Shown in pieces: positions 1 through 64,000 of a stretch of 64,000 nucleotides of DNA. Position 1 is the first letter of the stretch; each line of letters opens with the position of its first letter. Source of the DNA: Advenella mimigardefordensis DPN7 (lineage in GTDB: Bacteria; Pseudomonadota; Gammaproteobacteria; Burkholderiales; Burkholderiaceae_B). The stretch covers positions 2,542,001 to 2,606,000 of the forward strand of contig NZ_CP003915.1 in assembly GCF_000521505.1 (NCBI RefSeq), given 5' to 3'. Position numbers and translations under genes: made by a program. The notes beneath the pieces are model-generated. The model ran no database searches. It saw nothing but the letters and a program-made list of their open reading frames with translations, and had not been told where the DNA came from.

Positions 1-765
1 ATTGCCAAAGATCCCGACTGGCCCCTGTATATTGCCGCCAATCGCGATGAGTTTCACGCCAGGCCAGCCTTGCCTGCCGCACCGTGGGACGCCAATCCGG
101 ACATTTTCTCCGGCCTGGATCTGAGCGGTGGCGGCACCTGGCTGGCGATTAACAGAAATGGCCGTTTTGCCATGCTGACCAATTACCGTGACCCCGCCGG
201 CTTTATCCCCCAGGCTCCCACACGCGGCCTGCTGGTGAGCGATTTTGTGGACGGCACGATGACCGCCGGCGACTACATTACGCAGGCGTGGGAAACCGGC
301 AATCACTACAATGGCTTCAATCTGATCGTGGGAGATGCTCGCGAGGTGTACTACACTGGTAACCGGCAAGCCGCAGCGCCGCAAAAGCTCGGGCAAGGCA
401 GTTATATTCTGTCCAATCACCTGCTGGATACGCCCTGGCCCAAAGCCGAACGCCTGCGCCGTGGCCTGGATGCCCTCACGCCCGATAGCGGCCCCGATGC
501 GCTACAACAAGTCTATACCCTGCTTAAAGACACCACGCCCGCACCCGATGACGCATTACCAGATACCGGCATTCCACTGGATCGCGAACGCCTCCTGAGC
601 AGCCCTTTTATCATTAGCGAAAACTACGGCACCCGCTGCTCCACCATTGTTGCGGTCAATCGCGACGGTAACGCCACCCTCAGCGAATTGAGCTACGCGC
701 CGGACGGCAGCGAAACAGGGCGCCGTGACTGGACCTTCACCATGCACAGCCCCTATCGCTATTGA
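1..765 (+). CDS. NRDE family protein (TANGO2-like), 5' end outside window
   Basis: The reading frame is open from the first base and ends at the TGA at 763-765, so only the N-terminus is missing. The family-defining motif ANRDEF is read at about bases 37-54, and a GGGTWLAINRNGRFAMLTNYRDP-like block follows, as in NRDE/TANGO2 proteins. These are Ntn-hydrolase-like cytoplasmic proteins of uncertain biochemical role, linked in eukaryotes to haem or lipid handling. About 254 residues are visible, close to the usual 250-270, so only a few residues are lost. The next gene (LysR) starts 73 bases downstream and is probably a separate unit. Family assignment is confident; function is unknown. Confidence 0.85.
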   Translation: MAKDPDWPLYIAANRDEFHARPALPAAPWDANPDIFSGLDLSGGGTWLAINRNGRFAMLTNYRDPAGFIPQAPTRGLLVSDFVDGTMTAGDYITQAWETGNHYNGFNLIVGDAREVYYTGNRQAAAPQKLGQGSYILSNHLLDTPWPKAERLRRGLDALTPDSGPDALQQVYTLLKDTTPAPDDALPDTGIPLDRERLLSSPFIISENYGTRCSTIVAVNRDGNATLSELSYAPDGSETGRRDWTFTMHSPYRY

Positions 766-838
766 TTGAGCAGTGCTTTGCCTTTCAAAGGTACAATGAG
801 CCGATTGCTCATTCAACCAGACTCAAGATACTCAAGCC

Positions 839-1771
839 ATGGATCGCTTCACCCAACTGGAAAGTTTTGTCGCCGTCGCGACGCTTGGCACCCTGTCGGC
901 TGCAGCCAAGCAACACGGCATTGCTCCTGCCATGATGGGGCGGCGGATCGATGCGCTGGAAGAACGCCTTGGCGTTAAGCTGCTCATTCGCTCTACCCGC
1001 AAGCTCACCCTTACACCCGAAGGGCATGCTTTTGTGGAAGAAGCCCAGCGCATTCTCAAGGATCTGGCCGAAACCGAGAGCCAGATCACCCAGGGCAAGG
1101 TAAAAATTGCCGGGCCCTTGCGGCTGACCGCGCCAGCCGGTTTCGGACGCCAGCATGTTGCACCACATATTCCGGATTTCTGCCGCCGGCATCCCGACAT
1201 CCGCGTGACGCTGGATCTGACAGACAGAATCATCGATATGTTCGAAGAACAATACGACTGCGCCATTCGCATCGGCGACTTACCGGACTCGCAGCTGGTC
1301 GCTTTAAAACTGGCGGAAAACCGCCGGGTCGTGGTCGCCTCGCCTGCCTATATCAAACGTCATGGTACGCCTAAGGTGCCCGCTGATCTGGTCAAACACG
1401 AATGCCTGTCTTTCGGGCCGCAAGGCAGCCAGAGCAAAGGCTGGCTGTTTCAGGAAAAAGGCGGAACGCGGGCTTTCAAACCTACCGGCAGGCTCGCCTG
1501 CTCGGACGGCAGCGTTCTGCACGAATGGGCGCTGCATGGCTTTGGCTTATCCTGGCGTTCCCTGTGGGAAGTACAGGCCGACCTGAATGCAGGTCGCCTG
1601 GTTACGGTTCTGGATGATTACGCAACCCAGCCCAATGGCATTTATGCCGTCCTGCCCAACCGCAAGCACCTGCCCCAGCGTACCCGCAGTTTTATTGATA
1701 TGCTCAAGCGGCACTATGCTACAGACGGCTACTGGGACGCTGTGCACATGCCGCCTGTCGCGGTACAGTGA
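839..1771 (+). CDS. LysR family transcriptional regulator
   Basis: 310 residues, the usual LysR length. The N-terminus is a typical winged helix-turn-helix (MDRFTQLESFVAVATLGTLS, then AAAKQHGIAPAMMGRRIDALEERLGV, residues 1-60), followed by a two-lobed effector domain (residues about 90-295). The ATG at 839 has no strong Shine-Dalgarno sequence but is the only start that keeps the complete HTH. It converges on the ABC transporter binding-protein gene across a 29-base gap with a terminator-like hairpin, so the usual divergent-target rule gives no clue to its regulon. Target and ligand cannot be read from the sequence. Confidence 0.9.
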   Translation: MDRFTQLESFVAVATLGTLSAAAKQHGIAPAMMGRRIDALEERLGVKLLIRSTRKLTLTPEGHAFVEEAQRILKDLAETESQITQGKVKIAGPLRLTAPAGFGRQHVAPHIPDFCRRHPDIRVTLDLTDRIIDMFEEQYDCAIRIGDLPDSQLVALKLAENRRVVVASPAYIKRHGTPKVPADLVKHECLSFGPQGSQSKGWLFQEKGGTRAFKPTGRLACSDGSVLHEWALHGFGLSWRSLWEVQADLNAGRLVTVLDDYATQPNGIYAVLPNRKHLPQRTRSFIDMLKRHYATDGYWDAVHMPPVAVQ

Positions 1772-1772
1772 T

Positions 1773-1799
1773 GAAGGGATGGGCGCCAGCGCCCCTTTG
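1773..1799. terminator. Hairpin between convergent genes
   Basis: A GC-rich inverted repeat with core arms GGGCGC and GCGCCC, flanked by imperfectly pairing AAGGG and CCCTTT, fills the gap between the convergent LysR and ABC binding-protein genes. It could serve both strands. No long T-run follows, so this is a weak call. Confidence 0.4.
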
Positions 1800-1800
1800 A

Positions 1801-2607
1801 TTATTTGCCTTCAGCCAACACGTCTGCGGGCAGATCGGTCGCGTGATATTTCTTGAAAATGGTATTTAACTCACCATTTTTCAGATTCTGGCGTACCAGC
1901 TCATTGATTTTCTCTTTCAGTTCTGAATTGTTCTTCGCGACGCCAATTCCCATTTTCGACGTCGACATCACAACCTTGATATCCAGGGCCTTGGCCGGAT
2001 CCTTCTTATTGAGCGCGGCAATAATCGAAGGCGCAGTTGAAAAAATATTCGCCTGTCCGCTGGTTATCGCCGTAATCGCTGTGGCATCGTTTTCAAAACG
2101 CACAATATTGGTTCCGGCAGGAGCAAGCTTGGTTACGTTCAGATCATTAGTCGTACCCCGGGCCGTGACGACGCTTTTACCCGCCAGATCCTTCATTTCC
2201 TTGATCGCTGCATCCTTGGGCGCGCCGATCACAGATTGAATTACGGCATAGGGAATAGAAAAATCAATCACCTTTGCCCGTTCCGGTGTGATCGACAAAC
2301 TGGAAATCACAATATCGGCCTTATTGGTCAGCAGAAACGGAATGCGATTGGCCTGAGTCGTGGGAACAATTTCCAGCTTCACGCCCAGATCCTTAGCCAG
2401 CAGAGTGGCTGTTTCCACGTCCGAACCCACCTCCTTCATGGCCTCATTTTTCATGCCGTAAGGCGGTGCGCTCAGATCGATGGCAACGCGCAACACCTTC
2501 TGCTGCATGATCTGTTCCAGGGTGTTGGCACAGGCGGGTGAGGCAACGCCCAGCAAAGCCGTGGCAAAGGTGACGGCAGCAAGCACGGGCTTGAGCGAAT
2601 ATTTCAT
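1801..2607 (-). CDS. Polar amino acid-type ABC transporter, periplasmic substrate-binding protein
   Basis: 268 residues with a Sec signal peptide (MKYSLKPVLAAVTFATALLG, cleavage near ASPACA-NT). The mature part is a family 3 solute-binding protein; the blocks LRVAIDLSAPPYG, NKADIVISSLSITPERAKVIDFSIPY and the C-terminal LKNGELNTIFKKY are typical. It is the last gene of a minus-strand operon permease-permease-ATPase-SBP, 114 bases after the ATPase gene; such a gap often allows extra expression of the binding protein. The neighbouring sugar-acid dehydratase hints that the ligand could be a sugar acid rather than an amino acid, which is inference only. Confidence 0.9.
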   Translation of the reverse strand: MKYSLKPVLAAVTFATALLGVASPACANTLEQIMQQKVLRVAIDLSAPPYGMKNEAMKEVGSDVETATLLAKDLGVKLEIVPTTQANRIPFLLTNKADIVISSLSITPERAKVIDFSIPYAVIQSVIGAPKDAAIKEMKDLAGKSVVTARGTTNDLNVTKLAPAGTNIVRFENDATAITAITSGQANIFSTAPSIIAALNKKDPAKALDIKVVMSTSKMGIGVAKNNSELKEKINELVRQNLKNGELNTIFKKYHATDLPADVLAEGK

Positions 2608-2721
2608 GAATGTCTCCTGATTGGAATAGCGTTTTCTAAGAATAGGTTCTTTTAATTAAGCAACAAAATATAAAGTACGTTAGGGCCGGACTACATCTGA
2701 ATTCAGCTGAAGCCATCCTGA

Positions 2722-3570
2722 TTACAGGCCGTTATCCAGGAATTGCTTCAACTCCGGGGTCTGCGGATTGCGCAGCATCTCGGGCCCGCCCTGTTCATGG
2801 ATTTTTCCCTGATACATATAAACAATGCGGTGCGCCACTCGCATGGCAAACGCCATTTCGTGTGTCACCAGCACCATCGTCATCCCTTCACGCGCCAGCT
2901 TTTCAATCACACGCAATACTTCGCCGGTCAATTGCGGATCCAGTGCCGAGGTCACCTCATCGAACAACATGAGCTTTGGACCCATCGCCAGTGAGCGGGC
3001 AATCGCAACGCGTTGCTGTTGACCGCCCGACAGCTGTTCGGGGTACATCTGGCTTTTCTCCTGTAGGCCGACTTGCGTCAATACGGTTTGAGCAATATCC
3101 TTTGCCTGACTCCGGCTCATCTTCTTAACCGAAGTTAATGCAAGTGTGATATTGCGCTCTACGGTTAAATGTGGAAACAGGTTATAGCTTTGGAAAACGA
3201 TACCCACATCCTGACGCAGCATCTTCAGGTCAGACTTGGGAATATCCGCCCCAAAAGTGTGGCCGCAAACGGTTACCGAGCCTTTGTCGATTTGCTCCAG
3301 ATGATCCATGCAACGCAGCGCCGTGCTCTTGCCCGATCCGCTCTGGCCGATAATGGCAATAATTTCGCCGGGCTTGATGCTCAGGTCAACGCCCTTCAGG
3401 ACATGATTGTCACCAAACCATTTATGTACATTGTCCAGCCGCACGATATCGCCAGCGTTCGCCGTCTGCACGCGCGATGAGGCTGGCGTGCTGTCCTGCG
3501 CCCCGCCTGGCGGGACGGCTGCGTTGACCGCTCCCCCGGCTACCGGTTGCTGCAAAGGCACTGAATTCAT
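2722..3570 (-). CDS. Polar amino acid-type ABC transporter, ATP-binding protein
   Basis: 282 residues. Walker A is GQSGSGKST (75-83), the ABC signature is LSGGQQQRVAIARSLA and Walker B is LMLFDEVTSALD with the switch His in VLVTHEM. It belongs to the GlnQ/HisP group that powers polar amino acid uptake. Compared with the usual 240-250 residues it has a 40-residue low-complexity N-terminal extension rich in Ala, Pro and Gly. The ATG at 3570 has a good ribosome site (GGGAG six bases upstream), so the extension is probably translated. It lies 36 bases after the permease at 3607-4254 in the same operon. Confidence 0.93.
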   Translation of the reverse strand: MNSVPLQQPVAGGAVNAAVPPGGAQDSTPASSRVQTANAGDIVRLDNVHKWFGDNHVLKGVDLSIKPGEIIAIIGQSGSGKSTALRCMDHLEQIDKGSVTVCGHTFGADIPKSDLKMLRQDVGIVFQSYNLFPHLTVERNITLALTSVKKMSRSQAKDIAQTVLTQVGLQEKSQMYPEQLSGGQQQRVAIARSLAMGPKLMLFDEVTSALDPQLTGEVLRVIEKLAREGMTMVLVTHEMAFAMRVAHRIVYMYQGKIHEQGGPEMLRNPQTPELKQFLDNGL

Positions 3571-3606
3571 ATGAGCTCCCTTGTGGAATATTCTATGTGT
3601 TCTATG

Positions 3607-4254
3607 TCAGCCGCGAGAGATGTTCAGCTTGCGCTCAAGCTTCAAACTCAGTCGTGATAACGGATAACAAATAATGAAATACAAGACCGCGGCAAGTCCG
3701 AAGTAAAGAAATGGCTGGAACGTCGCGTTATTGAGTATTTTTGCGTTATAGGACAGCTCGGCAAAACCGATAACCAGCGAAGCGATCGAGGTGTTTTTGA
3801 CGATCTGTACCATGAAGCCCACGGTGGGCGGAACGGCAATGCGCAATGCCTGCGGCAGAATCACCTGGAACATGCGCTGAATGAGGTTCAGGCCCAGGCA
3901 CTCGGCTGCCTCCCACTGGTTTTTCGGTACCGACTCAATACAGCCGCGCCAGATTTCACCCAGAAAAGCCGATGACTGGATGGTGAGCGCCAGCACAGCG
4001 GCGGTCAGTGCAGGGACCGAGGTAAAGCCCAGTATCGTCGGACCGTAAAAACAGACGCCCATCAAAACCAGCAGCGGCGTACCCTGAATGGCCTGAATAT
4101 AGGTAAAGGCGGCACCTCGCGCAACGGGATTGGCAGACACCCGCATTAGCGCGATGATCAAGCCCACTGCGCTGGCAAACACAAACGTCAGGATAGACAG
4201 GACAAAAGTTCCCCAGGCGCCCTGCAACAGAAAAATCAATTGTTCATGATTCAT
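3607..4254 (-). CDS. Polar amino acid-type ABC transporter permease
   Basis: 215 residues of the HisM/GlnP inner-membrane permease family with about five transmembrane helices. The EAA-type loop that contacts the ATPase is present (ENQWEAAECLGLNLIQRMFQ-like block, roughly residues 112-130), followed by LPQALRIAVPPTVGF. It follows the other permease by 18 bases and precedes the ATPase gene; the two permeases presumably form a heterodimeric channel. Confidence 0.9.
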   Translation of the reverse strand: MNHEQLIFLLQGAWGTFVLSILTFVFASAVGLIIALMRVSANPVARGAAFTYIQAIQGTPLLVLMGVCFYGPTILGFTSVPALTAAVLALTIQSSAFLGEIWRGCIESVPKNQWEAAECLGLNLIQRMFQVILPQALRIAVPPTVGFMVQIVKNTSIASLVIGFAELSYNAKILNNATFQPFLYFGLAAVLYFIICYPLSRLSLKLERKLNISRG

Positions 4255-4272
4255 AAGGTTCAGCGCTCCGAT

Positions 4273-4956
4273 TTACAGCAAGGTGCCAAGGCGACGCCTG
4301 CGTACAAAAAACAACTTGCCCAGCATCCAGAAAATAGCCCGTACCAGCAACGACATGGCCAGATAAATTCCCCAGAGAATGATAAATACTTCGAAATTGC
4401 GGAACGTCATGGATTGCACCTGACCAGACACGCCGAACAAATCTTCGGTCCCGACAGCCGACAGCACACTGGTCACCAGCATGAGCAGAATGAACTGGCT
4501 GGTAAGCGCCGGGTAGACTCGCTCCAGGGCCGGCACCAGAATAATATGCCAGTACACCTGCAAGGGCGATAGCCCCAGACACTCCCCTGCTTCGCGCTGG
4601 CTGCGCGGCACCGACTCGATGCCGGCACGCACGATCTCACAGGTATAGGCCGTAATATTAATGACAAGTGCAAGAATGGCACCGACCAGAATCGGCATGG
4701 TCAGCCCAACGCTGGACATCCCGAAAATCAGAAAATAACTTTGGATAATCAGCGGCGTATTGCGAATCACCTCCACATAGGCGCCCACCGTTTTGCTCAG
4801 CCACGGAATGGACGAGCTACGGGCGATTGCACACATTACACCTAGAATAAAACCGGCCAGAGTAGACCAGAAGGACATGACAGCGGTCGTGCGCGCCCCT
4901 TCCAGGAAGAACTGCCAGTAGGCAAAGACAGAGTTGAAATCGAACTCATAAGTCAT
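4273..4956 (-). CDS. Polar amino acid-type ABC transporter permease (first gene of operon)
   Basis: The ATG at 4956 gives 227 residues beginning MTYEFDFNSVFAYWQFFLEG, a typical permease N-terminus. A longer frame reaches a GTG at 5004 but adds an atypical 16-residue leader, so the ATG is preferred. The EAA loop reads RSQREAGECLGLSPLQVYW and is followed by ILVPALERVYPAL. As the first gene of the four-gene minus-strand transporter operon, it is transcribed away from the GntR regulator, whose binding sites lie just upstream. Confidence 0.9.
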   Translation of the reverse strand: MTYEFDFNSVFAYWQFFLEGARTTAVMSFWSTLAGFILGVMCAIARSSSIPWLSKTVGAYVEVIRNTPLIIQSYFLIFGMSSVGLTMPILVGAILALVINITAYTCEIVRAGIESVPRSQREAGECLGLSPLQVYWHIILVPALERVYPALTSQFILLMLVTSVLSAVGTEDLFGVSGQVQSMTFRNFEVFIILWGIYLAMSLLVRAIFWMLGKLFFVRRRRLGTLL

Positions 4957-5008
4957 GTCTGACCCGCTTTTGACTGTAATAAAAGTAAGACATGCTACAC
5001 GCACTAAT

Positions 5009-5019
5009 TGGTAAAACCA
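5009..5019. promoter_or_regulatory. FadR-type operator O1 (TGGT-AAA-ACCA)
   Basis: A perfect 4+3+4 inverted repeat TGGTAAAACCA lies 53 bases upstream of the ABC permease start. GntR regulators of the FadR subgroup typically bind TGGT-N3-ACCA-like sequences. A second copy lies at 5060-5070, with 51 bases between centres (about five helical turns). Binding by the adjacent regulator is inferred. Confidence 0.6.
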
Positions 5020-5059
5020 CTTATAGAAAACCCTATAAAATGCGTATTTACGTCAAAAT

Positions 5060-5070
5060 TGGTTTGACCA
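5060..5070. promoter_or_regulatory. FadR-type operator O2 (TGGT-TTG-ACCA), overlapping the gntR -35
   Basis: A second perfect TGGT-N3-ACCA inverted repeat. It overlaps the -35 hexamer (TTGACC, 5064-5069) of the likely gntR promoter, so binding there should repress the regulator itself and, with O1, the divergent transporter operon. Confidence 0.6.
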
Positions 5071-5092
5071 GTTAATTGGAATCCCCTATATT
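5064..5092 (+). promoter_or_regulatory. Sigma-70 promoter for the GntR regulator
   Basis: TTGACC (5064-5069, 5/6 match to the consensus) and TATATT (5087-5092, 5/6) are separated by the optimal 17 bases. The start of transcription would fall near 5099, about 20 bases before the ATG at 5120. The leader has no strong ribosome-binding site. Confidence 0.6.
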
Positions 5093-5119
5093 GGATTTAC
5101 TAAGATTTCAATTGAAAAT

Positions 5120-6007
5120 ATGACATCCGACATACCTTCCTCTTCACGCAAAACAGCAGCAAGAGCCTATTTACAAACCGCGGCACAACTGCGCACGGTG
5201 ATCGCCAGCCTGCAAATTGATGCGGGTGGGCGCCTGCCTTCCGAAAGAGAGCTTGCCCAGCAGTTGGGCGTGTCACGACCTACCTTGCGCGAAGCACTGA
5301 TCGTGCTGGAACTGCAGGATGAGGTTGAAATCCGGATCGGCTCGGGTATCTACGTAAAAAATAGCGCTAGCCAATCAGAGCTATCGGCACAGATGAATCA
5401 AGCCGATACCAGCCAGGCTTTTCATCCGGCATCGCGACACGAAGATCCGGCGGCAACAGATGAGTCTGTCCGGAGTCTGCAACGCCTTGCTGGTGTTGCT
5501 CCAGCTGACGATCCGGATGACAATCCTTTGATTCTCCCCGCCCGGATGCTGCCCGGCATTGCCGAAGACAGCCCGAAAGAAGTCAACCAGATGCGCTATT
5601 TTCTGGAATCTGCCGTGGCGGCCGAGGCTGCCCGGTTCATGTCGCCCGACCTGCGCAAGCAACTCAGAAAAAGCCTGACCGACATGCAGGCAGCGATGGC
5701 GCAAAACGACAGCACCACTAACGCTCGCATGGCCGATGCCGATCGATTATTTCATACGACCCTGGCGCAAAGTACCGACAATCAACTGGTCATGCAGACC
5801 ATTACCAGTCTGTTCGACCAGCGCTATCGACCCATTGCCCGCAGCATGCACCGGCATTTCGACGATCACCAGGCATGGCTGGCGGCGATGCAGGAGCACG
5901 AACACATTTGTCAGGCGATCGAAGACCGCGATCCCCTGCAGGCTCTGGCTGCCATGCAACGCCATCTGACCCGCGCTCACCAGCGCCTGATGACCATTAT
6001 CGGTTAA
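5120..6007 (+). CDS. GntR/FadR family transcriptional regulator
   Basis: 295 residues. The N-terminal winged helix (residues about 15-80) contains GRLPSERELAQQLGVSRPTL, the canonical GntR HTH. The C-terminal all-helical FCD domain (about 150-290) has the LFHTTLAQSTDN and EHEHICQAI blocks that usually supply metal- and ligand-binding His/Asp residues. A longer than usual polar linker (about residues 85-145) joins them. It is divergent from the ABC transporter and lies 41 bases before the dehydratase gene, so it probably controls uptake and breakdown of the same compound, with the two operators at 5009-5070 as its sites. Confidence 0.9.
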   Translation: MTSDIPSSSRKTAARAYLQTAAQLRTVIASLQIDAGGRLPSERELAQQLGVSRPTLREALIVLELQDEVEIRIGSGIYVKNSASQSELSAQMNQADTSQAFHPASRHEDPAATDESVRSLQRLAGVAPADDPDDNPLILPARMLPGIAEDSPKEVNQMRYFLESAVAAEAARFMSPDLRKQLRKSLTDMQAAMAQNDSTTNARMADADRLFHTTLAQSTDNQLVMQTITSLFDQRYRPIARSMHRHFDDHQAWLAAMQEHEHICQAIEDRDPLQALAAMQRHLTRAHQRLMTIIG

Positions 6008-6048
6008 CACATCACCCATTATTTCAAAATGAAATCCAGAGGAATCCA

Positions 6049-7566
6049 ATGAGCAAGACTATACGACTGCATGCCAATGACAATGTCATTATTGCAACTG
6101 AACAGCTGATGCAGGGCAATACGGAGGAGAACATCGCCATCCTTGGGCTGGTTCCTGCCGGACACAAAATCGCGACCGTTGATATCGCAAAGGACAGCCC
6201 GGTACGTCGCTACAACCAGATTATCGGTAAGGCGACCCGCGACATCCGTGCCGGGCAGCATGTTCATACCCACAATATGGCCATGATGGATTTCGAACGT
6301 GATTACGACTTTGGCTCTCATACAAAGGAAGTCACGATCAATGACAAGACCGATCAGTTCATGGGCTACGTCAGGCCGGATGGCCGGGTGGCAACACGCA
6401 ACTTTATCGGTATTCTTACCTCTGTCAACTGTTCTGCCACTGCTGCCAAAGCCATTGCCGATCATTTCCGCCGCGATATCAACCCTGCCGCGCTGGCAGA
6501 CTTTCCCAACGTGGATGGTGTGGTCGCCCTGCCCCATGCTACCGGCTGTGGGCACGGCGCCGAGGGTCTTTTTGTAGACACGCTCCGGCGCACGCTCGTC
6601 GGTTACGCTAAGCACCCCAACTTCCATTCGGTGCTGATGGTTGGTCTGGGCTGTGAATCCAATCAGATCTCGGCCATTCTTGCCTCCGGCAATTTGAAGG
6701 AAAGCGTTAATCTGCAAACCTTTACGATTCAGGATACCGGCGGCACCGCAAAAACCGTTGCCAAGGGTATTGAAGTGGTCAAGTCCATGCTGCCTGCCGC
6801 CAACCAGGTTCAGCGCGAGCCGGTTTCTGCATCCCATCTTACCGTGGGCCTGCAATGCGGGGGTTCCGACGGCTATTCAGGCATTACTGCCAACCCGGCA
6901 CTGGGTGCTGCGGTTGATCGTCTGGTACGCGCCGGCGGCACCGCCATTCTCTCGGAAACCCCTGAGATTTATGGCGCAGAGCATTTGCTGACACAGCGCG
7001 CGGTCAGCCGCGAGGTGGGAGAAAAACTCATTGCCCGTATCAAATGGTGGGAAGACTATTGCGAACGCAATTTTGCTGAAATGAATAACAATCCGTCCGC
7101 CGGCAATAAGGCGGGTGGGCTGACAACCATTCTGGAAAAATCGCTGGGCGCGGTGGCCAAGGCCGGCACCACCAACCTGAATGATGTGTACGAATACGCG
7201 CAGCCTGTGACGACAAAAGGCATGGTATTCATGGACTCACCCGGCTTTGATCCGGTCTCCGCAACCGGACAGGTCGCCTCGGGCGCCAATCTGATTTGCT
7301 TTACCACCGGCCGCGGCTCGGCGTACGGCTGTACCCCCTCGCCTTCGCTCAAGCTCAGTACCAACAATGCCTTGTGGCAACGTCAGGAAGAAGATATCGA
7401 TATCAACTGCGGCACCATCATCAGTGGAGAGGAAAGCGTAGACAGCCTGGGTGAAAAAATCTATCGCATGATGCTGGACGCCGCTTCGGGTAAGAAAACC
7501 AAGAGCGAATTACATGGCTATGGACAGAACGAATTTGCACCGTGGCCACTGGGCGTGACCATGTAA
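6049..7566 (+). CDS. UxaA/GarD family hexarate or altronate dehydratase
   Basis: The ATG at 6049 (505 residues) has an AGAGGA ribosome site six bases upstream; the longer open frame starting at 5875 overlaps gntR and is not used. An N-terminal SAF domain (residues 1-90) precedes the UxaA/GD dehydratase core, with TSVNCSATAAKAIADHFRR, LPHATGCGHGAEG and VGLGCESNQI, whose Cys/His residues fit iron binding known for the family. Members dehydrate D-altronate or D-galactarate to 2-keto-3-deoxy acids. The exact substrate cannot be decided. No kinase or aldolase for the product is present in the window, so the pathway must be completed elsewhere. Confidence 0.85.
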   Translation: MSKTIRLHANDNVIIATEQLMQGNTEENIAILGLVPAGHKIATVDIAKDSPVRRYNQIIGKATRDIRAGQHVHTHNMAMMDFERDYDFGSHTKEVTINDKTDQFMGYVRPDGRVATRNFIGILTSVNCSATAAKAIADHFRRDINPAALADFPNVDGVVALPHATGCGHGAEGLFVDTLRRTLVGYAKHPNFHSVLMVGLGCESNQISAILASGNLKESVNLQTFTIQDTGGTAKTVAKGIEVVKSMLPAANQVQREPVSASHLTVGLQCGGSDGYSGITANPALGAAVDRLVRAGGTAILSETPEIYGAEHLLTQRAVSREVGEKLIARIKWWEDYCERNFAEMNNNPSAGNKAGGLTTILEKSLGAVAKAGTTNLNDVYEYAQPVTTKGMVFMDSPGFDPVSATGQVASGANLICFTTGRGSAYGCTPSPSLKLSTNNALWQRQEEDIDINCGTIISGEESVDSLGEKIYRMMLDAASGKKTKSELHGYGQNEFAPWPLGVTM

Positions 7567-7619
7567 TTTAAGGGCACTCTCAGGACCTGTTCAATTTCAG
7601 CAATAACGCTTTGCCGAAC

Positions 7620-7658
7620 AATAAATGGCAGCCGGTACTCCTTCGGCAGCCATTTATT
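7620..7658. terminator. Bidirectional terminator-like hairpin
   Basis: Perfect 10-base arms AATAAATGGC (7620-7629) and GCCATTTATT (7649-7658) enclose a loop with a further GCCG/CGGC pairing. It lies 54 bases after the dehydratase stop, between convergent genes. There is no clear T-tract. Confidence 0.5.
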
Positions 7659-7690
7659 GACGTATAAAACACCCGCTCTCTTCCCGTTCA

Positions 7691-7774
7691 ACCTACCTGG
7701 ATTGACCTACCTGGATTGACCTACCTGGATTAACTTATCTGGATTAACCTATCTGAATTAACCTACCGGTATCA
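7691..7774. repeat. Six tandem copies of a 14-bp unit
   Basis: The unit ACCTACCTGGATTG is repeated head to tail from 7691. Copies 1-3 are nearly perfect; copies 4-6 decay progressively (for example ACTTATCTGGATTA and ACCTACCGGTATCA). The last copy runs into the stop codon of the PPC protein gene at 7772. Because it sits between convergent genes it is unlikely to be coding, and it may vary in copy number. Confidence 0.85.
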
Positions 7775-8164
7775 ATCCAGCCATTCCTGCAGCATCACTT
7801 CTATCGTGATGCACACGGGAGAGCCCCCTTTAATAAACCTGCCGGCAAAGACCTCGCCCGCATTGTTAGCCACAATTCCGTGCAGTTCAACTTCGGTTTG
7901 CCCTTCGCGACTACGACGCACATGGCCGCTCATGCTCAGAATCTCAACCGCGAACCCCTCAACGTTGATACTGCGCGGCACGCCTTCGTCCGTCATGATT
8001 TCCAGACTGGACTTAAACAGACTGCCAAGCCCGCCTTTGATCACCCCCTGGGCAATCTGATGCTCGCGGCAGATGTCCTCCATGCCGGTAACCAGATCAT
8101 CATTGCAGAAAAACCGGGCGTTAACCACGCGCCCCACCCGACAGTGTCTGATACTGGACTCCAT
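7772..8164 (-). CDS. PPC/DUF296 domain protein (first of a pair)
   Basis: 130 residues comprising a single PPC (plants and prokaryotes conserved, DUF296) domain. The characteristic glycine-rich segment and conserved strand EVELHGIVANNAGEVFAGRF are seen near residues 90-110. The domain forms trimers; plant AT-hook proteins use it for protein contacts, while the bacterial stand-alone forms have no settled function. Only one His of the frequent H-x-H pair is present. It is the last gene of the TRAP/acyl-CoA operon, 33 bases after a second, longer PPC protein, so a metabolic rather than DNA-binding role is plausible. Confidence 0.75.
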   Translation of the reverse strand: MESSIRHCRVGRVVNARFFCNDDLVTGMEDICREHQIAQGVIKGGLGSLFKSSLEIMTDEGVPRSINVEGFAVEILSMSGHVRRSREGQTEVELHGIVANNAGEVFAGRFIKGGSPVCITIEVMLQEWLD

Positions 8165-8197
8165 ACCCCTGCTCCTTTTGCCATTCAGAAATTTTCC

Positions 8198-8743
8198 CTA
8201 GCGCTCTTGTCCAGCAGCCACCGCTGCGCGATCTGCGTTGCCATCCATGTGCGCTGCCAATTGCGGATGAAATACATACATGCCGGAGGTCGCATCCAGC
8301 CTGGCAACAAATTCAATGTCGCTTGTCGCAGTAACATAAATACGTAGCCCATCCCGGCCCACGATACATTGCGCCGTATCCAGATGGCCGCCCTGAGTCA
8401 GGCCGCTACCGGTCACAAGACAACCGTGACAATGCAACATGGGTTGAGCCCCCTTGTCCTTACCGTATATGCCCATTGCCGAAATCAGCGTCGCATTGCC
8501 CACGTGATTGGGCGCACCGTATTGTGCGATGCGCTTGCCAGCCGGATCTGGGTATCCGGTGTAAAAAATAGCGGAAAGAAGACGGCCGCCCATGATGTCC
8601 AGGTGCGCGCTTTGAATATCATGCTGCATGAACGCCGTAGCCACCCATTCCCAGATAGATGCACCTTCGGGTACATCAAGCACCCAGTTACGTTGCCCAT
8701 GCTGGGCCAGAGACAACACTCGTGAGCTAAGCCGTTGCATCAT
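8198..8743 (-). CDS. PPC/DUF296 domain protein (second of a pair)
   Basis: With the ATG at 8743 (a second ATG lies at 8740) the product has 181 residues and overlaps the end of the acyl-CoA ligase gene by 17 bases, which suggests translational coupling. A longer frame to 8854 lies wholly inside the ligase and is not used. The PPC hallmark is MLHCHGCLVTGSG followed by QGGHLD, with the H-x-H arrangement that the neighbouring paralogue lacks. The N-terminal part (WEWVATAFMQHDIQSAHL) matches the first strands and helix of the domain. Its position directly behind a CoA ligase argues for a catalytic or carrier role in that pathway; this is inference. Confidence 0.7.
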   Translation of the reverse strand: MMQRLSSRVLSLAQHGQRNWVLDVPEGASIWEWVATAFMQHDIQSAHLDIMGGRLLSAIFYTGYPDPAGKRIAQYGAPNHVGNATLISAMGIYGKDKGAQPMLHCHGCLVTGSGLTQGGHLDTAQCIVGRDGLRIYVTATSDIEFVARLDATSGMYVFHPQLAAHMDGNADRAAVAAGQER

Positions 8744-10301
8744 CCTGCACCATACGTCGCAAGTCTTTTTTAACAATCTTCCCATACCCCGATTTCGGCA
8801 TGGAATCCCAGAAATAATATCTGGCCGGATACTTGTAGCGGGCAACTTTACCATTCAGATGGCGGTTCAATGCGGCGGCATCTGTTCTGGAGCCATTCTT
8901 GCACACCACCACCGCAACACCGGACTCACCCCATTTTTCATCGGGCACGCCAAACACCGCGACTTCGGAAACGGCGGTATGCGTCAGTAAGGCCTCTTCG
9001 ATTTCCCGCGGATAGACATTTGAACCACCGGAAATATACATATCTGACTGTCGTCCGGTAATATACAGAAAACCCTGCTCATCCAAATGGCCCAGATCGC
9101 CGGTGTGAAACCAGCCATATCGGAAAGCCTTCTCATTCGCTTCGGGGTTGCTATCATAGCCCATGCACACGGCCGGACCGCGCACGCAAATTTCACCAGT
9201 GATACCTGCGCCACAACGCCCGCCATCTTCATCCAGAATCGCAATTTCCATGCCGGTTCTGGCATAGCCACAAGTGCCGATCCTTGCATCTTCTGCACCA
9301 TCATCCAGCTGGTGCATATGCGGTGGCAAAACGGTGATATTGCCGGTCACTTCACCCAGTCCATAGTACTGGACCAGCACCTTGCCCAGTTTGCGCAAGG
9401 CGTATTTCTGATCTTCGCGATACATGGGCGCGCCCGCATAAATCACATATTTCAGCGAAGAGTGGTCAAACTGATCGACAGCGGGATCTTCTGTCAGGCG
9501 TTTAACAATTGTGGGCACAGTAAACATATTGTCTACACCATGTTGCTGAACCAGTTGCCATGCTTCAACACAATCGAGCCGCGCCGAACGCGGCAGGACG
9601 CTGGCAGCACCGCGCGCGGTATTCGCGATCGCATGAATCCCCGCGCCGTGCGACAGCGGCGCCACCACCAGCGAGCGCGAATGCTGATCAATCCCGGGGA
9701 GCAAATCGGCCAGATGATTGGTAATCACAAATGCCATTTGCCCGTGCGACAATACCCCTGCCTTGGGAAGCCCGGTCGTACCCGAAGTGAAGAAAAACCA
9801 TAAGGGGTCTTCATAATCCACGTCAACCGCCTCGAAGCACCCTTTTTCTATATGCTGCGCCAATAATGCGGCATAGCTATGTTCGTGCTCTTGTGGTTCA
9901 CCAATGGCGATGACATGCCGGACCGTGTCGGCAGCTTGGCAGCAACTATTGGCATGGCCCGCATACCCGTCGTCATAAATCACGACCGAAGCCTTGCTGG
10001 CAGAGGCGAGATAGGCAACCTCCGACTCGGTAATGCGGACATTGGTTGGGACCCAGATCGCACCCAGCTTAAAGGTTGCCCAACAGCTTTCAAACAATTG
10101 CACATTATTGGAGGAATGGATCAGAATGCGATCGCCCTTTTTGACACCCAATGCCCTCAAGGCATGCGCCAGCGCATCTACCCGGGCATTGAGTTCACCC
10201 CAGCGATAGATGCGGTCACCGTGGATCAGCCCGGGCAGGTCCGCAAAACGTAAACTGACATCCGTCAGAAAATTACCAATATTTTTTACCGGCTTGAGCA
10301 T
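8727..10301 (-). CDS. AMP-dependent acyl-CoA synthetase/ligase
   Basis: 524 residues from the ATG at 10301 (an upstream in-frame GTG at 10340 is less convincing). The AMP-binding loop is FTSGTTGLPKAG (residues 171-182), with later motifs YGLGEVTGN, GYDSNPEANEKAF, WFHTGDLGHLDEQGFLYITGR and the C-terminal catalytic lysine region PKSGYGKIVKKDLR. These enzymes activate a carboxylic acid with ATP and CoA in the cytoplasm. The operon context (TRAP transporter, SDR, thiolase) suggests it activates the acid imported by the TRAP system. Substrate unknown. Confidence 0.9.
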   Translation of the reverse strand: MLKPVKNIGNFLTDVSLRFADLPGLIHGDRIYRWGELNARVDALAHALRALGVKKGDRILIHSSNNVQLFESCWATFKLGAIWVPTNVRITESEVAYLASASKASVVIYDDGYAGHANSCCQAADTVRHVIAIGEPQEHEHSYAALLAQHIEKGCFEAVDVDYEDPLWFFFTSGTTGLPKAGVLSHGQMAFVITNHLADLLPGIDQHSRSLVVAPLSHGAGIHAIANTARGAASVLPRSARLDCVEAWQLVQQHGVDNMFTVPTIVKRLTEDPAVDQFDHSSLKYVIYAGAPMYREDQKYALRKLGKVLVQYYGLGEVTGNITVLPPHMHQLDDGAEDARIGTCGYARTGMEIAILDEDGGRCGAGITGEICVRGPAVCMGYDSNPEANEKAFRYGWFHTGDLGHLDEQGFLYITGRQSDMYISGGSNVYPREIEEALLTHTAVSEVAVFGVPDEKWGESGVAVVVCKNGSRTDAAALNRHLNGKVARYKYPARYYFWDSMPKSGYGKIVKKDLRRMVQDDATA

Positions 10302-10379
10302 GGCACCATTCCAGAATAACCCGATACCTGCAGCGATCACGGGGCTGCAGACCTTTCACACACGCATCACACACACGCA

Positions 10380-11546
10380 TCACGCGCGTTCAAGAATACT
10401 CACATAATTGGCAACTGCCGAGCCACCCATATTGAAGACACCCGCCCGATCCGCCACCGGCAATTGCATATCGCCAGCCTGTCCGCTCAATTGCATCGCA
10501 GCCATCACATGCATGGAAACGCCTGTCGCACCGATGGGGTGCCCTTTGGACTTCAGGCCACCCGAGGGATTCACGGGCAGGCGTCCGTCACGAGCGCTGA
10601 TGCCATCCAGGATCACACGCGCCCCTTCGCCCGGGCGGGCCAGCCCCATGGCCTCATATTCAATCAGCTCGGCAATGGTAAAGCAGTCATGGGTTTCAAC
10701 AAACGACAGCTCGTTCAGGCTCAGACTGCTATCGGCCAGCGCCTGTTGCCAGGCCCGCGTCGCACCTTCAAATGCAATGGGGTCCCGACGGCTCATCGGC
10801 AAATAATCATTTACCTGAGACGTTGCCAGAAAACGTACACGATTGTCGCTATTGCGAACATCATCGTCCCTGCAGATAATCACGGCGGCCGCGCCGTCAG
10901 AGACCAGGGAACAGTCGGTACGTTTAAGCGGGCCGGCGACGAAGGGATTTTTTTCAGACTCTGTACGACAGAAATCGAAACCGAAATCCTTTCGCATATG
11001 GGCGTACGGATTGGACAGGCCATTGTGGTGGTTCTTGGCAGCAATCATTGCCAAAGCGTCAGACTGGTCGCCGTAGCGATCAAAATAGGTTTTGGCAATC
11101 ACATTGCCGAAAAGGCCGGCAAAACCACCTGCAACTGCCGCCTCTTCCCTGGCATAGGAACATTTGAGCAGAACTTCGCCGATCTCCGGTGTTGACAGTT
11201 CCGACATTTTTTCAAAACCCAGTACCAGCGCGTAACGACTGCGTCCGCTGCTGACCGCGTTAAGCGCAGAGTGCAGCGCCGCCGAGCCTGTGGCGCAGGC
11301 GTTTTCCAGTCGCACAGACGGAATAAATCGCAATGCCGGCATCGTGTTAAACAGTAACGATGAAGGGAAATCCTGATATAGAAATCCACCGTTGTAATGA
11401 CCGACGTGCAGCGAATCGATATCACTCTGCTCCAGACCGGCATGCTCAATAGCTTGCAGCGCTACGTCCCCGATCATCTGCTCGGGGTCGATGCCATCCA
11501 TTTTTCCGAACCTGGAATGGGCCCAGCCCGTCATTGACACACGCAT
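10380..11546 (-). CDS. Thiolase family protein (SCP2/SCPx-type acyl-CoA acetyltransferase)
   Basis: 388 residues. The nucleophilic Cys lies in ENACATGSAA (C84), the second active-site block is ETHDCFTIAELIEYEAMGL, and the C-terminal glycine-rich block is NPSGGLKSKGHPIGATGVS. The HDCF version is typical of the sterol-carrier-protein-x-like thiolases, which cleave 3-ketoacyl-CoA, often of branched or steroid-derived chains. It has a good GGGAG ribosome site and follows the SDR gene by 47 bases, so it fits a beta-oxidation-like route. Confidence 0.88.
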   Translation of the reverse strand: MRVSMTGWAHSRFGKMDGIDPEQMIGDVALQAIEHAGLEQSDIDSLHVGHYNGGFLYQDFPSSLLFNTMPALRFIPSVRLENACATGSAALHSALNAVSSGRSRYALVLGFEKMSELSTPEIGEVLLKCSYAREEAAVAGGFAGLFGNVIAKTYFDRYGDQSDALAMIAAKNHHNGLSNPYAHMRKDFGFDFCRTESEKNPFVAGPLKRTDCSLVSDGAAAVIICRDDDVRNSDNRVRFLATSQVNDYLPMSRRDPIAFEGATRAWQQALADSSLSLNELSFVETHDCFTIAELIEYEAMGLARPGEGARVILDGISARDGRLPVNPSGGLKSKGHPIGATGVSMHVMAAMQLSGQAGDMQLPVADRAGVFNMGGSAVANYVSILERA

Positions 11547-11593
11547 TGCAATTGACTCCCTTTAGTTGAAACCGTGAAAACGGACTTGGACAA

Positions 11594-12367
11594 TCAATGT
11601 CCGGTAATGCCCGCCGCCAGAAAACCGCCGTCTACCGGAATCACATGACCATTGACATACGAGGCAGCGTCGGAGGCAAGGAACAGGCAAACCTGAGCAA
11701 TTTCCTGCGGTGTGCCGTAACGGCCCATGGGTACGGACAGCGTGAATGCATCCCTGGCGGCCTGTGTATGCAATTGCCGGGTAAGCGGCGTATCTATCGG
11801 TCCCGGCGCGATGCCGTTGCTGGTAATGCCAAATTCGGCCAGTTCCAGCGCCATCTGTCGCGTCAGCCCGAAAATCGCCGCCTTGGATGTGCCATACGCC
11901 GCTCTGCCCCAGCTGGCACGCTCGCCACTCACAGATGCAATATTGATAATGCGTCCTGACTGCCTTTTTTGCATGAGTCGCCCGGCGTGCTGGGACATCA
12001 GAAACGGCCCTGTTACGTTCACTTGCATGACCTTTTCCCAATGATCCTGCGGGTAGTCCAGATAGGCCACCGTTTTGGCGATACCTGCGTTGTTCACCAG
12101 CACGTCGCAGCGCCCATATTCGCGCTCTACCGTTGCAAAGAAATGAGCTATGTTATCGGCATCCGCCACGTCCAGCCTGAGATAACGCGCCTGTAACGAT
12201 TGCGTATTGAGTGACTCGGCCAGCGCCTGCGAGTCGGTCTCGTTCACATCTGCAATCATGGTCTGATAGCCGGCATGGGCAAAGGCCTCGACGATTGCCC
12301 GGCCAATGCCACTGCCGCCACCAGTAACCACCGCTACGCGCATCTCACTTGCAGAAACAGCACTCAT
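11594..12367 (-). CDS. Short-chain dehydrogenase/reductase (SDR)
   Basis: 257 residues, a classical SDR: cofactor motif TGGGSGIG (15-22), NNAG (92-95), catalytic Ser at about 145-147 in NIASVSG, and Tyr158/Lys162 in YGTSK. An acidic residue after the second strand (ADVNE, D40) points to NAD(H) preference. The C-terminus VNGHVIPVDGGFLAAG is typical. In this operon it probably oxidises a hydroxyacyl intermediate to the keto form used by the adjacent thiolase. An AGAGG ribosome site precedes the ATG. Confidence 0.9.
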   Translation of the reverse strand: MSAVSASEMRVAVVTGGGSGIGRAIVEAFAHAGYQTMIADVNETDSQALAESLNTQSLQARYLRLDVADADNIAHFFATVEREYGRCDVLVNNAGIAKTVAYLDYPQDHWEKVMQVNVTGPFLMSQHAGRLMQKRQSGRIINIASVSGERASWGRAAYGTSKAAIFGLTRQMALELAEFGITSNGIAPGPIDTPLTRQLHTQAARDAFTLSVPMGRYGTPQEIAQVCLFLASDAASYVNGHVIPVDGGFLAAGITGH

Positions 12368-12408
12368 ACTGCACCACCTCTTTGGAATAAAGCATCAAGG
12401 CAAATCCA

Positions 12409-14292
12409 TCAAAGGAATCCGATAGAAAACCAGGGTACAAACGCAATCACAAATGTCGTTATTAGAAGAACCGCCAGATACAGCCACATCTTCGGAATAA
12501 CCTTGTCCGGATTCACTTTGCTGATCGCGCTGGCTGAATAAAAGCCCACCCCCAGCGGTGGCGCGAACAATCCAATACCCATAGCCAGAATAATCACAAT
12601 CGCGTAATGCACCTCATGAATATGCATGGCGCGGGCTGCCGGGAAAATCAAGGGTCCGAACAGCACAATGGCGGGAATGCCCTCCAGGACGCTGCCGAGT
12701 ATAACGAACAGTACAATACTCACCGTCATGAATCCGAATACGCCACCCGGAATATGCGTCATGAAATCAACCAGTGTGGTTGAAAACCCGGACTGGGTCA
12801 GCGCCCAGGCCATGGCCGTGGCGACACCAATAATCAGCAAAATGGCGCCGGAAAGCGAGGTGGCCTCTACCAGCATTGGATAAATACGTGATTTTTCTAA
12901 GCCACCAATAGCCAATTGCATAATGACCGCATAAATAATGACATACACGATCCCGATAGACGCAACCTCGGTTGCCGTGGCAACCCCTTCGACCACGCAC
13001 ACGCGAATAATAATCGGCAGCACCAGCACCGGTAACGCCCACAGGAAAGTGCGGCCGATCTCAGCAGCCCTGGCACGCTCACGCGTATCCTGCGCGGCCT
13101 TGCGCGACTTCAGATAGCAGACCAGAGCGATCGCCAGCGTACACACCAGCGCCGGCACCAGACCACCAATAAACAGCGCACTAATGGATACCCCACAAAC
13201 GGCGCCAATCGTAATCAACACCAGGCTGGGCGGAATCGTCTCGGTCATCGCTCCGGTGGCAGAGAGCAACGCCGCCAGATCATTCTCGTCAGCACCCTTG
13301 CGCTTCATTTCCGGGAACAGGGCCGGGGCAACCGCAGCCATGTCTGCCACCTTGGAGCCGGAAATCCCGGAAACCAAAAACATGGCGCCGAGCAGGACGT
13401 AATTGAGCCCGCCACGAATATGACCTAACACAGATGACATAAAATCAATGAGCTTGCGCGCCATGCCGCTAATCTGCAGCAGCACGCCCAGCACCACAAA
13501 CAGCGGAACGGCCAGCAGCACCAGATGCGAGGCGCCTTCATCAATCCGCGTCACCACAATGGATGGCGGCACTTCAGCAATATTAACGATATAGGCCAGC
13601 GTAGCGATGCCGAAGCAAAAAGCGATGGGTACCCCACTCATGACACACGCGCCCAGTACCAGTACAAAAAATACGATCAGGTTAAGATTGCCGATGTCGT
13701 ACAAAAAGTCGGCAAAAAACCAAAGCGCATAACCGACCACCGCGATCACGGCGGCAGCGGACAAAATGTCCTGCCAGCGTGAGTGTGTCAGCAGATGGCT
13801 GACGGCAATAAACGCAAACAGGCACATACCCACGGGAATCGCCATTGCCCGATAGCCATCCGGAATATTGAGCGCAGGCGAAGTTACCACCATCTGCCCG
13901 CCGGCATGATGAAAGCCGGGCCCGATCAGATAGGCGGCAAACAGCAGTATGATCAGCAGTCCCAGTGTTTCGAACCAGTGCTGGGCCCGTTTGGAAAACC
14001 GCGTGACCACCGCAGTCAGCCGCATATGTTCGTGCCGGTCCAGCGCCAGCGCGGCGCCAAACATACACAACCAGATAAAGACCGACTGCGCCAGTTCATC
14101 GGACCAGATAATTGGCTTATGCAGAAAATAGCGAAACACCACGCCGGTAAACAGTAATGCCGATTCGAACACCAGCATGACGACAGCCAGCAAACCAACC
14201 AGTCGCATCACAGCGTTCTTGACCGCGATAACCGTTCTGGAAAGCACATGGGTATTAACGCCAGCCGACTGGCTGGCAATACTTACACTCAA
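12409..14292 (-). CDS. TRAP transporter, fused small and large permease (DctQM)
   Basis: A single chain of about 627 residues joins a DctQ-like four-helix part (residues about 25-190, with GVVFRYFLHKPIIWSDELAQ) to a DctM-like part (about 200-627, with SGISGSKVADMAAVAPALFPEMKRKG). DctM is the ion-coupled channel; fusion with DctQ is known in some families. The start chosen is a TTG at 14292 whose TTGA overlaps the TGA stop of dctP and which has a GGAG seven bases upstream; a longer frame would begin at a TTG at 14328 inside dctP without such a site. Start confidence is moderate. Confidence 0.88.
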   Translation of the reverse strand: MSVSIASQSAGVNTHVLSRTVIAVKNAVMRLVGLLAVVMLVFESALLFTGVVFRYFLHKPIIWSDELAQSVFIWLCMFGAALALDRHEHMRLTAVVTRFSKRAQHWFETLGLLIILLFAAYLIGPGFHHAGGQMVVTSPALNIPDGYRAMAIPVGMCLFAFIAVSHLLTHSRWQDILSAAAVIAVVGYALWFFADFLYDIGNLNLIVFFVLVLGACVMSGVPIAFCFGIATLAYIVNIAEVPPSIVVTRIDEGASHLVLLAVPLFVVLGVLLQISGMARKLIDFMSSVLGHIRGGLNYVLLGAMFLVSGISGSKVADMAAVAPALFPEMKRKGADENDLAALLSATGAMTETIPPSLVLITIGAVCGVSISALFIGGLVPALVCTLAIALVCYLKSRKAAQDTRERARAAEIGRTFLWALPVLVLPIIIRVCVVEGVATATEVASIGIVYVIIYAVIMQLAIGGLEKSRIYPMLVEATSLSGAILLIIGVATAMAWALTQSGFSTTLVDFMTHIPGGVFGFMTVSIVLFVILGSVLEGIPAIVLFGPLIFPAARAMHIHEVHYAIVIILAMGIGLFAPPLGVGFYSASAISKVNPDKVIPKMWLYLAVLLITTFVIAFVPWFSIGFL

Positions 14293-15320
14293 GACAAGGC
14301 TCCGGTAAATTGCTCCAGTTTTGACCAAAGCGGATCACCAAAGGTTTTTTTCCATTCTTCGTAAAAACCGGCTTCCTTGAGCTTGCCGCGGAAAGCGTTG
14401 GTGTCTACTTCATTAAAAGCCATACCCTTGCCCTCCAGCGTCTGTTTCACGGTCAGACTCAGTTTAGCCAGGTCGTCCCGTTCTTTAAGACTGGCGTCCA
14501 TCACGTGTTTGCGAATCACGTCCTGGATCTCTTTGGGCACTTTTGCCAGGTTGTCCCGGTTGGCCAGAAACCAGAAACCATCCCACATGTGATTGCTCTG
14601 AGAGGCATATTTCTGCACTTCATATAGCTTGGCCGTTTCGATCAGCGTAATGGGATTTTCCTGACCATCGGCAATATGCGTCTGTAACGCCGAATAGGTT
14701 TCGGCAAAATTGATGGTTGTAGGCGATGCCCCCAGGCTTTTGAACATGGACGTCCACAACGGGCTTGGCGGAACACGCAGTTTGACGCTATTTAAGTCGT
14801 CTGGTGTTTTAACTGGTTTGGAACTGGTCGTAATAATCCTGAAGCCATTGTCCCAGATCTTGTCAAAAGCAGTCAGGTTTGACCCTTTCTCAATTTCCTC
14901 GCGTACGGCCGCACCCAGATCGCCGTCCATCGCCTTCCAGACCTGGTCGTAATCCTTGAAAGCAAAACCAATACCGGAAATCTGCGTTCTGGAAATCAGG
15001 GTGCCCATGATAATGGGCGACAGCGTAAAAAAGTCGACAGCCCCGGCGCGGATCTGAGAGAGTGTATCGGTATCATTACCTAGCTGGCTGCTCGGATAGA
15101 CACGAATATCTACTGCACCATCCGTTTCTTTTTTGATGGCCTCAACCATTTCCTTGGCGCGGATATTCAGGGGATGGGATACAGGCAGGTTATTGGCAAA
15201 TTTGAGCCGAAAATCGGCGCGGCGCGCCAGAATCACATCTGAATAGCTCAACCCGAAAGCAGATGCCGCCGTGACAGCGGATATTGATTTCAGAAAACTT
15301 CTACGTTTTACAGCAGCCAT
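14289..15320 (-). CDS. TRAP transporter substrate-binding protein (DctP), Tat signal
   Basis: 343 residues of the DctP family. The N-terminus KRRSFLKS followed by a weakly hydrophobic stretch is a twin-arginine signal, suggesting the protein is exported folded. The mature part begins near FRLKFANNLPVSHPLN; the blocks LRVPPSPLWTSMFKSLGASPT and TINFAETYSALQTHIADGQENP match the conserved carboxylate-binding arginine region of TRAP binding proteins. It is the first gene of the operon and overlaps dctQM by four bases. The ligand is probably an organic acid that the downstream CoA ligase activates. Confidence 0.9.
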   Translation of the reverse strand: MAAVKRRSFLKSISAVTAASAFGLSYSDVILARRADFRLKFANNLPVSHPLNIRAKEMVEAIKKETDGAVDIRVYPSSQLGNDTDTLSQIRAGAVDFFTLSPIIMGTLISRTQISGIGFAFKDYDQVWKAMDGDLGAAVREEIEKGSNLTAFDKIWDNGFRIITTSSKPVKTPDDLNSVKLRVPPSPLWTSMFKSLGASPTTINFAETYSALQTHIADGQENPITLIETAKLYEVQKYASQSNHMWDGFWFLANRDNLAKVPKEIQDVIRKHVMDASLKERDDLAKLSLTVKQTLEGKGMAFNEVDTNAFRGKLKEAGFYEEWKKTFGDPLWSKLEQFTGALS

Positions 15321-15559
15321 TATTCCCTCCTCCAGGACTAAATATGCTCGATATCTGGAAATGCGTATTGTCGTAAATGACGTTCTTGTCTCTATATTGG
15401 TGCTGCCGCCGCCAGGTGATCCTGCTTACTTCCACCCGGCAGTCGCGCTTGTCTGTTGTGTGATCACATCTCTTATAGCACAGATATTGCATTTATTTTG
15501 ATGAATTTTCAACAGGGGTATGCCCGAATTGTTCCGGGGCAAATTGGATCCTGCAGTTG

Positions 15560-16645
15560 CTAGGTGCCTGCCCGTCTGCCGAAATGGCGGGTTGCTACCT
15601 GCTCCCCGGAATCAAACATGAGTGCGCGCTCCGGCCAACGCATCGCGGCCAGCCGGGTTTGTCCCGGCGGCACTTTCCCGGAGCGTTCCAGAAACCGGGC
15701 ACCGACGCAATAATCAAGACAGAATACATTGCCACCTTCCCCGTGCCAGTCGCACGGCGCCACACCGTCAAACAGGTCACGGCCACGCGATAGCGCCCCG
15801 GCCGGTCTATCCTGAGGATTGCGCCAGTAGTGGCCGATTAGAACAGGCACCGCTTCCGTATAGGTGTCCCACCAGCGTGCCCGTTGCACAAAGCGCCATT
15901 CTCCCCCGCTGAAAAAGGTCTCGCTATCGGCCATTTCAACACCGGACGTCAAGACCCGAATAGGATTGGCCATTTGCCGCAACTCCCGCATATAAGCTGT
16001 TGCGCCCAGAAAAGGAACAGCCTGCGCCGCGTCGGAAATATGCTCCCGCCATTGCTTTTGCTCGGCCAGGTAATCCTGAAACCGGCTATCGCTGCGGATG
16101 AGATCGCTGGTCTGCTGTTCTCTCGCATTGAAATATTCAACTATGGATGGCAGCGTATGCGTACCGAGCTCGTTAAAAGAAGGCGTATGCCAGGCTGCAT
16201 GCACCACACGCAACTGGCTGTTGCAGGCGATAATGGGCAGGCTGGCGAAAAAGTCCAGCATGGGTTGCCGCTCGGCGGCCGAAAGGGCCCTCATACTGCC
16301 AAATTTGTGGTCATCCGCTGCGGTTTCGTTCCAGAACCAGCTATTGCCGTCCTTGCGCAGTCCACGCAGAATATTCAGTTCGTGGTTGCCCAAAACACAA
16401 ATTGCATTGCCGGCATTCACCATGTCCTGCACCTGCCTGACCACTGCAGGACTATCGGGCCCGCGATCACATAAATCACCTATAAAGACCAGTTTACGCC
16501 CTTCCGCATGGTGGCCCAGGTTGTCATATCCCAGGTGCTGCAGCAATTGCCTTAGCGCTTCATATTCACCATGAATATCACCAACAATATCCAAAGGCCC
16601 GGACGGCAGCGGCACGACAGGTTGATATGTATGTAGCAGGTTCAT
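15560..16645 (-). CDS. Metallophosphoesterase (PPP-type phosphatase, PrpA/ApaH-like)
   Basis: 361 residues from the ATG at 16645 (MNLLHTYQPVVPLPSGPLDI); the longer frame adds a non-conserved leader. All metal-binding signatures of the calcineurin-like fold are present: GDIHGEYEAL, GDLCDRGPDS and GNHELN, then later His residues (VVHAAWHTP and LIGHYW). It could hydrolyse phosphoprotein or dinucleoside tetraphosphate substrates; the extra C-terminal part with CLDYCVGARF resembles the ApaH-like end. It stands alone between the TRAP operon and a non-coding stretch. Confidence 0.85.
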   Translation of the reverse strand: MNLLHTYQPVVPLPSGPLDIVGDIHGEYEALRQLLQHLGYDNLGHHAEGRKLVFIGDLCDRGPDSPAVVRQVQDMVNAGNAICVLGNHELNILRGLRKDGNSWFWNETAADDHKFGSMRALSAAERQPMLDFFASLPIIACNSQLRVVHAAWHTPSFNELGTHTLPSIVEYFNAREQQTSDLIRSDSRFQDYLAEQKQWREHISDAAQAVPFLGATAYMRELRQMANPIRVLTSGVEMADSETFFSGGEWRFVQRARWWDTYTEAVPVLIGHYWRNPQDRPAGALSRGRDLFDGVAPCDWHGEGGNVFCLDYCVGARFLERSGKVPPGQTRLAAMRWPERALMFDSGEQVATRHFGRRAGT

Positions 16646-17054
16646 TGTATTTTGTTGCCATTGAAGAAAAAGACGCATGCAGAAATAAAGGCTGCATCGT
16701 ATCAATCAGGGATGACGGCTGCACCAGGCAGGAATGGCGGCTGCGCGTAACCACGCTGAATCGCACTAAATATATCGGGCTAGTTGACGGTTGAATATAA
16801 CTCAACATTTCATGCAAGCCGGTCCGGGACTGTCATCCGCGGATAACATTCTACCGAATTCACACCATTTAGCAGCACCACGACGGCCAGAGCCGCATTG
16901 CCTTTGCGCCCTGTAAACCAACTGAAACCATTGCGCTACCTGTTCACATGATCGGGTAACGCTTTGAAATGCGGTTAACGCTTCAGAAACGCTCATCGCT
17001 CACCCTTGCCGTAATATGGAAATCGTTATCAACCTTGTGTTCGGGAGTAGAAAA
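16646..17054. other. Intergenic stretch, no convincing gene
   Basis: About 400 bases between the phosphatase and the small lipoprotein gene. A 64-codon minus-strand frame (16802-16996) exists but has no recognisable domain and no clear ribosome site, and it is rejected. Promoters for the phosphatase (minus) and the lipoprotein (plus) must lie here, but I do not see strong consensus hexamers. Confidence 0.5.
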
Positions 17055-17237
17055 ATGAAACTGCTAAGCACAACCGCAATTTTTTTATCTCTTATTCTTT
17101 TGTCTGGCTGCATCATTCACGACCATGGCAGGGGTGGCCGCTGGGGTCACAGAGATGGTTACTACGATCGTCATTCCTATTATGACAGCGACCGTTCTTA
17201 TTATGGACGTGGACGCGGTCATTATCGCCGCTGGTAA
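17055..17237 (+). CDS. Small Gly/Tyr/Arg-rich lipoprotein
   Basis: 60 residues from the ATG at 17055, preceded by GGGAG. A lipobox LLSGC ends the signal peptide (MKLLSTTAIFLSLILLSGC), so the mature protein is lipid-anchored. The mature part is short and highly biased: HDHGRGGRWGHRDGYYDRHS, then SYYDSDRSYYGRGRGHYRRW. No enzyme motif is visible; a structural or surface role is possible. Function unknown. Confidence 0.7.
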   Translation: MKLLSTTAIFLSLILLSGCIIHDHGRGGRWGHRDGYYDRHSYYDSDRSYYGRGRGHYRRW

Positions 17238-17320
17238 GGCAAGTCTACCAGGCTGATACCTGATGGGGCATCTTTGCATATTGCACAAGACGCCCCGTAT
17301 CAGTCAGAAAAGCCGGATCA

Positions 17321-17749
17321 TTAAGCTTTGGCGGCGACGATCACACTTGAGGCCTTGAAGATTGCCGTTGCTTTTACGCCAGTGGCCAGGCCCAGATTGT
17401 CAAAACTGGTGTTGGTGACAACTGCGCTGATCTTAACGTTGTTCCCGGCATCCATCACCACTTCCGAGTTCACGGCACCTTTGCTCACTTCGGTAATGGT
17501 GCCAGTCAGCTGATTTCTGGCGGAAAAAACCAGTCCGTCGACATCAGTCGCCATAACGATAGACGATGCCTTGATCAGCGCAAATACCTCCGCGCCTTCA
17601 GTCAGACGCAGATTCTGCGTGCTGCTTTCCGTAATAATGGCAACAATGTCCTGATCCGGGGAGATAGAGATAACAATTTCGTCATTCACCGCACCCGTAC
17701 GGATGAATTTGATTTTCCCTGGGAACTGATTTCGCGCGCTGATTTTCAT
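17321..17749 (-). CDS. Di-Mop molybdate-binding protein (molbindin, TOBE domains)
   Basis: 142 residues made of two tandem Mop/TOBE domains of about 68 residues each. Each begins with the hallmark SARNQ (SARNQFPGKIKFIRTGAVNDE and SARNQLTGTITEVSKGAVNSE) and ends in F-KASS-V. Molbindins are cytoplasmic oligomers that store or buffer molybdate. No molybdate transporter or molybdoenzyme is nearby, so it is an isolated gene. Identification is strong. Confidence 0.92.
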   Translation of the reverse strand: MKISARNQFPGKIKFIRTGAVNDEIVISISPDQDIVAIITESSTQNLRLTEGAEVFALIKASSIVMATDVDGLVFSARNQLTGTITEVSKGAVNSEVVMDAGNNVKISAVVTNTSFDNLGLATGVKATAIFKASSVIVAAKA

Positions 17750-17892
17750 TTGATATCCACTGATAGAATATTTACAACGGGCATTTTATCAAACATGCAG
17801 TGTTTCCCTACATGCCCACATGGACAGCAGCAACCAGAGCGAATAATAAGCGTTCAGTTTGACGTCCTGCTATGCCTATTTCCGGCACCACC

Positions 17893-18147
17893 CTATTTCT
17901 TGTATAAATGACGCCCAAGAACCAGACCAACCGCAGCCGCTGCCAGCAGCGCACCCAGCGGATTGCTGCGGGTGCCATCAACAAGGCAGTCCAGGAACGA
18001 ATTCACGGTATAGGCAGCATGGCCCGAAGCCTGTCGTATTTTTCCTTCTGCTTCCATTTCCGGATCATCAAAAACATCGCCCAGAGCCGATTGGCCTTTT
18101 CCTGCAAGTTCTTCAGCTTTACTCTTGATTGTATTCACACTTGTCAT
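17893..18147 (-). CDS. Small stress-type membrane-anchored protein (CsbD/DUF883-like)
   Basis: 84 residues from the ATG at 18147, with AGGTGA upstream; the 98-codon frame adds an unlikely leader. The N-terminal half (KSKAEELAGKGQSALGDVFD, then EMEAEGKIRQASGHA) resembles CsbD, while the C-terminal glycine-alanine hydrophobic segment (PLGALLAAAAVGLVLGRHLYKK) resembles the membrane anchor of DUF883/ElaB proteins, which tether to the inner membrane or ribosomes. Such proteins are often sigma-S or osmotic stress-induced. Confidence 0.7.
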   Translation of the reverse strand: MTSVNTIKSKAEELAGKGQSALGDVFDDPEMEAEGKIRQASGHAAYTVNSFLDCLVDGTRSNPLGALLAAAAVGLVLGRHLYKK

Positions 18148-18390
18148 AGATTCACCTTTCAGCGGAGAAAAGAGGCTATTTGTCCGCATAAATATATGAA
18201 AAACCGCCTCTGTCTATATCTTTAACATAGATTGGCGATCTTGATGATGAATCTTGACAAGGATTAACGATAACGTTTTGGAGGCTGTCAGACGATACCG
18301 CGACAAAGCGACAACCGGATTTCTTATATATTTCTTGCGGCGCAGCAATGCTGCGCAAGCCGTAGTTAGCCGGCTTGCGCAAAACCGGGT

Positions 18391-19245
18391 TTATCTGGCA
18401 GAAGGTAGATTTGCAGCGCTTACCACTTTGAATGTTACCCGGCGATTAGGCGACAGGCAGCTAATCAGTGCGGTCCGACTCATCGACTTATCACACTGTG
18501 CAAACGCCGTCGTCTCACCTGCCCCTTGGGCACTCATAATGCTTAGCGGAATCCCCAACGTCCCCAGGTATTGCCTGACCGTTGACGCCCGTCTTTGGGA
18601 AAGGCTGCGATTGTAGCTCTCGGAGCCAAGCGGGTCGGTATATCCCGTTATCTCAATCGACTCTATCGCACCCAACTGGGCAATATTGCGTGCCAGATTC
18701 TGCAATTTTTCCTTGCCGGACGCGGTCAGATTTTTCAGATCTGACTTATCGAAAGCAAATACACCATCTGCCGCCAAATCGAATTGTTGTACTGCTCGCT
18801 TGCTTTGTGCATGACCAAGGCGACATAAAGCATTCGGCTCGCCAACCGGGCGCATAAAGAAGCTCTGCGCCCGATGATCCTTGTCAAACAATACTTTGAA
18901 TTGACATGTGGTTACGCTGTTTTTACCATTTTTTGAAGTGTGGAAATTAAATAAATAGTCCCATTCCCGTACGCCAAAAAATCCTTCTCTGAAATGTGGG
19001 CGTCCCAGCAGGTAGTAAAGCTGATCTTTGGTCATGCCAGCCTTAACCTCGTTCAATGAGCTGCGATTGGGAAACGTACCCTGGCCATCATTGAAGGTTA
19101 CCCTCCCTGGTTCCGGAAACACGGGATTGTCCGTCGTACCATCTGCGGCGACATTACTAAGTGACGAACATCCGCCCAGAAACAGACTGGCAGCCAACAC
19201 TGTTGCCACAACTACACTTTTGCTTGTTGAATATTTCATCATCAT
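18391..19245 (-). CDS. OmpA/BamE-domain lipoprotein, TpgA-like partner of the trimeric autotransporter
   Basis: 284 residues. The signal ends in LGGC (Cys26), indicating a lipoprotein. A SmpA/OmlA (BamE-like) domain spans about 62-105 (NEVKAGMTKDQLYYLLGRPH, EWDYLFNF). An OmpA C-terminal peptidoglycan-binding domain spans about 165-278 (GYTDPLGSESYNRSLSQRRA; the Asp/Arg pair binds diaminopimelate). This domain order matches TpgA, which in Acinetobacter Tol 5 forms a complex with the AtaA adhesin and peptidoglycan. It begins 66 bases after the giant adhesin gene on the same strand, so the same role is a strong inference. Three consecutive ATG codons make the exact start uncertain. Confidence 0.85.
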   Translation of the reverse strand: MMMKYSTSKSVVVATVLAASLFLGGCSSLSNVAADGTTDNPVFPEPGRVTFNDGQGTFPNRSSLNEVKAGMTKDQLYYLLGRPHFREGFFGVREWDYLFNFHTSKNGKNSVTTCQFKVLFDKDHRAQSFFMRPVGEPNALCRLGHAQSKRAVQQFDLAADGVFAFDKSDLKNLTASGKEKLQNLARNIAQLGAIESIEITGYTDPLGSESYNRSLSQRRASTVRQYLGTLGIPLSIMSAQGAGETTAFAQCDKSMSRTALISCLSPNRRVTFKVVSAANLPSAR

Positions 19246-19271
19246 CCAAAATCATTCATCTGTTAATCTGC

Positions 19272-19293
19272 AGCCCCGGCCACGGCCGGGGCT
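19272..19293 (-). terminator. Strong intercistronic hairpin between adhesin and TpgA-like gene
   Basis: Perfect 10-base arms AGCCCCGGCC and GGCCGGGGCT with a two-base spacer lie 18 bases past the adhesin stop. No U-tract follows in the minus direction, so it probably attenuates or stabilises the transcript rather than stopping it fully. That would set the ratio of adhesin to its periplasmic partner. Confidence 0.5.
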
Positions 19294-19311
19294 ATCTTTA
19301 GATCGACTGGC

Positions 19312-22300
19312 TTACCATTGATAGCCAACACCCGCGCCAACCATCGTTTTGCCACGTGTATTGCCACTTACGCTACCCTTGATGATCCAGTTGCCGTTTT
19401 CGGATACCTTGGATAGACCGGCAGCAAAACCTTGCTGGCCAACATATCGGGCGGTTGCCAGAGCAAACATGCTCTTGCCTGGCAAGTAGGCTTGCGGCAG
19501 GTTCGCCATGGCACCTGCAGTTGCGCTACCGGCATTGGCATCCTTGGCCACACGGTCCAGATTGCCTTGCAGACGGTTAAGTGCCGTAGCCGTACCACCA
19601 GCCAGACTGTGCAACTGACCACCAGTGACTGCGTCCGTACTACCTTCGGCAATCTCGCCTGGCTTCAGATTGGTGATTGGCTTGCCAGCTGCGTCAATAC
19701 CAGACTGGGTCATGGCAGGGCCATCGATCACGCCAAGATAGGATTTGGCAGAGATCGCATCCCCTTCCATTCGGTCAGCCCTGATCGACTCGAAGGTCAC
19801 GTTCGGCGCCGTAGCAACAGTAATCTGGTTGCCATCCCGGGTCAGCTCGATATTGCGTCCCTGGTTGAAGCCTACGGTCGAACCAGCCGCGACTTTCTGC
19901 GGCGTATCGTTATTCAGCTGCAATTGCCATCCGCGATCGGCAACTTCACCAATGCCACTTAACGCATCAGCTACGTTGTGGTAGGTGTTATTACCAACGT
20001 GGAAGGTCGAATCAAGCTTGCCGGTTTCAGCATTGAAGCGTGTATCGCCACCCAATGTGCTGGCAATACTCTCGCCAAGGCCGTAGAGCTGTTGCCCATT
20101 GACGGCCTGCAGGCTGTCTGCGGAAAGCTTCGCCTTGGCCACATTGTTCAAGCTAACCGGCGCACTTGCGTCCTGACCCACCAATGTGACTGAGTTGGTC
20201 TTGCCAAACGGATCGGCCACTGGCGCATTATTACCATTCGCCTGATTGGTCTGGGTATATTGCAGTGGCGAGCTGGCTGCAGACACACTAACGGTGGATA
20301 CACCATTTTGCTCTGTCACGCCGACTCTGGTATGCGCATTGCCGGCAACAAAGCGAACCTGTTCGCCCGTAGCCACATTTGCAACAATACCGTCAGATCC
20401 GGCGATGTCCCAACCGCGTCGTGCAATCGCACCAACATTGCTGTTGATTGCATCCAGAGCGCCGTTCACACTCGTGAACCGCTGGTCGCCCACTTTCAGC
20501 GCAGCTGTAATTTCACCAGTCTCGGGATCAAAAGTGCTATCCCCACCGAAAGCGGCTGCGGTGCTGCTGCCCACTTTGAACAACTGGCTGGCATTGACCG
20601 CGTCTTTGCTATCTTTGGACAGCGTACCTGCAGCCAGATTAGTCAGTTTCTTGTCTTTCAGATCAAGACCCGTACTGCTCAGGACAGGGCCGCCATTGTT
20701 AATAGTCAGGCTATCAGCCGTCAGATTAGCTGCGGTGGCAAACGTCAGCTCGTTACCGTTGCGGGTTACGTTGATGTTTGTACCGTCGATGAACTTGACG
20801 GTATCACCGGGAGCCACTTTGCTGGCGGTGTCACCATTGGCTTGCAGATTGAAGCCTTTAGACGCCACTTCCGTAGTCGCAGCCAGTGTAGAGTTCAGAT
20901 CACCCAGCGCATCGTTCACGTTAGTGAAGTTCTTCTCTCCCACTTTCAGTGATGGTGTAACCACACCTGTAGCTGGATCGAATGCGCTGTCACCACCGAA
21001 GGCAGATGCTGTGCTGTTGCCAACTGCGAACAACTGACTACCGTTGACAGCATCTTTACTGTCTGCTGCCAATGTGCCGGCTGCCACATTGGTCAGTTTC
21101 TTGTCTTTCAGATCAAGACCTGTGCTACTCAGGACAGGGCCGCCGTTGTTAATAGTCAGGCTATCAGCCGTCAGATTAGCTGTGGTGGCAAACGTCAGCT
21201 CGTTACCGTTGCGGGTTACGTTGATGTTTGTACCGTCGATGAACTTGACGGTATCACCGGGAGCCACTTTGCTGGCGGTGTCACCATTGGCTTGCAGATT
21301 GAAGCCTTTAGACGCCACTTCCGTAGTCGCAGCCAGTGTAGAGTTCAGATCACCCAGCGCATCGTTCACGTTAGTGAAGTTCCTCTCTCCCACTTTCAGT
21401 GATGGTGTAACCACACCCGTAGCTGGATCGAATGCGCTGTCACCACCGAAGGCAGATGCTGTGCTGTTGCCAACTGCGAACAACTGACTACCGTTGACAG
21501 CATCTTTACTGTCTGCTGCCAATGTGCCGGCTGCCACATTGGTCAGTTTCTTGTCTTTCAGATCAAGACCTGTGCTACTCAGGACAGGGCCGCCGTTGTT
21601 AATAGTCAGGCTATCAGCCGTCAGATTAGCTGTGGTGGCAAACGTCAGCTCGTTACCGTTGCGGGTTACGTTGATGTTTGTACCGTCGATGAACTTGACG
21701 GTATCACCGGGAGCCACTTTGCTGGCGGTGTCACCATTGGCTTGCAGATTGAAGCCTTTAGACGCCACTTCCGTAGTCGCAGCCAGTGTAGAGTTCAGAT
21801 CACCCAGCGCATCGTTCACGTTAGTGAAGTTCTTCTCACCGACTTTGAGCGATGGAGTTACCACACCTGTAGCAGGATCGAAGGCACTGTCACCACCGAA
21901 GGCCGATGCTGTGCTGTTGCCTACAGCGAACAACTGACTACCGTTGACAGCATCTTTGCTGTCTGCGGCCAATGTACCGGCTGCCACATTGGTCAGTTTC
22001 TTGTCTTTCAGGTCAATGCCGGTGCTACCCAGTACTGGACCACCGTTATTGATCGTCAGGCTGTCGGCGGTGAGGTTCGCAGCAGTACCAATCGTCAGAT
22101 CGTTACCATTGCGCGTTACGTTGATGTTCGTACCATCAAGGAACTGCACTTTATCGCCGGGAGCCACTTTAGTTGCAGTATCCCCATTGGCTTGCAGGTT
22201 GAAGCCTTTAGATGCCACTTCCGTAGTCGCAGCCAGTGTAGTGCTCAGATCACCCAAGGCATCATTCACGTTGGTGAAGTTCTTCTCTCCCACTTTCAGT

Positions 22301-25300
22301 GATGGTGTAACCACACCTGTAGCAGGATCGAAGGCACTATCACCACCGAAGGCCGAGGCTGTGCTGTTACCTACAGCGAACAACTGGCCGGCGTTAACAC
22401 CATCTTTGCTGTCTGCAGCTAATGTGCCCGCACCAACGTTCGTGAGCTTCTTGTCTTTCAGATCAATGCCGGTGCTGCCCAGTACTGGACCACCGTTATT
22501 GATCGTCAGGCTGTCGGCTGTCAGCGCAGATGTTGTGGCGATCGTCAGATCGTTACCATTGCGGGTTACGTTGATGCTCGTACCATCAAGGAACTGCACT
22601 TTATCGCCGGGAGCCACTTTAGTTGCAGTATCCCCATTGGCTTGCAGGTTGAAGCCTTTAGATGCCACTTCCGTAGTCGCAGTCAGTGTAGTGTTCAGAT
22701 CACCCAAGGCATCATTCACGTTGGTGAAGTTCTTCTCTCCCACTTTCAGTGATGGTGTAACCACACCTGTAGCAGGATCGAAGGCACTGTCACCACCGAA
22801 GGCCGATGCTGTGCTGTTGCCTACAGCGAACAACTGACTACCGTTGACAGCATCTTTGCTGTCTGCGGCCAATGTACCGGCTGCCACATTGGTCAGTTTC
22901 TTGTCTTTCAGGTCAATGCCGGTGCTACCCAGTACTGGACCACCGTTGTTGATCGTCAAGCTGTCGGCTGTCAGCGCAGATGTTGTGGCGATCGTCAGAT
23001 CGTTACCATTGCGGGTTACGTTGATGTTCGTACCATCAAGGAACTGCACTTTATCGCCGGGAGCCACTTTAGTTGCAGTATCCCCATTGGCTTGCAGGTT
23101 GAAGCCTTTAGATGCCACTTCCGTAGTCGCAGTCAGTGTAGTGTTCAGATCACCCAAGGCATCATTCACGTTGGTGAAGTTCTTCTCTCCCACTTTCAGT
23201 GATGGTGTAACCACACCTGTAGCAGGATCGAAGGCACTGTCACCACCGAAGGCCGATGCTGTGCTGTTGCCTACAGCGAACAACTGACTACCGTTGACAG
23301 CATCTTTGCTGTCTGCGGCCAATGTACCGGCTGCCACATTGGTCAGTTTCTTGTCTTTCAGGTCAATGCCGGTGCTACCCAGTACTGGACCACCGTTGTT
23401 GATCGTCAAGCTGTCGGCTGTCAGCGCAGATGTTGTGGCGATCGTCAGATCGTTACCATTGCGGGTTACGTTGATGTTCGTACCATCAAGGAACTGCACT
23501 TTATCGCCGGGAGCCACTTTAGTTGCAGTATCCCCATTGGCTTGCAGGTTGAAGCCTTTAGATGCCACTTCCGTAGTCGCAGTCAGTGTAGTGTTCAGAT
23601 CACCCAAGGCATCATTCACGTTAGTGAAGTTCTTCTCACCGACTTTGAGCGAAGGAGTTACCACGCCCGTAGCAGGATCGAAGGCACTGTCACCACCGAA
23701 GGCCGATGCTGTGCTGTTGCCGACTGCGAACAACTGACTACCGTTGACAGCATCTTTGCTGTCTGCGGCCAATGTACCGGCTGCCACATTGGTCAGTTTC
23801 TTGTCTTTCAGATCAAGACCTGTACTGCTCAGGACCGGTCCGCCATTGTTGATGGTCAGGCTATCTGCCGTCAGGTTAGCTGCGGTGGCAAACGTCAGAT
23901 CGTTACCATTGCGGGTTACATTAATATTAGTGCCGTCAAGGAATTGAACCTTATCGCCGGGCGCAACTTTAGTTGCAGTATCCCCATTGGCCTGCAGGTT
24001 GAAGCCTTTAGATGCTACTTCCGTAGTCGCAGCCAGTGTAGTGTTCAGATCACCCAGCGCATCATTCACGTTAGTGAAGTTCTTCTCACCGACTTTGAGC
24101 GAAGGAGTTACCACGCCCGTAGCAGGATCGAAGGCACTGTCACCACCGAAGGCCGATGCTGTGCTGTTGCCGACTGCAAACAGCTGGCTGGCGTTAACAC
24201 CGTCTTTACTGTCTGCTGCCAATGTACCGGCTGCCACATTAGTCAGTTTCTTGTCTTTCAGATCAAGACCTGTACTGCTCAGGACAGGGCCGCCGTTGTT
24301 GATCTTCAGACTGTCGGCTGTCAGCGCTGAAGTGGTCGCGATCGTCAGGTCGTTACCATTGCGGGTTACGTTGATGTTCGTACCATCAAGGAACTGCACT
24401 TTATCGCCGGGAGCCACTTTGCTGGCGGTGTCACCATTGGCCTGAAGGTTCCAACCTTTAGAGGCTTCAGCCGTGGTATTTTCCAGGGTGGTGTTCAGGT
24501 CACCCAAAGCTTCGTTCACGTTGGTGAAGTTCTTCTCACCGACTTTGAGCGAAGGAGTTACCACGCCCGTAGCTGGATCGAAGGCACTGTCACCACCGAA
24601 GGCCGATGCTGTGCTGTTGCCGACTGCAAACAGCTGGCTGGCGTTAACACCGTCTTTACTGTCTGCTGCCAATGTGCCGGCTGTCAGATTAGTCAGTTTC
24701 TTGTCTTTCAGATCAAGACCTGTGCTGCTCAGGACAGGGCCGCCGTTGTTAATAGTCAGGCTATCTGCCGTCAGCGCAGGTGCAGTCGCGATCGTCAGGT
24801 CGTTACCATTGCGGGTTACGTTGATGTTAGTACCATCAAGGAACTGCACTTTATCGCCAGGAGCCACTTTAGTAGCAGTATCCCCATTGGCCTGCAGATT
24901 CCAACCTTTATTGGCTTCAGCTGTGGTATTTGCCAGGGTGGTGTTCAGGTCACCCAGGGCGTCGTTCACGTTGGTGAAATTCTTCTCACCGACTTTGAGC
25001 GATGGAGTTACCACGCCCGTAGCTGGATCGAAGGCACTGTCACCACCGAAGGCCGATGCTGTGCTGTTGCCGACGGCGAACAACTGACTACCGTTGACAG
25101 CATCTTTACTGTCTGCAGCCAATGTACCGCCTGCCACATTGGTCAGTTTCTTGTCTTTCAGATCGATGCCCGTGCTACCCAGTACTGGACCACCGTTATT
25201 GATCGTCAGAGTATCGGCTGTGAGGTTCGCAGCAGTGCCAATCGTCAGATCGTTACCATTGCGAGTTACATTAATATTAGTGCCGTCAAGGAATTGAACC

Positions 25301-28300
25301 TTATCGCCAGGGGCAACCTTGCTGGCGGCATCTCCATTGGCTTGCAGGTTCCATCCTTTTGAGGCTTCAGCCGTGGTATTTTCCAGGGTGGTGTTCAGAT
25401 CACCCAGGGCGTCGTTCACGTTGGTGAAGCTCTTCTCTCCTACTTTGAGCGAAGGAGTTACCACGCCCGTAGCTGGATCGAAGGCACTGTCACCACCGAG
25501 GGCCGATGCCGTGCTGTTGCCGACGGCGAACAACTGGCTGGCATTAACACCGTCTTTGCTGTCTGCAGCTAATGTGCCCGCACCAACGTTCGTGAGCTTC
25601 TTATCTTTCAGATCGATGCCGGTGCTACCCAGCACTGGACCACCGTTGTTGATCGTCAAGCTGTCGGCTGTCAGCGCAGATGTTGTGGCGATCGTCAGAT
25701 CGTTACCATTGCGGGTTACGTTGATGTTGGTGCCGTCAAGGAACTGCACTTTATCACCTGGCGCAACTTTAGTTGCGGTATCCCCATTGGCTTGCAGATT
25801 CCAGCCCTTGCCGGCTTCGGCCAACGCATTGTCAGCCGTGGCTTTCACGCTATCCAGTTGAGAGAAGTTCACTGCATCGCCGGCTTCTGTACCATCAGCC
25901 AGACCTGCGATTTTCTTATTGCCCATGGCAATGCCATTGCCATTCAGCGCAGGGCCACCATTGTTGATGGTCAGGCTATCAGCAGTGAGGTTAGCTGCAG
26001 TGCCAATTGTCAGATCGTTACCGCTGCGCGTTACGGTGATGTTGGTACCATCAAGGAACTGCACTTTGTCGCCAGGAGCCACTTTGCTGGCGGTATCGCC
26101 GTTGGCTTGCAGATTCCATCCTTTAGAGGCTTCAGCCGTGGTATTTGCCAGGGTGGTGTTCAGCTCACCCAGGGCTTCGTTCACGTTGCTGAAGTTCTTC
26201 TCACCGACTTTGAGCGAAGGAGTTACCACGCCCGTAGCGGGATCGAAGGCACTGTCACCACCGAGGGCAGATGCTGTGCTGTTGCCGACTGCAAACAGCT
26301 GGCTGGCATTAACACCGTCTTTGCTGTCTGCTGCTAATGTGCCCGCACCAACGTTCGTGAGCTTCTTGTCTTTCATATCAAGACCTGTACTGCTCAGGAC
26401 CGGTCCGCCATTGTTGATGGTCAGGCTATCTGCCGTCAGCCCAGGTGCGGTCGCGATCGTCAGATCGTTACCATTGCGGGTTACGTTGATGTTTGTACCG
26501 TCGATGAACTTGACGGTATCACCGGGAGCCACTTTGCTGGCGGTGTCATCATTGGCTTGCAGGTTGAAGCCTTTAGATGCTACTTCCGTAGTCGCAGCCA
26601 GTGTAGTGTTCAGATCACCCAAGGCATCATTCACGTTGGTGAAGTTCTTCTCTCCCACTTTCAGTGATGGTGTAACCACACCTGTAGCAGGATCGAAGGC
26701 ACTGTCACCACCGAAGGCCGAGGCTGTGCTGTTGCCGACGGCATACAGCTGGCTGGCGTTAACACCGTCTTTACTGTCTGCAGCTAATGTGCCCGCACCA
26801 ACGTTCGTGAGCTTCTTGTCTTTCAGATCGATGCCGGTGCTACCCAGTACTGGACCACCGTTGTTGATCGTCAAGCTGTCGGCTGTCAGCGCAGATGTTG
26901 TGGCGATCGTCAGATCGTTACCATTGCGGGTTACATTGATGTTCGTGCCATCAAGAAACTGCACTTTGTCGCCAGGAGCCACTTTGCTGGCGGTATCGCC
27001 GTTGGCTTGCAGATTCCATCCTTTTGAGGCTTCAGCCGTGGTATTTTCCAGGGTGGTGTTCAGATCACCCAGGGCGTCGTTCACGTTGGTGAAGCTCTTC
27101 TCTCCTACTTTGAGCGAAGGAGTTACCACGCCCGTAGCTGGATCGAAGGCACTGTCACCACCGAGGGCCGATGCCGTGCTGTTGCCGACGGCGAACAACT
27201 GGCTGGCATTAACACCGTCTTTGCTGTCTGCAGCTAATGTGCCCGCACCAACGTTCGTGAGCTTCTTGTCTTTCAGATCGATGCCGGTGCTACCCAGTAC
27301 TGGACCACCGTTGTTGATCGTCAAGCTGTCGGCTGTCAGCGCTGAAGTGGTCGCAATCGTCAGATCGTTACCATTGCGGGTTACGTTGATGTTGGTGCCG
27401 TCAAGGAACTGCACTTTATCACCTGGCGCAACTTTAGTTGCGGTATCCCCATTGGCTTGCAGATTCCAGCCCTTGCCGGCTTCGGCCAACGCATTGTCAG
27501 CCGTGGTTTTCACGCTATCCAGTTGAGAGAAGTTCACTGCATCGCCGGCTTCTGTACCATCAGCCAGACCTGCGATTTTCTTATTGCCCATGGCAATGCC
27601 ATTGCCATTCAGTGCAGGGCCACCATTGTTGATGGTCAGGCTATCAGCAGTGAGGTTAGCTGCAGTGCCAATTGTCAGATCGTTACCGCTGCGCGTTACG
27701 GTGATGTTGGTACCGTCAAGGAATTGCACTTTATCGCCAGGAGCCACTTTGCTTGCAGTATCGCCATTGGCTTGCAAGTTCCAGCCCTTGCTGGCTTCGG
27801 CCATGGCATTGGCTGCCTGAGTCGCGGCATTGTCAGCCGTGGTTTTCACGCCGTCCAATTGTGAGAAATTCACTGCATCGCCGGCTTCTGTGCCATCAGC
27901 CAGGCCGGTGATTTTCTTGTTGCCCATGGCAATGCCATTACCATTCAGTGCTGGGCCACCATTGTTGATGGTCAGGCTATCGGCCGTCAGCACAGGTGTG
28001 GTGGCGATCGTCAGATCGTTACCGCTGCGGGTTACGTTGATGTTAGTGCCGTCAAGGAACTGCACTTTATCGCCAGGAGCCACTTTGCTTGCAGTATCGC
28101 CGTTAGCTTGCAGGTTCCATCCTTTGCTGGCTTCGGCCATAGCATTGCCAGCCTGCGTAGCGGCATTGTCAGCCGTGGTTTTCACGCCGTCCAATTGTGA
28201 GAAATTCACTGCATCGCCGGCTTCTGTGCCATCAGCCAGACCTGTGATTTTCTTGTTACCCATGGCAATGCCATTGCCGTTCAGTACAGGGCCACCATTG

Positions 28301-31300
28301 TTGATAGTCAGGCTATCAGCCGTCAGCGCAGATGTGGTGGCGATCGTCAGATCGTTACCGCTGCGGGTTACGTTGATGTTAGTGCCGTCAAGGAACTGCA
28401 CTTTATCGCCAGGAGCCACTTTGCTTGCAGTATCGCCGTTAGCTTGCAGGTTCCATCCTTTGCTGGCTTCGGCCATAGCATTGCCAGCCTGCGTAGCGGC
28501 ATTGTCAGCCGTGGTTTTCACGCCGTCCAATTGTGAGAAATTCACTGCATCGCCGGCTTCTGTGCCATCAGCCAGGCCGGTGATTTTCTTGTTGCCCATG
28601 GCAATGCCATTACCATTCAGTGCTGGGCCACCATTGTTGATGGTCAGGCTATCAGCAGTGAGGTTAGCTGCAGTGCCAATCGTCAGATCGTTGCCATTGC
28701 GGGTTACATTAATATTAGTGCCGTCAAGGAATTGAACCTTATCGCCAGGGGCCACTTTGCTTGCAGTATCGCCATTGGCTTGCAGATTCCAGCCCTTGCT
28801 GGCTTCAGTCATGGCATTGGCTGCCTGAGTTGCTGCGTTCCCTGCCTGAGTGGCGGCATTGTCAGCGACGGTCTTAACACCATCCAGTTGAGAGAAATTC
28901 ACTGCATCGCCGGCTTCTGTGCCATCAGCCAGGCCGGTGATTTTCTTGTTGCCCATGGCAATGCCATTGCCATTCAGTGCAGGGCCACCATTGTTGATGG
29001 TCAGGCTATCAGCAGTGAGGTTAGCTGCAGTGCCAATCGTCAGATCGTTGCCATTGCGGGTTACATTAATATTAGTGCCATCAAGGAATTGAACCTTATC
29101 GCCAGGAGCCACTTTGCTTGCAGTATCGCCATTGGCTTGCAAGTTCCAGCCCTTGCTGGCTTCAGTCATGGCATTGGCTGCCTGAGTTGCTGCGTTCCCT
29201 GCCTGAGTGGCGGCATTGTCTGCGACGCTCTTAACACCATCCAGTTGAGAGAAATTCACTGCATCGCCGGCTTCTGTGCCATCAGCCAGACCAGTGATTT
29301 TCTTGTTGCCCATGGCAATGCCATTGCCATTCAGTGCAGGGCCACCATTGTTGATGGTCAGACTATCAGCCGTCAGCGCAGATGTGGTGGCGATCGTCAG
29401 ATCGTTACCGCTGCGGGTTACGTTGATGTTAGTGCCGTCAAGGAACTGCACTTTATCGCCAGGAGCCACTTTGCTGGCAGTATCGCCGTTAGCTTGCAGG
29501 TTCCATCCTTTGCTGGCTTCGGTCATGGCATTGGCTGCCTGAGTCGCTGCGTTACCCGCTTGCGTCAGCGCATTACCAGCCTGTGTGGCTGCATTGTCTG
29601 CCGTTGTTTTAACAGCACCCAGTTGCGAGAAGTTTACGGCGTCGTTAGGTGCAGTACCATCAGCCAGACCTGCGATTTTCTTATTGCCCATGGCAATGCC
29701 ATTGCCATTCAGCGCAGGGCCACCATTGTTGATGGTCAGACTATCAGCCGTCAGCGCAGATGTGGTGGCGATCGTCAGATCGTTACCGCTGCGGGTTACG
29801 TTGATGTTAGTGCCGTCAAGGAACTGCACTTTATCGCCAGGAGCCACTTTGCTGGCAGTATCGCCGTTAGCTTGCAGGTTCCAGCCTTTGCTGGCTTCTG
29901 TCATGGCATTGGCTGCCTGAGTCGCGGCGTTACCCGCTTGCGTCAGCGCATTACCAGCCTGTGTGGCTGCATTGTCTGCCGTTGTTTTAACAGCACTCAG
30001 TTGCGAGAAGTTTACGGCGTCGTTAGGTGCAGTACCATCAGCCAGACCTGCGATTTTCTTATTGCCCATGGCAATGCCATTGCCATTCAGCGCAGGGCCA
30101 CCATTGTTGATGGTCAGACTATCAGCCGTCAGCGCAGGTGTGGTGGCGATCGTCAGATCTTTGCCGTTGCGCGTGACATTGATGTTGGTGCCATTCAAGA
30201 ACTGAACCTTATCGCCAGGAGCCACTTTGCTTGCAGTATCGCCATTGGCTTGCAGGTTCCAGCCTTTGCTGGCTTCTGTCATGGCATTGGCTGCCTGAGT
30301 CGCGGCGTTACCCGCTTGCGTCAACGCATTACCAGCCTGTGTGGCTGCATTATCGGCCGTTGTTTTAACAGCACCCAGTTGCGAGAAGTTTACGGCGTCG
30401 TTAGGTGCAGTACCATTGGCAAGGCCGGTGATTTTCTTGTTGCCCATGGCAATGCCATTGCCATTCAGTATGGGACCACCATTGTTGATGGTCAGGCTAT
30501 CGGCCGTCAGCGCAGGTGTGGTGGCGATCGTCAGATCTTTGCCGTTGCGCGTGACATTGATGTTGGTGCCATTCAAGAACTGAACCTTATCGCCAGGAGC
30601 CACTTTGCTTGCAGTATCGCCATTGGCTTGCAGGTTCCAGCCTTTGCTGGCTTCGGTCATGGCGTTGGTTGCCTGAGTAGCGGCGTTGCCCGCCTGAGTC
30701 GCTGCATTGTTGGCAATTGTTTTAACGCCATTCAATTGCGAAACGTTAACTGCATCTGCATCAGCCGTTCCGGCAGCCAAGCCAGTCACCTTTTTGTTAT
30801 TCATATTCAGGCCGGCCGCACTCAGTTTCGGACCCGTTGTGCCTAGTTGCAGGCTGCCGTCTGCGCTCAGGTCCAGATCCTTTCTGAGCCTTACACTTAA
30901 ATTTTTCCCGGATGGATCCGCCACGACACCAATCTGGTTAGTTAGCAGGCTATTCGGTGTGGTGACACCACCCGTAATATTCAAATTATCCCCGGACGGA
31001 ACATTGATTTTTTTGTCGTCAGCAGCGGTTGATCCACTGCCATTGGCATCGCCAGAAAAGTTGATGCTACCACCACCGGTCTGCTTGGCCATCGCCGCAT
31101 ACAACTGGCTACCGTTGATAGCGTCGGTACTTGTCGCGGAAATTTCTCCAGATCCCACATTTTTGATCTGACGTTCACCACCGGACAAACCGACTGAGAC
31201 CACCCGATCTGAATCACTGACTACACCCGCGAACCCGCTATATACAGTACCGCCGACGGTAGCGCTGCTGACGGCCGTCGCAGCGGCATCCGTAGTCGAA

Positions 31301-32241
31301 CCAGTACCCAGGGCCACGCTTCGTGCCCGGGTAGCTCGCGACCACTCACCTAGCGCCATGGCACGATCGGCCATTGCACGGGCGCCACCGCCAAGCGCAA
31401 TAGCACCAATTCCGTCGGCCTTTGTCAGTGATTCAGCCTGATAGGTAACCCCTTTTTGCCCGGCAACAGCCTCTATGCCAGTATCGGCACCACCAATGGC
31501 GATAGAACGCGGACCGAGAGCTGTGGCCGAGTGGCCGATAGCCAATGCAGACACACCCGTCGCAGCAGAAACATTACCGATAGCCTGCGCAAAATCCGCG
31601 GTTGCCACCGATTGGCGGCCAATCGCCAGGCTTGTATTGCCGGTAGCCAGTGTTCTGGGGCCGATAGCGACTGAAGATTTACCCTGAGCGCGTGCCCACA
31701 CGCCGATTGCGGTAGCCAATTCGTCTACGGCATTTGACCGACCGCCCACCGCGATTGCCGATTTTCCCGCAGAAGCCGATTCGCCGATAGCGATGGATTG
31801 GGCTTCAAGCAGCCCTCCACTCGTGATTGTGGATTTGATCAGATCCGTTCGCTTTTCATACGGATTTTTTCGCTCCAGGATGGCAATGTTGCCGCTTGCT
31901 GCCTGTGCTCCGCAACCTACGGCAATACCTGCTACGTTCGTAGCAGTCGCTCCAGTGCCGCATCGGTTACTGGCAACCTCTGTACCGGGATTACTACTTG
32001 TTTTTAGCGGCGCGGCCATTACCGGTGATGCGAACATCCAAAGTCCGGCCAGATAAAAGGCAGTGGCCAGCTCGGTTAATTTCCAGCGACCTGTCGCAAC
32101 GACGGCTGCCTGAACATTGCTTAACTGTTTTCCTGTTACATGAATACTTCCTGGTTTTGAAACTGCTGTTTTAGCAATTTCTGAGACGACAACCCAGTTT
32201 CTGGTGGCTGCATTCCAAATGACGCGAAAAATTTTATTCAC
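19312..32241 (-). CDS. Giant trimeric autotransporter adhesin (YadA/AtaA-like)
   Basis: 4309 residues. An extended signal peptide region (MNKIFRVIWNAATRNWVVVS, cleavage near residue 77 after SPVMAA) is followed by a YadA-type head (about residues 90-320) built of AIG-repeats such as SVAIGPRTLATG and SLAIGRQSVATA. Connector and neck follow (GSQLYAAM). The stalk (residues 534-3942) consists of 25 tandem repeats in two classes. The C-terminus holds a further head/stalk part and the YadA membrane anchor, ending GAGVGYQW. Such proteins trimerise in the outer membrane and mediate adhesion and autoagglutination. An AAGGA ribosome site lies about 11 bases before the ATG. The TpgA-like gene follows downstream. 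Confidence 0.97.
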   Translation of the reverse strand: MNKIFRVIWNAATRNWVVVSEIAKTAVSKPGSIHVTGKQLSNVQAAVVATGRWKLTELATAFYLAGLWMFASPVMAAPLKTSSNPGTEVASNRCGTGATATNVAGIAVGCGAQAASGNIAILERKNPYEKRTDLIKSTITSGGLLEAQSIAIGESASAGKSAIAVGGRSNAVDELATAIGVWARAQGKSSVAIGPRTLATGNTSLAIGRQSVATADFAQAIGNVSAATGVSALAIGHSATALGPRSIAIGGADTGIEAVAGQKGVTYQAESLTKADGIGAIALGGGARAMADRAMALGEWSRATRARSVALGTGSTTDAAATAVSSATVGGTVYSGFAGVVSDSDRVVSVGLSGGERQIKNVGSGEISATSTDAINGSQLYAAMAKQTGGGSINFSGDANGSGSTAADDKKINVPSGDNLNITGGVTTPNSLLTNQIGVVADPSGKNLSVRLRKDLDLSADGSLQLGTTGPKLSAAGLNMNNKKVTGLAAGTADADAVNVSQLNGVKTIANNAATQAGNAATQATNAMTEASKGWNLQANGDTASKVAPGDKVQFLNGTNINVTRNGKDLTIATTPALTADSLTINNGGPILNGNGIAMGNKKITGLANGTAPNDAVNFSQLGAVKTTADNAATQAGNALTQAGNAATQAANAMTEASKGWNLQANGDTASKVAPGDKVQFLNGTNINVTRNGKDLTIATTPALTADSLTINNGGPALNGNGIAMGNKKIAGLADGTAPNDAVNFSQLSAVKTTADNAATQAGNALTQAGNAATQAANAMTEASKGWNLQANGDTASKVAPGDKVQFLDGTNINVTRSGNDLTIATTSALTADSLTINNGGPALNGNGIAMGNKKIAGLADGTAPNDAVNFSQLGAVKTTADNAATQAGNALTQAGNAATQAANAMTEASKGWNLQANGDTASKVAPGDKVQFLDGTNINVTRSGNDLTIATTSALTADSLTINNGGPALNGNGIAMGNKKITGLADGTEAGDAVNFSQLDGVKSVADNAATQAGNAATQAANAMTEASKGWNLQANGDTASKVAPGDKVQFLDGTNINVTRNGNDLTIGTAANLTADSLTINNGGPALNGNGIAMGNKKITGLADGTEAGDAVNFSQLDGVKTVADNAATQAGNAATQAANAMTEASKGWNLQANGDTASKVAPGDKVQFLDGTNINVTRNGNDLTIGTAANLTADSLTINNGGPALNGNGIAMGNKKITGLADGTEAGDAVNFSQLDGVKTTADNAATQAGNAMAEASKGWNLQANGDTASKVAPGDKVQFLDGTNINVTRSGNDLTIATTSALTADSLTINNGGPVLNGNGIAMGNKKITGLADGTEAGDAVNFSQLDGVKTTADNAATQAGNAMAEASKGWNLQANGDTASKVAPGDKVQFLDGTNINVTRSGNDLTIATTPVLTADSLTINNGGPALNGNGIAMGNKKITGLADGTEAGDAVNFSQLDGVKTTADNAATQAANAMAEASKGWNLQANGDTASKVAPGDKVQFLDGTNITVTRSGNDLTIGTAANLTADSLTINNGGPALNGNGIAMGNKKIAGLADGTEAGDAVNFSQLDSVKTTADNALAEAGKGWNLQANGDTATKVAPGDKVQFLDGTNINVTRNGNDLTIATTSALTADSLTINNGGPVLGSTGIDLKDKKLTNVGAGTLAADSKDGVNASQLFAVGNSTASALGGDSAFDPATGVVTPSLKVGEKSFTNVNDALGDLNTTLENTTAEASKGWNLQANGDTASKVAPGDKVQFLDGTNINVTRNGNDLTIATTSALTADSLTINNGGPVLGSTGIDLKDKKLTNVGAGTLAADSKDGVNASQLYAVGNSTASAFGGDSAFDPATGVVTPSLKVGEKNFTNVNDALGDLNTTLAATTEVASKGFNLQANDDTASKVAPGDTVKFIDGTNINVTRNGNDLTIATAPGLTADSLTINNGGPVLSSTGLDMKDKKLTNVGAGTLAADSKDGVNASQLFAVGNSTASALGGDSAFDPATGVVTPSLKVGEKNFSNVNEALGELNTTLANTTAEASKGWNLQANGDTASKVAPGDKVQFLDGTNITVTRSGNDLTIGTAANLTADSLTINNGGPALNGNGIAMGNKKIAGLADGTEAGDAVNFSQLDSVKATADNALAEAGKGWNLQANGDTATKVAPGDKVQFLDGTNINVTRNGNDLTIATTSALTADSLTINNGGPVLGSTGIDLKDKKLTNVGAGTLAADSKDGVNASQLFAVGNSTASALGGDSAFDPATGVVTPSLKVGEKSFTNVNDALGDLNTTLENTTAEASKGWNLQANGDAASKVAPGDKVQFLDGTNINVTRNGNDLTIGTAANLTADTLTINNGGPVLGSTGIDLKDKKLTNVAGGTLAADSKDAVNGSQLFAVGNSTASAFGGDSAFDPATGVVTPSLKVGEKNFTNVNDALGDLNTTLANTTAEANKGWNLQANGDTATKVAPGDKVQFLDGTNINVTRNGNDLTIATAPALTADSLTINNGGPVLSSTGLDLKDKKLTNLTAGTLAADSKDGVNASQLFAVGNSTASAFGGDSAFDPATGVVTPSLKVGEKNFTNVNEALGDLNTTLENTTAEASKGWNLQANGDTASKVAPGDKVQFLDGTNINVTRNGNDLTIATTSALTADSLKINNGGPVLSSTGLDLKDKKLTNVAAGTLAADSKDGVNASQLFAVGNSTASAFGGDSAFDPATGVVTPSLKVGEKNFTNVNDALGDLNTTLAATTEVASKGFNLQANGDTATKVAPGDKVQFLDGTNINVTRNGNDLTFATAANLTADSLTINNGGPVLSSTGLDLKDKKLTNVAAGTLAADSKDAVNGSQLFAVGNSTASAFGGDSAFDPATGVVTPSLKVGEKNFTNVNDALGDLNTTLTATTEVASKGFNLQANGDTATKVAPGDKVQFLDGTNINVTRNGNDLTIATTSALTADSLTINNGGPVLGSTGIDLKDKKLTNVAAGTLAADSKDAVNGSQLFAVGNSTASAFGGDSAFDPATGVVTPSLKVGEKNFTNVNDALGDLNTTLTATTEVASKGFNLQANGDTATKVAPGDKVQFLDGTNINVTRNGNDLTIATTSALTADSLTINNGGPVLGSTGIDLKDKKLTNVAAGTLAADSKDAVNGSQLFAVGNSTASAFGGDSAFDPATGVVTPSLKVGEKNFTNVNDALGDLNTTLTATTEVASKGFNLQANGDTATKVAPGDKVQFLDGTSINVTRNGNDLTIATTSALTADSLTINNGGPVLGSTGIDLKDKKLTNVGAGTLAADSKDGVNAGQLFAVGNSTASAFGGDSAFDPATGVVTPSLKVGEKNFTNVNDALGDLSTTLAATTEVASKGFNLQANGDTATKVAPGDKVQFLDGTNINVTRNGNDLTIGTAANLTADSLTINNGGPVLGSTGIDLKDKKLTNVAAGTLAADSKDAVNGSQLFAVGNSTASAFGGDSAFDPATGVVTPSLKVGEKNFTNVNDALGDLNSTLAATTEVASKGFNLQANGDTASKVAPGDTVKFIDGTNINVTRNGNELTFATTANLTADSLTINNGGPVLSSTGLDLKDKKLTNVAAGTLAADSKDAVNGSQLFAVGNSTASAFGGDSAFDPATGVVTPSLKVGERNFTNVNDALGDLNSTLAATTEVASKGFNLQANGDTASKVAPGDTVKFIDGTNINVTRNGNELTFATTANLTADSLTINNGGPVLSSTGLDLKDKKLTNVAAGTLAADSKDAVNGSQLFAVGNSTASAFGGDSAFDPATGVVTPSLKVGEKNFTNVNDALGDLNSTLAATTEVASKGFNLQANGDTASKVAPGDTVKFIDGTNINVTRNGNELTFATAANLTADSLTINNGGPVLSSTGLDLKDKKLTNLAAGTLSKDSKDAVNASQLFKVGSSTAAAFGGDSTFDPETGEITAALKVGDQRFTSVNGALDAINSNVGAIARRGWDIAGSDGIVANVATGEQVRFVAGNAHTRVGVTEQNGVSTVSVSAASSPLQYTQTNQANGNNAPVADPFGKTNSVTLVGQDASAPVSLNNVAKAKLSADSLQAVNGQQLYGLGESIASTLGGDTRFNAETGKLDSTFHVGNNTYHNVADALSGIGEVADRGWQLQLNNDTPQKVAAGSTVGFNQGRNIELTRDGNQITVATAPNVTFESIRADRMEGDAISAKSYLGVIDGPAMTQSGIDAAGKPITNLKPGEIAEGSTDAVTGGQLHSLAGGTATALNRLQGNLDRVAKDANAGSATAGAMANLPQAYLPGKSMFALATARYVGQQGFAAGLSKVSENGNWIIKGSVSGNTRGKTMVGAGVGYQW
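20416..25806 (-). repeat. Stalk repeat block, 450-bp class B units (units 14-25)
   Basis: Twelve consecutive copies; eleven are exactly 450 bases (150 residues) and the last, membrane-proximal copy is 441. Each codes for a G(W/F)NLQANGDT start, DGTNINVTRNGN, LTADSLTINNGGP, DLKDKKLTN, DSKD-VN-SQLFAVGNSTAS, GGDSAFDPATGVVTPSLKVG, and a coiled-coil end. Units 19 and 20 look base-for-base identical over 450 bases (22681-23130 against 23131-23580), which points to recent duplication or gene conversion. Confidence 0.95.
25807..27471 (-). repeat. Mixed stalk repeats (unit 13 class A, units 10-12 class B)
   Basis: Units 10-12 (26122-27471) are 450-base class B copies; unit 13 (25807-26121) is a 315-base class A copy embedded among class B. 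Units 13-14 repeat the protein sequence of units 9-10 with a single difference (Thr to Ala), 1665 bases away, so a two-unit block has been copied within the array. Confidence 0.93.
27472..30642 (-). repeat. Stalk repeat block, class A units of 315-378 bp (units 1-9)
   Basis: Nine units of 378, 378, 378, 357, 357, 336, 336, 336 and 315 bases in translation order. The constant part ends with GNGIAMGNKKI-GLA-GT and a neck SQL. The only length difference is in the coiled coil, which loses one seven-residue step at a time (ATQAGNA, LTQAGNA, ATQAANA, MTEASK). The unit boundaries were placed on the codons for the GW dipeptide and add up exactly. Confidence 0.95.
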
Positions 32242-32833
32242 AACAAAATCCTTAACTCAAATCCGAACCTGACAATCTGACTATTCATCCTCACTGACCG
32301 TTACGTCATGACCATTGTGTGGGCAGACCTAACGAACCCGCAAAACACCGGGGAATGACGGGCTGAGTACTACGTACCGCAAGTTTCGTGCGCGTCGGAA
32401 TTGTGTATTTTTCTGCCCCAATAAAAATTAACGCAGATCAATTTTTTGAGTTAATTCACCAATATTGACGTTTTAAATCGGATGCAGCTCAGATGCTGTT
32501 GTAAAAAGGTTCTTCGTCGAATCGTCTCCAAATATTCCCGCCCTTTACTCAAAAGTTGCGAAATGCAGGGATCAATACGTTTTTAACTGGGACCGGCAAG
32601 TGTTTTTTAAAACAGTGTGGCCACTGTCTGAACCACGTACATTCAGCCAGCGTAATCTGCTGTGGCCTGTACCGCTCACCTGCTGTTCAGCGGAACGCTG
32701 TCAGCCAATTCATGACAACTGACATTGATACATTTTGTTAATTATTGCAGATGTAATTGACTTTGATTTAATTGTCTATGAAACCGATTGATCGCATAAT
32801 TTGCTCACCACACATACAACAAAGGAAAGAGAA
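32242..32833. other. Long divergent control region between adhesin and aquaporin
   Basis: 592 bases without a supportable gene. The part next to the adhesin is GC-mixed; 32400-32480 and 32720-32790 are AT-rich and are the likely promoter zones. A 61-codon plus-strand frame (32556-32741) has no recognisable features. The long leader on the adhesin side may carry regulation of this very costly gene, but no known motif is evident. Confidence 0.5.
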
Positions 32834-33532
32834 ATGATCAAGCAATGTAGTGCAGAAGCATTTGGAACATTCTGGCTGGTCTTCGGTGGTTGCGGCAGCG
32901 CAGTACTCGCCGCTGGTTTTCCGGAATTGGGGATCGGGTTTGCTGGTGTAGCGCTGGCTTTCGGTTTAACCGTACTCACTATGGCCTACGCAGTAGGCCA
33001 TATTTCTGGCGGGCACTTTAATCCGGCGGTCACACTAGGGCTGTTCGCTGGAGGACGCATCCCTGTTAGCACAGTTGTACCTTATATTATTTCTCAAGTG
33101 ATAGGTGGCATACTGGCTGGCGGCGTACTGTATCTGATTGCCAGTGGAAAAGCAGGATTCGATGTCTCTGCCAGTGGATTCGCTTCTAACGGCTATGGCG
33201 AACACTCACCGGGAGGCTACTCACTCACTGCTGCGATTATTGCCGAGTTCGTACTTACGGCGTTCTTTTTGATTGTTATCCATGGCGCCACCGATAAGCG
33301 CGCACCGGCCGGTTTTGCACCTCTTGCCATTGGCCTGGCGCTAACATTGATTCACCTCATCAGCATCCCTGTCACCAACACCTCCGTTAACCCGGCACGA
33401 AGCACCGGCGTTGCGCTATTCCAGGGAGATTGGGCCTTATCACAACTGTGGGTTTTCTGGATCGTGCCTATTCTAGGCGCCATAGCGGGCGGTTTGATCT
33501 ACCGTAACCTGTTGTCCGGGGACGAAAGATAA
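32834..33532 (+). CDS. aqpZ: Aquaporin Z (MIP family water channel)
   Basis: 232 residues from the ATG at 32834, with an AAAGGA ribosome site; the upstream in-frame start adds residues not found in the family. Six transmembrane helices are visible along with both pore motifs: HFNPAVTLG (NPA at 63-65) and SVNPARSTG. The narrow-pore residues (Phe before helix 2, His in GHISGGHF, Arg after the second NPA) favour water over glycerol, as in AqpZ. It stands alone and is divergent from the adhesin gene. Confidence 0.93.
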
Positions 33533-33666
33533 TTCCCGCTAATACTGCAATCGGGACAGTGAAAAAACACGCCAGGCTTTACGATCACACTCACTACGGC
33601 GATGGCTGGTTGTACTGAAAGGATGTAAGTCCCGAATACAGATGAGGCTGGTCTGATAGGCAGTGC

Positions 33667-33903
33667 TTACCAGAACCAGCCTCGACGCAATCTGGACGAT
33701 TGCGCCCTGTTCAGTCTTGCCGCTTCCGCCTCTGCGTAGTCTTTCTCGCCCGCCTCATACGGTCCTTCATACGAACAGCCGCCACGGTACCAGGCACACT
33801 CGCCGACTATAGAAGAACCCGAACGACCACCTCCTGAACATCCAGAAACAAGTGCGGCCAGGCATAGTATGAGGCTAAGTCGAAAACAACGATTGATGGG
33901 CAT
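33667..33903 (-). CDS. Small lipoprotein, unknown function
   Basis: 78 residues. The signal peptide ends in a lipobox LVSGC. The mature part contains Cys residues in ECAWYRGGCSYEG and an acidic/Ala-rich helix (EAGEKDYAEAEAARLNRAQS) ending RRGWFW. GGAG lies about 12 bases before the ATG. It is convergent with aqpZ across a 130-base gap. Not a recognised family. Confidence 0.6.
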   Translation of the reverse strand: MPINRCFRLSLILCLAALVSGCSGGGRSGSSIVGECAWYRGGCSYEGPYEAGEKDYAEAEAARLNRAQSSRLRRGWFW

Positions 33904-33988
33904 GGGGGGTGTACTCCTGGAGGCTCAAAAGAATTTATAAATACCAGCAAATTCTATCGATCATGTACAGAAAAATTCAAATGCAGCG

Positions 33989-34010
33989 TAACAAAATATG
34001 TATTTTGTTA
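33989..34010. repeat. 22-bp palindrome in AT-rich leader
   Basis: TAACAAAATA and its exact complement TATTTTGTTA are separated by two bases, about 90 bases upstream of the small ORF at 34101. A perfect, AT-rich, short-spaced palindrome of this kind is typical of an operator for a dimeric regulator. It could instead be a weak terminator. No regulator gene is adjacent. Confidence 0.55.
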
Positions 34011-34039
34011 TATAAATGCTATATTTACGATATGAAAAC

Positions 34040-34061
34040 CCGCAAGAACGCTATCTTGCGG
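34040..34061 (+). promoter_or_regulatory. Leader hairpin before small ORF
   Basis: Eight-base arms CCGCAAGA and TCTTGCGG with a six-base loop lie 40 bases upstream of the ATG at 34101. It may be a leader structure or a terminator; no T-run follows. Confidence 0.35.
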
Positions 34062-34100
34062 CCTGACGCTTTACCGTTAAAGACAAATAAAGAGGCCAGG

Positions 34101-34280
34101 ATGGACGATTCAAGTCAACAACATATACATTATCTCAAAACGTTAGAGAGCGAGTTTCAGCGCGAAGAAGCCGAGTTGCGCAGTTGGCTGGACACCAATG
34201 TAACAGATTTAGCATCTCGCAAGTGGTATCTGGAACGCCAGCGCGAAGATCATATCGCCCGAGGCAGAAGATACATTTGA
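34101..34280 (+). CDS. Small charged helical protein, unknown
   Basis: 59 residues from the ATG at 34101, which has AGGCCAGG directly upstream. An open frame extends back to 33909, but that part is AT-rich and does not look coding. The sequence (HYLKTLESEFQREEAELRSW, then ASRKWYLERQREDHIARGRR) is strongly charged and predicted helical. No known family is recognised. It precedes the Cys-rich secreted protein and may be cotranscribed with it. Confidence 0.45.
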   Translation: MDDSSQQHIHYLKTLESEFQREEAELRSWLDTNVTDLASRKWYLERQREDHIARGRRYI

Positions 34281-34324
34281 GCGCCGTTCAAAGCACGCTC
34301 AGGCGGCGCGAAACGCTTCACATT

Positions 34325-34684
34325 TTGTTTAAAAAATACCTTTCATGGGTCTGTGCAGTTGTGATGCTTTCTAGTGTGATCGTGCCTCCTGCGATCGCAC
34401 GAAACTATCCGTGCTCGGGATCAAAAGGAGGCATCTCCCATTGTCAGGGGAAAACGTTCATTTGCAATGATGGATCTGTAAGCGGATCAAAAAAGCATTG
34501 CTCGGCTCAATACGGTAACGGCAACGCATCGGCCACACAATTGTTTTCCGGCAATCGCAATATGACACCTTCCGCAAGAAAAGACGCAGGTTGCGTTTGT
34601 CGTACCGGTAATTATTGCACAGGCCCCAGAGGGGGCAAATTCTGCTACAGCGATTCCGGGCGCAAGAGTTATTTGCGACATTGA
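34325..34684 (+). CDS. Cys-rich secreted protein, unknown function
   Basis: About 119 residues if translation begins at the TTG at 34325 just before the hydrophobic signal segment (KKYLSWVCAVVMLSSVIVPP, cleavage near AIA-RN). Longer in-frame starts reach 34184 but overlap the previous ORF. The mature part has paired-Cys motifs YPCSGSKGGISHCQGKTFIC and CVCRTGNYCTGPRGGKFCY, which recur in small periplasmic or secreted proteins of proteobacteria often found in accessory regions. Disulfide-bonded, function unknown. The start is uncertain; the frame is convincing. Confidence 0.6.
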   Translation: MFKKYLSWVCAVVMLSSVIVPPAIARNYPCSGSKGGISHCQGKTFICNDGSVSGSKKHCSAQYGNGNASATQLFSGNRNMTPSARKDAGCVCRTGNYCTGPRGGKFCYSDSGRKSYLRH

Positions 34685-34767
34685 TTCCCGTTTGCGCGTA
34701 CCTGCCCGGACCCGGATACCGGCTTAATTCAAGAATGCAGCAACATTGCAGGAACGTACTGTTGCAG

Positions 34768-35037
34768 CTAGCCGCAAGTTACCCGACTGACCTTCCCTTC
34801 CTTGTCCACATACACATTCAAGCGCTGCGCAGAATAGTCCATTGTCATAACGGAATCAGGATGAATAATCCGGGTGTTCCTGCCCAGGGCCGATTTATTC
34901 AGATCCGTTTCCGGCGTACCTATCAGACTTTGATGGCGATTGGCACCGCATGCATCATCATTCTGCGTCTGTCCCGGCGTGGACGTCTGACAGGCGGCAA
35001 GCATGAGCAACGGGGCGAAAATGACCAGTTTTTTCAA
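34768..35037 (-). CDS. Lipoprotein with inhibitor I78 domain
   Basis: 89 residues starting at a TTG (35037) backed by a strong AGGAG eight bases upstream. The signal ends in a lipobox LAAC. The mature part carries the I78 peptidase-inhibitor signature: ACGANRHQSLIGTPETDL, then RIIHPDSVMTMDYSAQRLNV and DKEGKVSRVTCG, with the two Cys at both ends. I78 proteins are thought to inhibit serine proteases in the periplasm. Short gaps separate it from convergent and divergent neighbours, so it is probably transcribed alone. Confidence 0.85.
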   Translation of the reverse strand: MKKLVIFAPLLMLAACQTSTPGQTQNDDACGANRHQSLIGTPETDLNKSALGRNTRIIHPDSVMTMDYSAQRLNVYVDKEGKVSRVTCG

Positions 35038-35180
35038 AACGACTTCTCCTTTGATGGTTACTTGCTCATTTATACACGAATAAACGCTTCCCCGTGGGCA
35101 ACCTGCCCTCTCAGCGTTGAACGCAGTCAGCGGGAGTAGCAGCCACTACATTGTGCAATTGAAACCGGCCGCCGGGCCAC

Positions 35181-35819
35181 TCAGTCGCTCTTGAGCGTGT
35201 ATTCAAGCGCCCAGAAATATTCCCATTCGAAGTAAGTGCTAGATTCAGCATATGGGTCGACCGTAGCAAGCAATTGGTCACGCGTTGGAAAATTTTTGAG
35301 TATCCGATGCATTGAGCCATCGTCCAGCGTTCGCATTTGATAAGTATTCCCGGCGCTGTCCTGGTCCGCTATGGGTGTGCTGCTACCGGGTACAAAACGA
35401 TTATCAAGAAAGACAATTCTGGCGCCTGGCTCCAGCGCCAGATGAAGACCGACCAGAAATTCGGCGATGCGTTCCTGTGGAATATGTGACCACCAAAAAC
35501 CGGCAAAAGCAGCATCGAACAAAGCGTCAAAAGCCGGCAGACCATAGGCATCACCGTGCCTCAAGTGTACGGTGTTTGTATCAACACGCTCAGCTGCAAT
35601 GCGTAGCGTCTCCCTTGCGGCATCCAGCGCAACTACCCGCTCTGCCATCGGCGCATAAAATTGAGTCCAATACCCGGTACCGCAAGCGATCTCCAGCACG
35701 CTTCGGCCGGCAAACAAGGTGGGGAGCCATATTTGCAGCTGTCGCAGATCAGCCTGTCGTTCTGGTTTGGCGTAAATCCGATCGTATTCGTTCGCCCGCG
35801 CTCCGTAATATTCTTTCAC
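35181..35819 (-). CDS. Class I SAM-dependent methyltransferase
   Basis: 212 residues from the GTG at 35819, which has AAAGGA six bases upstream; the frame also allows a TTG at 35834 without a ribosome site. Motif I reads VLEIACGTGYWTQF, followed by VVALDAARETLRIAAER and a post-motif FDAAFAGFWWSHIPQERIAEFL. This is the Rossmann methyltransferase fold; the substrate cannot be predicted. Confidence 0.85.
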   Translation of the reverse strand: MKEYYGARANEYDRIYAKPERQADLRQLQIWLPTLFAGRSVLEIACGTGYWTQFYAPMAERVVALDAARETLRIAAERVDTNTVHLRHGDAYGLPAFDALFDAAFAGFWWSHIPQERIAEFLVGLHLALEPGARIVFLDNRFVPGSSTPIADQDSAGNTYQMRTLDDGSMHRILKNFPTRDQLLATVDPYAESSTYFEWEYFWALEYTLKSD

Positions 35820-36037
35820 CAGCTGTCCTTTCAAAAAACTATCACATATGTATTATGTTCAATTCTAATTCGGGTGAATAAAACAATCTGAGTACCGCCG
35901 TGCCAGTATAAACAGAGAATCCTTAAGCGCGACGATTTTAGTGATAGAAGCGCCCGAAACGGTTCCGCATATACACAATCCTGATGCTACAATTGGCTGG
36001 CGGACTTTTCTTCGGGATCCCCGACAGGATAAAGTGC

Positions 36038-36210
36038 CGCACGTTCTCAGGGCGGGGTGTAATTCCCCACCGGCGGTAATGGCGTACACAACACGCTAAG
36101 CCCGCGAGCGCTTGCCCGTACAGCATTCCTTCACGTACGAACAAGGTCAGCAGATCTGGTGTGATTCCAGGGCCGACGGTTATAGTCCGGATAAAGAGAG
36201 AGCGGGATAC
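36038..36210 (+). ncRNA. FMN riboswitch (RFN element)
   Basis: All conserved blocks of the RFN aptamer are present in order: TTCTCAGGGCGGGGTG, ATTCCCCACCGGCGGTAA, AGCCCGCGAGCG, GGTCAGCAGATC, TGTGATTCCAGGGCCGACGG and TATAGTCCGGATAAAGAGAG. It binds flavin mononucleotide and shuts off the downstream gene when FMN is abundant. The next gene, 160 bases downstream, is a lumazine synthase, as expected. Confidence 0.95.
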
Positions 36211-36332
36211 CGCTGGTCATGCCAGCGTGTCTGGTTTTGCACGCGTTGCTGCCGGTTTGTATGGTTCTGCTGAACCTATATGCAAACCCAGCATTCCACA
36301 ATGCGCACCAGGTATTTCCTGTCTATCCATGC

Positions 36333-36362
36333 CCTGTTTTTAAGTGTTTAAGAAAACAGGAG
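36333..36362 (+). promoter_or_regulatory. Hairpin overlapping the ribH ribosome-binding site
   Basis: CCTGTTTT (36333-36340) can pair with AAAACAGG (36353-36360), and the latter runs into AGGAG, the Shine-Dalgarno sequence before the ATG at 36370. This is the form expected for a translational expression platform of the FMN riboswitch. Pairing with the aptamer was not modelled. Confidence 0.5.
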
Positions 36363-36369
36363 TTCTACC

Positions 36370-36885
36370 ATGCTTACACAAGTAGTCAACAAGCCCCTTC
36401 AGATGCTCTCATCACGTCGCATTGCCTTCATTCAAGCCGGATGGCATGGCGATATCGTGGAACAGGCGCGACTGTCGTTTCTGGAAGAAGTGTCGCGCCT
36501 TGGCCAGGAGTCGTCTTGCGTCGATATCATCGATGTGCCTGGTGCCTTTGAAATCCCCCTGCACGCCAGGCTGCTGGCTGAAAGCGGCCGTTACGCTGCG
36601 GTGGTCGCGGCCGGCTTGGTAGTCAACGGTGGCATTTACCGTCATGAGTTCGTGGCCCAGGCGGTCATTTCAGGACTAATGCAGGTGCAACTGGAAACGC
36701 GCACTCCCGTATTCTCTTGCGTGCTTACGCCACGTGACTTATTTGACGGCGAAGATCAGCATCGCTTTTTTTTCGAGCATTTCAGAATTAAGGGTCAGGA
36801 AGCAGCACAGGCGTGCATCGCAACCATTGCTTCTCTGGAAGGTCTGGGTCTATTGGCGCCCACCAACGTCAGTAAAGTAGCCTAA
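36370..36885 (+). CDS. ribH: 6,7-dimethyl-8-ribityllumazine synthase, RibH2-like
   Basis: 171 residues. It condenses 5-amino-6-ribitylamino-uracil with dihydroxybutanone phosphate in riboflavin synthesis. Family blocks are visible: FIQAGWHGDIVEQA, VPGAFEIPLHARLLAE, GLVVNGGIYRHEFVAQAVI. The RHEF segment and the C-terminal GEDQHRFFFEHFRIKGQEAA resemble the decameric type II enzyme (RibH2) known from Brucella and rhizobia rather than the icosahedral type I enzyme. It stands alone behind an FMN riboswitch, apart from other rib genes, which is typical for RibH2. Confidence 0.9.
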   Translation: MLTQVVNKPLQMLSSRRIAFIQAGWHGDIVEQARLSFLEEVSRLGQESSCVDIIDVPGAFEIPLHARLLAESGRYAAVVAAGLVVNGGIYRHEFVAQAVISGLMQVQLETRTPVFSCVLTPRDLFDGEDQHRFFFEHFRIKGQEAAQACIATIASLEGLGLLAPTNVSKVA

Positions 36886-37068
36886 CGTCACGGGCGTTAA
36901 CACGATGCAGTCCACTGCCTTCGCGATGGACGGCATCGTTCACAACACATCCCGTATCCGCTCCCTGCAGCGTGGTCCGCAAAAGAACAGTAGTCGAATC
37001 GTTTGCCTAATCGGCGCCGCGCATATAAAATCTCGCCTCTTTATCCCTTTCCACCAGATGTAATAACA

Positions 37069-37452
37069 ATGAGTGCATTTTGTGTATTTGGTATGACAGA
37101 CGTCATAGCCAGACAATCGGCAAGCAAGAAATCCCCTCCTCCTGAATGGAATGCCACAACCGAGGCTTTTTATGATGAGTATGAGGAGCATATCTACAGG
37201 ACAGGCGCGCACCGACAAGTCTCGCTCACCTTCGATGCACCACAGTTTTGCCAGGACTGGATCAATCTTGCCAGAAAGCATATGCGAACGCGTGGTCTGA
37301 GAATCATGTATCGGGGCCAGCTGACCGACAGACATGGCACGCCTCGGATTAATAAGAAGACCAAAGAACCGGTTTTAGGCTGGATGCCTTATGATGAGAG
37401 CTCGGAAGAGGAAAGTTCGGAAATCCGGTTCGAAACCGGTACGTTCCTATAA
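37069..37452 (+). CDS. Hypothetical protein, accessory region
   Basis: 127 residues from the ATG at 37069; a weak ribosome site precedes it and an upstream extension to 37003 looks non-coding. It begins MSAFCVFGMTDVIARQSASK, then contains FDAPQFCQDWINLARKHMRT and an acidic tail (MPYDESSEEESSEIRFETGT). The CVFGMT start resembles small proteins I associate with integrative elements and plasmids, but this is a weak impression. Function unknown. Confidence 0.5.
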   Translation: MSAFCVFGMTDVIARQSASKKSPPPEWNATTEAFYDEYEEHIYRTGAHRQVSLTFDAPQFCQDWINLARKHMRTRGLRIMYRGQLTDRHGTPRINKKTKEPVLGWMPYDESSEEESSEIRFETGTFL

Positions 37453-37530
37453 TCAGATGCGGCCTGCAGATAGATCAGGCCTGCAACGCCAGTCGCCAAA
37501 TGCGAGCACCACCACAGCGAGTAGATGAGT

Positions 37531-37586
37531 TTATATGTTTTCGAGATTTACCGTCTGACAGGGCGAGGCCCGTTGCAGTTGAGATG
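37531..37586 (+). repeat. 56-bp direct repeat R1 flanking a two-gene cassette
   Basis: It matches the sequence at 38635-38690 at 51 of 56 positions, including an uninterrupted 29-base core (37543-37571) containing CCGTCTGACAGGGCGAGGCC. The two copies are in the same orientation, 1104 bases apart, and bracket the two-gene cassette exactly. Confidence 0.85.
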
Positions 37587-37609
37587 TTCCGAAAAAAATC
37601 TCCTGAACC

Positions 37610-38164
37610 CTATTTGAAGCAGGCTCTAAATAAGATATTTAGCATTTTACTCAATTCACTTCCATAGTAATATTGATCCTGTTTAGAATCATATGCATTC
37701 GTCAGGATAGTGTCGCCATCCTCGATATTGTCACCACAAACGGTCTCCCAAAATTTAGTTGCTAATTGCTTACACTGCTGTCGCTCTAATTCATGATTAT
37801 GGAAAACCGACTCGCCAATTAACTGCTCAATGGATCCAAGTAACGCGCTGGATTTTGCAATTAAATAGATTCTGGACTTAAAAAATTCAACATTTTGAGT
37901 CTCGTTTTTTGGATTATATTGTTGCGCCAGGTCAATGATTTCATAAATTGATTTATTAATCTCAGCAATATCTGCTCGCAATTCCTTGCGGGTTTCACGT
38001 TCGTCAGCTATCTTCGCGTTGTAGGCCCAGCCACAAACAACAACGATGACGCTAGAAAGAACGGCGAGTCTATTCGTCGCCCCATCGCTTAAATAAACCA
38101 CAGCAAGTACTACACATATTGCAAAAATGACAATACCAAAGTGCCTTTGCAAAAAGTGAAACAT
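37610..38164 (-). CDS. Membrane-anchored coiled-coil protein, unknown (cassette gene 2)
   Basis: 184 residues from the ATG at 38164 (an in-frame TTG at 38197 would overlap the upstream gene). Two hydrophobic helices lie at the N-terminus (FGIVIFAICVVLAVVYLS and LAVLSSVIVVVCGWAY), followed by a charged helical region (DERETRKELRADIAEINKSI) and a cytoplasmic domain of about 110 residues with no recognised family. It is strongly AT-rich compared with its surroundings. It follows the STAS-like gene by seven bases and lies between the 56-bp repeats. A signalling, effector or defence role is possible but unproven. Confidence 0.6.
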   Translation of the reverse strand: MFHFLQRHFGIVIFAICVVLAVVYLSDGATNRLAVLSSVIVVVCGWAYNAKIADERETRKELRADIAEINKSIYEIIDLAQQYNPKNETQNVEFFKSRIYLIAKSSALLGSIEQLIGESVFHNHELERQQCKQLATKFWETVCGDNIEDGDTILTNAYDSKQDQYYYGSELSKMLNILFRACFK

Positions 38165-38171
38165 ATAAGAA

Positions 38172-38495
38172 TTACATATTCCTTTTTGACTGATCAAGCA
38201 TATACTGCTTGATGCTGTTTTTATAGGTTTCCACTGAAGATTTTATGTGAAGCTTATCAACGATAGTTTCGTAAGACACCCCATGCCGCATTAGGCCACC
38301 AAACGCTTCCTCCAGAAAAGAGGAGCCAAACCCCATAACGTTGTCAAGATCAACGGTAACTTCCTGGTTGTCTCTCAGCGCCGGAATTAATATCTCATCT
38401 CTAAAACGCTCGCCTGAATAAGGTCCGTCCTTACGATATCTGCCCGCAGGGAATCGAGAATATTGCTTCGAAATCGAAATCAAAGATTTAGTCAT
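38172..38495 (-). CDS. STAS-like DUF4325 protein (cassette gene 1)
   Basis: 107 residues from the ATG at 38495, preceded by GGAG nine bases upstream; the longer frame to 38612 is not supported. The DUF4325 STAS-like fold is recognised by SRFPAGRYRKDGPYSGERFR, then EVTVDLDNVMGFGSSFLEEAFGGLMR. Related domains occur with histidine-kinase-type ATPases and in regulatory or defence gene pairs. Here the partner is a membrane-anchored coiled-coil protein encoded seven bases downstream. The low GC content suggests horizontal acquisition. Confidence 0.75.
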   Translation of the reverse strand: MTKSLISISKQYSRFPAGRYRKDGPYSGERFRDEILIPALRDNQEVTVDLDNVMGFGSSFLEEAFGGLMRHGVSYETIVDKLHIKSSVETYKNSIKQYMLDQSKRNM

Positions 38496-38634
38496 CGTTA
38501 AACTCTCCATCTTGAAACGGCCTGTTCCAAAGAACCAAAGTACCTGGAGTTGGATAATCAAGGCTAATATAGGCTTGTTGCTGTATGTCAGAATTATAAG
38601 AGAAACCTGCACTACCGCTCAATACCGATAGAGG

Positions 38635-38690
38635 TTATACGTTTTTGAGATTTACCGTCTGACAGGGCGAGGCCCTTTACGGTTGAGATG
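38635..38690 (+). repeat. 56-bp direct repeat R2 flanking a two-gene cassette
   Basis: Partner of 37531-37586 (51/56 identical, same orientation). It lies 120 bases from the 3' end of the tRNA-Leu gene but does not match the tRNA sequence, so it is not a classical tRNA att duplication. Similarity continues weakly past the repeat (CCGAAAAAAATC against GCGAAGAATC). Confidence 0.85.
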
Positions 38691-38809
38691 GTGCGAAGAA
38701 TCGCGTTTTGTGATTGCTCGTCCCGTTTTGAGACAAGTTTAAATGTGCTAATGCTGGAAATAACTGGCTGATGTTATCGACTGCTTTAAATAACAATCAT
38801 AAAAACCAG

Positions 38810-38894
38810 TGGTGCCCAAGGGGGGACTCGAACCCCCACACCCGAAGGCACATGGACCTGAACCATGCGCGTCTACCAATTCCGCCACCTGGGC
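38810..38894 (-). tRNA. tRNA-Leu, anticodon CAG
   Basis: Read on the minus strand the 85-base gene begins GCCCAGGTGGCGGAATTGG and ends with the T-arm GGTTCGAGTCCCCC and an encoded CCA. The anticodon stem CATGG/CCATG encloses TTCAGGT, giving anticodon CAG, with the long variable arm (TGCCTTCGGGTG) typical of class II leucine tRNAs. A TATAAT-like hexamer (complement of 38938-38943) lies about 43 bases upstream, and T-rich sequence follows the 3' end. Confidence 0.95.
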
Positions 38895-39252
38895 AAAACA
38901 GAAAACTGTTGTTTACTGTCGAAGAGCTAAGAAAAGGATTATATATACTCCCACAAAAAAACGCTAGTAGGTGTGCCTGTTTTCTTTAAAAAAATGCCAA
39001 AATCGAATTGAATGTTGCAAAAATGCTTCAAGCAGGATTTGGGATTACCTGCACGTCTCCAGCACAGCCATCCGTTCCCGTGAGATCCCGGATCTGACGT
39101 GCATAGCGGCAAGCCCTACAGCGTACATGCCGGCGGCGTATGCGCGCTCCTTTAACGCGATGTCATCTGTCATATAATTCCGACTGACACACAGGACTTC
39201 GCTAACCGCATACGCCCTGCCCCTCATTCCTTGCTTTTTGTTTTTTGCCAAT
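38895..39252. other. Intergenic stretch upstream of tRNA-Leu and Bug gene
   Basis: About 360 bases. The only long frame here (minus, 39045-39362) runs antisense into the Bug protein gene and lacks protein-like features. The segment must hold the tRNA promoter (minus) and that of the binding protein (plus); no strong consensus is evident for the latter. Confidence 0.45.
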
Positions 39253-40242
39253 ATGAACACCCTTTCCAACGTTTCGCGATTCCTGCAACGGTCCATTGCC
39301 CTTGCCATTAGCACTGCCATCATTCCCCTTGCGACAGCAGGTGAGTTTCCCGAAAATGCCATTCGCCTGTCCGTGGGCTATCCGGCCGGGGGTCTGAGCG
39401 ATGTGGTTGCGCGCAGACTAGCCGAGAAAGTGGCCGATACACTCAGCGTGCCGGTTGTTGTAGAAAACCGCCCCGGTGCCGGCGGTACCATCAATATCGC
39501 CGACGTATCCCGCGCCAAACCCGACGGCTATTCACTGGCCTTTTCGGCAACCAGTCCGCTAACCTTGACGCCCTATTTCTCCAAGGTCAGTTACGTCCCT
39601 GAAAAAGCGGTCACTCCAGTGATCGGAATCATGTATTCCCCGGTCGTTCTATTGGGAACGCAGACACTCGGCGCCACTGATTTCAACGCGTTTATCGCAA
39701 AAGCAAAACAGGAGCCCGGCAAACTGCGGTGGGCAACATCAGGGATGGGTACGATCGGCCATATTATGTTTGGTCAGATTGCGCACGATGCAGGGCTGGA
39801 CATGACCCTGATCCCCTATAAAGGCGGCAGCCAGCAAATGAATGATGCACTGGGCGGACAATTTGAGATCTTCTCTACCAATGTTTCTGCAACCCTGATA
39901 GAGAATATCAAAGCGGGCAAACTGCATGCACTGGCGATTGGCGCCGAGCATCGCATTGATGGCCTGCCCGACACCCCCACATTTACAGAGCTGAGGCAAC
40001 CCAAAGCCAACCTCAAATCCAATTTTGGTATCGTTGCACCTGCCGGCACACCCGCGACAGTGATCGAAACACTGAACAAGGCGTTTAATGACGCGTTACA
40101 CGATCCTGCTATTGCAGACAGCCTGCGGCAATCGGGCAATATCCCCAGCGGTGGCAGCGCGCAGGCTTTTCAGCAGGTCATTGACGAAGAGTCACGTAAT
40201 AATCAGGCGATTATTCAGCAGGCAGGATTGGCAGCGAAGTAG
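39253..40242 (+). CDS. Bug-family (tripartite tricarboxylate transporter type) substrate-binding protein
   Basis: 329 residues from the ATG at 39253; an in-frame TTG at 39238 is less likely. A Sec signal (FLQRSIALAISTAIIPLATA) is followed by the Bug hallmark IRLSVGYPAGGLSDVVARRL and VENRPGAGGTINIADVSRAKPDGY. The C-terminal block TPTFTELR... and GIVAPAGTPATVIETLNKAF is typical. These periplasmic proteins are highly expanded in Alcaligenaceae and bind carboxylates, amides or nicotinate-like compounds. No TctA/TctB genes are nearby, so it is an orphan. Confidence 0.92.
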   Translation: MNTLSNVSRFLQRSIALAISTAIIPLATAGEFPENAIRLSVGYPAGGLSDVVARRLAEKVADTLSVPVVVENRPGAGGTINIADVSRAKPDGYSLAFSATSPLTLTPYFSKVSYVPEKAVTPVIGIMYSPVVLLGTQTLGATDFNAFIAKAKQEPGKLRWATSGMGTIGHIMFGQIAHDAGLDMTLIPYKGGSQQMNDALGGQFEIFSTNVSATLIENIKAGKLHALAIGAEHRIDGLPDTPTFTELRQPKANLKSNFGIVAPAGTPATVIETLNKAFNDALHDPAIADSLRQSGNIPSGGSAQAFQQVIDEESRNNQAIIQQAGLAAK

Positions 40243-40404
40243 ATTAACTGCCCGTTTTGAATCGGGCGCCACCGGGAACCAGCCCGGATAAAACAGGCAT
40301 GCGAAAGAGCCGTCAACGGCTTGATTAACGCATCATCCGGCTCGGGCCCTGTGGCGGGCCGGATACACCGACATGACAGCTAAAGACTGAGCGGTTTTAC
40401 CGCC

Positions 40405-41034
40405 TTACTTGCCCGCCTGGTGAACCAGAGACAGTAAACCGGCAGCCAGCGTAAACAGGCTGGCAAATCCACGATTCAGAATTTTCTGCTGTTTCGCCGA
40501 ATGCATCAATCGCAGGATGCGGGATGCCAGCCATGTGTATCCGGTCATAACGATGACGTCCACCACGGTCATGGTGACACCCATCACAAAATACTGCTGC
40601 GCGAGTGGCGCACGCGGGTCAATGAACTGAGGCAGCACGGCAAGCAGGAACACCATCGCCTTGGGATTACTCATGTTAACCAGAAAGCCACGCAATACCA
40701 ATTTGTGCACTGGAACATCAGACACCTGGGCGTCCAGCTTGATTTCACGCACGGGCGCCCGCCATTGTTGCCAGGCAAGATAAAGCAAATAAACTACGCC
40801 GAACCACTTGATTAGCGCGAATGCCCAACTGGTGGTGGTAAGCAAAACGCCTACGCCGGCAGCAACAATGGTGATTTGTGTCGCCAGCGCCAGCTGCAGG
40901 CCCAGAATGTTCCAGAAGCCGAGACGCACGCCGTGATTGACGCCGGCAGACATGGAGGCAATAGCACCCGCTCCGGGCGAAATGCTGATAATCCAGCAAG
41001 CCAGAAAAAACGCCGACCACAATTGCCATGACAT
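40405..41034 (-). CDS. LysE/RhtB family amino acid exporter
   Basis: 209 residues with six predicted transmembrane helices. The family signature SPGAGAIASMSAGVNHGVRL is near residues 20-39, and GFLVNMSNPKAMVFLLAVLP lies in the middle. These proteins export lysine, threonine, homoserine lactone or related compounds with proton coupling. It is convergent with the Bug gene and divergent from the branched-chain transporter operon; the true substrate is unknown. Confidence 0.9.
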   Translation of the reverse strand: MSWQLWSAFFLACWIISISPGAGAIASMSAGVNHGVRLGFWNILGLQLALATQITIVAAGVGVLLTTTSWAFALIKWFGVVYLLYLAWQQWRAPVREIKLDAQVSDVPVHKLVLRGFLVNMSNPKAMVFLLAVLPQFIDPRAPLAQQYFVMGVTMTVVDVIVMTGYTWLASRILRLMHSAKQQKILNRGFASLFTLAAGLLSLVHQAGK

Positions 41035-41432
41035 AACTCATATCCTTCAGAAAGGCACAACATACAGACGGTCACCGGCCGACAACCACGCCCCCCCCTC
41101 TCGGCCGACGATTGCAGTAATGACAGAAACTGAAAAGTTGGAAAAAATAGAAACGGTTACCGGCCCGGCTGCAAGACCACAAGCACGGTAAAGCCCTGGA
41201 CGCAGTTTTGCGAGCGGGTCAATAGCCGTACGTACGGCGAGAAGCTGCCAGACAAAGTGGCCGAAAAAAAGCCGCCAGGACCAGAAACCATATTATAAAT
41301 CAATCCGCCCTTATAGCGATGCAAACGCAGCCGCAACAAAATCCGGGCTCCGGATCATATTCATTATCAAAATAGCGGTAACTAAATTACACTTAGGGAT
41401 ACATTAGAAATCAGCAATGATCAGGAGATATC
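41035..41432. other. Divergent intergenic region
   Basis: About 400 bases between the LysE exporter (minus) and the ABC binding protein (plus). Short frames here have no protein-like features. A/T-rich sequence near 41340-41410 is the likely promoter area for the transporter operon. No operator-like repeat is obvious. Confidence 0.45.
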
Positions 41433-42653
41433 ATGCGAAATGGCGCCCAGCAGAGGTTATTGGCTTTCATCACGAGTGTAATGACCTGTGTGGCTATGAC
41501 GCCCGCCGTCCATGCTCAGTCAGCCAACGAGATCCGTATCGGTGAAATTAACAGCTACAAAATATTTCCTGCTTTTCTGGAACCCTATAAAAACGGCATG
41601 GAACTGGCCGCAGAAGAGGCAAATCAGGACGGCGGCATCAATGGCCGTAAGCTGAAAATCATCATCCGTGACGATGCGGGCAATCAGGGCAATGCCATTA
41701 AGGAAGCGCAGGCACTGGTCAGCCGGGACAAGGTGCACGCCCTGACGGGCGGCTTTTTATCCAATATCGGGCTGGCGCTGGCCGATTTTGCAGCTCACCG
41801 GAAGGTGTTTTACCTGGCCAGCGAGCCCCTGACCGACAAGCTGGTCTGGGCTGACGGCAATGACTATACCTATCGCCTGCGCGCGTCCACCTATATGCAG
41901 GTGGCGATGCTGGTGCCCGAAGCGGCCAAACTCAATAAAAAGCGCTGGGCGATTGTCTACCCCAATTACGAATATGGCCAGTCTGCCGCCGAAACTTTCA
42001 AAACCCTGCTAAAACAGGCGCAGCCCGATGTGCAATTCGTGCAAGAGCAGGCTACTCCATTGAATAAGGTAGATGCAGGCAGTGTGATCCAGGCGCTGGG
42101 CGAAGCCAGGCCCGACGCCATTTTCAATGTCCTGTTCGGCCCTGATGTCACCAAGCTGGTGCGCGCCGGCACGACCCGTAAATTTTTTGACGGCATGCCG
42201 GTCGTTAGTCTCCTGACTGGAGAGCCAGAGTACCTGGACACCCTGGGTGCCGATACACCCAAAGGCTGGATTGTGACCGGCTATCCGTGGCAATTTATCG
42301 ATACGCCTGAGCATAAGGCATTTCTTGAAGCTTACCAAAAACGTTTTAACGACTATCCGCGACTGGGTTCCATCGTTGGCTATATGGCCATCAAGTCGCT
42401 GGCAGAAGGATTTCGCAAGGCCGGTGCGACCGATACCGAGTCCCTGCGCAAGGCGTTCTCCGGTCTTGAAGTCACATCGCCTTTCGGCCCGATCTCCTAT
42501 CGTCCGCAGGATCATCAATCCACTCTCGGGGCCTATGTTGGCAAGCTGGATACCAAAGATGGTCGCGGTATCATGACAGACATCCGCTATATCGATGGCG
42601 CAACTGCTCAGCCTGATGATGCGCAAGTGGCCAAGATGCGCCCTGCCAAATAG
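41433..42653 (+). CDS. Branched-chain amino acid-type ABC transporter, substrate-binding protein
   Basis: 406 residues of the LivK/AmiC-type periplasmic fold. The signal peptide (LLAFITSVMTCVAMTPAVHA) is cleaved before QSANEIRIGEINSYK. Characteristic blocks are GMELAAEEANQDGGINGRKL, DDAGNQGNAIKEAQALVSRD and ERW-like KKRWAIVYPNYEYGQSAAE. An AGGAG ribosome site lies six bases upstream of the ATG. First gene of a four-gene operon with fused permeases and two ATPases. The ligand could be an amino acid, amide or urea-like compound. Confidence 0.92.
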   Translation: MRNGAQQRLLAFITSVMTCVAMTPAVHAQSANEIRIGEINSYKIFPAFLEPYKNGMELAAEEANQDGGINGRKLKIIIRDDAGNQGNAIKEAQALVSRDKVHALTGGFLSNIGLALADFAAHRKVFYLASEPLTDKLVWADGNDYTYRLRASTYMQVAMLVPEAAKLNKKRWAIVYPNYEYGQSAAETFKTLLKQAQPDVQFVQEQATPLNKVDAGSVIQALGEARPDAIFNVLFGPDVTKLVRAGTTRKFFDGMPVVSLLTGEPEYLDTLGADTPKGWIVTGYPWQFIDTPEHKAFLEAYQKRFNDYPRLGSIVGYMAIKSLAEGFRKAGATDTESLRKAFSGLEVTSPFGPISYRPQDHQSTLGAYVGKLDTKDGRGIMTDIRYIDGATAQPDDAQVAKMRPAK

Positions 42654-42691
42654 CGGCCCGGCACGCAATGGTTTCTATCTAAGGATTGCGC

Positions 42692-44611
42692 GTGGACCTG
42701 AGCGGATTTGCAGTTCTGTTTCTCAATGGCCTTGCCGGCACATCTTCGTTGTTCATGGTCGCTTGCGGGTTGTCGCTGATTTTTGGCGTCAGTCGCATTG
42801 TTAATTTTGCCCATGGCTCACTGTATATGTTCGGCCTTTATTTTGCCTACAGCCTGGCGACACATTATCTGCCAGCCGGTTCAGGCGGATTCTGGCCGGC
42901 TATATTGCTTGCCGCCATCCTGGTGGGTCTGCTTGGGGCCGTTATCGAACTGCTGGTCCTCAGACGCATCTACCAGGCCCCTGAACTGTTTCAATTGCTT
43001 GCCACTTTTGCGCTGGTCCTCATACTAAGTGATCTGGCACTGTGGCTGTGGGGTCCCGAGGATCTGCTGGGGCCGCAAGCGCCCGGTCTGGCCAGCTCCA
43101 TCCCCATTTTTGGCCGACAATTCCCTACCTATAACCAGCTACTCATACTGATCGGCCCGATTGTGCTGCTCTTGCTATGGCTGCTGCTCAACCGCACCCG
43201 CTGGGGTACACTCATCCGAGCAGCAACACAGGATCGGCAAATGCTGGAAGCGCTGGGCGTCAATCAGAGCTGGCTCTTTACCGGCATATTCGCGCTGGGT
43301 GCATTCCTTGCCGGCCTGGGTGGCGCACTGCAGCTACCCATCGAACCGGCCAGCCTGAACCTGGATTTGCTGACCATTGGCGATGCCTTTGCCGTCGTGG
43401 TGATTGGTGGCATGGGCTCGATGCCGGGCGCATTCGTTGCGGCGTTTATCGTTGCTCAGGTCAAAGCGCTGTGCATCGGACTCGGTACGGTACATCTGGC
43501 TGGCATTGACATTGCCCTGCCCCAATTGACCCTGGTAGTTGAATTTCTGATCATGGCTGTTGTCCTTATTTTCAAGCCCTGGGGACTGTTTGGGGCCCGT
43601 ACCGGCACGCCGCGTAATACCAGCACACCCGAAGCGCCCTACCGCCCCGCCAGTGTGCTGCTTAAAATATTTGGGGTCGGCATACTTGCACTGCTTGTCT
43701 GTGTGCCACTGACAATGGAATCCTTCCCCTATTTGCCCGTGCTGATACAGGATATGCTCATTGCCGTGCTCTTTGCCGCAAGCCTGCACTTCATCATGGG
43801 CGCAGGCGGCCTGCACTCCTTTGGCCATGCGGCCTATTATGGCGTAGGTGCCTATGCCGCTGCATTATTGCTGCAGCGTTATGCTCTGCCCATGTCTTTT
43901 TCGATCGCCCTGGCGCCCTTTATCGCAGCTGTTGCTGCGCTGATTTACGGCTGGTTCTGTGTACGGCTGTCGGGCATTTATCTGGCCATGCTCACTCTGG
44001 CCTTTGCCCAGATTACCTGGTCTGTGGCTTATCAATGGAATGATGTCACCGGCGGCTCCAACGGTCTGATCGGCATCTGGCCCGCCGCCTGGCTGGAAGA
44101 TCCGGTCCATTTTTATTACTTCGTGCTGGTCATTGTGCTGTTGTCGGTACTGGCACTGCGCTGGTTATTGTTCTCTCCCCTGGGCTTTGCGCTACGAGCC
44201 AGCCGGGACTCCAGTGAACGCAGCGGCGCTATCGGTATAGACAGCATGCGCGTGCAATGGATTGCATTTGTCATTGCGGGATTTTTTGCCGGGCTTGCTG
44301 GCGCGCTCTTCGTATTTTCCAAAGGGAGCATATCGCCCGAGGAACTGTACGTGAGCAAATCAATCGACGGCCTTGTCATGGTTCTGCTGGGCGGCATTCA
44401 ATCGCTAACCGGCCCCTTAAGCGGCGCCGCGTTTTATGTTCTCCTGCATGACTACATTACAGGTATTACCGAGTACTGGAAAGGGCTGTTCGGCCTGATC
44501 ATCCTGCTATTGGTATTGCTGTTTCCACAAGGACTGGTCGGCCTTGGCAGTCGACTCGGGCAGTGGTGGCAGCGCGATGCCCAGGCACGAATGGCGGGAA
44601 AGTCACAATGA
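42692..44611 (+). CDS. Branched-chain amino acid-type ABC transporter, fused LivH-LivM permease
   Basis: 639 residues from a GTG at 42692, chosen because AAGGA lies six bases upstream; the in-frame TTG at 42686 would be too close. Residues 1-300 form a LivH-type permease (VSRIVNFAHGSLYMFG, FAVVVIGGMGSMPGAFVAAF) and residues about 320-620 a LivM-type permease (LHSFGHAAYYGVGAYAAALL, VMVLLGGIQSLTGPLSGAAF). In most systems these are separate chains. It overlaps livG by four bases (ATGA). Confidence 0.92.
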   Translation: MDLSGFAVLFLNGLAGTSSLFMVACGLSLIFGVSRIVNFAHGSLYMFGLYFAYSLATHYLPAGSGGFWPAILLAAILVGLLGAVIELLVLRRIYQAPELFQLLATFALVLILSDLALWLWGPEDLLGPQAPGLASSIPIFGRQFPTYNQLLILIGPIVLLLLWLLLNRTRWGTLIRAATQDRQMLEALGVNQSWLFTGIFALGAFLAGLGGALQLPIEPASLNLDLLTIGDAFAVVVIGGMGSMPGAFVAAFIVAQVKALCIGLGTVHLAGIDIALPQLTLVVEFLIMAVVLIFKPWGLFGARTGTPRNTSTPEAPYRPASVLLKIFGVGILALLVCVPLTMESFPYLPVLIQDMLIAVLFAASLHFIMGAGGLHSFGHAAYYGVGAYAAALLLQRYALPMSFSIALAPFIAAVAALIYGWFCVRLSGIYLAMLTLAFAQITWSVAYQWNDVTGGSNGLIGIWPAAWLEDPVHFYYFVLVIVLLSVLALRWLLFSPLGFALRASRDSSERSGAIGIDSMRVQWIAFVIAGFFAGLAGALFVFSKGSISPEELYVSKSIDGLVMVLLGGIQSLTGPLSGAAFYVLLHDYITGITEYWKGLFGLIILLLVLLFPQGLVGLGSRLGQWWQRDAQARMAGKSQ

Positions 44612-45423
44612 ATCTGCTTGAAGTTAAACATTTGAGCCGACGCTACGGTGACTTTATTGCCGTAGACGATATCAGCTTTAGCCTGCAGGCAGGCGAACTG
44701 CTGGCACTGATCGGCCCCAACGGCGCAGGCAAGACAACCACCTTCAATATGATTGGCGGGCAACTGCCCGTCACGCGCGGCCAGATTCTCCTTGCCGGTG
44801 AGTCCATTGCCAATCTGCCTGCAAGAAAAATCTGGAAAAGAGGTGTAGGCCGCACTTTTCAGATTGCTGCTACCTTCCATTCATTCACAGTGCTGCAGAA
44901 CATTCAAAATGCCCTGCTCTCCTATCGGCGTAACACTTATCATATCTGGCAAGCGGCCGACAGGCTTTACCGCGAGCAAGCCAGCGCACTACTTGAGCAA
45001 GTCGGCATGCTGGCGCAGGCCGATCGACCCTGCTCAGAACTGGCTTATGGAGATATCAAACGCGTCGAACTTGCCATGGCACTGGCCAGTGAGCCCAGGC
45101 TTTTGCTCATGGATGAACCTACTGCAGGCATGGCTCCCCGCGAACGCCAGGCGTTGATGACGTTAACGCGAGATATCGCCCGCGCACGCAATACCGCAGT
45201 ATTGTTTACCGAACACAGCATGGATGTGGTGTTTGGTTTTGCAGACAGAATACTGGTGCTGGCCCGCGGTCAACTGATTGCCCAGGGCACACCGAACGAA
45301 ATCAGTAAGGATCCTAAGGTCCGTGAGGTTTATTTCGGTACCAGCCTGAACCCGCAAGAGGAAACCACCCGTCCTCCTCTTATCAGTACAAGTGCCGCGA
45401 CTACGCACGGAGGACAGCCATGA
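44608..45423 (+). CDS. livG: Branched-chain amino acid-type ABC transporter ATP-binding protein LivG
   Basis: 271 residues from the ATG at 44608, overlapping the permease stop by four bases. Walker A is GPNGAGKTT, Walker B LLLMDEPTAGMAP, with the H-loop FTEHSMD. The ABC signature region is unusually written ELAYGDIKRVELAMAL instead of LSYG-Q-R. A 25-residue low-complexity C-terminal tail (PQEETTRPPLIS) is extra. It pairs with LivF to drive transport. Confidence 0.92.
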   Translation: MNLLEVKHLSRRYGDFIAVDDISFSLQAGELLALIGPNGAGKTTTFNMIGGQLPVTRGQILLAGESIANLPARKIWKRGVGRTFQIAATFHSFTVLQNIQNALLSYRRNTYHIWQAADRLYREQASALLEQVGMLAQADRPCSELAYGDIKRVELAMALASEPRLLLMDEPTAGMAPRERQALMTLTRDIARARNTAVLFTEHSMDVVFGFADRILVLARGQLIAQGTPNEISKDPKVREVYFGTSLNPQEETTRPPLISTSAATTHGGQP

Positions 45424-46181
45424 CCCACCCTCAGCACACGGCCCCCGCAGCAACGCAACCGCAAGTATTGCTGCAGGTGCAGGATCTGAACGCCTGGTAT
45501 GGTGCAGCCCATATCCTGTTTGATCTGAATCTGACGGTGGGAAAAGGTGAAGTGGTGGCATTGATGGGCCGCAACGGTGCAGGCAAATCGACCACCATAG
45601 AAAGCATTATGGGGCTGGTGAAGCATCAGGGCCTGATCCGGTTTATGGGGCAGGATATTGTGGCCTGGAAACCACACCAGATCGCCCGGGCCGGCATCGG
45701 TTTTGTTCCCGAAGAACGACGGATTTTCGCCGACCTGAGTGTCATGGAAAATCTGGATACCGGCAGACAGCCACCCCGCGTCTGGCCGGACGGTCAGGCC
45801 GTGGCGCACTGGTCAACAGAAGCAATTTTTTCCTTATTTCCCAATCTGGCCGACATGCGGACACGCCGCGGCGGACAAATGAGTGGCGGCGAACAGCAAA
45901 TGCTTGCTGTGGCGCGCACGCTGATGGGCAACCCATTCCTGCTGCTCCTGGACGAACCGTCCGAAGGCGTGGCCCCCATTGTGGTCGAACAGATGATAAA
46001 AATGGTGCTGGCCCTGAAGGCACAGGGTGTGAGCATTCTTCTGTCGGAACAGAACATGGATTTTGCCCGGCAGGTGTGCGATCGGGTTTATATTCTGGAA
46101 AAGGGCCAGATCAAATACGAGAACACCATGGATGCCCTTACCCATGACATGACGGCTAAAGCCGAATATCCGGCCGTTTGA
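45420..46181 (+). CDS. livF: Branched-chain amino acid-type ABC transporter ATP-binding protein LivF
   Basis: 253 residues, again starting with a four-base ATGA overlap with livG. A 14-residue Ala/Pro/Gln leader precedes the domain. Walker A is GRNGAGKST, signature MSGGEQQMLAVARTL, Walker B LLLLDEPSEGVAP and the H-loop LSEQNMD. VPEERRIFADLSVMENL is the LivF hallmark. It ends the operon. Confidence 0.93.
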   Translation: MTHPQHTAPAATQPQVLLQVQDLNAWYGAAHILFDLNLTVGKGEVVALMGRNGAGKSTTIESIMGLVKHQGLIRFMGQDIVAWKPHQIARAGIGFVPEERRIFADLSVMENLDTGRQPPRVWPDGQAVAHWSTEAIFSLFPNLADMRTRRGGQMSGGEQQMLAVARTLMGNPFLLLLDEPSEGVAPIVVEQMIKMVLALKAQGVSILLSEQNMDFARQVCDRVYILEKGQIKYENTMDALTHDMTAKAEYPAV

Positions 46182-46265
46182 CAGAAGGCGTCGCCAGGTA
46201 GCGGCCCTGCCTGCTGCGCACCAGCACCAGTGTGTCCTCAGGGCTTTAGCAGCCATCACGAGCCG

Positions 46266-46295
46266 CTGAAAGCGAATGCGCGACTATGTTATAAT
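46266..46295 (+). promoter_or_regulatory. Possible sigma-70 promoter for the fnr-like gene
   Basis: CTGAAA (46266-46271, weak -35) and TATAAT (46290-46295, perfect -10) with an 18-base spacer. Plausible but unverified; the FNR box lies about 170 bases downstream of it. Confidence 0.35.
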
Positions 46296-46464
46296 ATGTA
46301 AGAAAGATATATGAAAAAAACTAAGGGGTTATACACTTAATCCATCTTGCTTTGCACGTTGTGATGGGTACCTGCTGTTCGATGAATGTCGTGTCACCGC
46401 AAGCCTTCCACCCGGCTGCGTTACGCGACCGCAATAACGACACTTCACTGCCGCTCCGGCTTTT

Positions 46465-46478
46465 TTGATTGCTATCAA
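46465..46478. promoter_or_regulatory. FNR box (TTGAT-N4-ATCAA) before the fnr-like gene
   Basis: TTGATTGCTATCAA is a perfect palindromic match to the FNR/ANR consensus. It ends 15 bases before the ATG at 46494 and overlaps the likely ribosome-site region (AAGG), a position expected for repression. This fits the known negative autoregulation of FNR-type proteins. Confidence 0.75.
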
Positions 46479-46493
46479 GGTCACGCGCATATC

Positions 46494-47252
46494 ATGATTA
46501 AACATCAGCTTCTGAACAAGGATTCCGTTTACTGCAATACTTGTGTCCTGGGGCATATCTGCGTACCCCAGGGGCTTAATGCTCAGGACGCCGCAAGACT
46601 GAACGAGCTGGTCAAGGAACGAATCCGTATTCCCAAAGGCACCCTCTTTTTCAAGGCGGGCGACCGGCTCACCGCTCTGTATGGCATCCGCTCGGGCTCC
46701 ATGAAACTGCAACTGGAAAACGAATCAGGCCATATGCAAATTACAGGATTTGTCTTTGCGGGTGAAATCATCGGCCTGGATGCCCTGACCGAGAACGTGC
46801 ATGTGTCCAACGCCATTGCCATGGAAGATACTGAAGTGTGTGTTATACGCACCAGCGATCTGACTTATTTGTCCAAGGAAATTCCGGCGCTGGCCCATCG
46901 TGTTACTCGCCTTATGAGCCAGGAAATTTCGCGCTCGCATAGCATGGTGCTGTCGCTCGGCGCCATGCGTTCCGAACAAAGGCTGGCTGCGTTCCTGATC
47001 AATCTCTCGCAGCGCTTCACCTGTTTGGGTTATTCGGGTAGTGAGTATGTGCTACGCATGAGCCGTGAGGAAATCGGCAACTATCTGGGGCTGACACTTG
47101 AAACAGTCAGCCGCCTGCTGTCACGATTTGCCAAGGAAGGCCTGATCCGCATCCATCAGCGAGAGGTGCGAATTCTGGACTTCAATGGCCTGCAAACGCT
47201 GATTCAAAACGAAAATATGCACCGCACAGACTTGCGCAGGGCACTTGCCTAA
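46494..47252 (+). CDS. fnr: FNR-type oxygen-sensing transcriptional regulator
   Basis: 252 residues from the ATG at 46494. N-terminal cysteines C14, C17 and C23 (SVYCNTCVLGHIC) plus C116 (TEVCVIR) are arranged as the four [4Fe-4S] ligands of E. coli FNR. A cyclic-nucleotide-type beta-barrel and dimer helix (YLSKEIPALAHRVTRLMSQE) follow, and the HTH contains SREEIGNYLGLTLETVSRLL with the E-x-x-S-R residues that read TTGAT. It activates microaerobic genes. It lies next to the cco cluster (convergent) and has an FNR box in its own promoter. Confidence 0.93.
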   Translation: MIKHQLLNKDSVYCNTCVLGHICVPQGLNAQDAARLNELVKERIRIPKGTLFFKAGDRLTALYGIRSGSMKLQLENESGHMQITGFVFAGEIIGLDALTENVHVSNAIAMEDTEVCVIRTSDLTYLSKEIPALAHRVTRLMSQEISRSHSMVLSLGAMRSEQRLAAFLINLSQRFTCLGYSGSEYVLRMSREEIGNYLGLTLETVSRLLSRFAKEGLIRIHQREVRILDFNGLQTLIQNENMHRTDLRRALA

Positions 47253-47288
47253 GGCGCGAGAATGCGCCGATTGCAGCCTGCCGCTGGG

Positions 47289-47543
47289 TTAGTCTTCCTG
47301 TTCGGTATTCCTGGAAAACAGCGATAAATTGTTACCGCTGCTGGACATAAAAAAGCTGAGTGTACTGGAGAACGCAGCGGTAAGCCAGAACAGAAAGAAA
47401 CCGGCAGCATAGGCCAGTTCACTTGAAATACGGATATATCCGAACAAAGGAATATCCCGGGGATCAACCAGTGCGAACACAACCCCACTGGCAAAGCCTG
47501 CGGCAAGAAACGATGGCCAGAGTATCCACATGATAGTACGCAT
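47289..47543 (-). CDS. Small membrane protein at the end of the cco cluster
   Basis: 84 residues with two hydrophobic segments (IMWILWPSFLAAGFASGVVF and LAYAAGFFLFWLTAAFSSTL) and a polar tail ending NTEQED. GGGAG lies five bases before the ATG at 47543. It follows the FixH-like gene by two bases, so it is cotranscribed and probably translationally coupled. Not a recognised family; a role in oxidase assembly is suggested only by position. Confidence 0.65.
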   Translation of the reverse strand: MRTIMWILWPSFLAAGFASGVVFALVDPRDIPLFGYIRISSELAYAAGFFLFWLTAAFSSTLSFFMSSSGNNLSLFSRNTEQED

Positions 47544-47545
47544 GG

Positions 47546-47788
47546 TTACTCCCGAGGGGCATTATGACTGGCTGTCGGCGGCGCTGTAACCACCGGCCCG
47601 TCCCCCTCCCGAAGCACCATCAACCCGTGCTTGCGCGCATCCAGTCGTACTTCGTGATCAGGATTGTCCTGGAATGCCAGCACAATCGTAATGATGCAGC
47701 CAATGATGGCAGCAAAAGGGCCTGCCATCAGCAACCACGGCCAGGGTTCCCTGTACCAGGGTCCGTTATCTCGTTCCTGCAGTGGCAT
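47546..47788 (-). CDS. ccoH: Short FixH/CcoH-like protein
   Basis: 80 residues. The N-terminus (WYREPWPWLLMAGPFAAIIG, then CIITIVLAFQ) matches the FixH membrane helix with the PWPW motif. The usual FixH has about 150-170 residues with a periplasmic beta-domain; here only the helix, DHEVRLDARKHGLMV and a short Pro/Ala tail remain. An AGGAG ribosome site precedes the ATG. FixH assists cytochrome cbb3 oxidase assembly. The shortening is clear; whether it is normal in this lineage cannot be told. Confidence 0.75.
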   Translation of the reverse strand: MPLQERDNGPWYREPWPWLLMAGPFAAIIGCIITIVLAFQDNPDHEVRLDARKHGLMVLREGDGPVVTAPPTASHNAPRE

Positions 47789-47802
47789 CTTAGCGCTCCT
47801 TG

Positions 47803-49302
47803 TTATTCATTAGGGACAAAAAAAGTGGTATCGTGCTGAGCCGACAACGTGCCTTTGGTCCTATCGGTGTTTTCTATATACAGGGTCAATGGATGCAATC
47901 CCTTGGCCGCCCCCTCGGCTGCGATGCGAATTACCATAGGCACCCATTGGTTGGAGAAAGCCGGTACATCAATTTCCTGCTCATTGCCCTCGCCCACCAA
48001 CACCGCCACTTGTCCGATATCTTTGGAAGTGGCCTTCAGAACAAATTTCTGATCTTGTTCCGACATATTAATCACCTGAATGCGATAAACGTTCTCGATC
48101 AGGCCGCCCGGTATTTCCCGCCCAAGCACACCCCGATCACGCACAATATCTACCCTCAGGGGTGAACGCAGCGACAGCGAAACCAGCAAACCAATAATGA
48201 ATACGCTCAACAACGTGATATATACATAAATGCGAGGCTTGAACAAACGCTGACGCGCCTGTTTTTTGTCCAGCCCATCGAGCATCCCGCTTTCGGACGT
48301 ATAGCGGATCAGACCCGTTGGGTAATTCATTTTATCCATCACCTGATTACAGGCGTCGATACAGGCGCCGCAGCCAATGCACATATACTGCAGCCCATCC
48401 CTGATGTCGATCCCGGTCGGACAGACCTGTACACAGATGGTACAGTCAACACAATCGCCCAATCCGGCTTCGCTGGGAACCACTTTCTTGGATCGACGAC
48501 CTCGCGGCTCGCCCCGAATCCTGTCGTAGGTGACGACAAAGGTGTCCTTGTCTACCATCACGCTTTGAAAGCGTGCATAGGGGCACATATATTTACAGAC
48601 GGACTCACGCAGAAAGCCGGCGTTGCCCCAGGTTGCAAAGGAATAGAAGATCATCCAGAACCACTGCCAGAAGCTCAGTTCGAAATGGATGAGTTCAACG
48701 CCCAGCTCCCGGATGGGAGAAAAATAGCCAATGAATGTTGACCCCGTCCACCAGGCCACCACAAGCCATAAAAAGTGCTTCGTTGCCTTTATCCTGAACT
48801 TGCGCAGGCTCATTGGCGACTCATCAAGCCGGATGCGGGCAACGCGATCACCTTCCACCTTGCGCTCTATCCACATGAATATTTCGGTATAAACCGTTTG
48901 CGGACAGGCGTATCCGCAAAATAGCCGACCCGCAAGCGCTGTAAACAGAAACAGGCCGTAAGCCGAAATAATGAGGATGATGGCCAGGTAGAACACGTCC
49001 TGCGGCCAGAGCACAATCCCAAAGATATAGAATTTGCGCTCGGCCAGATCGAACAGCACCGCCTGACGGCCGTTCCATTGCAGCCAGGGCAAACCATAGA
49101 ATATCGCCTGGGTGGCAAGCACCAGAATAATCCGCCATTTGGCAAAGACACCGGTCACAGAACGCGGATATATTTTTGCGCGGATCTCTTCGATCTGCAT
49201 GCTGCTGTCATCGGCAGAGGCGACCCGCGCCTGAACCAATCTGGGTGGTTGCCAGGCGGGCACCTCCTCTGCCGCAGACTGCTCTGGTTGCTTATCGGAC
49301 AT
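47803..49302 (-). CDS. ccoG: Cytochrome c oxidase accessory protein CcoG (FixG/RdxA)
   Basis: 499 residues. Five or six membrane helices surround a cytoplasmic ferredoxin-like region with two 4Fe-4S motifs (CVDCTICVQVCPTG and CIGCGACIDACNQVM), preceded by the Cys segment LFCGYACPQTVYTEIFMWIE. CcoG reduces copper(II) for delivery to the cbb3 oxidase. It lies 24 bases after ccoP, in the usual ccoNOQP-GH order. Confidence 0.95.
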   Translation of the reverse strand: MSDKQPEQSAAEEVPAWQPPRLVQARVASADDSSMQIEEIRAKIYPRSVTGVFAKWRIILVLATQAIFYGLPWLQWNGRQAVLFDLAERKFYIFGIVLWPQDVFYLAIILIISAYGLFLFTALAGRLFCGYACPQTVYTEIFMWIERKVEGDRVARIRLDESPMSLRKFRIKATKHFLWLVVAWWTGSTFIGYFSPIRELGVELIHFELSFWQWFWMIFYSFATWGNAGFLRESVCKYMCPYARFQSVMVDKDTFVVTYDRIRGEPRGRRSKKVVPSEAGLGDCVDCTICVQVCPTGIDIRDGLQYMCIGCGACIDACNQVMDKMNYPTGLIRYTSESGMLDGLDKKQARQRLFKPRIYVYITLLSVFIIGLLVSLSLRSPLRVDIVRDRGVLGREIPGGLIENVYRIQVINMSEQDQKFVLKATSKDIGQVAVLVGEGNEQEIDVPAFSNQWVPMVIRIAAEGAAKGLHPLTLYIENTDRTKGTLSAQHDTTFFVPNE

Positions 49303-49326
49303 GATTGACGATTCTTCCAGGTGTGA

Positions 49327-50229
49327 TTATTTGTTGGATAAACCCCAAACATAGGCGGCCAGCATACGGATCTGATCTTCAGACAAAACGTGTTTCTGTG
49401 CTGGCATCACGCCCTGGCGCCCATGCAATATCGTATTGACAATGGTCTCGCGGGAACTGCCGCCCAGCCAGATTTCATCGGTCAGGTTGGGCGCACCCAG
49501 CGCCTGGTTGCCCTTGCCATCCATGCCGTGACAGGCGAAACACACTTTTTTGAACCCTGCCTGACCTGCTGCCAATAGTGTTGGATCACTGGCCAGACCC
49601 GAGAGAGAGCGCACATAGTGAGCGATTTCATTGGCTTCCGAGGGCGTAATCGCTGCAGCCAGCGGCGCCATGACACCATGACGACCATCTGTAATGGTTT
49701 TGATAATGACCTCTGGTGTACCACCATAGAGCCAGTCACTGTCGGTCAGATTGGGAAAATTCGGTGCGCCCCTGGCGTCGGAACCATGGCATTGTGCACA
49801 GTTGTTCAGGAAAAGGCGCTTGCCGATGGCATTGGCTTCCGGATTGCCGGCCAGCTCCTGTACCGACAAAGCCGAGAATTTCTCAAACAACGGTTTAATT
49901 TGTGCCGCCTGTGCCTCGCGCTCAGTGACCACCTGCTTGGCAGACGTATAGCCGAGCAGGCCCGGATAGGAACCGAGAGCCGGATACAGCAACATGATAC
50001 TGAGCGCGATAGCACAAAGCCCCAGATACATCACCGTCCACCAGCGCGGAACCGGATTATTGAGTTCGCGCAGGTCTTCGTCCCAGACATGGCCGGTGTC
50101 TTCGACCTGCGGCGTTGCGCTCTTGAGCCAGCGACGCTGGGTAAACAGCAGCCACACGCACCACGCCACCCCGGCCAGAGACACGATGGCAATGTAATAA
50201 CCCCAAGAATTACTGAAAAAATCACTCAT
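49327..50229 (-). CDS. ccoP: Cytochrome cbb3 oxidase, diheme subunit CcoP
   Basis: 300 residues from the ATG at 50229 with GAAGGG upstream. Two N-terminal membrane helices (YYIAIVSLAGVAWCVWLLF and VMYLGLCAIALSIMLLYP) flank the conserved GHVWDEDLRELNNPVPRWW. Two c-type haem sites are CAQCH (144-148) and CFACH (230-234). The periplasmic domain passes electrons to CcoO. It follows ccoQ by four bases. Confidence 0.96.
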   Translation of the reverse strand: MSDFFSNSWGYYIAIVSLAGVAWCVWLLFTQRRWLKSATPQVEDTGHVWDEDLRELNNPVPRWWTVMYLGLCAIALSIMLLYPALGSYPGLLGYTSAKQVVTEREAQAAQIKPLFEKFSALSVQELAGNPEANAIGKRLFLNNCAQCHGSDARGAPNFPNLTDSDWLYGGTPEVIIKTITDGRHGVMAPLAAAITPSEANEIAHYVRSLSGLASDPTLLAAGQAGFKKVCFACHGMDGKGNQALGAPNLTDEIWLGGSSRETIVNTILHGRQGVMPAQKHVLSEDQIRMLAAYVWGLSNK

Positions 50230-50233
50230 TTTT

Positions 50234-50395
50234 TTACCCTTCACCACGAGTTGTCGTTGCTTCGTCAGGGACGGCGAACGGCAGACGCGCTGCCTCGTCG
50301 TTAGCGCTCACGCGATGCCTGGACCAGGCCCAGGCAATGATCCCGAAAAACGTCATAATGGATACGATGGTCATGATCCCGATTGCGATGTCCAT
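50234..50395 (-). CDS. ccoQ: Cytochrome cbb3 oxidase subunit CcoQ
   Basis: 53 residues, too short for many gene finders. Reading the minus strand from the ATG at 50395 gives MDIAIGIMTIVSIMTFFGII followed by AWAWSRHRVSANDEAARLPF and an Ala/Thr-rich end. One membrane helix with the W-S-x-x-x-x region is typical for CcoQ (FixQ), which stabilises the core complex. AGGTGA precedes the start; the gene sits between ccoO and ccoP. Confidence 0.9.
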   Translation of the reverse strand: MDIAIGIMTIVSIMTFFGIIAWAWSRHRVSANDEAARLPFAVPDEATTTRGEG

Positions 50396-50419
50396 GTGTT
50401 CACCTGTCCCTGTTCTGGT

Positions 50420-51079
50420 CTAGTTGGATGCTGCTGCGTCTTGTTGACGCAGTGCAGACAGATACCCGACGCCCAGGCTTTGCAAATAGGCAATAATGGC
50501 GTCCTCTTCGGTTTTACCCTTGAGTGCTGCAGGCGCATCAGCGATCTGCTTATCGGTATAAGGCACACCCAGGGTACGCAGTGCATTCATGCGGGCCTGA
50601 ATGTTCTCATTGGACACGTCTTTGTTCTGCAGCCAGCGGTAGCCCGGCATATTGGACTCCTTCACCACATCGCGCGGGTTGCGCAGGTGGATACGGTGCC
50701 ATTCATCTGAATAGCGCCCGCCCACCCGGGCCAGATCAGGTCCGGTACGTTTCGAACCCCACAAGAAGGGGTGATCGTAGACGAACTCGCCGGCCACTGA
50801 ATAAGGGCCATAACGTGACACTTCAGACTGCAGTGTGCGGATCTGCTGAGAATGGCAGCCGACACAGCCTTCCTTGATGTAAACATCCCGGCCGATAATC
50901 TGCAGCGCCTGCAGGGGTTCTACACCGGGTGCGGCCTTGGTTGTATAGTGCTGGAAAAACAGGGGCACAATTTGCACCAGGCCGGCAAAGGCTACAACGA
51001 TGATCGAAAAGATAATCAGAAGCCCGACGTTTTTTTCCAGTGTTTCATGGGTAAACAAACGCTTTTTTTGATTCGTCAT
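50420..51079 (-). CDS. ccoO: Cytochrome cbb3 oxidase, monoheme subunit CcoO
   Basis: 219 residues from the ATG at 51079; the longer frame to 51160 overlaps ccoN. The N-terminal helix is followed by [20 protein letters not shown] with the haem-binding CVGCH (72-76), then [20 protein letters not shown] and the distal Met in NMPGYRWL. It transfers electrons from CcoP to the CcoN active site. It follows ccoN by 10 bases. Confidence 0.96.
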
Positions 51080-51089
51080 GATAGATCTC

Positions 51090-52562
51090 TTAAACAGCTG
51101 TAGCGGGTTGAGCAGTACGGGCATCGTGACCGACAAAGGCCGGCACTTGCGGATTGACACCCTTGAGTCCCTTGATAGTCATAACCATGTTGTAGAACAT
51201 GACCAGCACACCACTAAGGAAGCATATCCCGCCGAGAATACGGATGATGTACAGCACATATTTAGATGCCAGCGCCTGAACAAAGGCGTAGGTCAGCGTA
51301 CCGTCGGCTTCAGTTGAACGCCACATCAGGCCTTCCATTACTCCGGCAATCCACATGGAAGCGATATACAACACGACACCGATGGTAGCCATCCAGAAAT
51401 GAGCCTCGATCAATGATTTGCTATACATGGATTCGCGTCCGTACAGGCGTGGAATCATGTAATACAGGCTGCCAAAGGTAATCATGGCGACCCAGCCCAG
51501 CGCGCCGGAATGTACGTGTGCAACTGTCCACTCCGTGTAGTGAGAAAGTGCATTCACGGTCCGGATGGACATCATGGAACCTTCAAAGGTTGACATACCG
51601 TAGAACGACAGCGCAACGACCAGAAACTTCAGGATAGGATCGGTGCGCAGCTTGTGCCAGGCGCCGGACAGCGTCATGATGCCGTTGATCATCCCACCCC
51701 AGGACGGTGCCAGCAGGATCAGCGAAAAGGCCATACCCAGGCTTTGTGTCCAGTCAGGCAATGAGGTGTAAAGCAGATGGTGCGGACCGGCCCACATATA
51801 AGTGAAGGCCAGTGCCCAGAAGTGCACAATGGACAGGCGATAGGAGTAGATGGGGCGATTGGCCTGTTTGGGCACAAAGTAGTACATCATGCCCAGAAAA
51901 CTGGTGGTCAGGAAAAAGCCCACTGCATTGTGGCCATACCACCATTGCACCATGGCATCCTGTGCACCCGCATAGGCGGAATAGGAGTTGAACCAGCTAT
52001 AGGGCAACTCGATATTGTTGAAGATATGCAGGATGGCGATCGTGAGAATGAAGGAACCATAGAACCAGTTGGCCACATAAATGTGTTTCATCTTGCGCTT
52101 GACGATCGTGCCGAAAAAGACGATGGCGTACGCGACCCAGACCAGGGTAATCAGAATGTCGATAGGCCATTCAAGTTCGGCATATTCCTTACTGGTGGTG
52201 TAGCCGGCCGGCAAGGTAATCGCCGCAGCCACAATGACCAGTTGCCAGCCCCAGAACGTGAATGAAGCCAGTGGTCCACAGAACAGACGCGTCTGACAGG
52301 TGCGTTGGACAACGTAATAGGAGGTAGCAAACAGTGCGCTACCGCCAAAGGCAAAAATAACCGCATTGGTGTGCAACGGACGCAGACGACCATAGCTGAG
52401 CCAATCTACAAAGTTCAGTTCCGGCCAGACCAGCTGTGCTGCAATGAAGACGCCGACAAACATGCCGACAATCCCCCACACAACCGTCATGATAGTGAAC
52501 TGACGCACGACTGTGTAATTGAAAATCTCCGCGTCCGCGGAGCGCGCATTCTGGACACGCAT
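51090..52562 (-). CDS. ccoN: Cytochrome cbb3 oxidase catalytic subunit CcoN
   Basis: 490 residues, twelve membrane helices. Haem-copper oxidase signatures are seen: [14 protein letters not shown] (low-spin haem His), [14 protein letters not shown] with the conserved cross-linked His/Tyr region of C-type oxidases, [19 protein letters not shown] (copper His pair) and [16 protein letters not shown]. It reduces oxygen with high affinity under microaerobic conditions. GGGG lies upstream of the ATG, and a perfect FNR box lies 59 bases before the gene. Confidence 0.97.
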
Positions 52563-52620
52563 AACATTTCCCCTATAAAAAACCTATTATTCAATCTTAA
52601 ATAGATCACGGCGTAGCGAT

Positions 52621-52634
52621 TTGATAAATATCAA
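52621..52634. promoter_or_regulatory. FNR box (TTGAT-N4-ATCAA) before ccoN
   Basis: TTGATAAATATCAA, a perfect palindrome matching the FNR consensus. On the minus strand a TAAGAT hexamer (complement of 52594-52599) lies about 22 bases downstream, the spacing for a class II activated promoter with the box near -41.5 and transcription starting near 52586. Confidence 0.85.
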
Positions 52635-52740
52635 GCGCCTTCCAGTCATAGATGAAACAGATCCAAAACCACCAGCAGCACCTCAGGCTTTGTTGAGGAA
52701 TACAACAGTTTTGTCTTCTAAACGTTTCTTCCGGACGCTA

Positions 52741-52959
52741 TTACTTTGGCCGCTGCGACCCGGCAGAAGGCCCGGCGCCAGCCTCTCTGTCCGCCTTTTT
52801 TTCGGGCCCCCTGAATGCGGCATCGTCGTCCTGCAATATGACACTTGCATTACCATCACTATCGTCAAACTGACCGGACATCACTGCCCAATACAACAGC
52901 CCGCCAATACTCATGACAAACAGAAAAGCGAGAAAGACAAGAAGAAAGAATACGTCCAT
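52741..52959 (-). CDS. ccoS: Cytochrome cbb3 oxidase assembly protein CcoS
   Basis: 72 residues from the ATG at 52959 (the longer open frame includes part of the upstream gene). The N-terminal helix FFLLVFLAFLFVMSIGGLLY, then WAVMSGQFDDSD, is the CcoS hallmark. The tail is Lys/Ala/Pro-rich. CcoS is needed to insert haem b and copper into CcoN. It begins eight bases after the CcoI-like gene and lies upstream of ccoN. Confidence 0.88.
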   Translation of the reverse strand: MDVFFLLVFLAFLFVMSIGGLLYWAVMSGQFDDSDGNASVILQDDDAAFRGPEKKADREAGAGPSAGSQRPK

Positions 52960-52966
52960 GGCAGCG

Positions 52967-53947
52967 CTATGCCGACGACGAATTGATCGCAATGCTGCCT
53001 GACTCGGCTGGCTTGCCAACTGCATAATTTTTATAAAAGCGCCAGGCATAAAATGCCACCGCCAGTGACGACACCAGCATGGTGATGGCAGCAAGCCAGG
53101 GCTGGACCAGACCCGCCATGGCAAATGGAATCATCAGCAGATGCCACAGCAACGAGCCATAAAGGGAGCGACGCGCAACACTAACGGTTTCTGCGCGTAA
53201 GGCGACAAGTGCCTGCTGGCTGAGTGGCGGACTGCCAAGAACAATGGCGCGGGCAGCTGCCTGCGCCGAAGGGACCGCCATGGCCATCGCACAGGGACAG
53301 CTCATGACAAACAGGGCGACCAGGACGGGCAGAGCGTGACCGGGATCGATATACAAATACCAGACAAGCGCGGAGACAATGGAGAGCACGATTTGTATGG
53401 TTACGAAATACAGCCCTACCCGATCCGCGGCAGCAGCCAGCGACCTGAATGTCTGATCAAAGAGCTGGTCGAGCGCCGCGCCTGCCGATTGCCTGGCAGC
53501 CAGCGCCAGATAGCGCGCCGTGAGTACGAACGCTACGAACATGGCAATGGATTCGAAATAAACCTCACCTGATTGGCGAAAGGTTGCAACGGCACTGGGA
53601 ATAAAGGCCACCACAATGCCCAGGCCAATGGGCCAGTTCATGGAACGCTGATGGGCATCGGCCGGATCCTGGCCGACAAAGCCGCGCCAGATTGGCCAGG
53701 CGCAATAAAGCAGCACGGGTATGGTCAGCAGCAGGCTGCACCAATTCATGACGATAATGGCCGTATCCAGCGTATCGACGGTTTCGGGATCCGCGTAGCT
53801 GGCGCGAAGATAGCCAGGAAAGGCGAACATCATGACCTGCATCATGACCAGCCAGGCCAGTCCGAGCCGGGCAAGCATGTGCCTGCGCTGCAGGCGTTCC
53901 TGAGCACCAAGATCGTTAGGGATCGAGAAGATGGAGGCAGGTTTCAT
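52967..53947 (-). CDS. CcoI-like copper P-type ATPase lacking all cytosolic domains
   Basis: 326 residues. The membrane part of CcoI/FixI is recognisable: MNWPIGLGIVVAFIPSAVAT, GEVYFESIAMFVAFVLTARY, the CPC copper motif (217-219) in VMSCPCAMAMAVPSAQAAA, and a last helix ITMLVSSLAVAFYAWR. The N-terminal heavy-metal domain, the actuator domain (TGES, expected near residue 160) and the P/N domains (DKTGT, TGD, HP, expected near 235-250) are absent, removed without breaking the frame. The YN of helix 7 is WH. It cannot be a normal ATP-driven pump. The start is uncertain: the ATG at 53947 has no proper ribosome site. Confidence 0.8.
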   Translation of the reverse strand: MKPASIFSIPNDLGAQERLQRRHMLARLGLAWLVMMQVMMFAFPGYLRASYADPETVDTLDTAIIVMNWCSLLLTIPVLLYCAWPIWRGFVGQDPADAHQRSMNWPIGLGIVVAFIPSAVATFRQSGEVYFESIAMFVAFVLTARYLALAARQSAGAALDQLFDQTFRSLAAAADRVGLYFVTIQIVLSIVSALVWYLYIDPGHALPVLVALFVMSCPCAMAMAVPSAQAAARAIVLGSPPLSQQALVALRAETVSVARRSLYGSLLWHLLMIPFAMAGLVQPWLAAITMLVSSLAVAFYAWRFYKNYAVGKPAESGSIAINSSSA

Positions 53948-53953
53948 ACCCCA

Positions 53954-53959
53954 ATCATA
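53954..53959 (-). promoter_or_regulatory. Possible -10 element of the CcoI-like gene
   Basis: On the minus strand TATGAT lies seven bases upstream of the ATG at 53947 and about 29 bases from the centre of the FNR box. Transcription would start at about the ATG, giving a leaderless or nearly leaderless mRNA. Confidence 0.4.
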
Positions 53960-53981
53960 GTATCGATCCGAAAAAGCGATC

Positions 53982-53995
53982 TTGATCTATGTCAA
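53982..53995. promoter_or_regulatory. FNR box before the CcoI-like gene
   Basis: TTGATCTATGTCAA matches the FNR palindrome in nine of ten conserved positions (GTCAA for ATCAA). Its centre is 41.5 bases from the ATG at 53947, so this promoter and that of ccoN appear to be under the same oxygen control. Confidence 0.7.
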
Positions 53996-54051
53996 ACTAT
54001 TCAGTCACATGTAACAGAAGGATGTAACATGAGGCGCGTCTAGCAGTCGAC

Positions 54052-54966
54052 TCAAACGGGATTGAACACACCCTGAGACAAATACCGATCGCCGCGGTCA
54101 CAGACGATAAAGACAATGGTCGCATTATTCACCCTTTCGGCAGTGCGCAATGCGGCCACCAGCGCCCCTGCGGAGGAAATGCCACCAAAAATACCTTCAC
54201 TGGCAGCCAGATGGCGGGCCATATCTTCGGCTTCCTGCTGTCCGATCAGCTCAAACTGATCAACGCCCGCCTTGTTATAGATGGCCGGCTGATATTCTTC
54301 AGACCACTTCCTGATGCCAGGAATCGATGCCCCGGGAGCGGGCTGTGCGCCGATGATCTGGATATCGGCGTTTCGCGATTTGAGGTAGGATCCCACCCCC
54401 ATGATCGTGCCGGTTGTGCCCATTGCGCTCACAAAATGCGTCACCTTTCCGTCGGTCTGGTTCCAGATTTCCGGACCGGTGCCTTCGATATGGGCACGCG
54501 GATTATCGGGATTGGCAAACTGGTCAAGCACCTTGCCCTTGCCTTCGGCCTGCATGGACTGCGCCAGGTCACGCGCATATTCCATACCGCCTTTGTCGGC
54601 CGGTGTCAGAATAAGCTGGGCGCCGTAGGCATTCATTGAAGCACGGCGTTCCACAGACAGGTTATCCGGCATGATCAGAATCATTTTATAGCCACTGATG
54701 GCCGCTGCCATCGCCAGCGCAATACCGGTGTTGCCGCTGGTGGCTTCAATAAGGGTATCGCCGGGCCGGATATCGCCGCGCTCCTGTGCGTGCCTGATCA
54801 TGGACAAAGCCGGCCGGTCTTTGACTGAACCGGCAGGATTATTGCCTTCGAGCTTGGCCAGAATCACATTGCCGCGCGCTTCACCCAGATGTGAGGGAAT
54901 ACGCTGCAGGCGCACCAGCGGCGTATTGCCGATGGTATCTTCGATTGTGGGGTACGTTTTTGTCAT
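54052..54966 (-). CDS. cysM: Cysteine synthase B (O-acetylserine sulfhydrylase)
   Basis: 304 residues of the PLP-dependent beta family. The PLP lysine is K49 in GNNPAGSVKDRP; the phosphate-binding loop is TSGNTGIALA-like (EATSGNTGIAL) and GTTGTIMGVGSYLK follows. The segment with IGAQPAPGASIPGIRKW and the length fit CysM rather than CysK; CysM can use thiosulfate as sulfur donor. It lies downstream of the comEA-like gene on the same strand. Confidence 0.93.
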   Translation of the reverse strand: MTKTYPTIEDTIGNTPLVRLQRIPSHLGEARGNVILAKLEGNNPAGSVKDRPALSMIRHAQERGDIRPGDTLIEATSGNTGIALAMAAAISGYKMILIMPDNLSVERRASMNAYGAQLILTPADKGGMEYARDLAQSMQAEGKGKVLDQFANPDNPRAHIEGTGPEIWNQTDGKVTHFVSAMGTTGTIMGVGSYLKSRNADIQIIGAQPAPGASIPGIRKWSEEYQPAIYNKAGVDQFELIGQQEAEDMARHLAASEGIFGGISSAGALVAALRTAERVNNATIVFIVCDRGDRYLSQGVFNPV

Positions 54967-55122
54967 GATAGGTTTGAATGGAATGTGGGATACCCCTGAA
55001 AAGCCATGTGGGCATCATAAGTTGCGAACGAACCCTGCCCTTCCCAAATGGGCGGAACAGGCGCCTGGTGAAAGTAATCATAGCACTCCTGCACAGCCTT
55101 GCAGGGCTTATTCCCTGGCCCG

Positions 55123-55734
55123 TCAATGGGTTTTTTCGGCCGCACCGGTGCCGGCAGTCCCCGCCTGCGTTTTCACCGGCTCAGTGATTGGCCGTGGGCG
55201 TGGCTGAATCAGCAAAGGCATCGCGGGGATAGAATAATCTGCCCCCTGGTCGTGATCGGCATGCTGGCGGTCATCTGCGGGTGCCCTGCGGGCCAGGTTC
55301 TGGTTGTGGCCACTATGCTGTCGGTCAATTGCGGTTCCCTTGCGGATTGCCTTCGGGCGTCTGACAGAACGCCCTCTATTAAGATCCGTGTCAGCCGTTT
55401 TAGCACCGGACGATTGCATACTGGCAGCCAGTGCGGCTGGATCGTCGCTAGGTGAGTCGGTCCTGACACCCTGGGCAAGTAATGATTGTATTGTTTTCGG
55501 ACCCATCCCCGCCACACGGGCGACCACGTCCTCCATGGAAACAAAACGCCCCTTCTGCCGGGCAGCCAGAATGCGGTCAGCCAGCTTGTCGCCCACGCCC
55601 TTGATCGTGCGCAATTGCGCCCGCGTTGCCTGATTCAGATCCAGTGCATGAGCACTGGAAACCCCCGAAGCTAGAAAGAAACACAACAGCCAGGCTTGAC
55701 AACGAGAGGAGCGAACAAATGACTTAAGCGGCAT
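55123..55734 (-). CDS. ComEA-like helix-hairpin-helix protein
   Basis: 203 residues. The signal peptide (CQAWLLCFFLASGVSSAHA) is followed by two helix-hairpin-helix motifs (LNQATRAQLRTIKGVGDKLA and MEDVVARVAGMGPKTIQSLL, about residues 33-88). This is the DNA-binding domain of the competence protein ComEA, which pulls DNA into the periplasm. The remaining 110 residues are a low-complexity, Arg/Asp/His-rich tail not seen in the short ComEA of many species. The tail could be disordered or partly degraded. Confidence 0.8.
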   Translation of the reverse strand: MPLKSFVRSSRCQAWLLCFFLASGVSSAHALDLNQATRAQLRTIKGVGDKLADRILAARQKGRFVSMEDVVARVAGMGPKTIQSLLAQGVRTDSPSDDPAALAASMQSSGAKTADTDLNRGRSVRRPKAIRKGTAIDRQHSGHNQNLARRAPADDRQHADHDQGADYSIPAMPLLIQPRPRPITEPVKTQAGTAGTGAAEKTH

Positions 55735-55852
55735 ACGTGGTTAAGGCAACAGCAGGCAAACGATAATGCCAGTGTGCCACAGCCACGTCCGCCTGACTCA
55801 GAATGACGGACAACCTCATCCTGCGTCGGGTTTAACCCCAAGACAGCAAGCG

Positions 55853-56845
55853 CTATGCGTTCTGCGCACGCAGGCGACGGATATAACTGGAAACGCCCTG
55901 CTCCACATCACTCATATCGGCTTTGAAGCCGGCAGCGCGCAGTCGCGTGGTGTCGGCCTGGGTGAAGCTTTGATAGCGCCCTTTGAGATCGTCAGGGAAT
56001 GGGATGTAGCGAATCAGCCCCTCACGAACCAACGCATCCAGGGACAGACGTGCTTCGTTTCGCTCTTCCCGCAGCGTGTTCACCACCGCGCAGGCAATAT
56101 CGTTAAAAGGCTGTGCCCGGCCCGTGCCGCAATTGAAGATACCGGACTGGTCGGGGTTATCCAGGAAAAACAGGTTAACCGCAACAACGTCATCCACCGA
56201 GATAAAATCGCGCCGCTGACCGCCGTCTTCATAGCCATCCCAGCCGCCAAACAGGCGCACATGGCCTTCGGCCAGAAACTGGTTCATATTATGAAAAGCA
56301 ACGGACGCCATGCGGCCTTTGTGCTGTTCGTTGGGACCGTAAACATTGAAGTAGCGCAGCCCCACGACCTGTGCCGTACGATGTTCAAAACGCTCGCGCA
56401 CGACCTGATCGAACAGGAACTTGGAATAGCCATAGACATTCAGAGGCTTTTCATTTTCCAGCGCTTCGATATAATCCGGCCCCGCGCCGTACACGGCAGC
56501 GGACGAGGCATAAATAAACGGGATACTACGCGCCTGACAGAAATTGAATAATTCCAGCGTTACCCGATAGTTATTATCCATCATGTAACGGCCGTTACGC
56601 TCGGTGGTATCGGAACATGCGCCCTGGTGGAAAATGGCCGTGACCGGACCGAACTGGCCGCTATTGACGCGGCTACGGAACTCGTCCTTGTCCATATAGT
56701 CAGCAATGATCCCTGAGCGCAGATTGACGAATTTGTCGCCATCTGTCAGGTCGTCTACCGCCAGAATGTTAGTGATGCCCCTGTTGTTCAGGCCACGCAC
56801 GAGATTGCTGCCGATGAAGCCCGCGGCTCCGGTTACGATAATCAT
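55853..56845 (-). CDS. hldD: ADP-L-glycero-D-manno-heptose 6-epimerase
   Basis: 330 residues of the extended SDR type. The NADP motif is [13 protein letters not shown] near the N-terminus, the active-site Tyr/Lys lie in [10 protein letters not shown], and the substrate loop [21 protein letters not shown] is characteristic of HldD. It makes the L,D-heptose precursor of the lipopolysaccharide inner core. It starts with a four-base ATGA overlap with the upstream hldE1 gene. Confidence 0.95.
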
Positions 56846-57771
56846 GTCAGTTCCTCTGCACTTACAATAGATGTTCCAAGCTTACCTACTACTATACCAC
56901 CGGCCTTGTTGGCCCACTCAACGGCCTCATGCCAGTCTATACCGGCGGCACGGGTAACCGCCATGGTTGCCAGAACCGTGTCGCCCGCGCCTGAAACATC
57001 GAATACTTCGTGTGCGGCAGCATCAACGTGGAACCGGCCTGCCTCGGTATACAGCGTCATGCCCTGCTCCGAGCGGGTGATCAGCAACGCTTCGAGACCA
57101 AGTCGCTGACGCAGGCTTTGAGCAGACAGCGTCAGCGCTTCTTCCGATTTCCATTTACCCACCGCCTGCTGCATTTCTCCGCGGTTTGGTGAAATCAGGC
57201 TGGCGCCTGCGTAGCGGTCGTATTCGTCCCCTTTGGGATCGACCAGCACCGGTATCCCGCGTTTACGCGCCAGTTTAATCAGCACGGAACAATGCGTGAG
57301 CACGCCTTTGGCATAATCGGAGAGCACGACAATATCGTGATTCTCCAGCAAGCTACGATACTGTTGTTCGAGTTGCTGCAACGTTTGTTCGTCTGGCAGA
57401 TAGTCAAAGTCTATCCGTAGCAATTGCTGCTGACGACCCAGCACACGCATTTTCAGGGTGGTATGCATAGCTGCGTCAATGAGCAGTTGAGTACCAATGC
57501 CGGCTTCTTGCGCCAGCCTGGTGATCTGTACCCCGGCCTCGTCATCGCCCACAATACCCAGCAGAGTAACCCCGCCACCAAGGGCAACAATGTTGCGCGC
57601 CACGTTAGCACCACCGCCCAGACGGTCTTCCCGTTTGGCCACACGTACTACCGGTACGGGGGCCTCTGGTGAAATACGCTCTACTTCGCCAAACCAGTAG
57701 CGATCAAGCATCACGTCGCCCACGACAAGGACACGGGCTTGTCTGATTTTTTCTATCGGAAATGCACGCAT
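56842..57771 (-). CDS. hldE1: D-glycero-beta-D-manno-heptose-7-phosphate kinase (RfaE domain I)
   Basis: 309 residues from the ATG at 57771 ([20 protein letters not shown]); the longer frame to 57831 adds part of the lapB region. This is the PfkB-type kinase domain only; the adenylyltransferase domain of the bifunctional E. coli HldE is absent, so a separate RfaE2 must be encoded elsewhere, as is usual in betaproteobacteria. Key blocks are [30 protein letters not shown] and the catalytic [10 protein letters not shown]. Confidence 0.94.
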
Positions 57772-57776
57772 ACGAC

Positions 57777-58997
57777 TTATTCCTCTGGGCGGCGTGGCGA
57801 GTATGTTTCCCATGAGTTGCAGCCAGGGCACTGCCAGTAATAGGTGTGCGCCTGGAAGCCGCAGACCCGGCAGGCATATTTGTCCATACGCCGGGTGTGT
57901 TTTTCAATCATGGATCGCAGTAATGACAAGTCAAAATCGGGCATATGTTGCTGCAATTGGTCTGGCCCGTCCGAATTTTGCTCCTGCGTCAGTTCACTTT
58001 GCAGCACTTTATCAAAGCCCAGCAAAGACGGATGCTGGCGCAGGGAATCCTGGGCAAACTGCCATGCCGGGGCAAATCCCTGCTTGCGCAATGCGGCAAA
58101 CACGACTTCAAATACATCCAGTGACGGATGCGCAAAATAATGGTCCCTGAGCAGGCTGACTGCCTGTTCTTCCTGGCCGCTGGCAGCGAAATTGTCCATG
58201 ATCTGCTTTGCCATGAGACCGGCGAATTCCGGCGAGCGTTCCAATGCCGACAGCAGCCACTGGCGTTCCGTATTGCCATCGCCCTGTCGACGGGCCAGAT
58301 AGGCGCGCAAGATAGCGATGCGTGCGTAAGAAGCCTGGGAACCGCCCTGCTCCATATTGTGCGAGGCTTCGCGTTGTGCGGCATCCAGCTCGGTAGCCGC
58401 CCGGTCAAAATCCGGCTCTTTGGCGCTTAGTGCGGCTTGCGCCCGTTCGCAATGGTAATGAACACGTTGCGGCAACGGCTCATCTGTTAATTCACGCAGG
58501 TGTGCGGCGGCGGCGATGGCTTTTTCCCAATCATGCTCAGCCTCGTAAATGCGAATCAGCGCCCGGGTAGCAGAAATGGCATAACTGGTATTTTGCACTT
58601 CCTGAAAGGCATTTTCCGCGCGATCAAACATGCCCGCCTTGAAGTAATCCTGGGCAATCTCATGCAGTGCATGTTCCCTGTCGGGGCGCGGTAAGTCTGA
58701 GCGGGACAGCAGACTTTGATGTACCCGAATGGCCCGCTCAATTTCTCCGCGGCGACGAAACAAATTACCGAGCGCAAAATGCAATTCGGTGGTTTCGGAG
58801 TCGAGTTTGGCGACTTCGATAAATGCGTCAATTGCCTTATCGTGATCTTCATTGAGCAGGAAATTAAGGCCGCGGAAATAGGAATCAGGCAAATTCCTGC
58901 TTTCAGATACAATCTGCCGGACATCTACCTTGGCTGCGATCCACCCCAGTCCGAACAAAATGGGGATCAGAATCAGCCACCATGCTTCAAAGTCCAA
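57777..58997 (-). CDS. lapB: Lipopolysaccharide assembly protein LapB (YciM)
   Basis: 406 residues. An N-terminal membrane anchor (FEAWWLILIPILFGLGWIAA) is followed by TPR repeats (SYFRGLNFLLNEDHDKAIDA, ELHFALGNLFRRRGEIERAI) and a C-terminal rubredoxin-like metal site CRVCGF...CPGCNSW. LapB recruits FtsH to degrade LpxC and so limits lipid A synthesis. It overlaps lapA by 11 bases and is followed by hldE1, linking it to LPS core formation. Confidence 0.95.
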   Translation of the reverse strand: MDFEAWWLILIPILFGLGWIAAKVDVRQIVSESRNLPDSYFRGLNFLLNEDHDKAIDAFIEVAKLDSETTELHFALGNLFRRRGEIERAIRVHQSLLSRSDLPRPDREHALHEIAQDYFKAGMFDRAENAFQEVQNTSYAISATRALIRIYEAEHDWEKAIAAAAHLRELTDEPLPQRVHYHCERAQAALSAKEPDFDRAATELDAAQREASHNMEQGGSQASYARIAILRAYLARRQGDGNTERQWLLSALERSPEFAGLMAKQIMDNFAASGQEEQAVSLLRDHYFAHPSLDVFEVVFAALRKQGFAPAWQFAQDSLRQHPSLLGFDKVLQSELTQEQNSDGPDQLQQHMPDFDLSLLRSMIEKHTRRMDKYACRVCGFQAHTYYWQCPGCNSWETYSPRRPEE

Positions 58998-59364
58998 CTG
59001 CCGTCTCCCGTGCCGGTGTCTGCAAGGCGGTGCCTGTCGGGGACGTGTTGCTGCGCAGGCGTAATTCTTCGGCTCTGAGCGCTTCCAGCGAATGGCGGGT
59101 ATCGTTCACATCACGGTTCAGGCGCTCAACCTCGCCCTTGAGTCGACCCACTTCACGGGTTTTGCGCAAGCGTGTAGGAATACTAACCAGCCAGGCAAAC
59201 AGCGCACCCACAATAAAGGCAAGCAATAACACAACAATGAGCGGCACACCGGCAAATGTATAATCGCCAAAAAACCGTACGGTAACGGGATCGGTGTTTT
59301 TAAGTGCGAATAATAGAACCAACAAAAAAAGTATGATTCGCAATGCCCAGACAATGTATCGCAT
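58987..59364 (-). CDS. lapA: Lipopolysaccharide assembly protein LapA (YciS, DUF1049)
   Basis: 125 residues with two membrane helices (IVWALRIILFLLVLLFALKN and PLIVVLLLAFIVGALFAWLV) around the conserved NTDPVTVRFFGDYTF, then a coiled coil (VGRLKGEVERLNRDVNDTRH). It partners LapB in control of LPS synthesis. It starts 60 bases after the ihfB terminator. Confidence 0.92.
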   Translation of the reverse strand: MRYIVWALRIILFLLVLLFALKNTDPVTVRFFGDYTFAGVPLIVVLLLAFIVGALFAWLVSIPTRLRKTREVGRLKGEVERLNRDVNDTRHSLEALRAEELRLRSNTSPTGTALQTPARETAVGL

Positions 59365-59427
59365 TGGCCTGCTCCTGAAATTGAATTATTCGCCATTGTA
59401 ATGCGAATTGGCGGTCTAAAAAACAAA

Positions 59428-59451
59428 AACCCCGATTTTACAATCGGGGTT
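59428..59451 (-). terminator. Rho-independent terminator after ihfB
   Basis: Arms AACCCCGATT and AATCGGGGTT with a four-base TTAC-type loop are followed on the minus strand by a T-rich run (TTTTTGTTTTTT region). It lies about 40 bases past the ihfB stop and separates rpsA-ihfB from lapAB. Confidence 0.85.
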
Positions 59452-59490
59452 TCTGGACAATCTTAAGAAACGAATACCTGCAGGGTTTGG

Positions 59491-59853
59491 TCAGAGATTG
59501 GCGACCTTGGCCGGTTGGGCCTCGACATGGCCATCCTCGGGGGCATCCTGCCTGGTCTCGCTAGCAGAGGTAAAAACAGAATCAACGCGCTCGCGCAACT
59601 CTTTGCCTGCCTTGAAGTGAGGGACCCGTTTACCGGGAACCATCACCTGTTCGCCAGACTTGGGATTGCGCCCAACCCGTGGAGCACGCGTTGACAGCGA
59701 GAAGCTGCCAAAGCCACGAATTTCGATGCGCTGACCTCTGGATAGAGCAACGGTCATGGCATCAAGCATCGTCTTGACAGCGAAGTCGGTGTCACGGGCA
59801 GCCAGCTGCGGATAGCTGGCCGCTAGTGCTTCAATCAACTCTGATTTAGTCAC
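59491..59853 (-). CDS. ihfB: Integration host factor subunit beta
   Basis: 120 residues, an HU/IHF fold. Family sequence: [20 protein letters not shown], then [20 protein letters not shown] and the DNA-intercalating arm [20 protein letters not shown] with the conserved Pro. Residues 95-120 are an acidic/Ala-rich tail beyond the E. coli protein, seen in relatives of this family. It bends DNA as a heterodimer with IhfA. It starts three bases after rpsA. Confidence 0.95.
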
Positions 59854-59856
59854 AGC

Positions 59857-61569
59857 TTAATCGTCTTTAGCTTGGTCGAGCTTAGCCTTGAGCAAAGCTC
59901 CCAGGTTAGTCGTACCGGATGACGCGCTGGTATCGCTCATGCGCTGCAGCGCATCTGCGGTCTCAGCATTGTCACGTGCCTTGATGGACAACTGGATTGA
60001 ACGCGCTTTGCGATCAACGTTCAGAATCATGGCTTCGATGTTCTGGCCTTCTTTCAGTACAGTCGTCGCGTCTTCGACACGGCCGGCTGAAATTTCAGAA
60101 GCACGCAGATAGCCCTCAACCTCGAGTGACAGTGTAACAACGGCACCTTTGGCTTCAACAGACTTGATCACACCAGGAACAACCGCGCCTTTGTCATTCG
60201 TTGCAACATAATTGTTGAACGGATCACCTTCAAGCTGTTTGATACCCAGAGAAATACGCTCTTTATCGGTATCGATCGCCAGAACGACGGCATCAATTTC
60301 GTCGCCTTTCTTGAAGTTACGCACGGCTTCTTCACCAGAATCAGCCCATGACAGGTCAGACAGGTGAACCAGACCGTCAATACCGCCAGGCAGACCAATG
60401 AACACGCCGAAGTCAGTGATAGACTTGATCGCGCCATGAACTTTGTCACCACGTTTGAAGTTGGTGGCAAAATCTTCCCATGGGTTTGCACGGCACTGTT
60501 TCATGCCAAGTGAAATACGACGACGATCTTCGTCGATTTCCAGAACCATGACTTCAACTTCTTCGCCCAGGCTAACCACTTTACGAGGGTCAACGTTCTT
60601 GTTGGTCCAGTCCATTTCAGAAACGTGTACCAGACCTTCGATACCGGTTTCCACTTCAACAAACGCACCGTAGTCGGTGAGGTTGGTGACTTTACCGAAC
60701 AGGCGTGTGCCTTGTGGGTAACGACGTGCCAGACCGACCCATGGGTCTTCGCCAAGCTGTTTGACGCCCAGGGAAACACGGCTCTTGTCCTGATCGAACT
60801 TGAGAACCTTGGCCTGAACTTCCTGACCAACAGACAGAACTTCTGATGGGTGACGAACACGGCGCCATGCCATATCGGTGATGTGCAACAGACCGTCAAT
60901 ACCGCCCAGGTCAACGAATGCACCGTAATCGGTAATGTTTTTAACAACACCAGTAACCACTGCACCTTCTTTCAGGTTTTCCAGCAGTTTCTGACGCTCT
61001 TCACCCATGTTCACTTCAAGAACAGAACGGCGTGACAGAACGACGTTGTTGCGTTTGCGATCGAGTTTGATAACTTTAAACTCCATCGTTTTGCCTTCGT
61101 ATGGTGTTGTATCCTTAACAGGACGCAGATCAACCAGAGAACCGGGCAAAAAGGCGCGGATGCCGTTAGTCATGACGGTAAGGCCACCTTTCACTTTGCC
61201 AGTGATGGTACCAGTTACCATTTCGCCGGACTCGAGTGCTTTTTCGAGTGACAGCCATGCAGACAGGCGTTTTGCACGATCACGGGACAGAATGGTGTCG
61301 CCGTAACCGTTTTCGAGTGAATCAATGGCAACAGAAACGAAATCGCCTTCGGCAACTTCCAGTTCGCCCTGATCATTCAGGAATTCTTCGAGGGGGATGA
61401 GCGATTCGGACTTCAAGCCCGCATTTACGACGACAAAGTTGTGATCAACACGGACCACTTCGGCTGAAATCACTTCACCTGATTTCATATCCTGGTTTTT
61501 TACGCTTTGAGCAAATAAATCGGCAAAGCTTTCGCCACCAGTGGCGTCTTGTAAAGAAATGGATGACAT
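59857..61569 (-). CDS. rpsA: 30S ribosomal protein S1
   Basis: 570 residues from the ATG at 61569 ([20 protein letters not shown]); the open frame to 61665 is leader. Six S1 RNA-binding domains follow, the middle ones with repeated [40 protein letters not shown] and [21 protein letters not shown]1 binds mRNA to the small ribosomal subunit. Gene order cmk-rpsA-ihfB is conserved in proteobacteria. Confidence 0.97.
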
Positions 61570-61858
61570 TAGAAAAATCCCGGGACCGTCACGGTCTCCT
61601 GGCCTTAAAAACACGCTTTGGCAGAACAGCCTGCCGCGGCGGAGTGAAAAAATCTTTCGCCTCAAACCAGACGAAAGCCCTTAAAATTCAACGATAACGC
61701 AGTTGACCTTCGCACCTGCCATCATCGCTGAAAAACTGCTTTTACCGGTGGGCTGCCAGAATAACAGCCTGCCCCCCAGGAATAAATACTGCAACCTGCC
61801 ACACCCGACGTTACATTCACCCGATGTTGCATTTGCCCGATGTTGCACTCGCCGGACG

Positions 61859-62539
61859 TTACGCCCTATTACGCCAGTGCGCCAGAATACGTTCGACGGT
61901 CTGATCTACGTCCAGATTGGAAGAATCAACCACTACGGCATCATCTGCCGGCTTAAGCGGTGCCACCAGACGGTTCTGATCACGGTCGTCGCGCGCTTGC
62001 AAATCTTTTGACAAGTCGCCAAGATTAGCAGAAAAACCTTTTTCGATCAACTGGTTATAGCGTCTTTGCGCACGCGCGTCGACGTCTGCAATCAGGAAAA
62101 TCTTAAGCGGCGCATCCGGAAATACCACCGTTCCCATATCCCGACCATCGCAAACCAGACCGGGAGCCTGCCGAAATGCCCGCTGGCGCTCCAGCAAGGC
62201 ATCGCGCAAGGGTTGCAACGGTGCAATCCGCGACGCCATGTCACCGATATGTTCCTGACGCAACTGCTCAGTCACGTCGTCGTTATCAAGCAACACTTTG
62301 TCGGACAAAAACCGCACATCCAGCTGTCGGGCAATGTCTGCCAGCGCCTGTTCATCGGTATCAGCCACACCTCGCCGGGTCGCTGCCAGTGCGCTCAACC
62401 GGTACAGGGCACCACTATCCAGAACCGACCAGCCCAGCGCTTCAGCCACCCGGGCAGCAACCGTGCCCTTGCCGGAGGCGGTCGGGCCGTCAATGGCAAT
62501 AACAGGAATATGATTCTCCGCCGATCCTTCGGCAATCAT
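61859..62539 (-). CDS. cmk: Cytidylate kinase
   Basis: 226 residues from the ATG at 62539, which forms an ATGA overlap with the aroA stop. The P-loop is GPTASGKGT (18-26) and the CMP site includes [13 protein letters not shown] and [15 protein letters not shown]. It phosphorylates CMP and dCMP. About 290 bases separate it from rpsA; the intervening DNA (61570-61858) holds the rpsA promoter and leader and no other gene. Confidence 0.95.
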
Positions 62540-63873
62540 GACGCCTCCCTTTGTGTGGACGTGACCAGCGTATTGTAAACGGCAAAATAATCGGGGAAAG
62601 TCTTGCTGACGCAGCCTGGGTCCAGGATAGTGACTCCCACCGGCCCGAAGACTGCCAGCGAAAAGCACATGGCCATACGGTGATCGTCATAGGTGGCGAT
62701 CTGCGCGGTCTGCCATTTTCCGGGCTCGGGAGGCGTAATACGAATCCAGTCCGCTCCCGACTCCACCACTGCACCCAGCTTGCTCAGTTCGGTATGCATG
62801 GCGTGAATGCGATCGGTTTCCTTGACTCGCCAGCTACCGATATTGCGCAACGTGCACGGACCGTCAGCGTACAGAGCCAGCACGGCTGCTGTCATGGCCG
62901 CATCGGGAATCAGGTTGAAATCCTCATCAAATGCAGGCAGAGGCTGGTGTGCAATACTCTGCTCTCTTTCGGCAATCAGGCTTTGCTCCTGATAGGTGAT
63001 TTTTCCGCCCAGCCGTTCAATAAACTGGGCAAACGCGATGTCGCCCTGAATACTGTCTTTGCCGATACCGTTGATCTGCAACGGCCCCTGGCCAAGCAGC
63101 CCCAGCGCCAGAAAGTAAGATGCGCTGGAGGCGTCACCCTCGATCGCCACCGCATTGGGACTCACGTACCGGCTATCGGCCGCAACCGTAAAGCGCTGCC
63201 AGCCGTCCTGCTGAACCGTCACGCCAAAACGCGCCATCAATTGCAGCGTAATGGCGATATACGGTTGGGAAATGAGTTCTCCCTGAACCTCCAGGGTCAC
63301 GTCACGGCCGGTGCGCGCTGCCAGCATGGGGGCCATCATCAGGAAGGCGGTCAGAAACTGGCTGGACACATTACCCTGAATCGGAATCGGTCCGTCCACA
63401 TGCAGCTGCGCCGGTGAAATCTGCAGTGGCGGGTAGCCTTCCTGACCTTCATAGCGGATTTGGGCGCCAACAGCCTGTAGCGCGGCGACCAGGTCCCCCA
63501 CAGGGCGCTCGTGCATACGTGGTACGCCATGCAGGCGGTAATGGCCCTGGGCCACAGCCAGAGCCGCCGTCAGCGGACGAAATGCCGTACCGGCATTCCC
63601 CAGAAACAAATCTGCCTCGGTCTGTGGGAACGCCCCCTTGCCATGCACCACAACCTGATTATCCCCGGTCTGGTCGATTTGCAACCCCAGGGTACGCAGT
63701 GCAGCAAGCATGACGCGCGTGTCATCTGAGTCGAGCAAGCCGTCAATTCGCGTACTGCCTTCAGACAGCGCTGCCAGTAACAAAACCCGGTTCGAAATGC
63801 TTTTCGAACCAGGCAGCGCCATCTGCCCGCTAACCCGTACCGCCGGGGCCAGATATTGACTTACTTCACTCAT
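62536..63873 (-). CDS. aroA: 3-phosphoshikimate 1-carboxyvinyltransferase (EPSP synthase)
   Basis: 445 residues from the ATG at 63873; the upstream in-frame TTG is less likely. Family blocks: [54 protein letters not shown] and the C-terminal [13 protein letters not shown]. It is the target of glyphosate and the sixth step of the shikimate pathway. It overlaps tyrA (upstream) and cmk (downstream), each by an ATGA. Confidence 0.96.
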
Positions 63874-64000
63874 AATGGTGGATTCTCCCAATCTCGCCGG
63901 GCCTGGGCTGCAGCTGCCAGCCAGGCCTCAAACGCGTCATTGTCGCCGCTCTCCAGCATGTGCCGGGCCCGCTCCAGGCAGGTTTGAAAACGGGTAATTT
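63870..64000 (-). CDS. tyrA: Prephenate dehydrogenase, C-terminal end only
   Basis: The last 42 codons of a gene entering from the right edge: [20 protein letters not shown] and [20 protein letters not shown], ending PL. The sequence resembles the helical C-terminus of prephenate dehydrogenases, and tyrA normally precedes aroA in this group. The TGA stop overlaps the aroA start. The assignment rests partly on gene order. Confidence 0.7.

Follow-up and report, generated by a model that had tools for sequence, protein, structure and literature searches.

A widespread putative pseudo-ATPase variant of CcoI, reduced to its membrane core, in the cbb3 oxidase operon of Advenella mimigardefordensis and its family

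What can remain of the role of CcoI, the CopA2-type P1B ATPase of cbb3 oxidase assembly, when the gene in its place encodes little more than the membrane helices? The question arises from a stretch of 64,000 nucleotides of Advenella mimigardefordensis DPN7 (NZ_CP003915.1, positions 2,542,001 to 2,606,000; hereafter the window, whose numbering we use throughout), in which an unbroken open reading frame at 52967..53947 on the minus strand, with an ATG start and the N terminus MKPASIF, encodes 326 amino acids. An earlier note on this DNA had aligned the frame by eye with CcoI/FixI around the membrane segments, and the three stretches that it quoted, MLVSSLAVAFY among them, are present. Reading frame, Pfam, NCBIfam and alignment together describe a CcoI of which the membrane core is left, which we call the stripped form.

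We placed the losses by aligning 179 stripped sequences with 64 full-length homologues, one of which (L135) is CopA-like. Relative to the full-length proteins, three blocks are absent from the window protein: the N-terminal metal-binding part (median 180 residues), the actuator domain (median 107, behind residue 162) and the P and N domains together (median 251, behind residue 249). The two internal losses leave joins at 53461..53462 (actuator domain) and 53200..53201 (P and N domains), both on the minus strand and both dependent in their exact placement on the alignment. The note had described the heavy-metal-binding, actuator, phosphorylation and nucleotide-binding domains as missing, with joins near residues 150-172 and 232-250, and the gaps agree closely with that description. 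The sole Pfam match of the stripped protein is the tail of PF00122 (profile positions 110-174 of 181) at residues 169-232, around M3-M4. Its NCBIfam matches are fragments of copper-ATPase models, all far under their cut-offs, the top one being a partial TIGR01511 with 60.5 bits, where 397 are required.

The same anatomy recurs in related proteins. A protein search with 7998 scored candidates gave 591 relatives at E <=1e-3, and the 120 relatives among the matches listed are 259-340 amino acids long. The window protein has no P domain with DKTGT, no N domain or hinge, no N-terminal CxxC metal-binding domain and no actuator domain with TGES; among these 120 listed relatives, DKTGT, GDGxND and the CxxC were found in none, and the actuator pattern (TGE followed by S, A or P) in one. 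CPC is present in 119 of the 120, the exception (P0014) coming from a 991-base contig, and the membrane fold of a copper P1B ATPase is predicted to be retained. With the catalytic domains gone, ATP-driven transport in cis by the stripped protein is not expected.

The genomic setting is that of ccoI. Full-length ccoI occupies the same slot in Cupriavidus and other betaproteobacteria and, within the family of Advenella, in genomes G210 and G140. The stop codon of the stripped gene is followed after 8 nt by the ATG of ccoS at 52958, and the order continues with ccoN, O, Q, P, G and H, all on the minus strand: ccoS (52741..52958, 72 aa; PF03597 at 38.1 bits within a longer frame, 52741-53124, the start being read from the sequence), ccoN (51090..52562; PF00115), ccoO (50420..51160; PF02433; a frame given from its first start codon, inside which the true start may lie), a ccoQ-like gene (50234..50395; PF05545, E 3.4e-5, 24.1 bits, below the cut-off of 29), ccoP (49327..50247; PF13442 and PF14715), ccoG (47803..49302; PF13746 and PF11614) and a ccoH-like gene (47546..47788; PF05751, E 2.3e-4, 21.6 bits, below the cut-off of 23). 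Directly after the last of these lies an 84-aa hydrophobic ORF without a Pfam match (47289-47543, minus strand), and a gene for a Crp/FNR-type regulator (46386-47252, plus strand) is convergent to the operon; an FNR relative was also detected near the end of the cbb3 operon in many stripped-form loci. Upstream of the stripped gene is a cysM-like gene (54052-54966, minus strand), with relatives upstream in four of 36 named loci (Pelistega, Oligella and one Alcaligenaceae MAG).

These 36 named stripped-form loci (L035-L070) come from Pelistega, Taylorella, Achromobacter, Bordetella, Pusillimonas, Castellaniella, Oligella and other genera. Every one of them has ccoN downstream of the stripped gene; ccoS was found in 34, and ccoG in 33, the remaining three being cut off before it. 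A coupling to ccoS, one argument of the earlier note, is seen both in the 8-nt gap and across relatives. Another of its arguments was a separate FNR box: TTGACATAGATCAA at 53982..53995 (minus strand, upstream of the stripped gene) has one mismatch to the FNR consensus TTGAT-N4-ATCAA. Of 35 named loci, 29 have such a box upstream with no more than one mismatch, compared with 0.9% of single-base shuffles, and 34 have one when two mismatches are allowed, compared with 8.3%; Taylorella is among the six in which none was found at the stricter level.

We sought the stripped form in 229 genomes of the family, all at least 90% complete, calling it by score at E <=1e-90. It was found in 161 genomes and, by hand count, in 31 of 42 genera, with match coordinates listed for all but about a dozen of the 161. 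All ten surveyed genomes of the same genus, the present one included, carry it. Orthologues with the same deletions are thus widespread, and the possibility that close relatives carry a full-length gene, named in the note as a reason to abandon its reading, does not hold in the genus. In another genus (g42), G210 (locus L177) has a full-length ccoI in the slot where its genus mates have the stripped form. Among 399 genomes of the order, no match at 1e-45 fell outside the family (all nine matches were its own members), a level at which a diverged independent form would escape.

The link to ccoS is almost strict. PF03597 was found in 183 of the 229 genomes and in 160 of the 161 with the stripped form; in the single exception, G224, the stripped gene runs off the contig. 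Conversely, 23 genomes have ccoS and no stripped-form call. Sixteen of them have a full-length relative, with open frames of 672-858 aa, and G169 has a match (5.4e-41) that scores like those sixteen. In G088, ccoS lies 120 bases from the contig start, the ccoS matches of G113, G114 and G164 are marginal (2.4e-4 to 7.6e-4), and G077 carries an interrupted copy of the stripped gene, which leaves G150 as the one unexplained genome.

Phylogeny and selection speak to how this distribution arose. A FastTree tree of the shared membrane columns (65 tips, crudely rooted) unites the stripped proteins in one clade with support 0.93, and an IQ-TREE tree for which CopA of the present genome served as outgroup does the same (69 tips, 90.3/98). 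The clade sits on a long stem and contains no full-length protein. We rejected several independent origins, given one clade in both trees. Its sister differs between methods: FastTree places the full-length CcoI of G210 adjacent (node 1.0), whereas IQ-TREE does not (0/34). Nei-Gojobori dN/dS within groups was 0.05-0.24 for 62 of 63 pairs (one was not computable, and dS is saturated in several), which is the purifying selection that the note had proposed looking for.

We compared the residues that may bind copper, using 169 distinct stripped proteins over residues 30-299 (179 sequences including repeats) and 63 full-length entries, with L135 left out and four genes entered twice, hence 59 genes. 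The CPC motif in M4 (residues 217-219, 53291..53299, minus strand) is read directly from the sequence and kept in relatives; C217 is found in 168 of the 169 distinct proteins and C219 in all. In M5, the alignment places Trp268-His269 (53141..53146, minus strand) where full-length CcoI has Tyr-Asn: all 168 distinct stripped proteins that cover the site have the His, whereas all 63 full-length entries have Asn. The MxxSS of M6, Met290 to Ser294 (53066..53080, minus strand, by alignment), keeps its Met in 168 of 168 and its Ser in 166 of 168. According to a Rhodobacter study (PMC8475189), the second transmembrane site of the CcoI-type ATPase consists of the M5 Asn with a Met and a Ser of the last helix. 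The stripped form retains this Met and Ser and has His for Asn, so that the canonical site is not complete. On this alignment the transport site is altered, from Asn to His and from Tyr to Trp in M5, a change that the earlier note missed. The candidate copper ligands rank among the most conserved residues of the stripped proteins.

As far as sequence can tell, then, the stripped protein is a genuine CcoI variant of pseudo-ATPase type, and a widespread one; its copper binding, the direction of copper flow and the need for it in cbb3 formation are what we infer. On balance, we lean towards the joint reading that CcoI was reduced to its membrane core once in evolution and that this CcoI/FixI orthologue now sits in the membrane as a factor that binds Cu(I) and helps to assemble CcoN. 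The core would hold Cu(I) at a predicted Cys-Cys-His-Met site (Cys217, Cys219, His269 and Met290) and, together with CcoS and periplasmic SenC-type chaperones, for which the genome has five matches, four over the cut-off, would deliver it to CuB in CcoN. Where ATP-driven copper export is required at all, it would be the job of the separate CopA-type ATPase. More tentatively, since we hold it to be possible rather than probable, the former transport site may have become this holding site, with CuB inserted into CcoN from within the membrane and the engine removed.

The proposed hand-over fits Rhodobacter, as described in PMC8475189, because the CPC of CcoI is essential there and a ccoI deletion is not rescued by added copper or extra CopA; in the Discussion the authors express surprise at this failure and compare it with chaperone mutants. 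The same study presents Rhodobacter CcoI as an ATP-dependent Cu(I) transporter whose activity is held to matter; that it pumps with ATP, and that CopA cannot replace it, count against hand-over. A further point against it is that, according to another report, a cbb3-only strain of B. bronchiseptica could not be made (PMC11257404); if this species carries the stripped form, the failure could reflect poor cbb3 assembly in such bacteria.

Genomes with few P-type ATPases offer natural experiments. In the present genome, PF00122 has four matches, the stripped gene and three full ATPases that look CopA-type, ZntA-type and KdpB-type (the last two in our own reading), and the search revealed no full-length CcoI elsewhere, which the note had named as a finding that would support it. 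Two genomes (G195 and G196) are Taylorella, with proteins identical to the T. asinigenitalis locus and the T. equigenitalis protein, respectively. In both, CcoN is the sole COX1-family protein, and the sole full P-type ATPase found by A-domain search besides the stripped protein belongs to the CopA branch; a Taylorella genome paper likewise gives cbb3 as the one terminal oxidase (PMC3250509). With CcoN as sole oxidase and no full-length CcoI, cbb3 must therefore be made there without full-length CcoI. A CopA-type ATPase was found by A-domain search in 18 of 19 examined genomes with few P-type ATPases. The exception, G161 (92% complete), has a ZntA-type ATPase and no CopA-type that we could find, which argues against the part of our proposal that assigns export to CopA.

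A passive Cu(I) conduit across the inner membrane, for inward uptake or for outward flow towards CuB, is the alternative that survives best, although we consider it unlikely. CPC and MxxSS are kept; of the 169 distinct stripped proteins, 168 also have the Met that corresponds to M148 of LpCopA, and all have an acidic residue at the exit position. The presumed roles of these residues would suit such a path. So would the retention of ccoG beside the stripped gene, since CcoG is described as a cytoplasmic copper reductase in PMC13038864 and its presence suggests that copper still passes via the cytoplasm. Against a conduit, the cytosolic entry is looser at the D337 position (Asp in 104 of 169 stripped proteins versus 59 of 63 full-length entries) and another entry position is Ala in the window protein, and the transport-site Asn is replaced in all stripped proteins covering the site. 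We rejected the broader statement that all entry positions are looser, as this applies to one of three. Moreover, the alternating access of P-type pumps works through the lost domains, and the inside-negative potential opposes outward Cu+ flow. Of the two roles offered by the note, copper scaffold or passive channel, we think that hand-over or a scaffold is likelier than a channel.

A purely structural scaffold, which would have lost any copper role and would keep CcoN and CcoS side by side while the oxidase is assembled, seems less probable again. The strict link to ccoS and ccoN and the loss of the catalytic parts are what it would predict; the high conservation of the candidate copper ligands, with a His fixed in the clade, is not. 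That the protein is a partner subunit of the CopA-type ATPase, directing CopA copper to cbb3, is doubtful at best: CopA accompanies it in nearly all of the ATPase-poor genomes examined, but is also kept in G063, where cbb3 and the stripped gene are absent, and no gene linkage to CopA is seen within the window. A split ATPase drawing its catalytic domains from another protein is very improbable and is rejected for this genome, which holds no orphan actuator or P/N domain, a P/N-domain query matching the three full ATPases alone. Recent deletion, decay or assembly error, for which the missing domains and the interrupted copy in G077 might speak, can practically be discarded, given the same form in 161 of 229 genomes and dN/dS well below 1, and the view of the note that this intact frame is not a decayed gene stands.

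G077 is the one insert-interrupted copy that we examined: an ORF of 316 aa, transposase-like in our reading (L178:5053-6003), interrupts the stripped gene, and the ccoN match is split over two frames, which fits a shared fate of the two genes. This genome may be Bordetella pertussis, for which two papers report a broken ccoN (PMC13038864, PMC11257404).

Three known kinds of protein come nearest to the stripped form. With CcoI/FixI it shares the slot before ccoS, the membrane helices, CPC, an MMQVMM stretch in the first helix and MxxSS, and it differs in the four absent domains and in Trp-His for Tyr-Asn. With CopA, the CopA1-type Cu(I) export ATPase, it shares the predicted membrane fold and CPC, whereas CopA is a full detoxification ATPase that branches separately and has its own gene elsewhere in the genome. 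Pseudo-enzymes in general have lost catalysis and kept a binding surface under selection; here whole domains were removed, not catalytic residues. No P-type ATPase family is known to us of which the membrane domain alone is left, and a literature search of titles and abstract openings, mostly outside subscription journals, returned neither such a family nor a CcoI without catalytic domains.

It seems that these bacteria build cbb3 without a dedicated copper pump, and they provide a natural test case for any role of the membrane core other than pumping. If CuB is indeed inserted from within the membrane, this would be a natural separation of function, with hand-over rather than pumping as the essential task of CcoI. 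Proteins of this family labelled 'P-type ATPase' or 'cation transport ATPase' in public sources cannot be ATPases, and models that require CcoI-driven export for every cbb3 oxidase need revision. Finally, one locus of the collection (L146, from G201) encodes a second copper-type ATPase that has MSLSS in M6, as in CcoI, and branches with CopA proteins.
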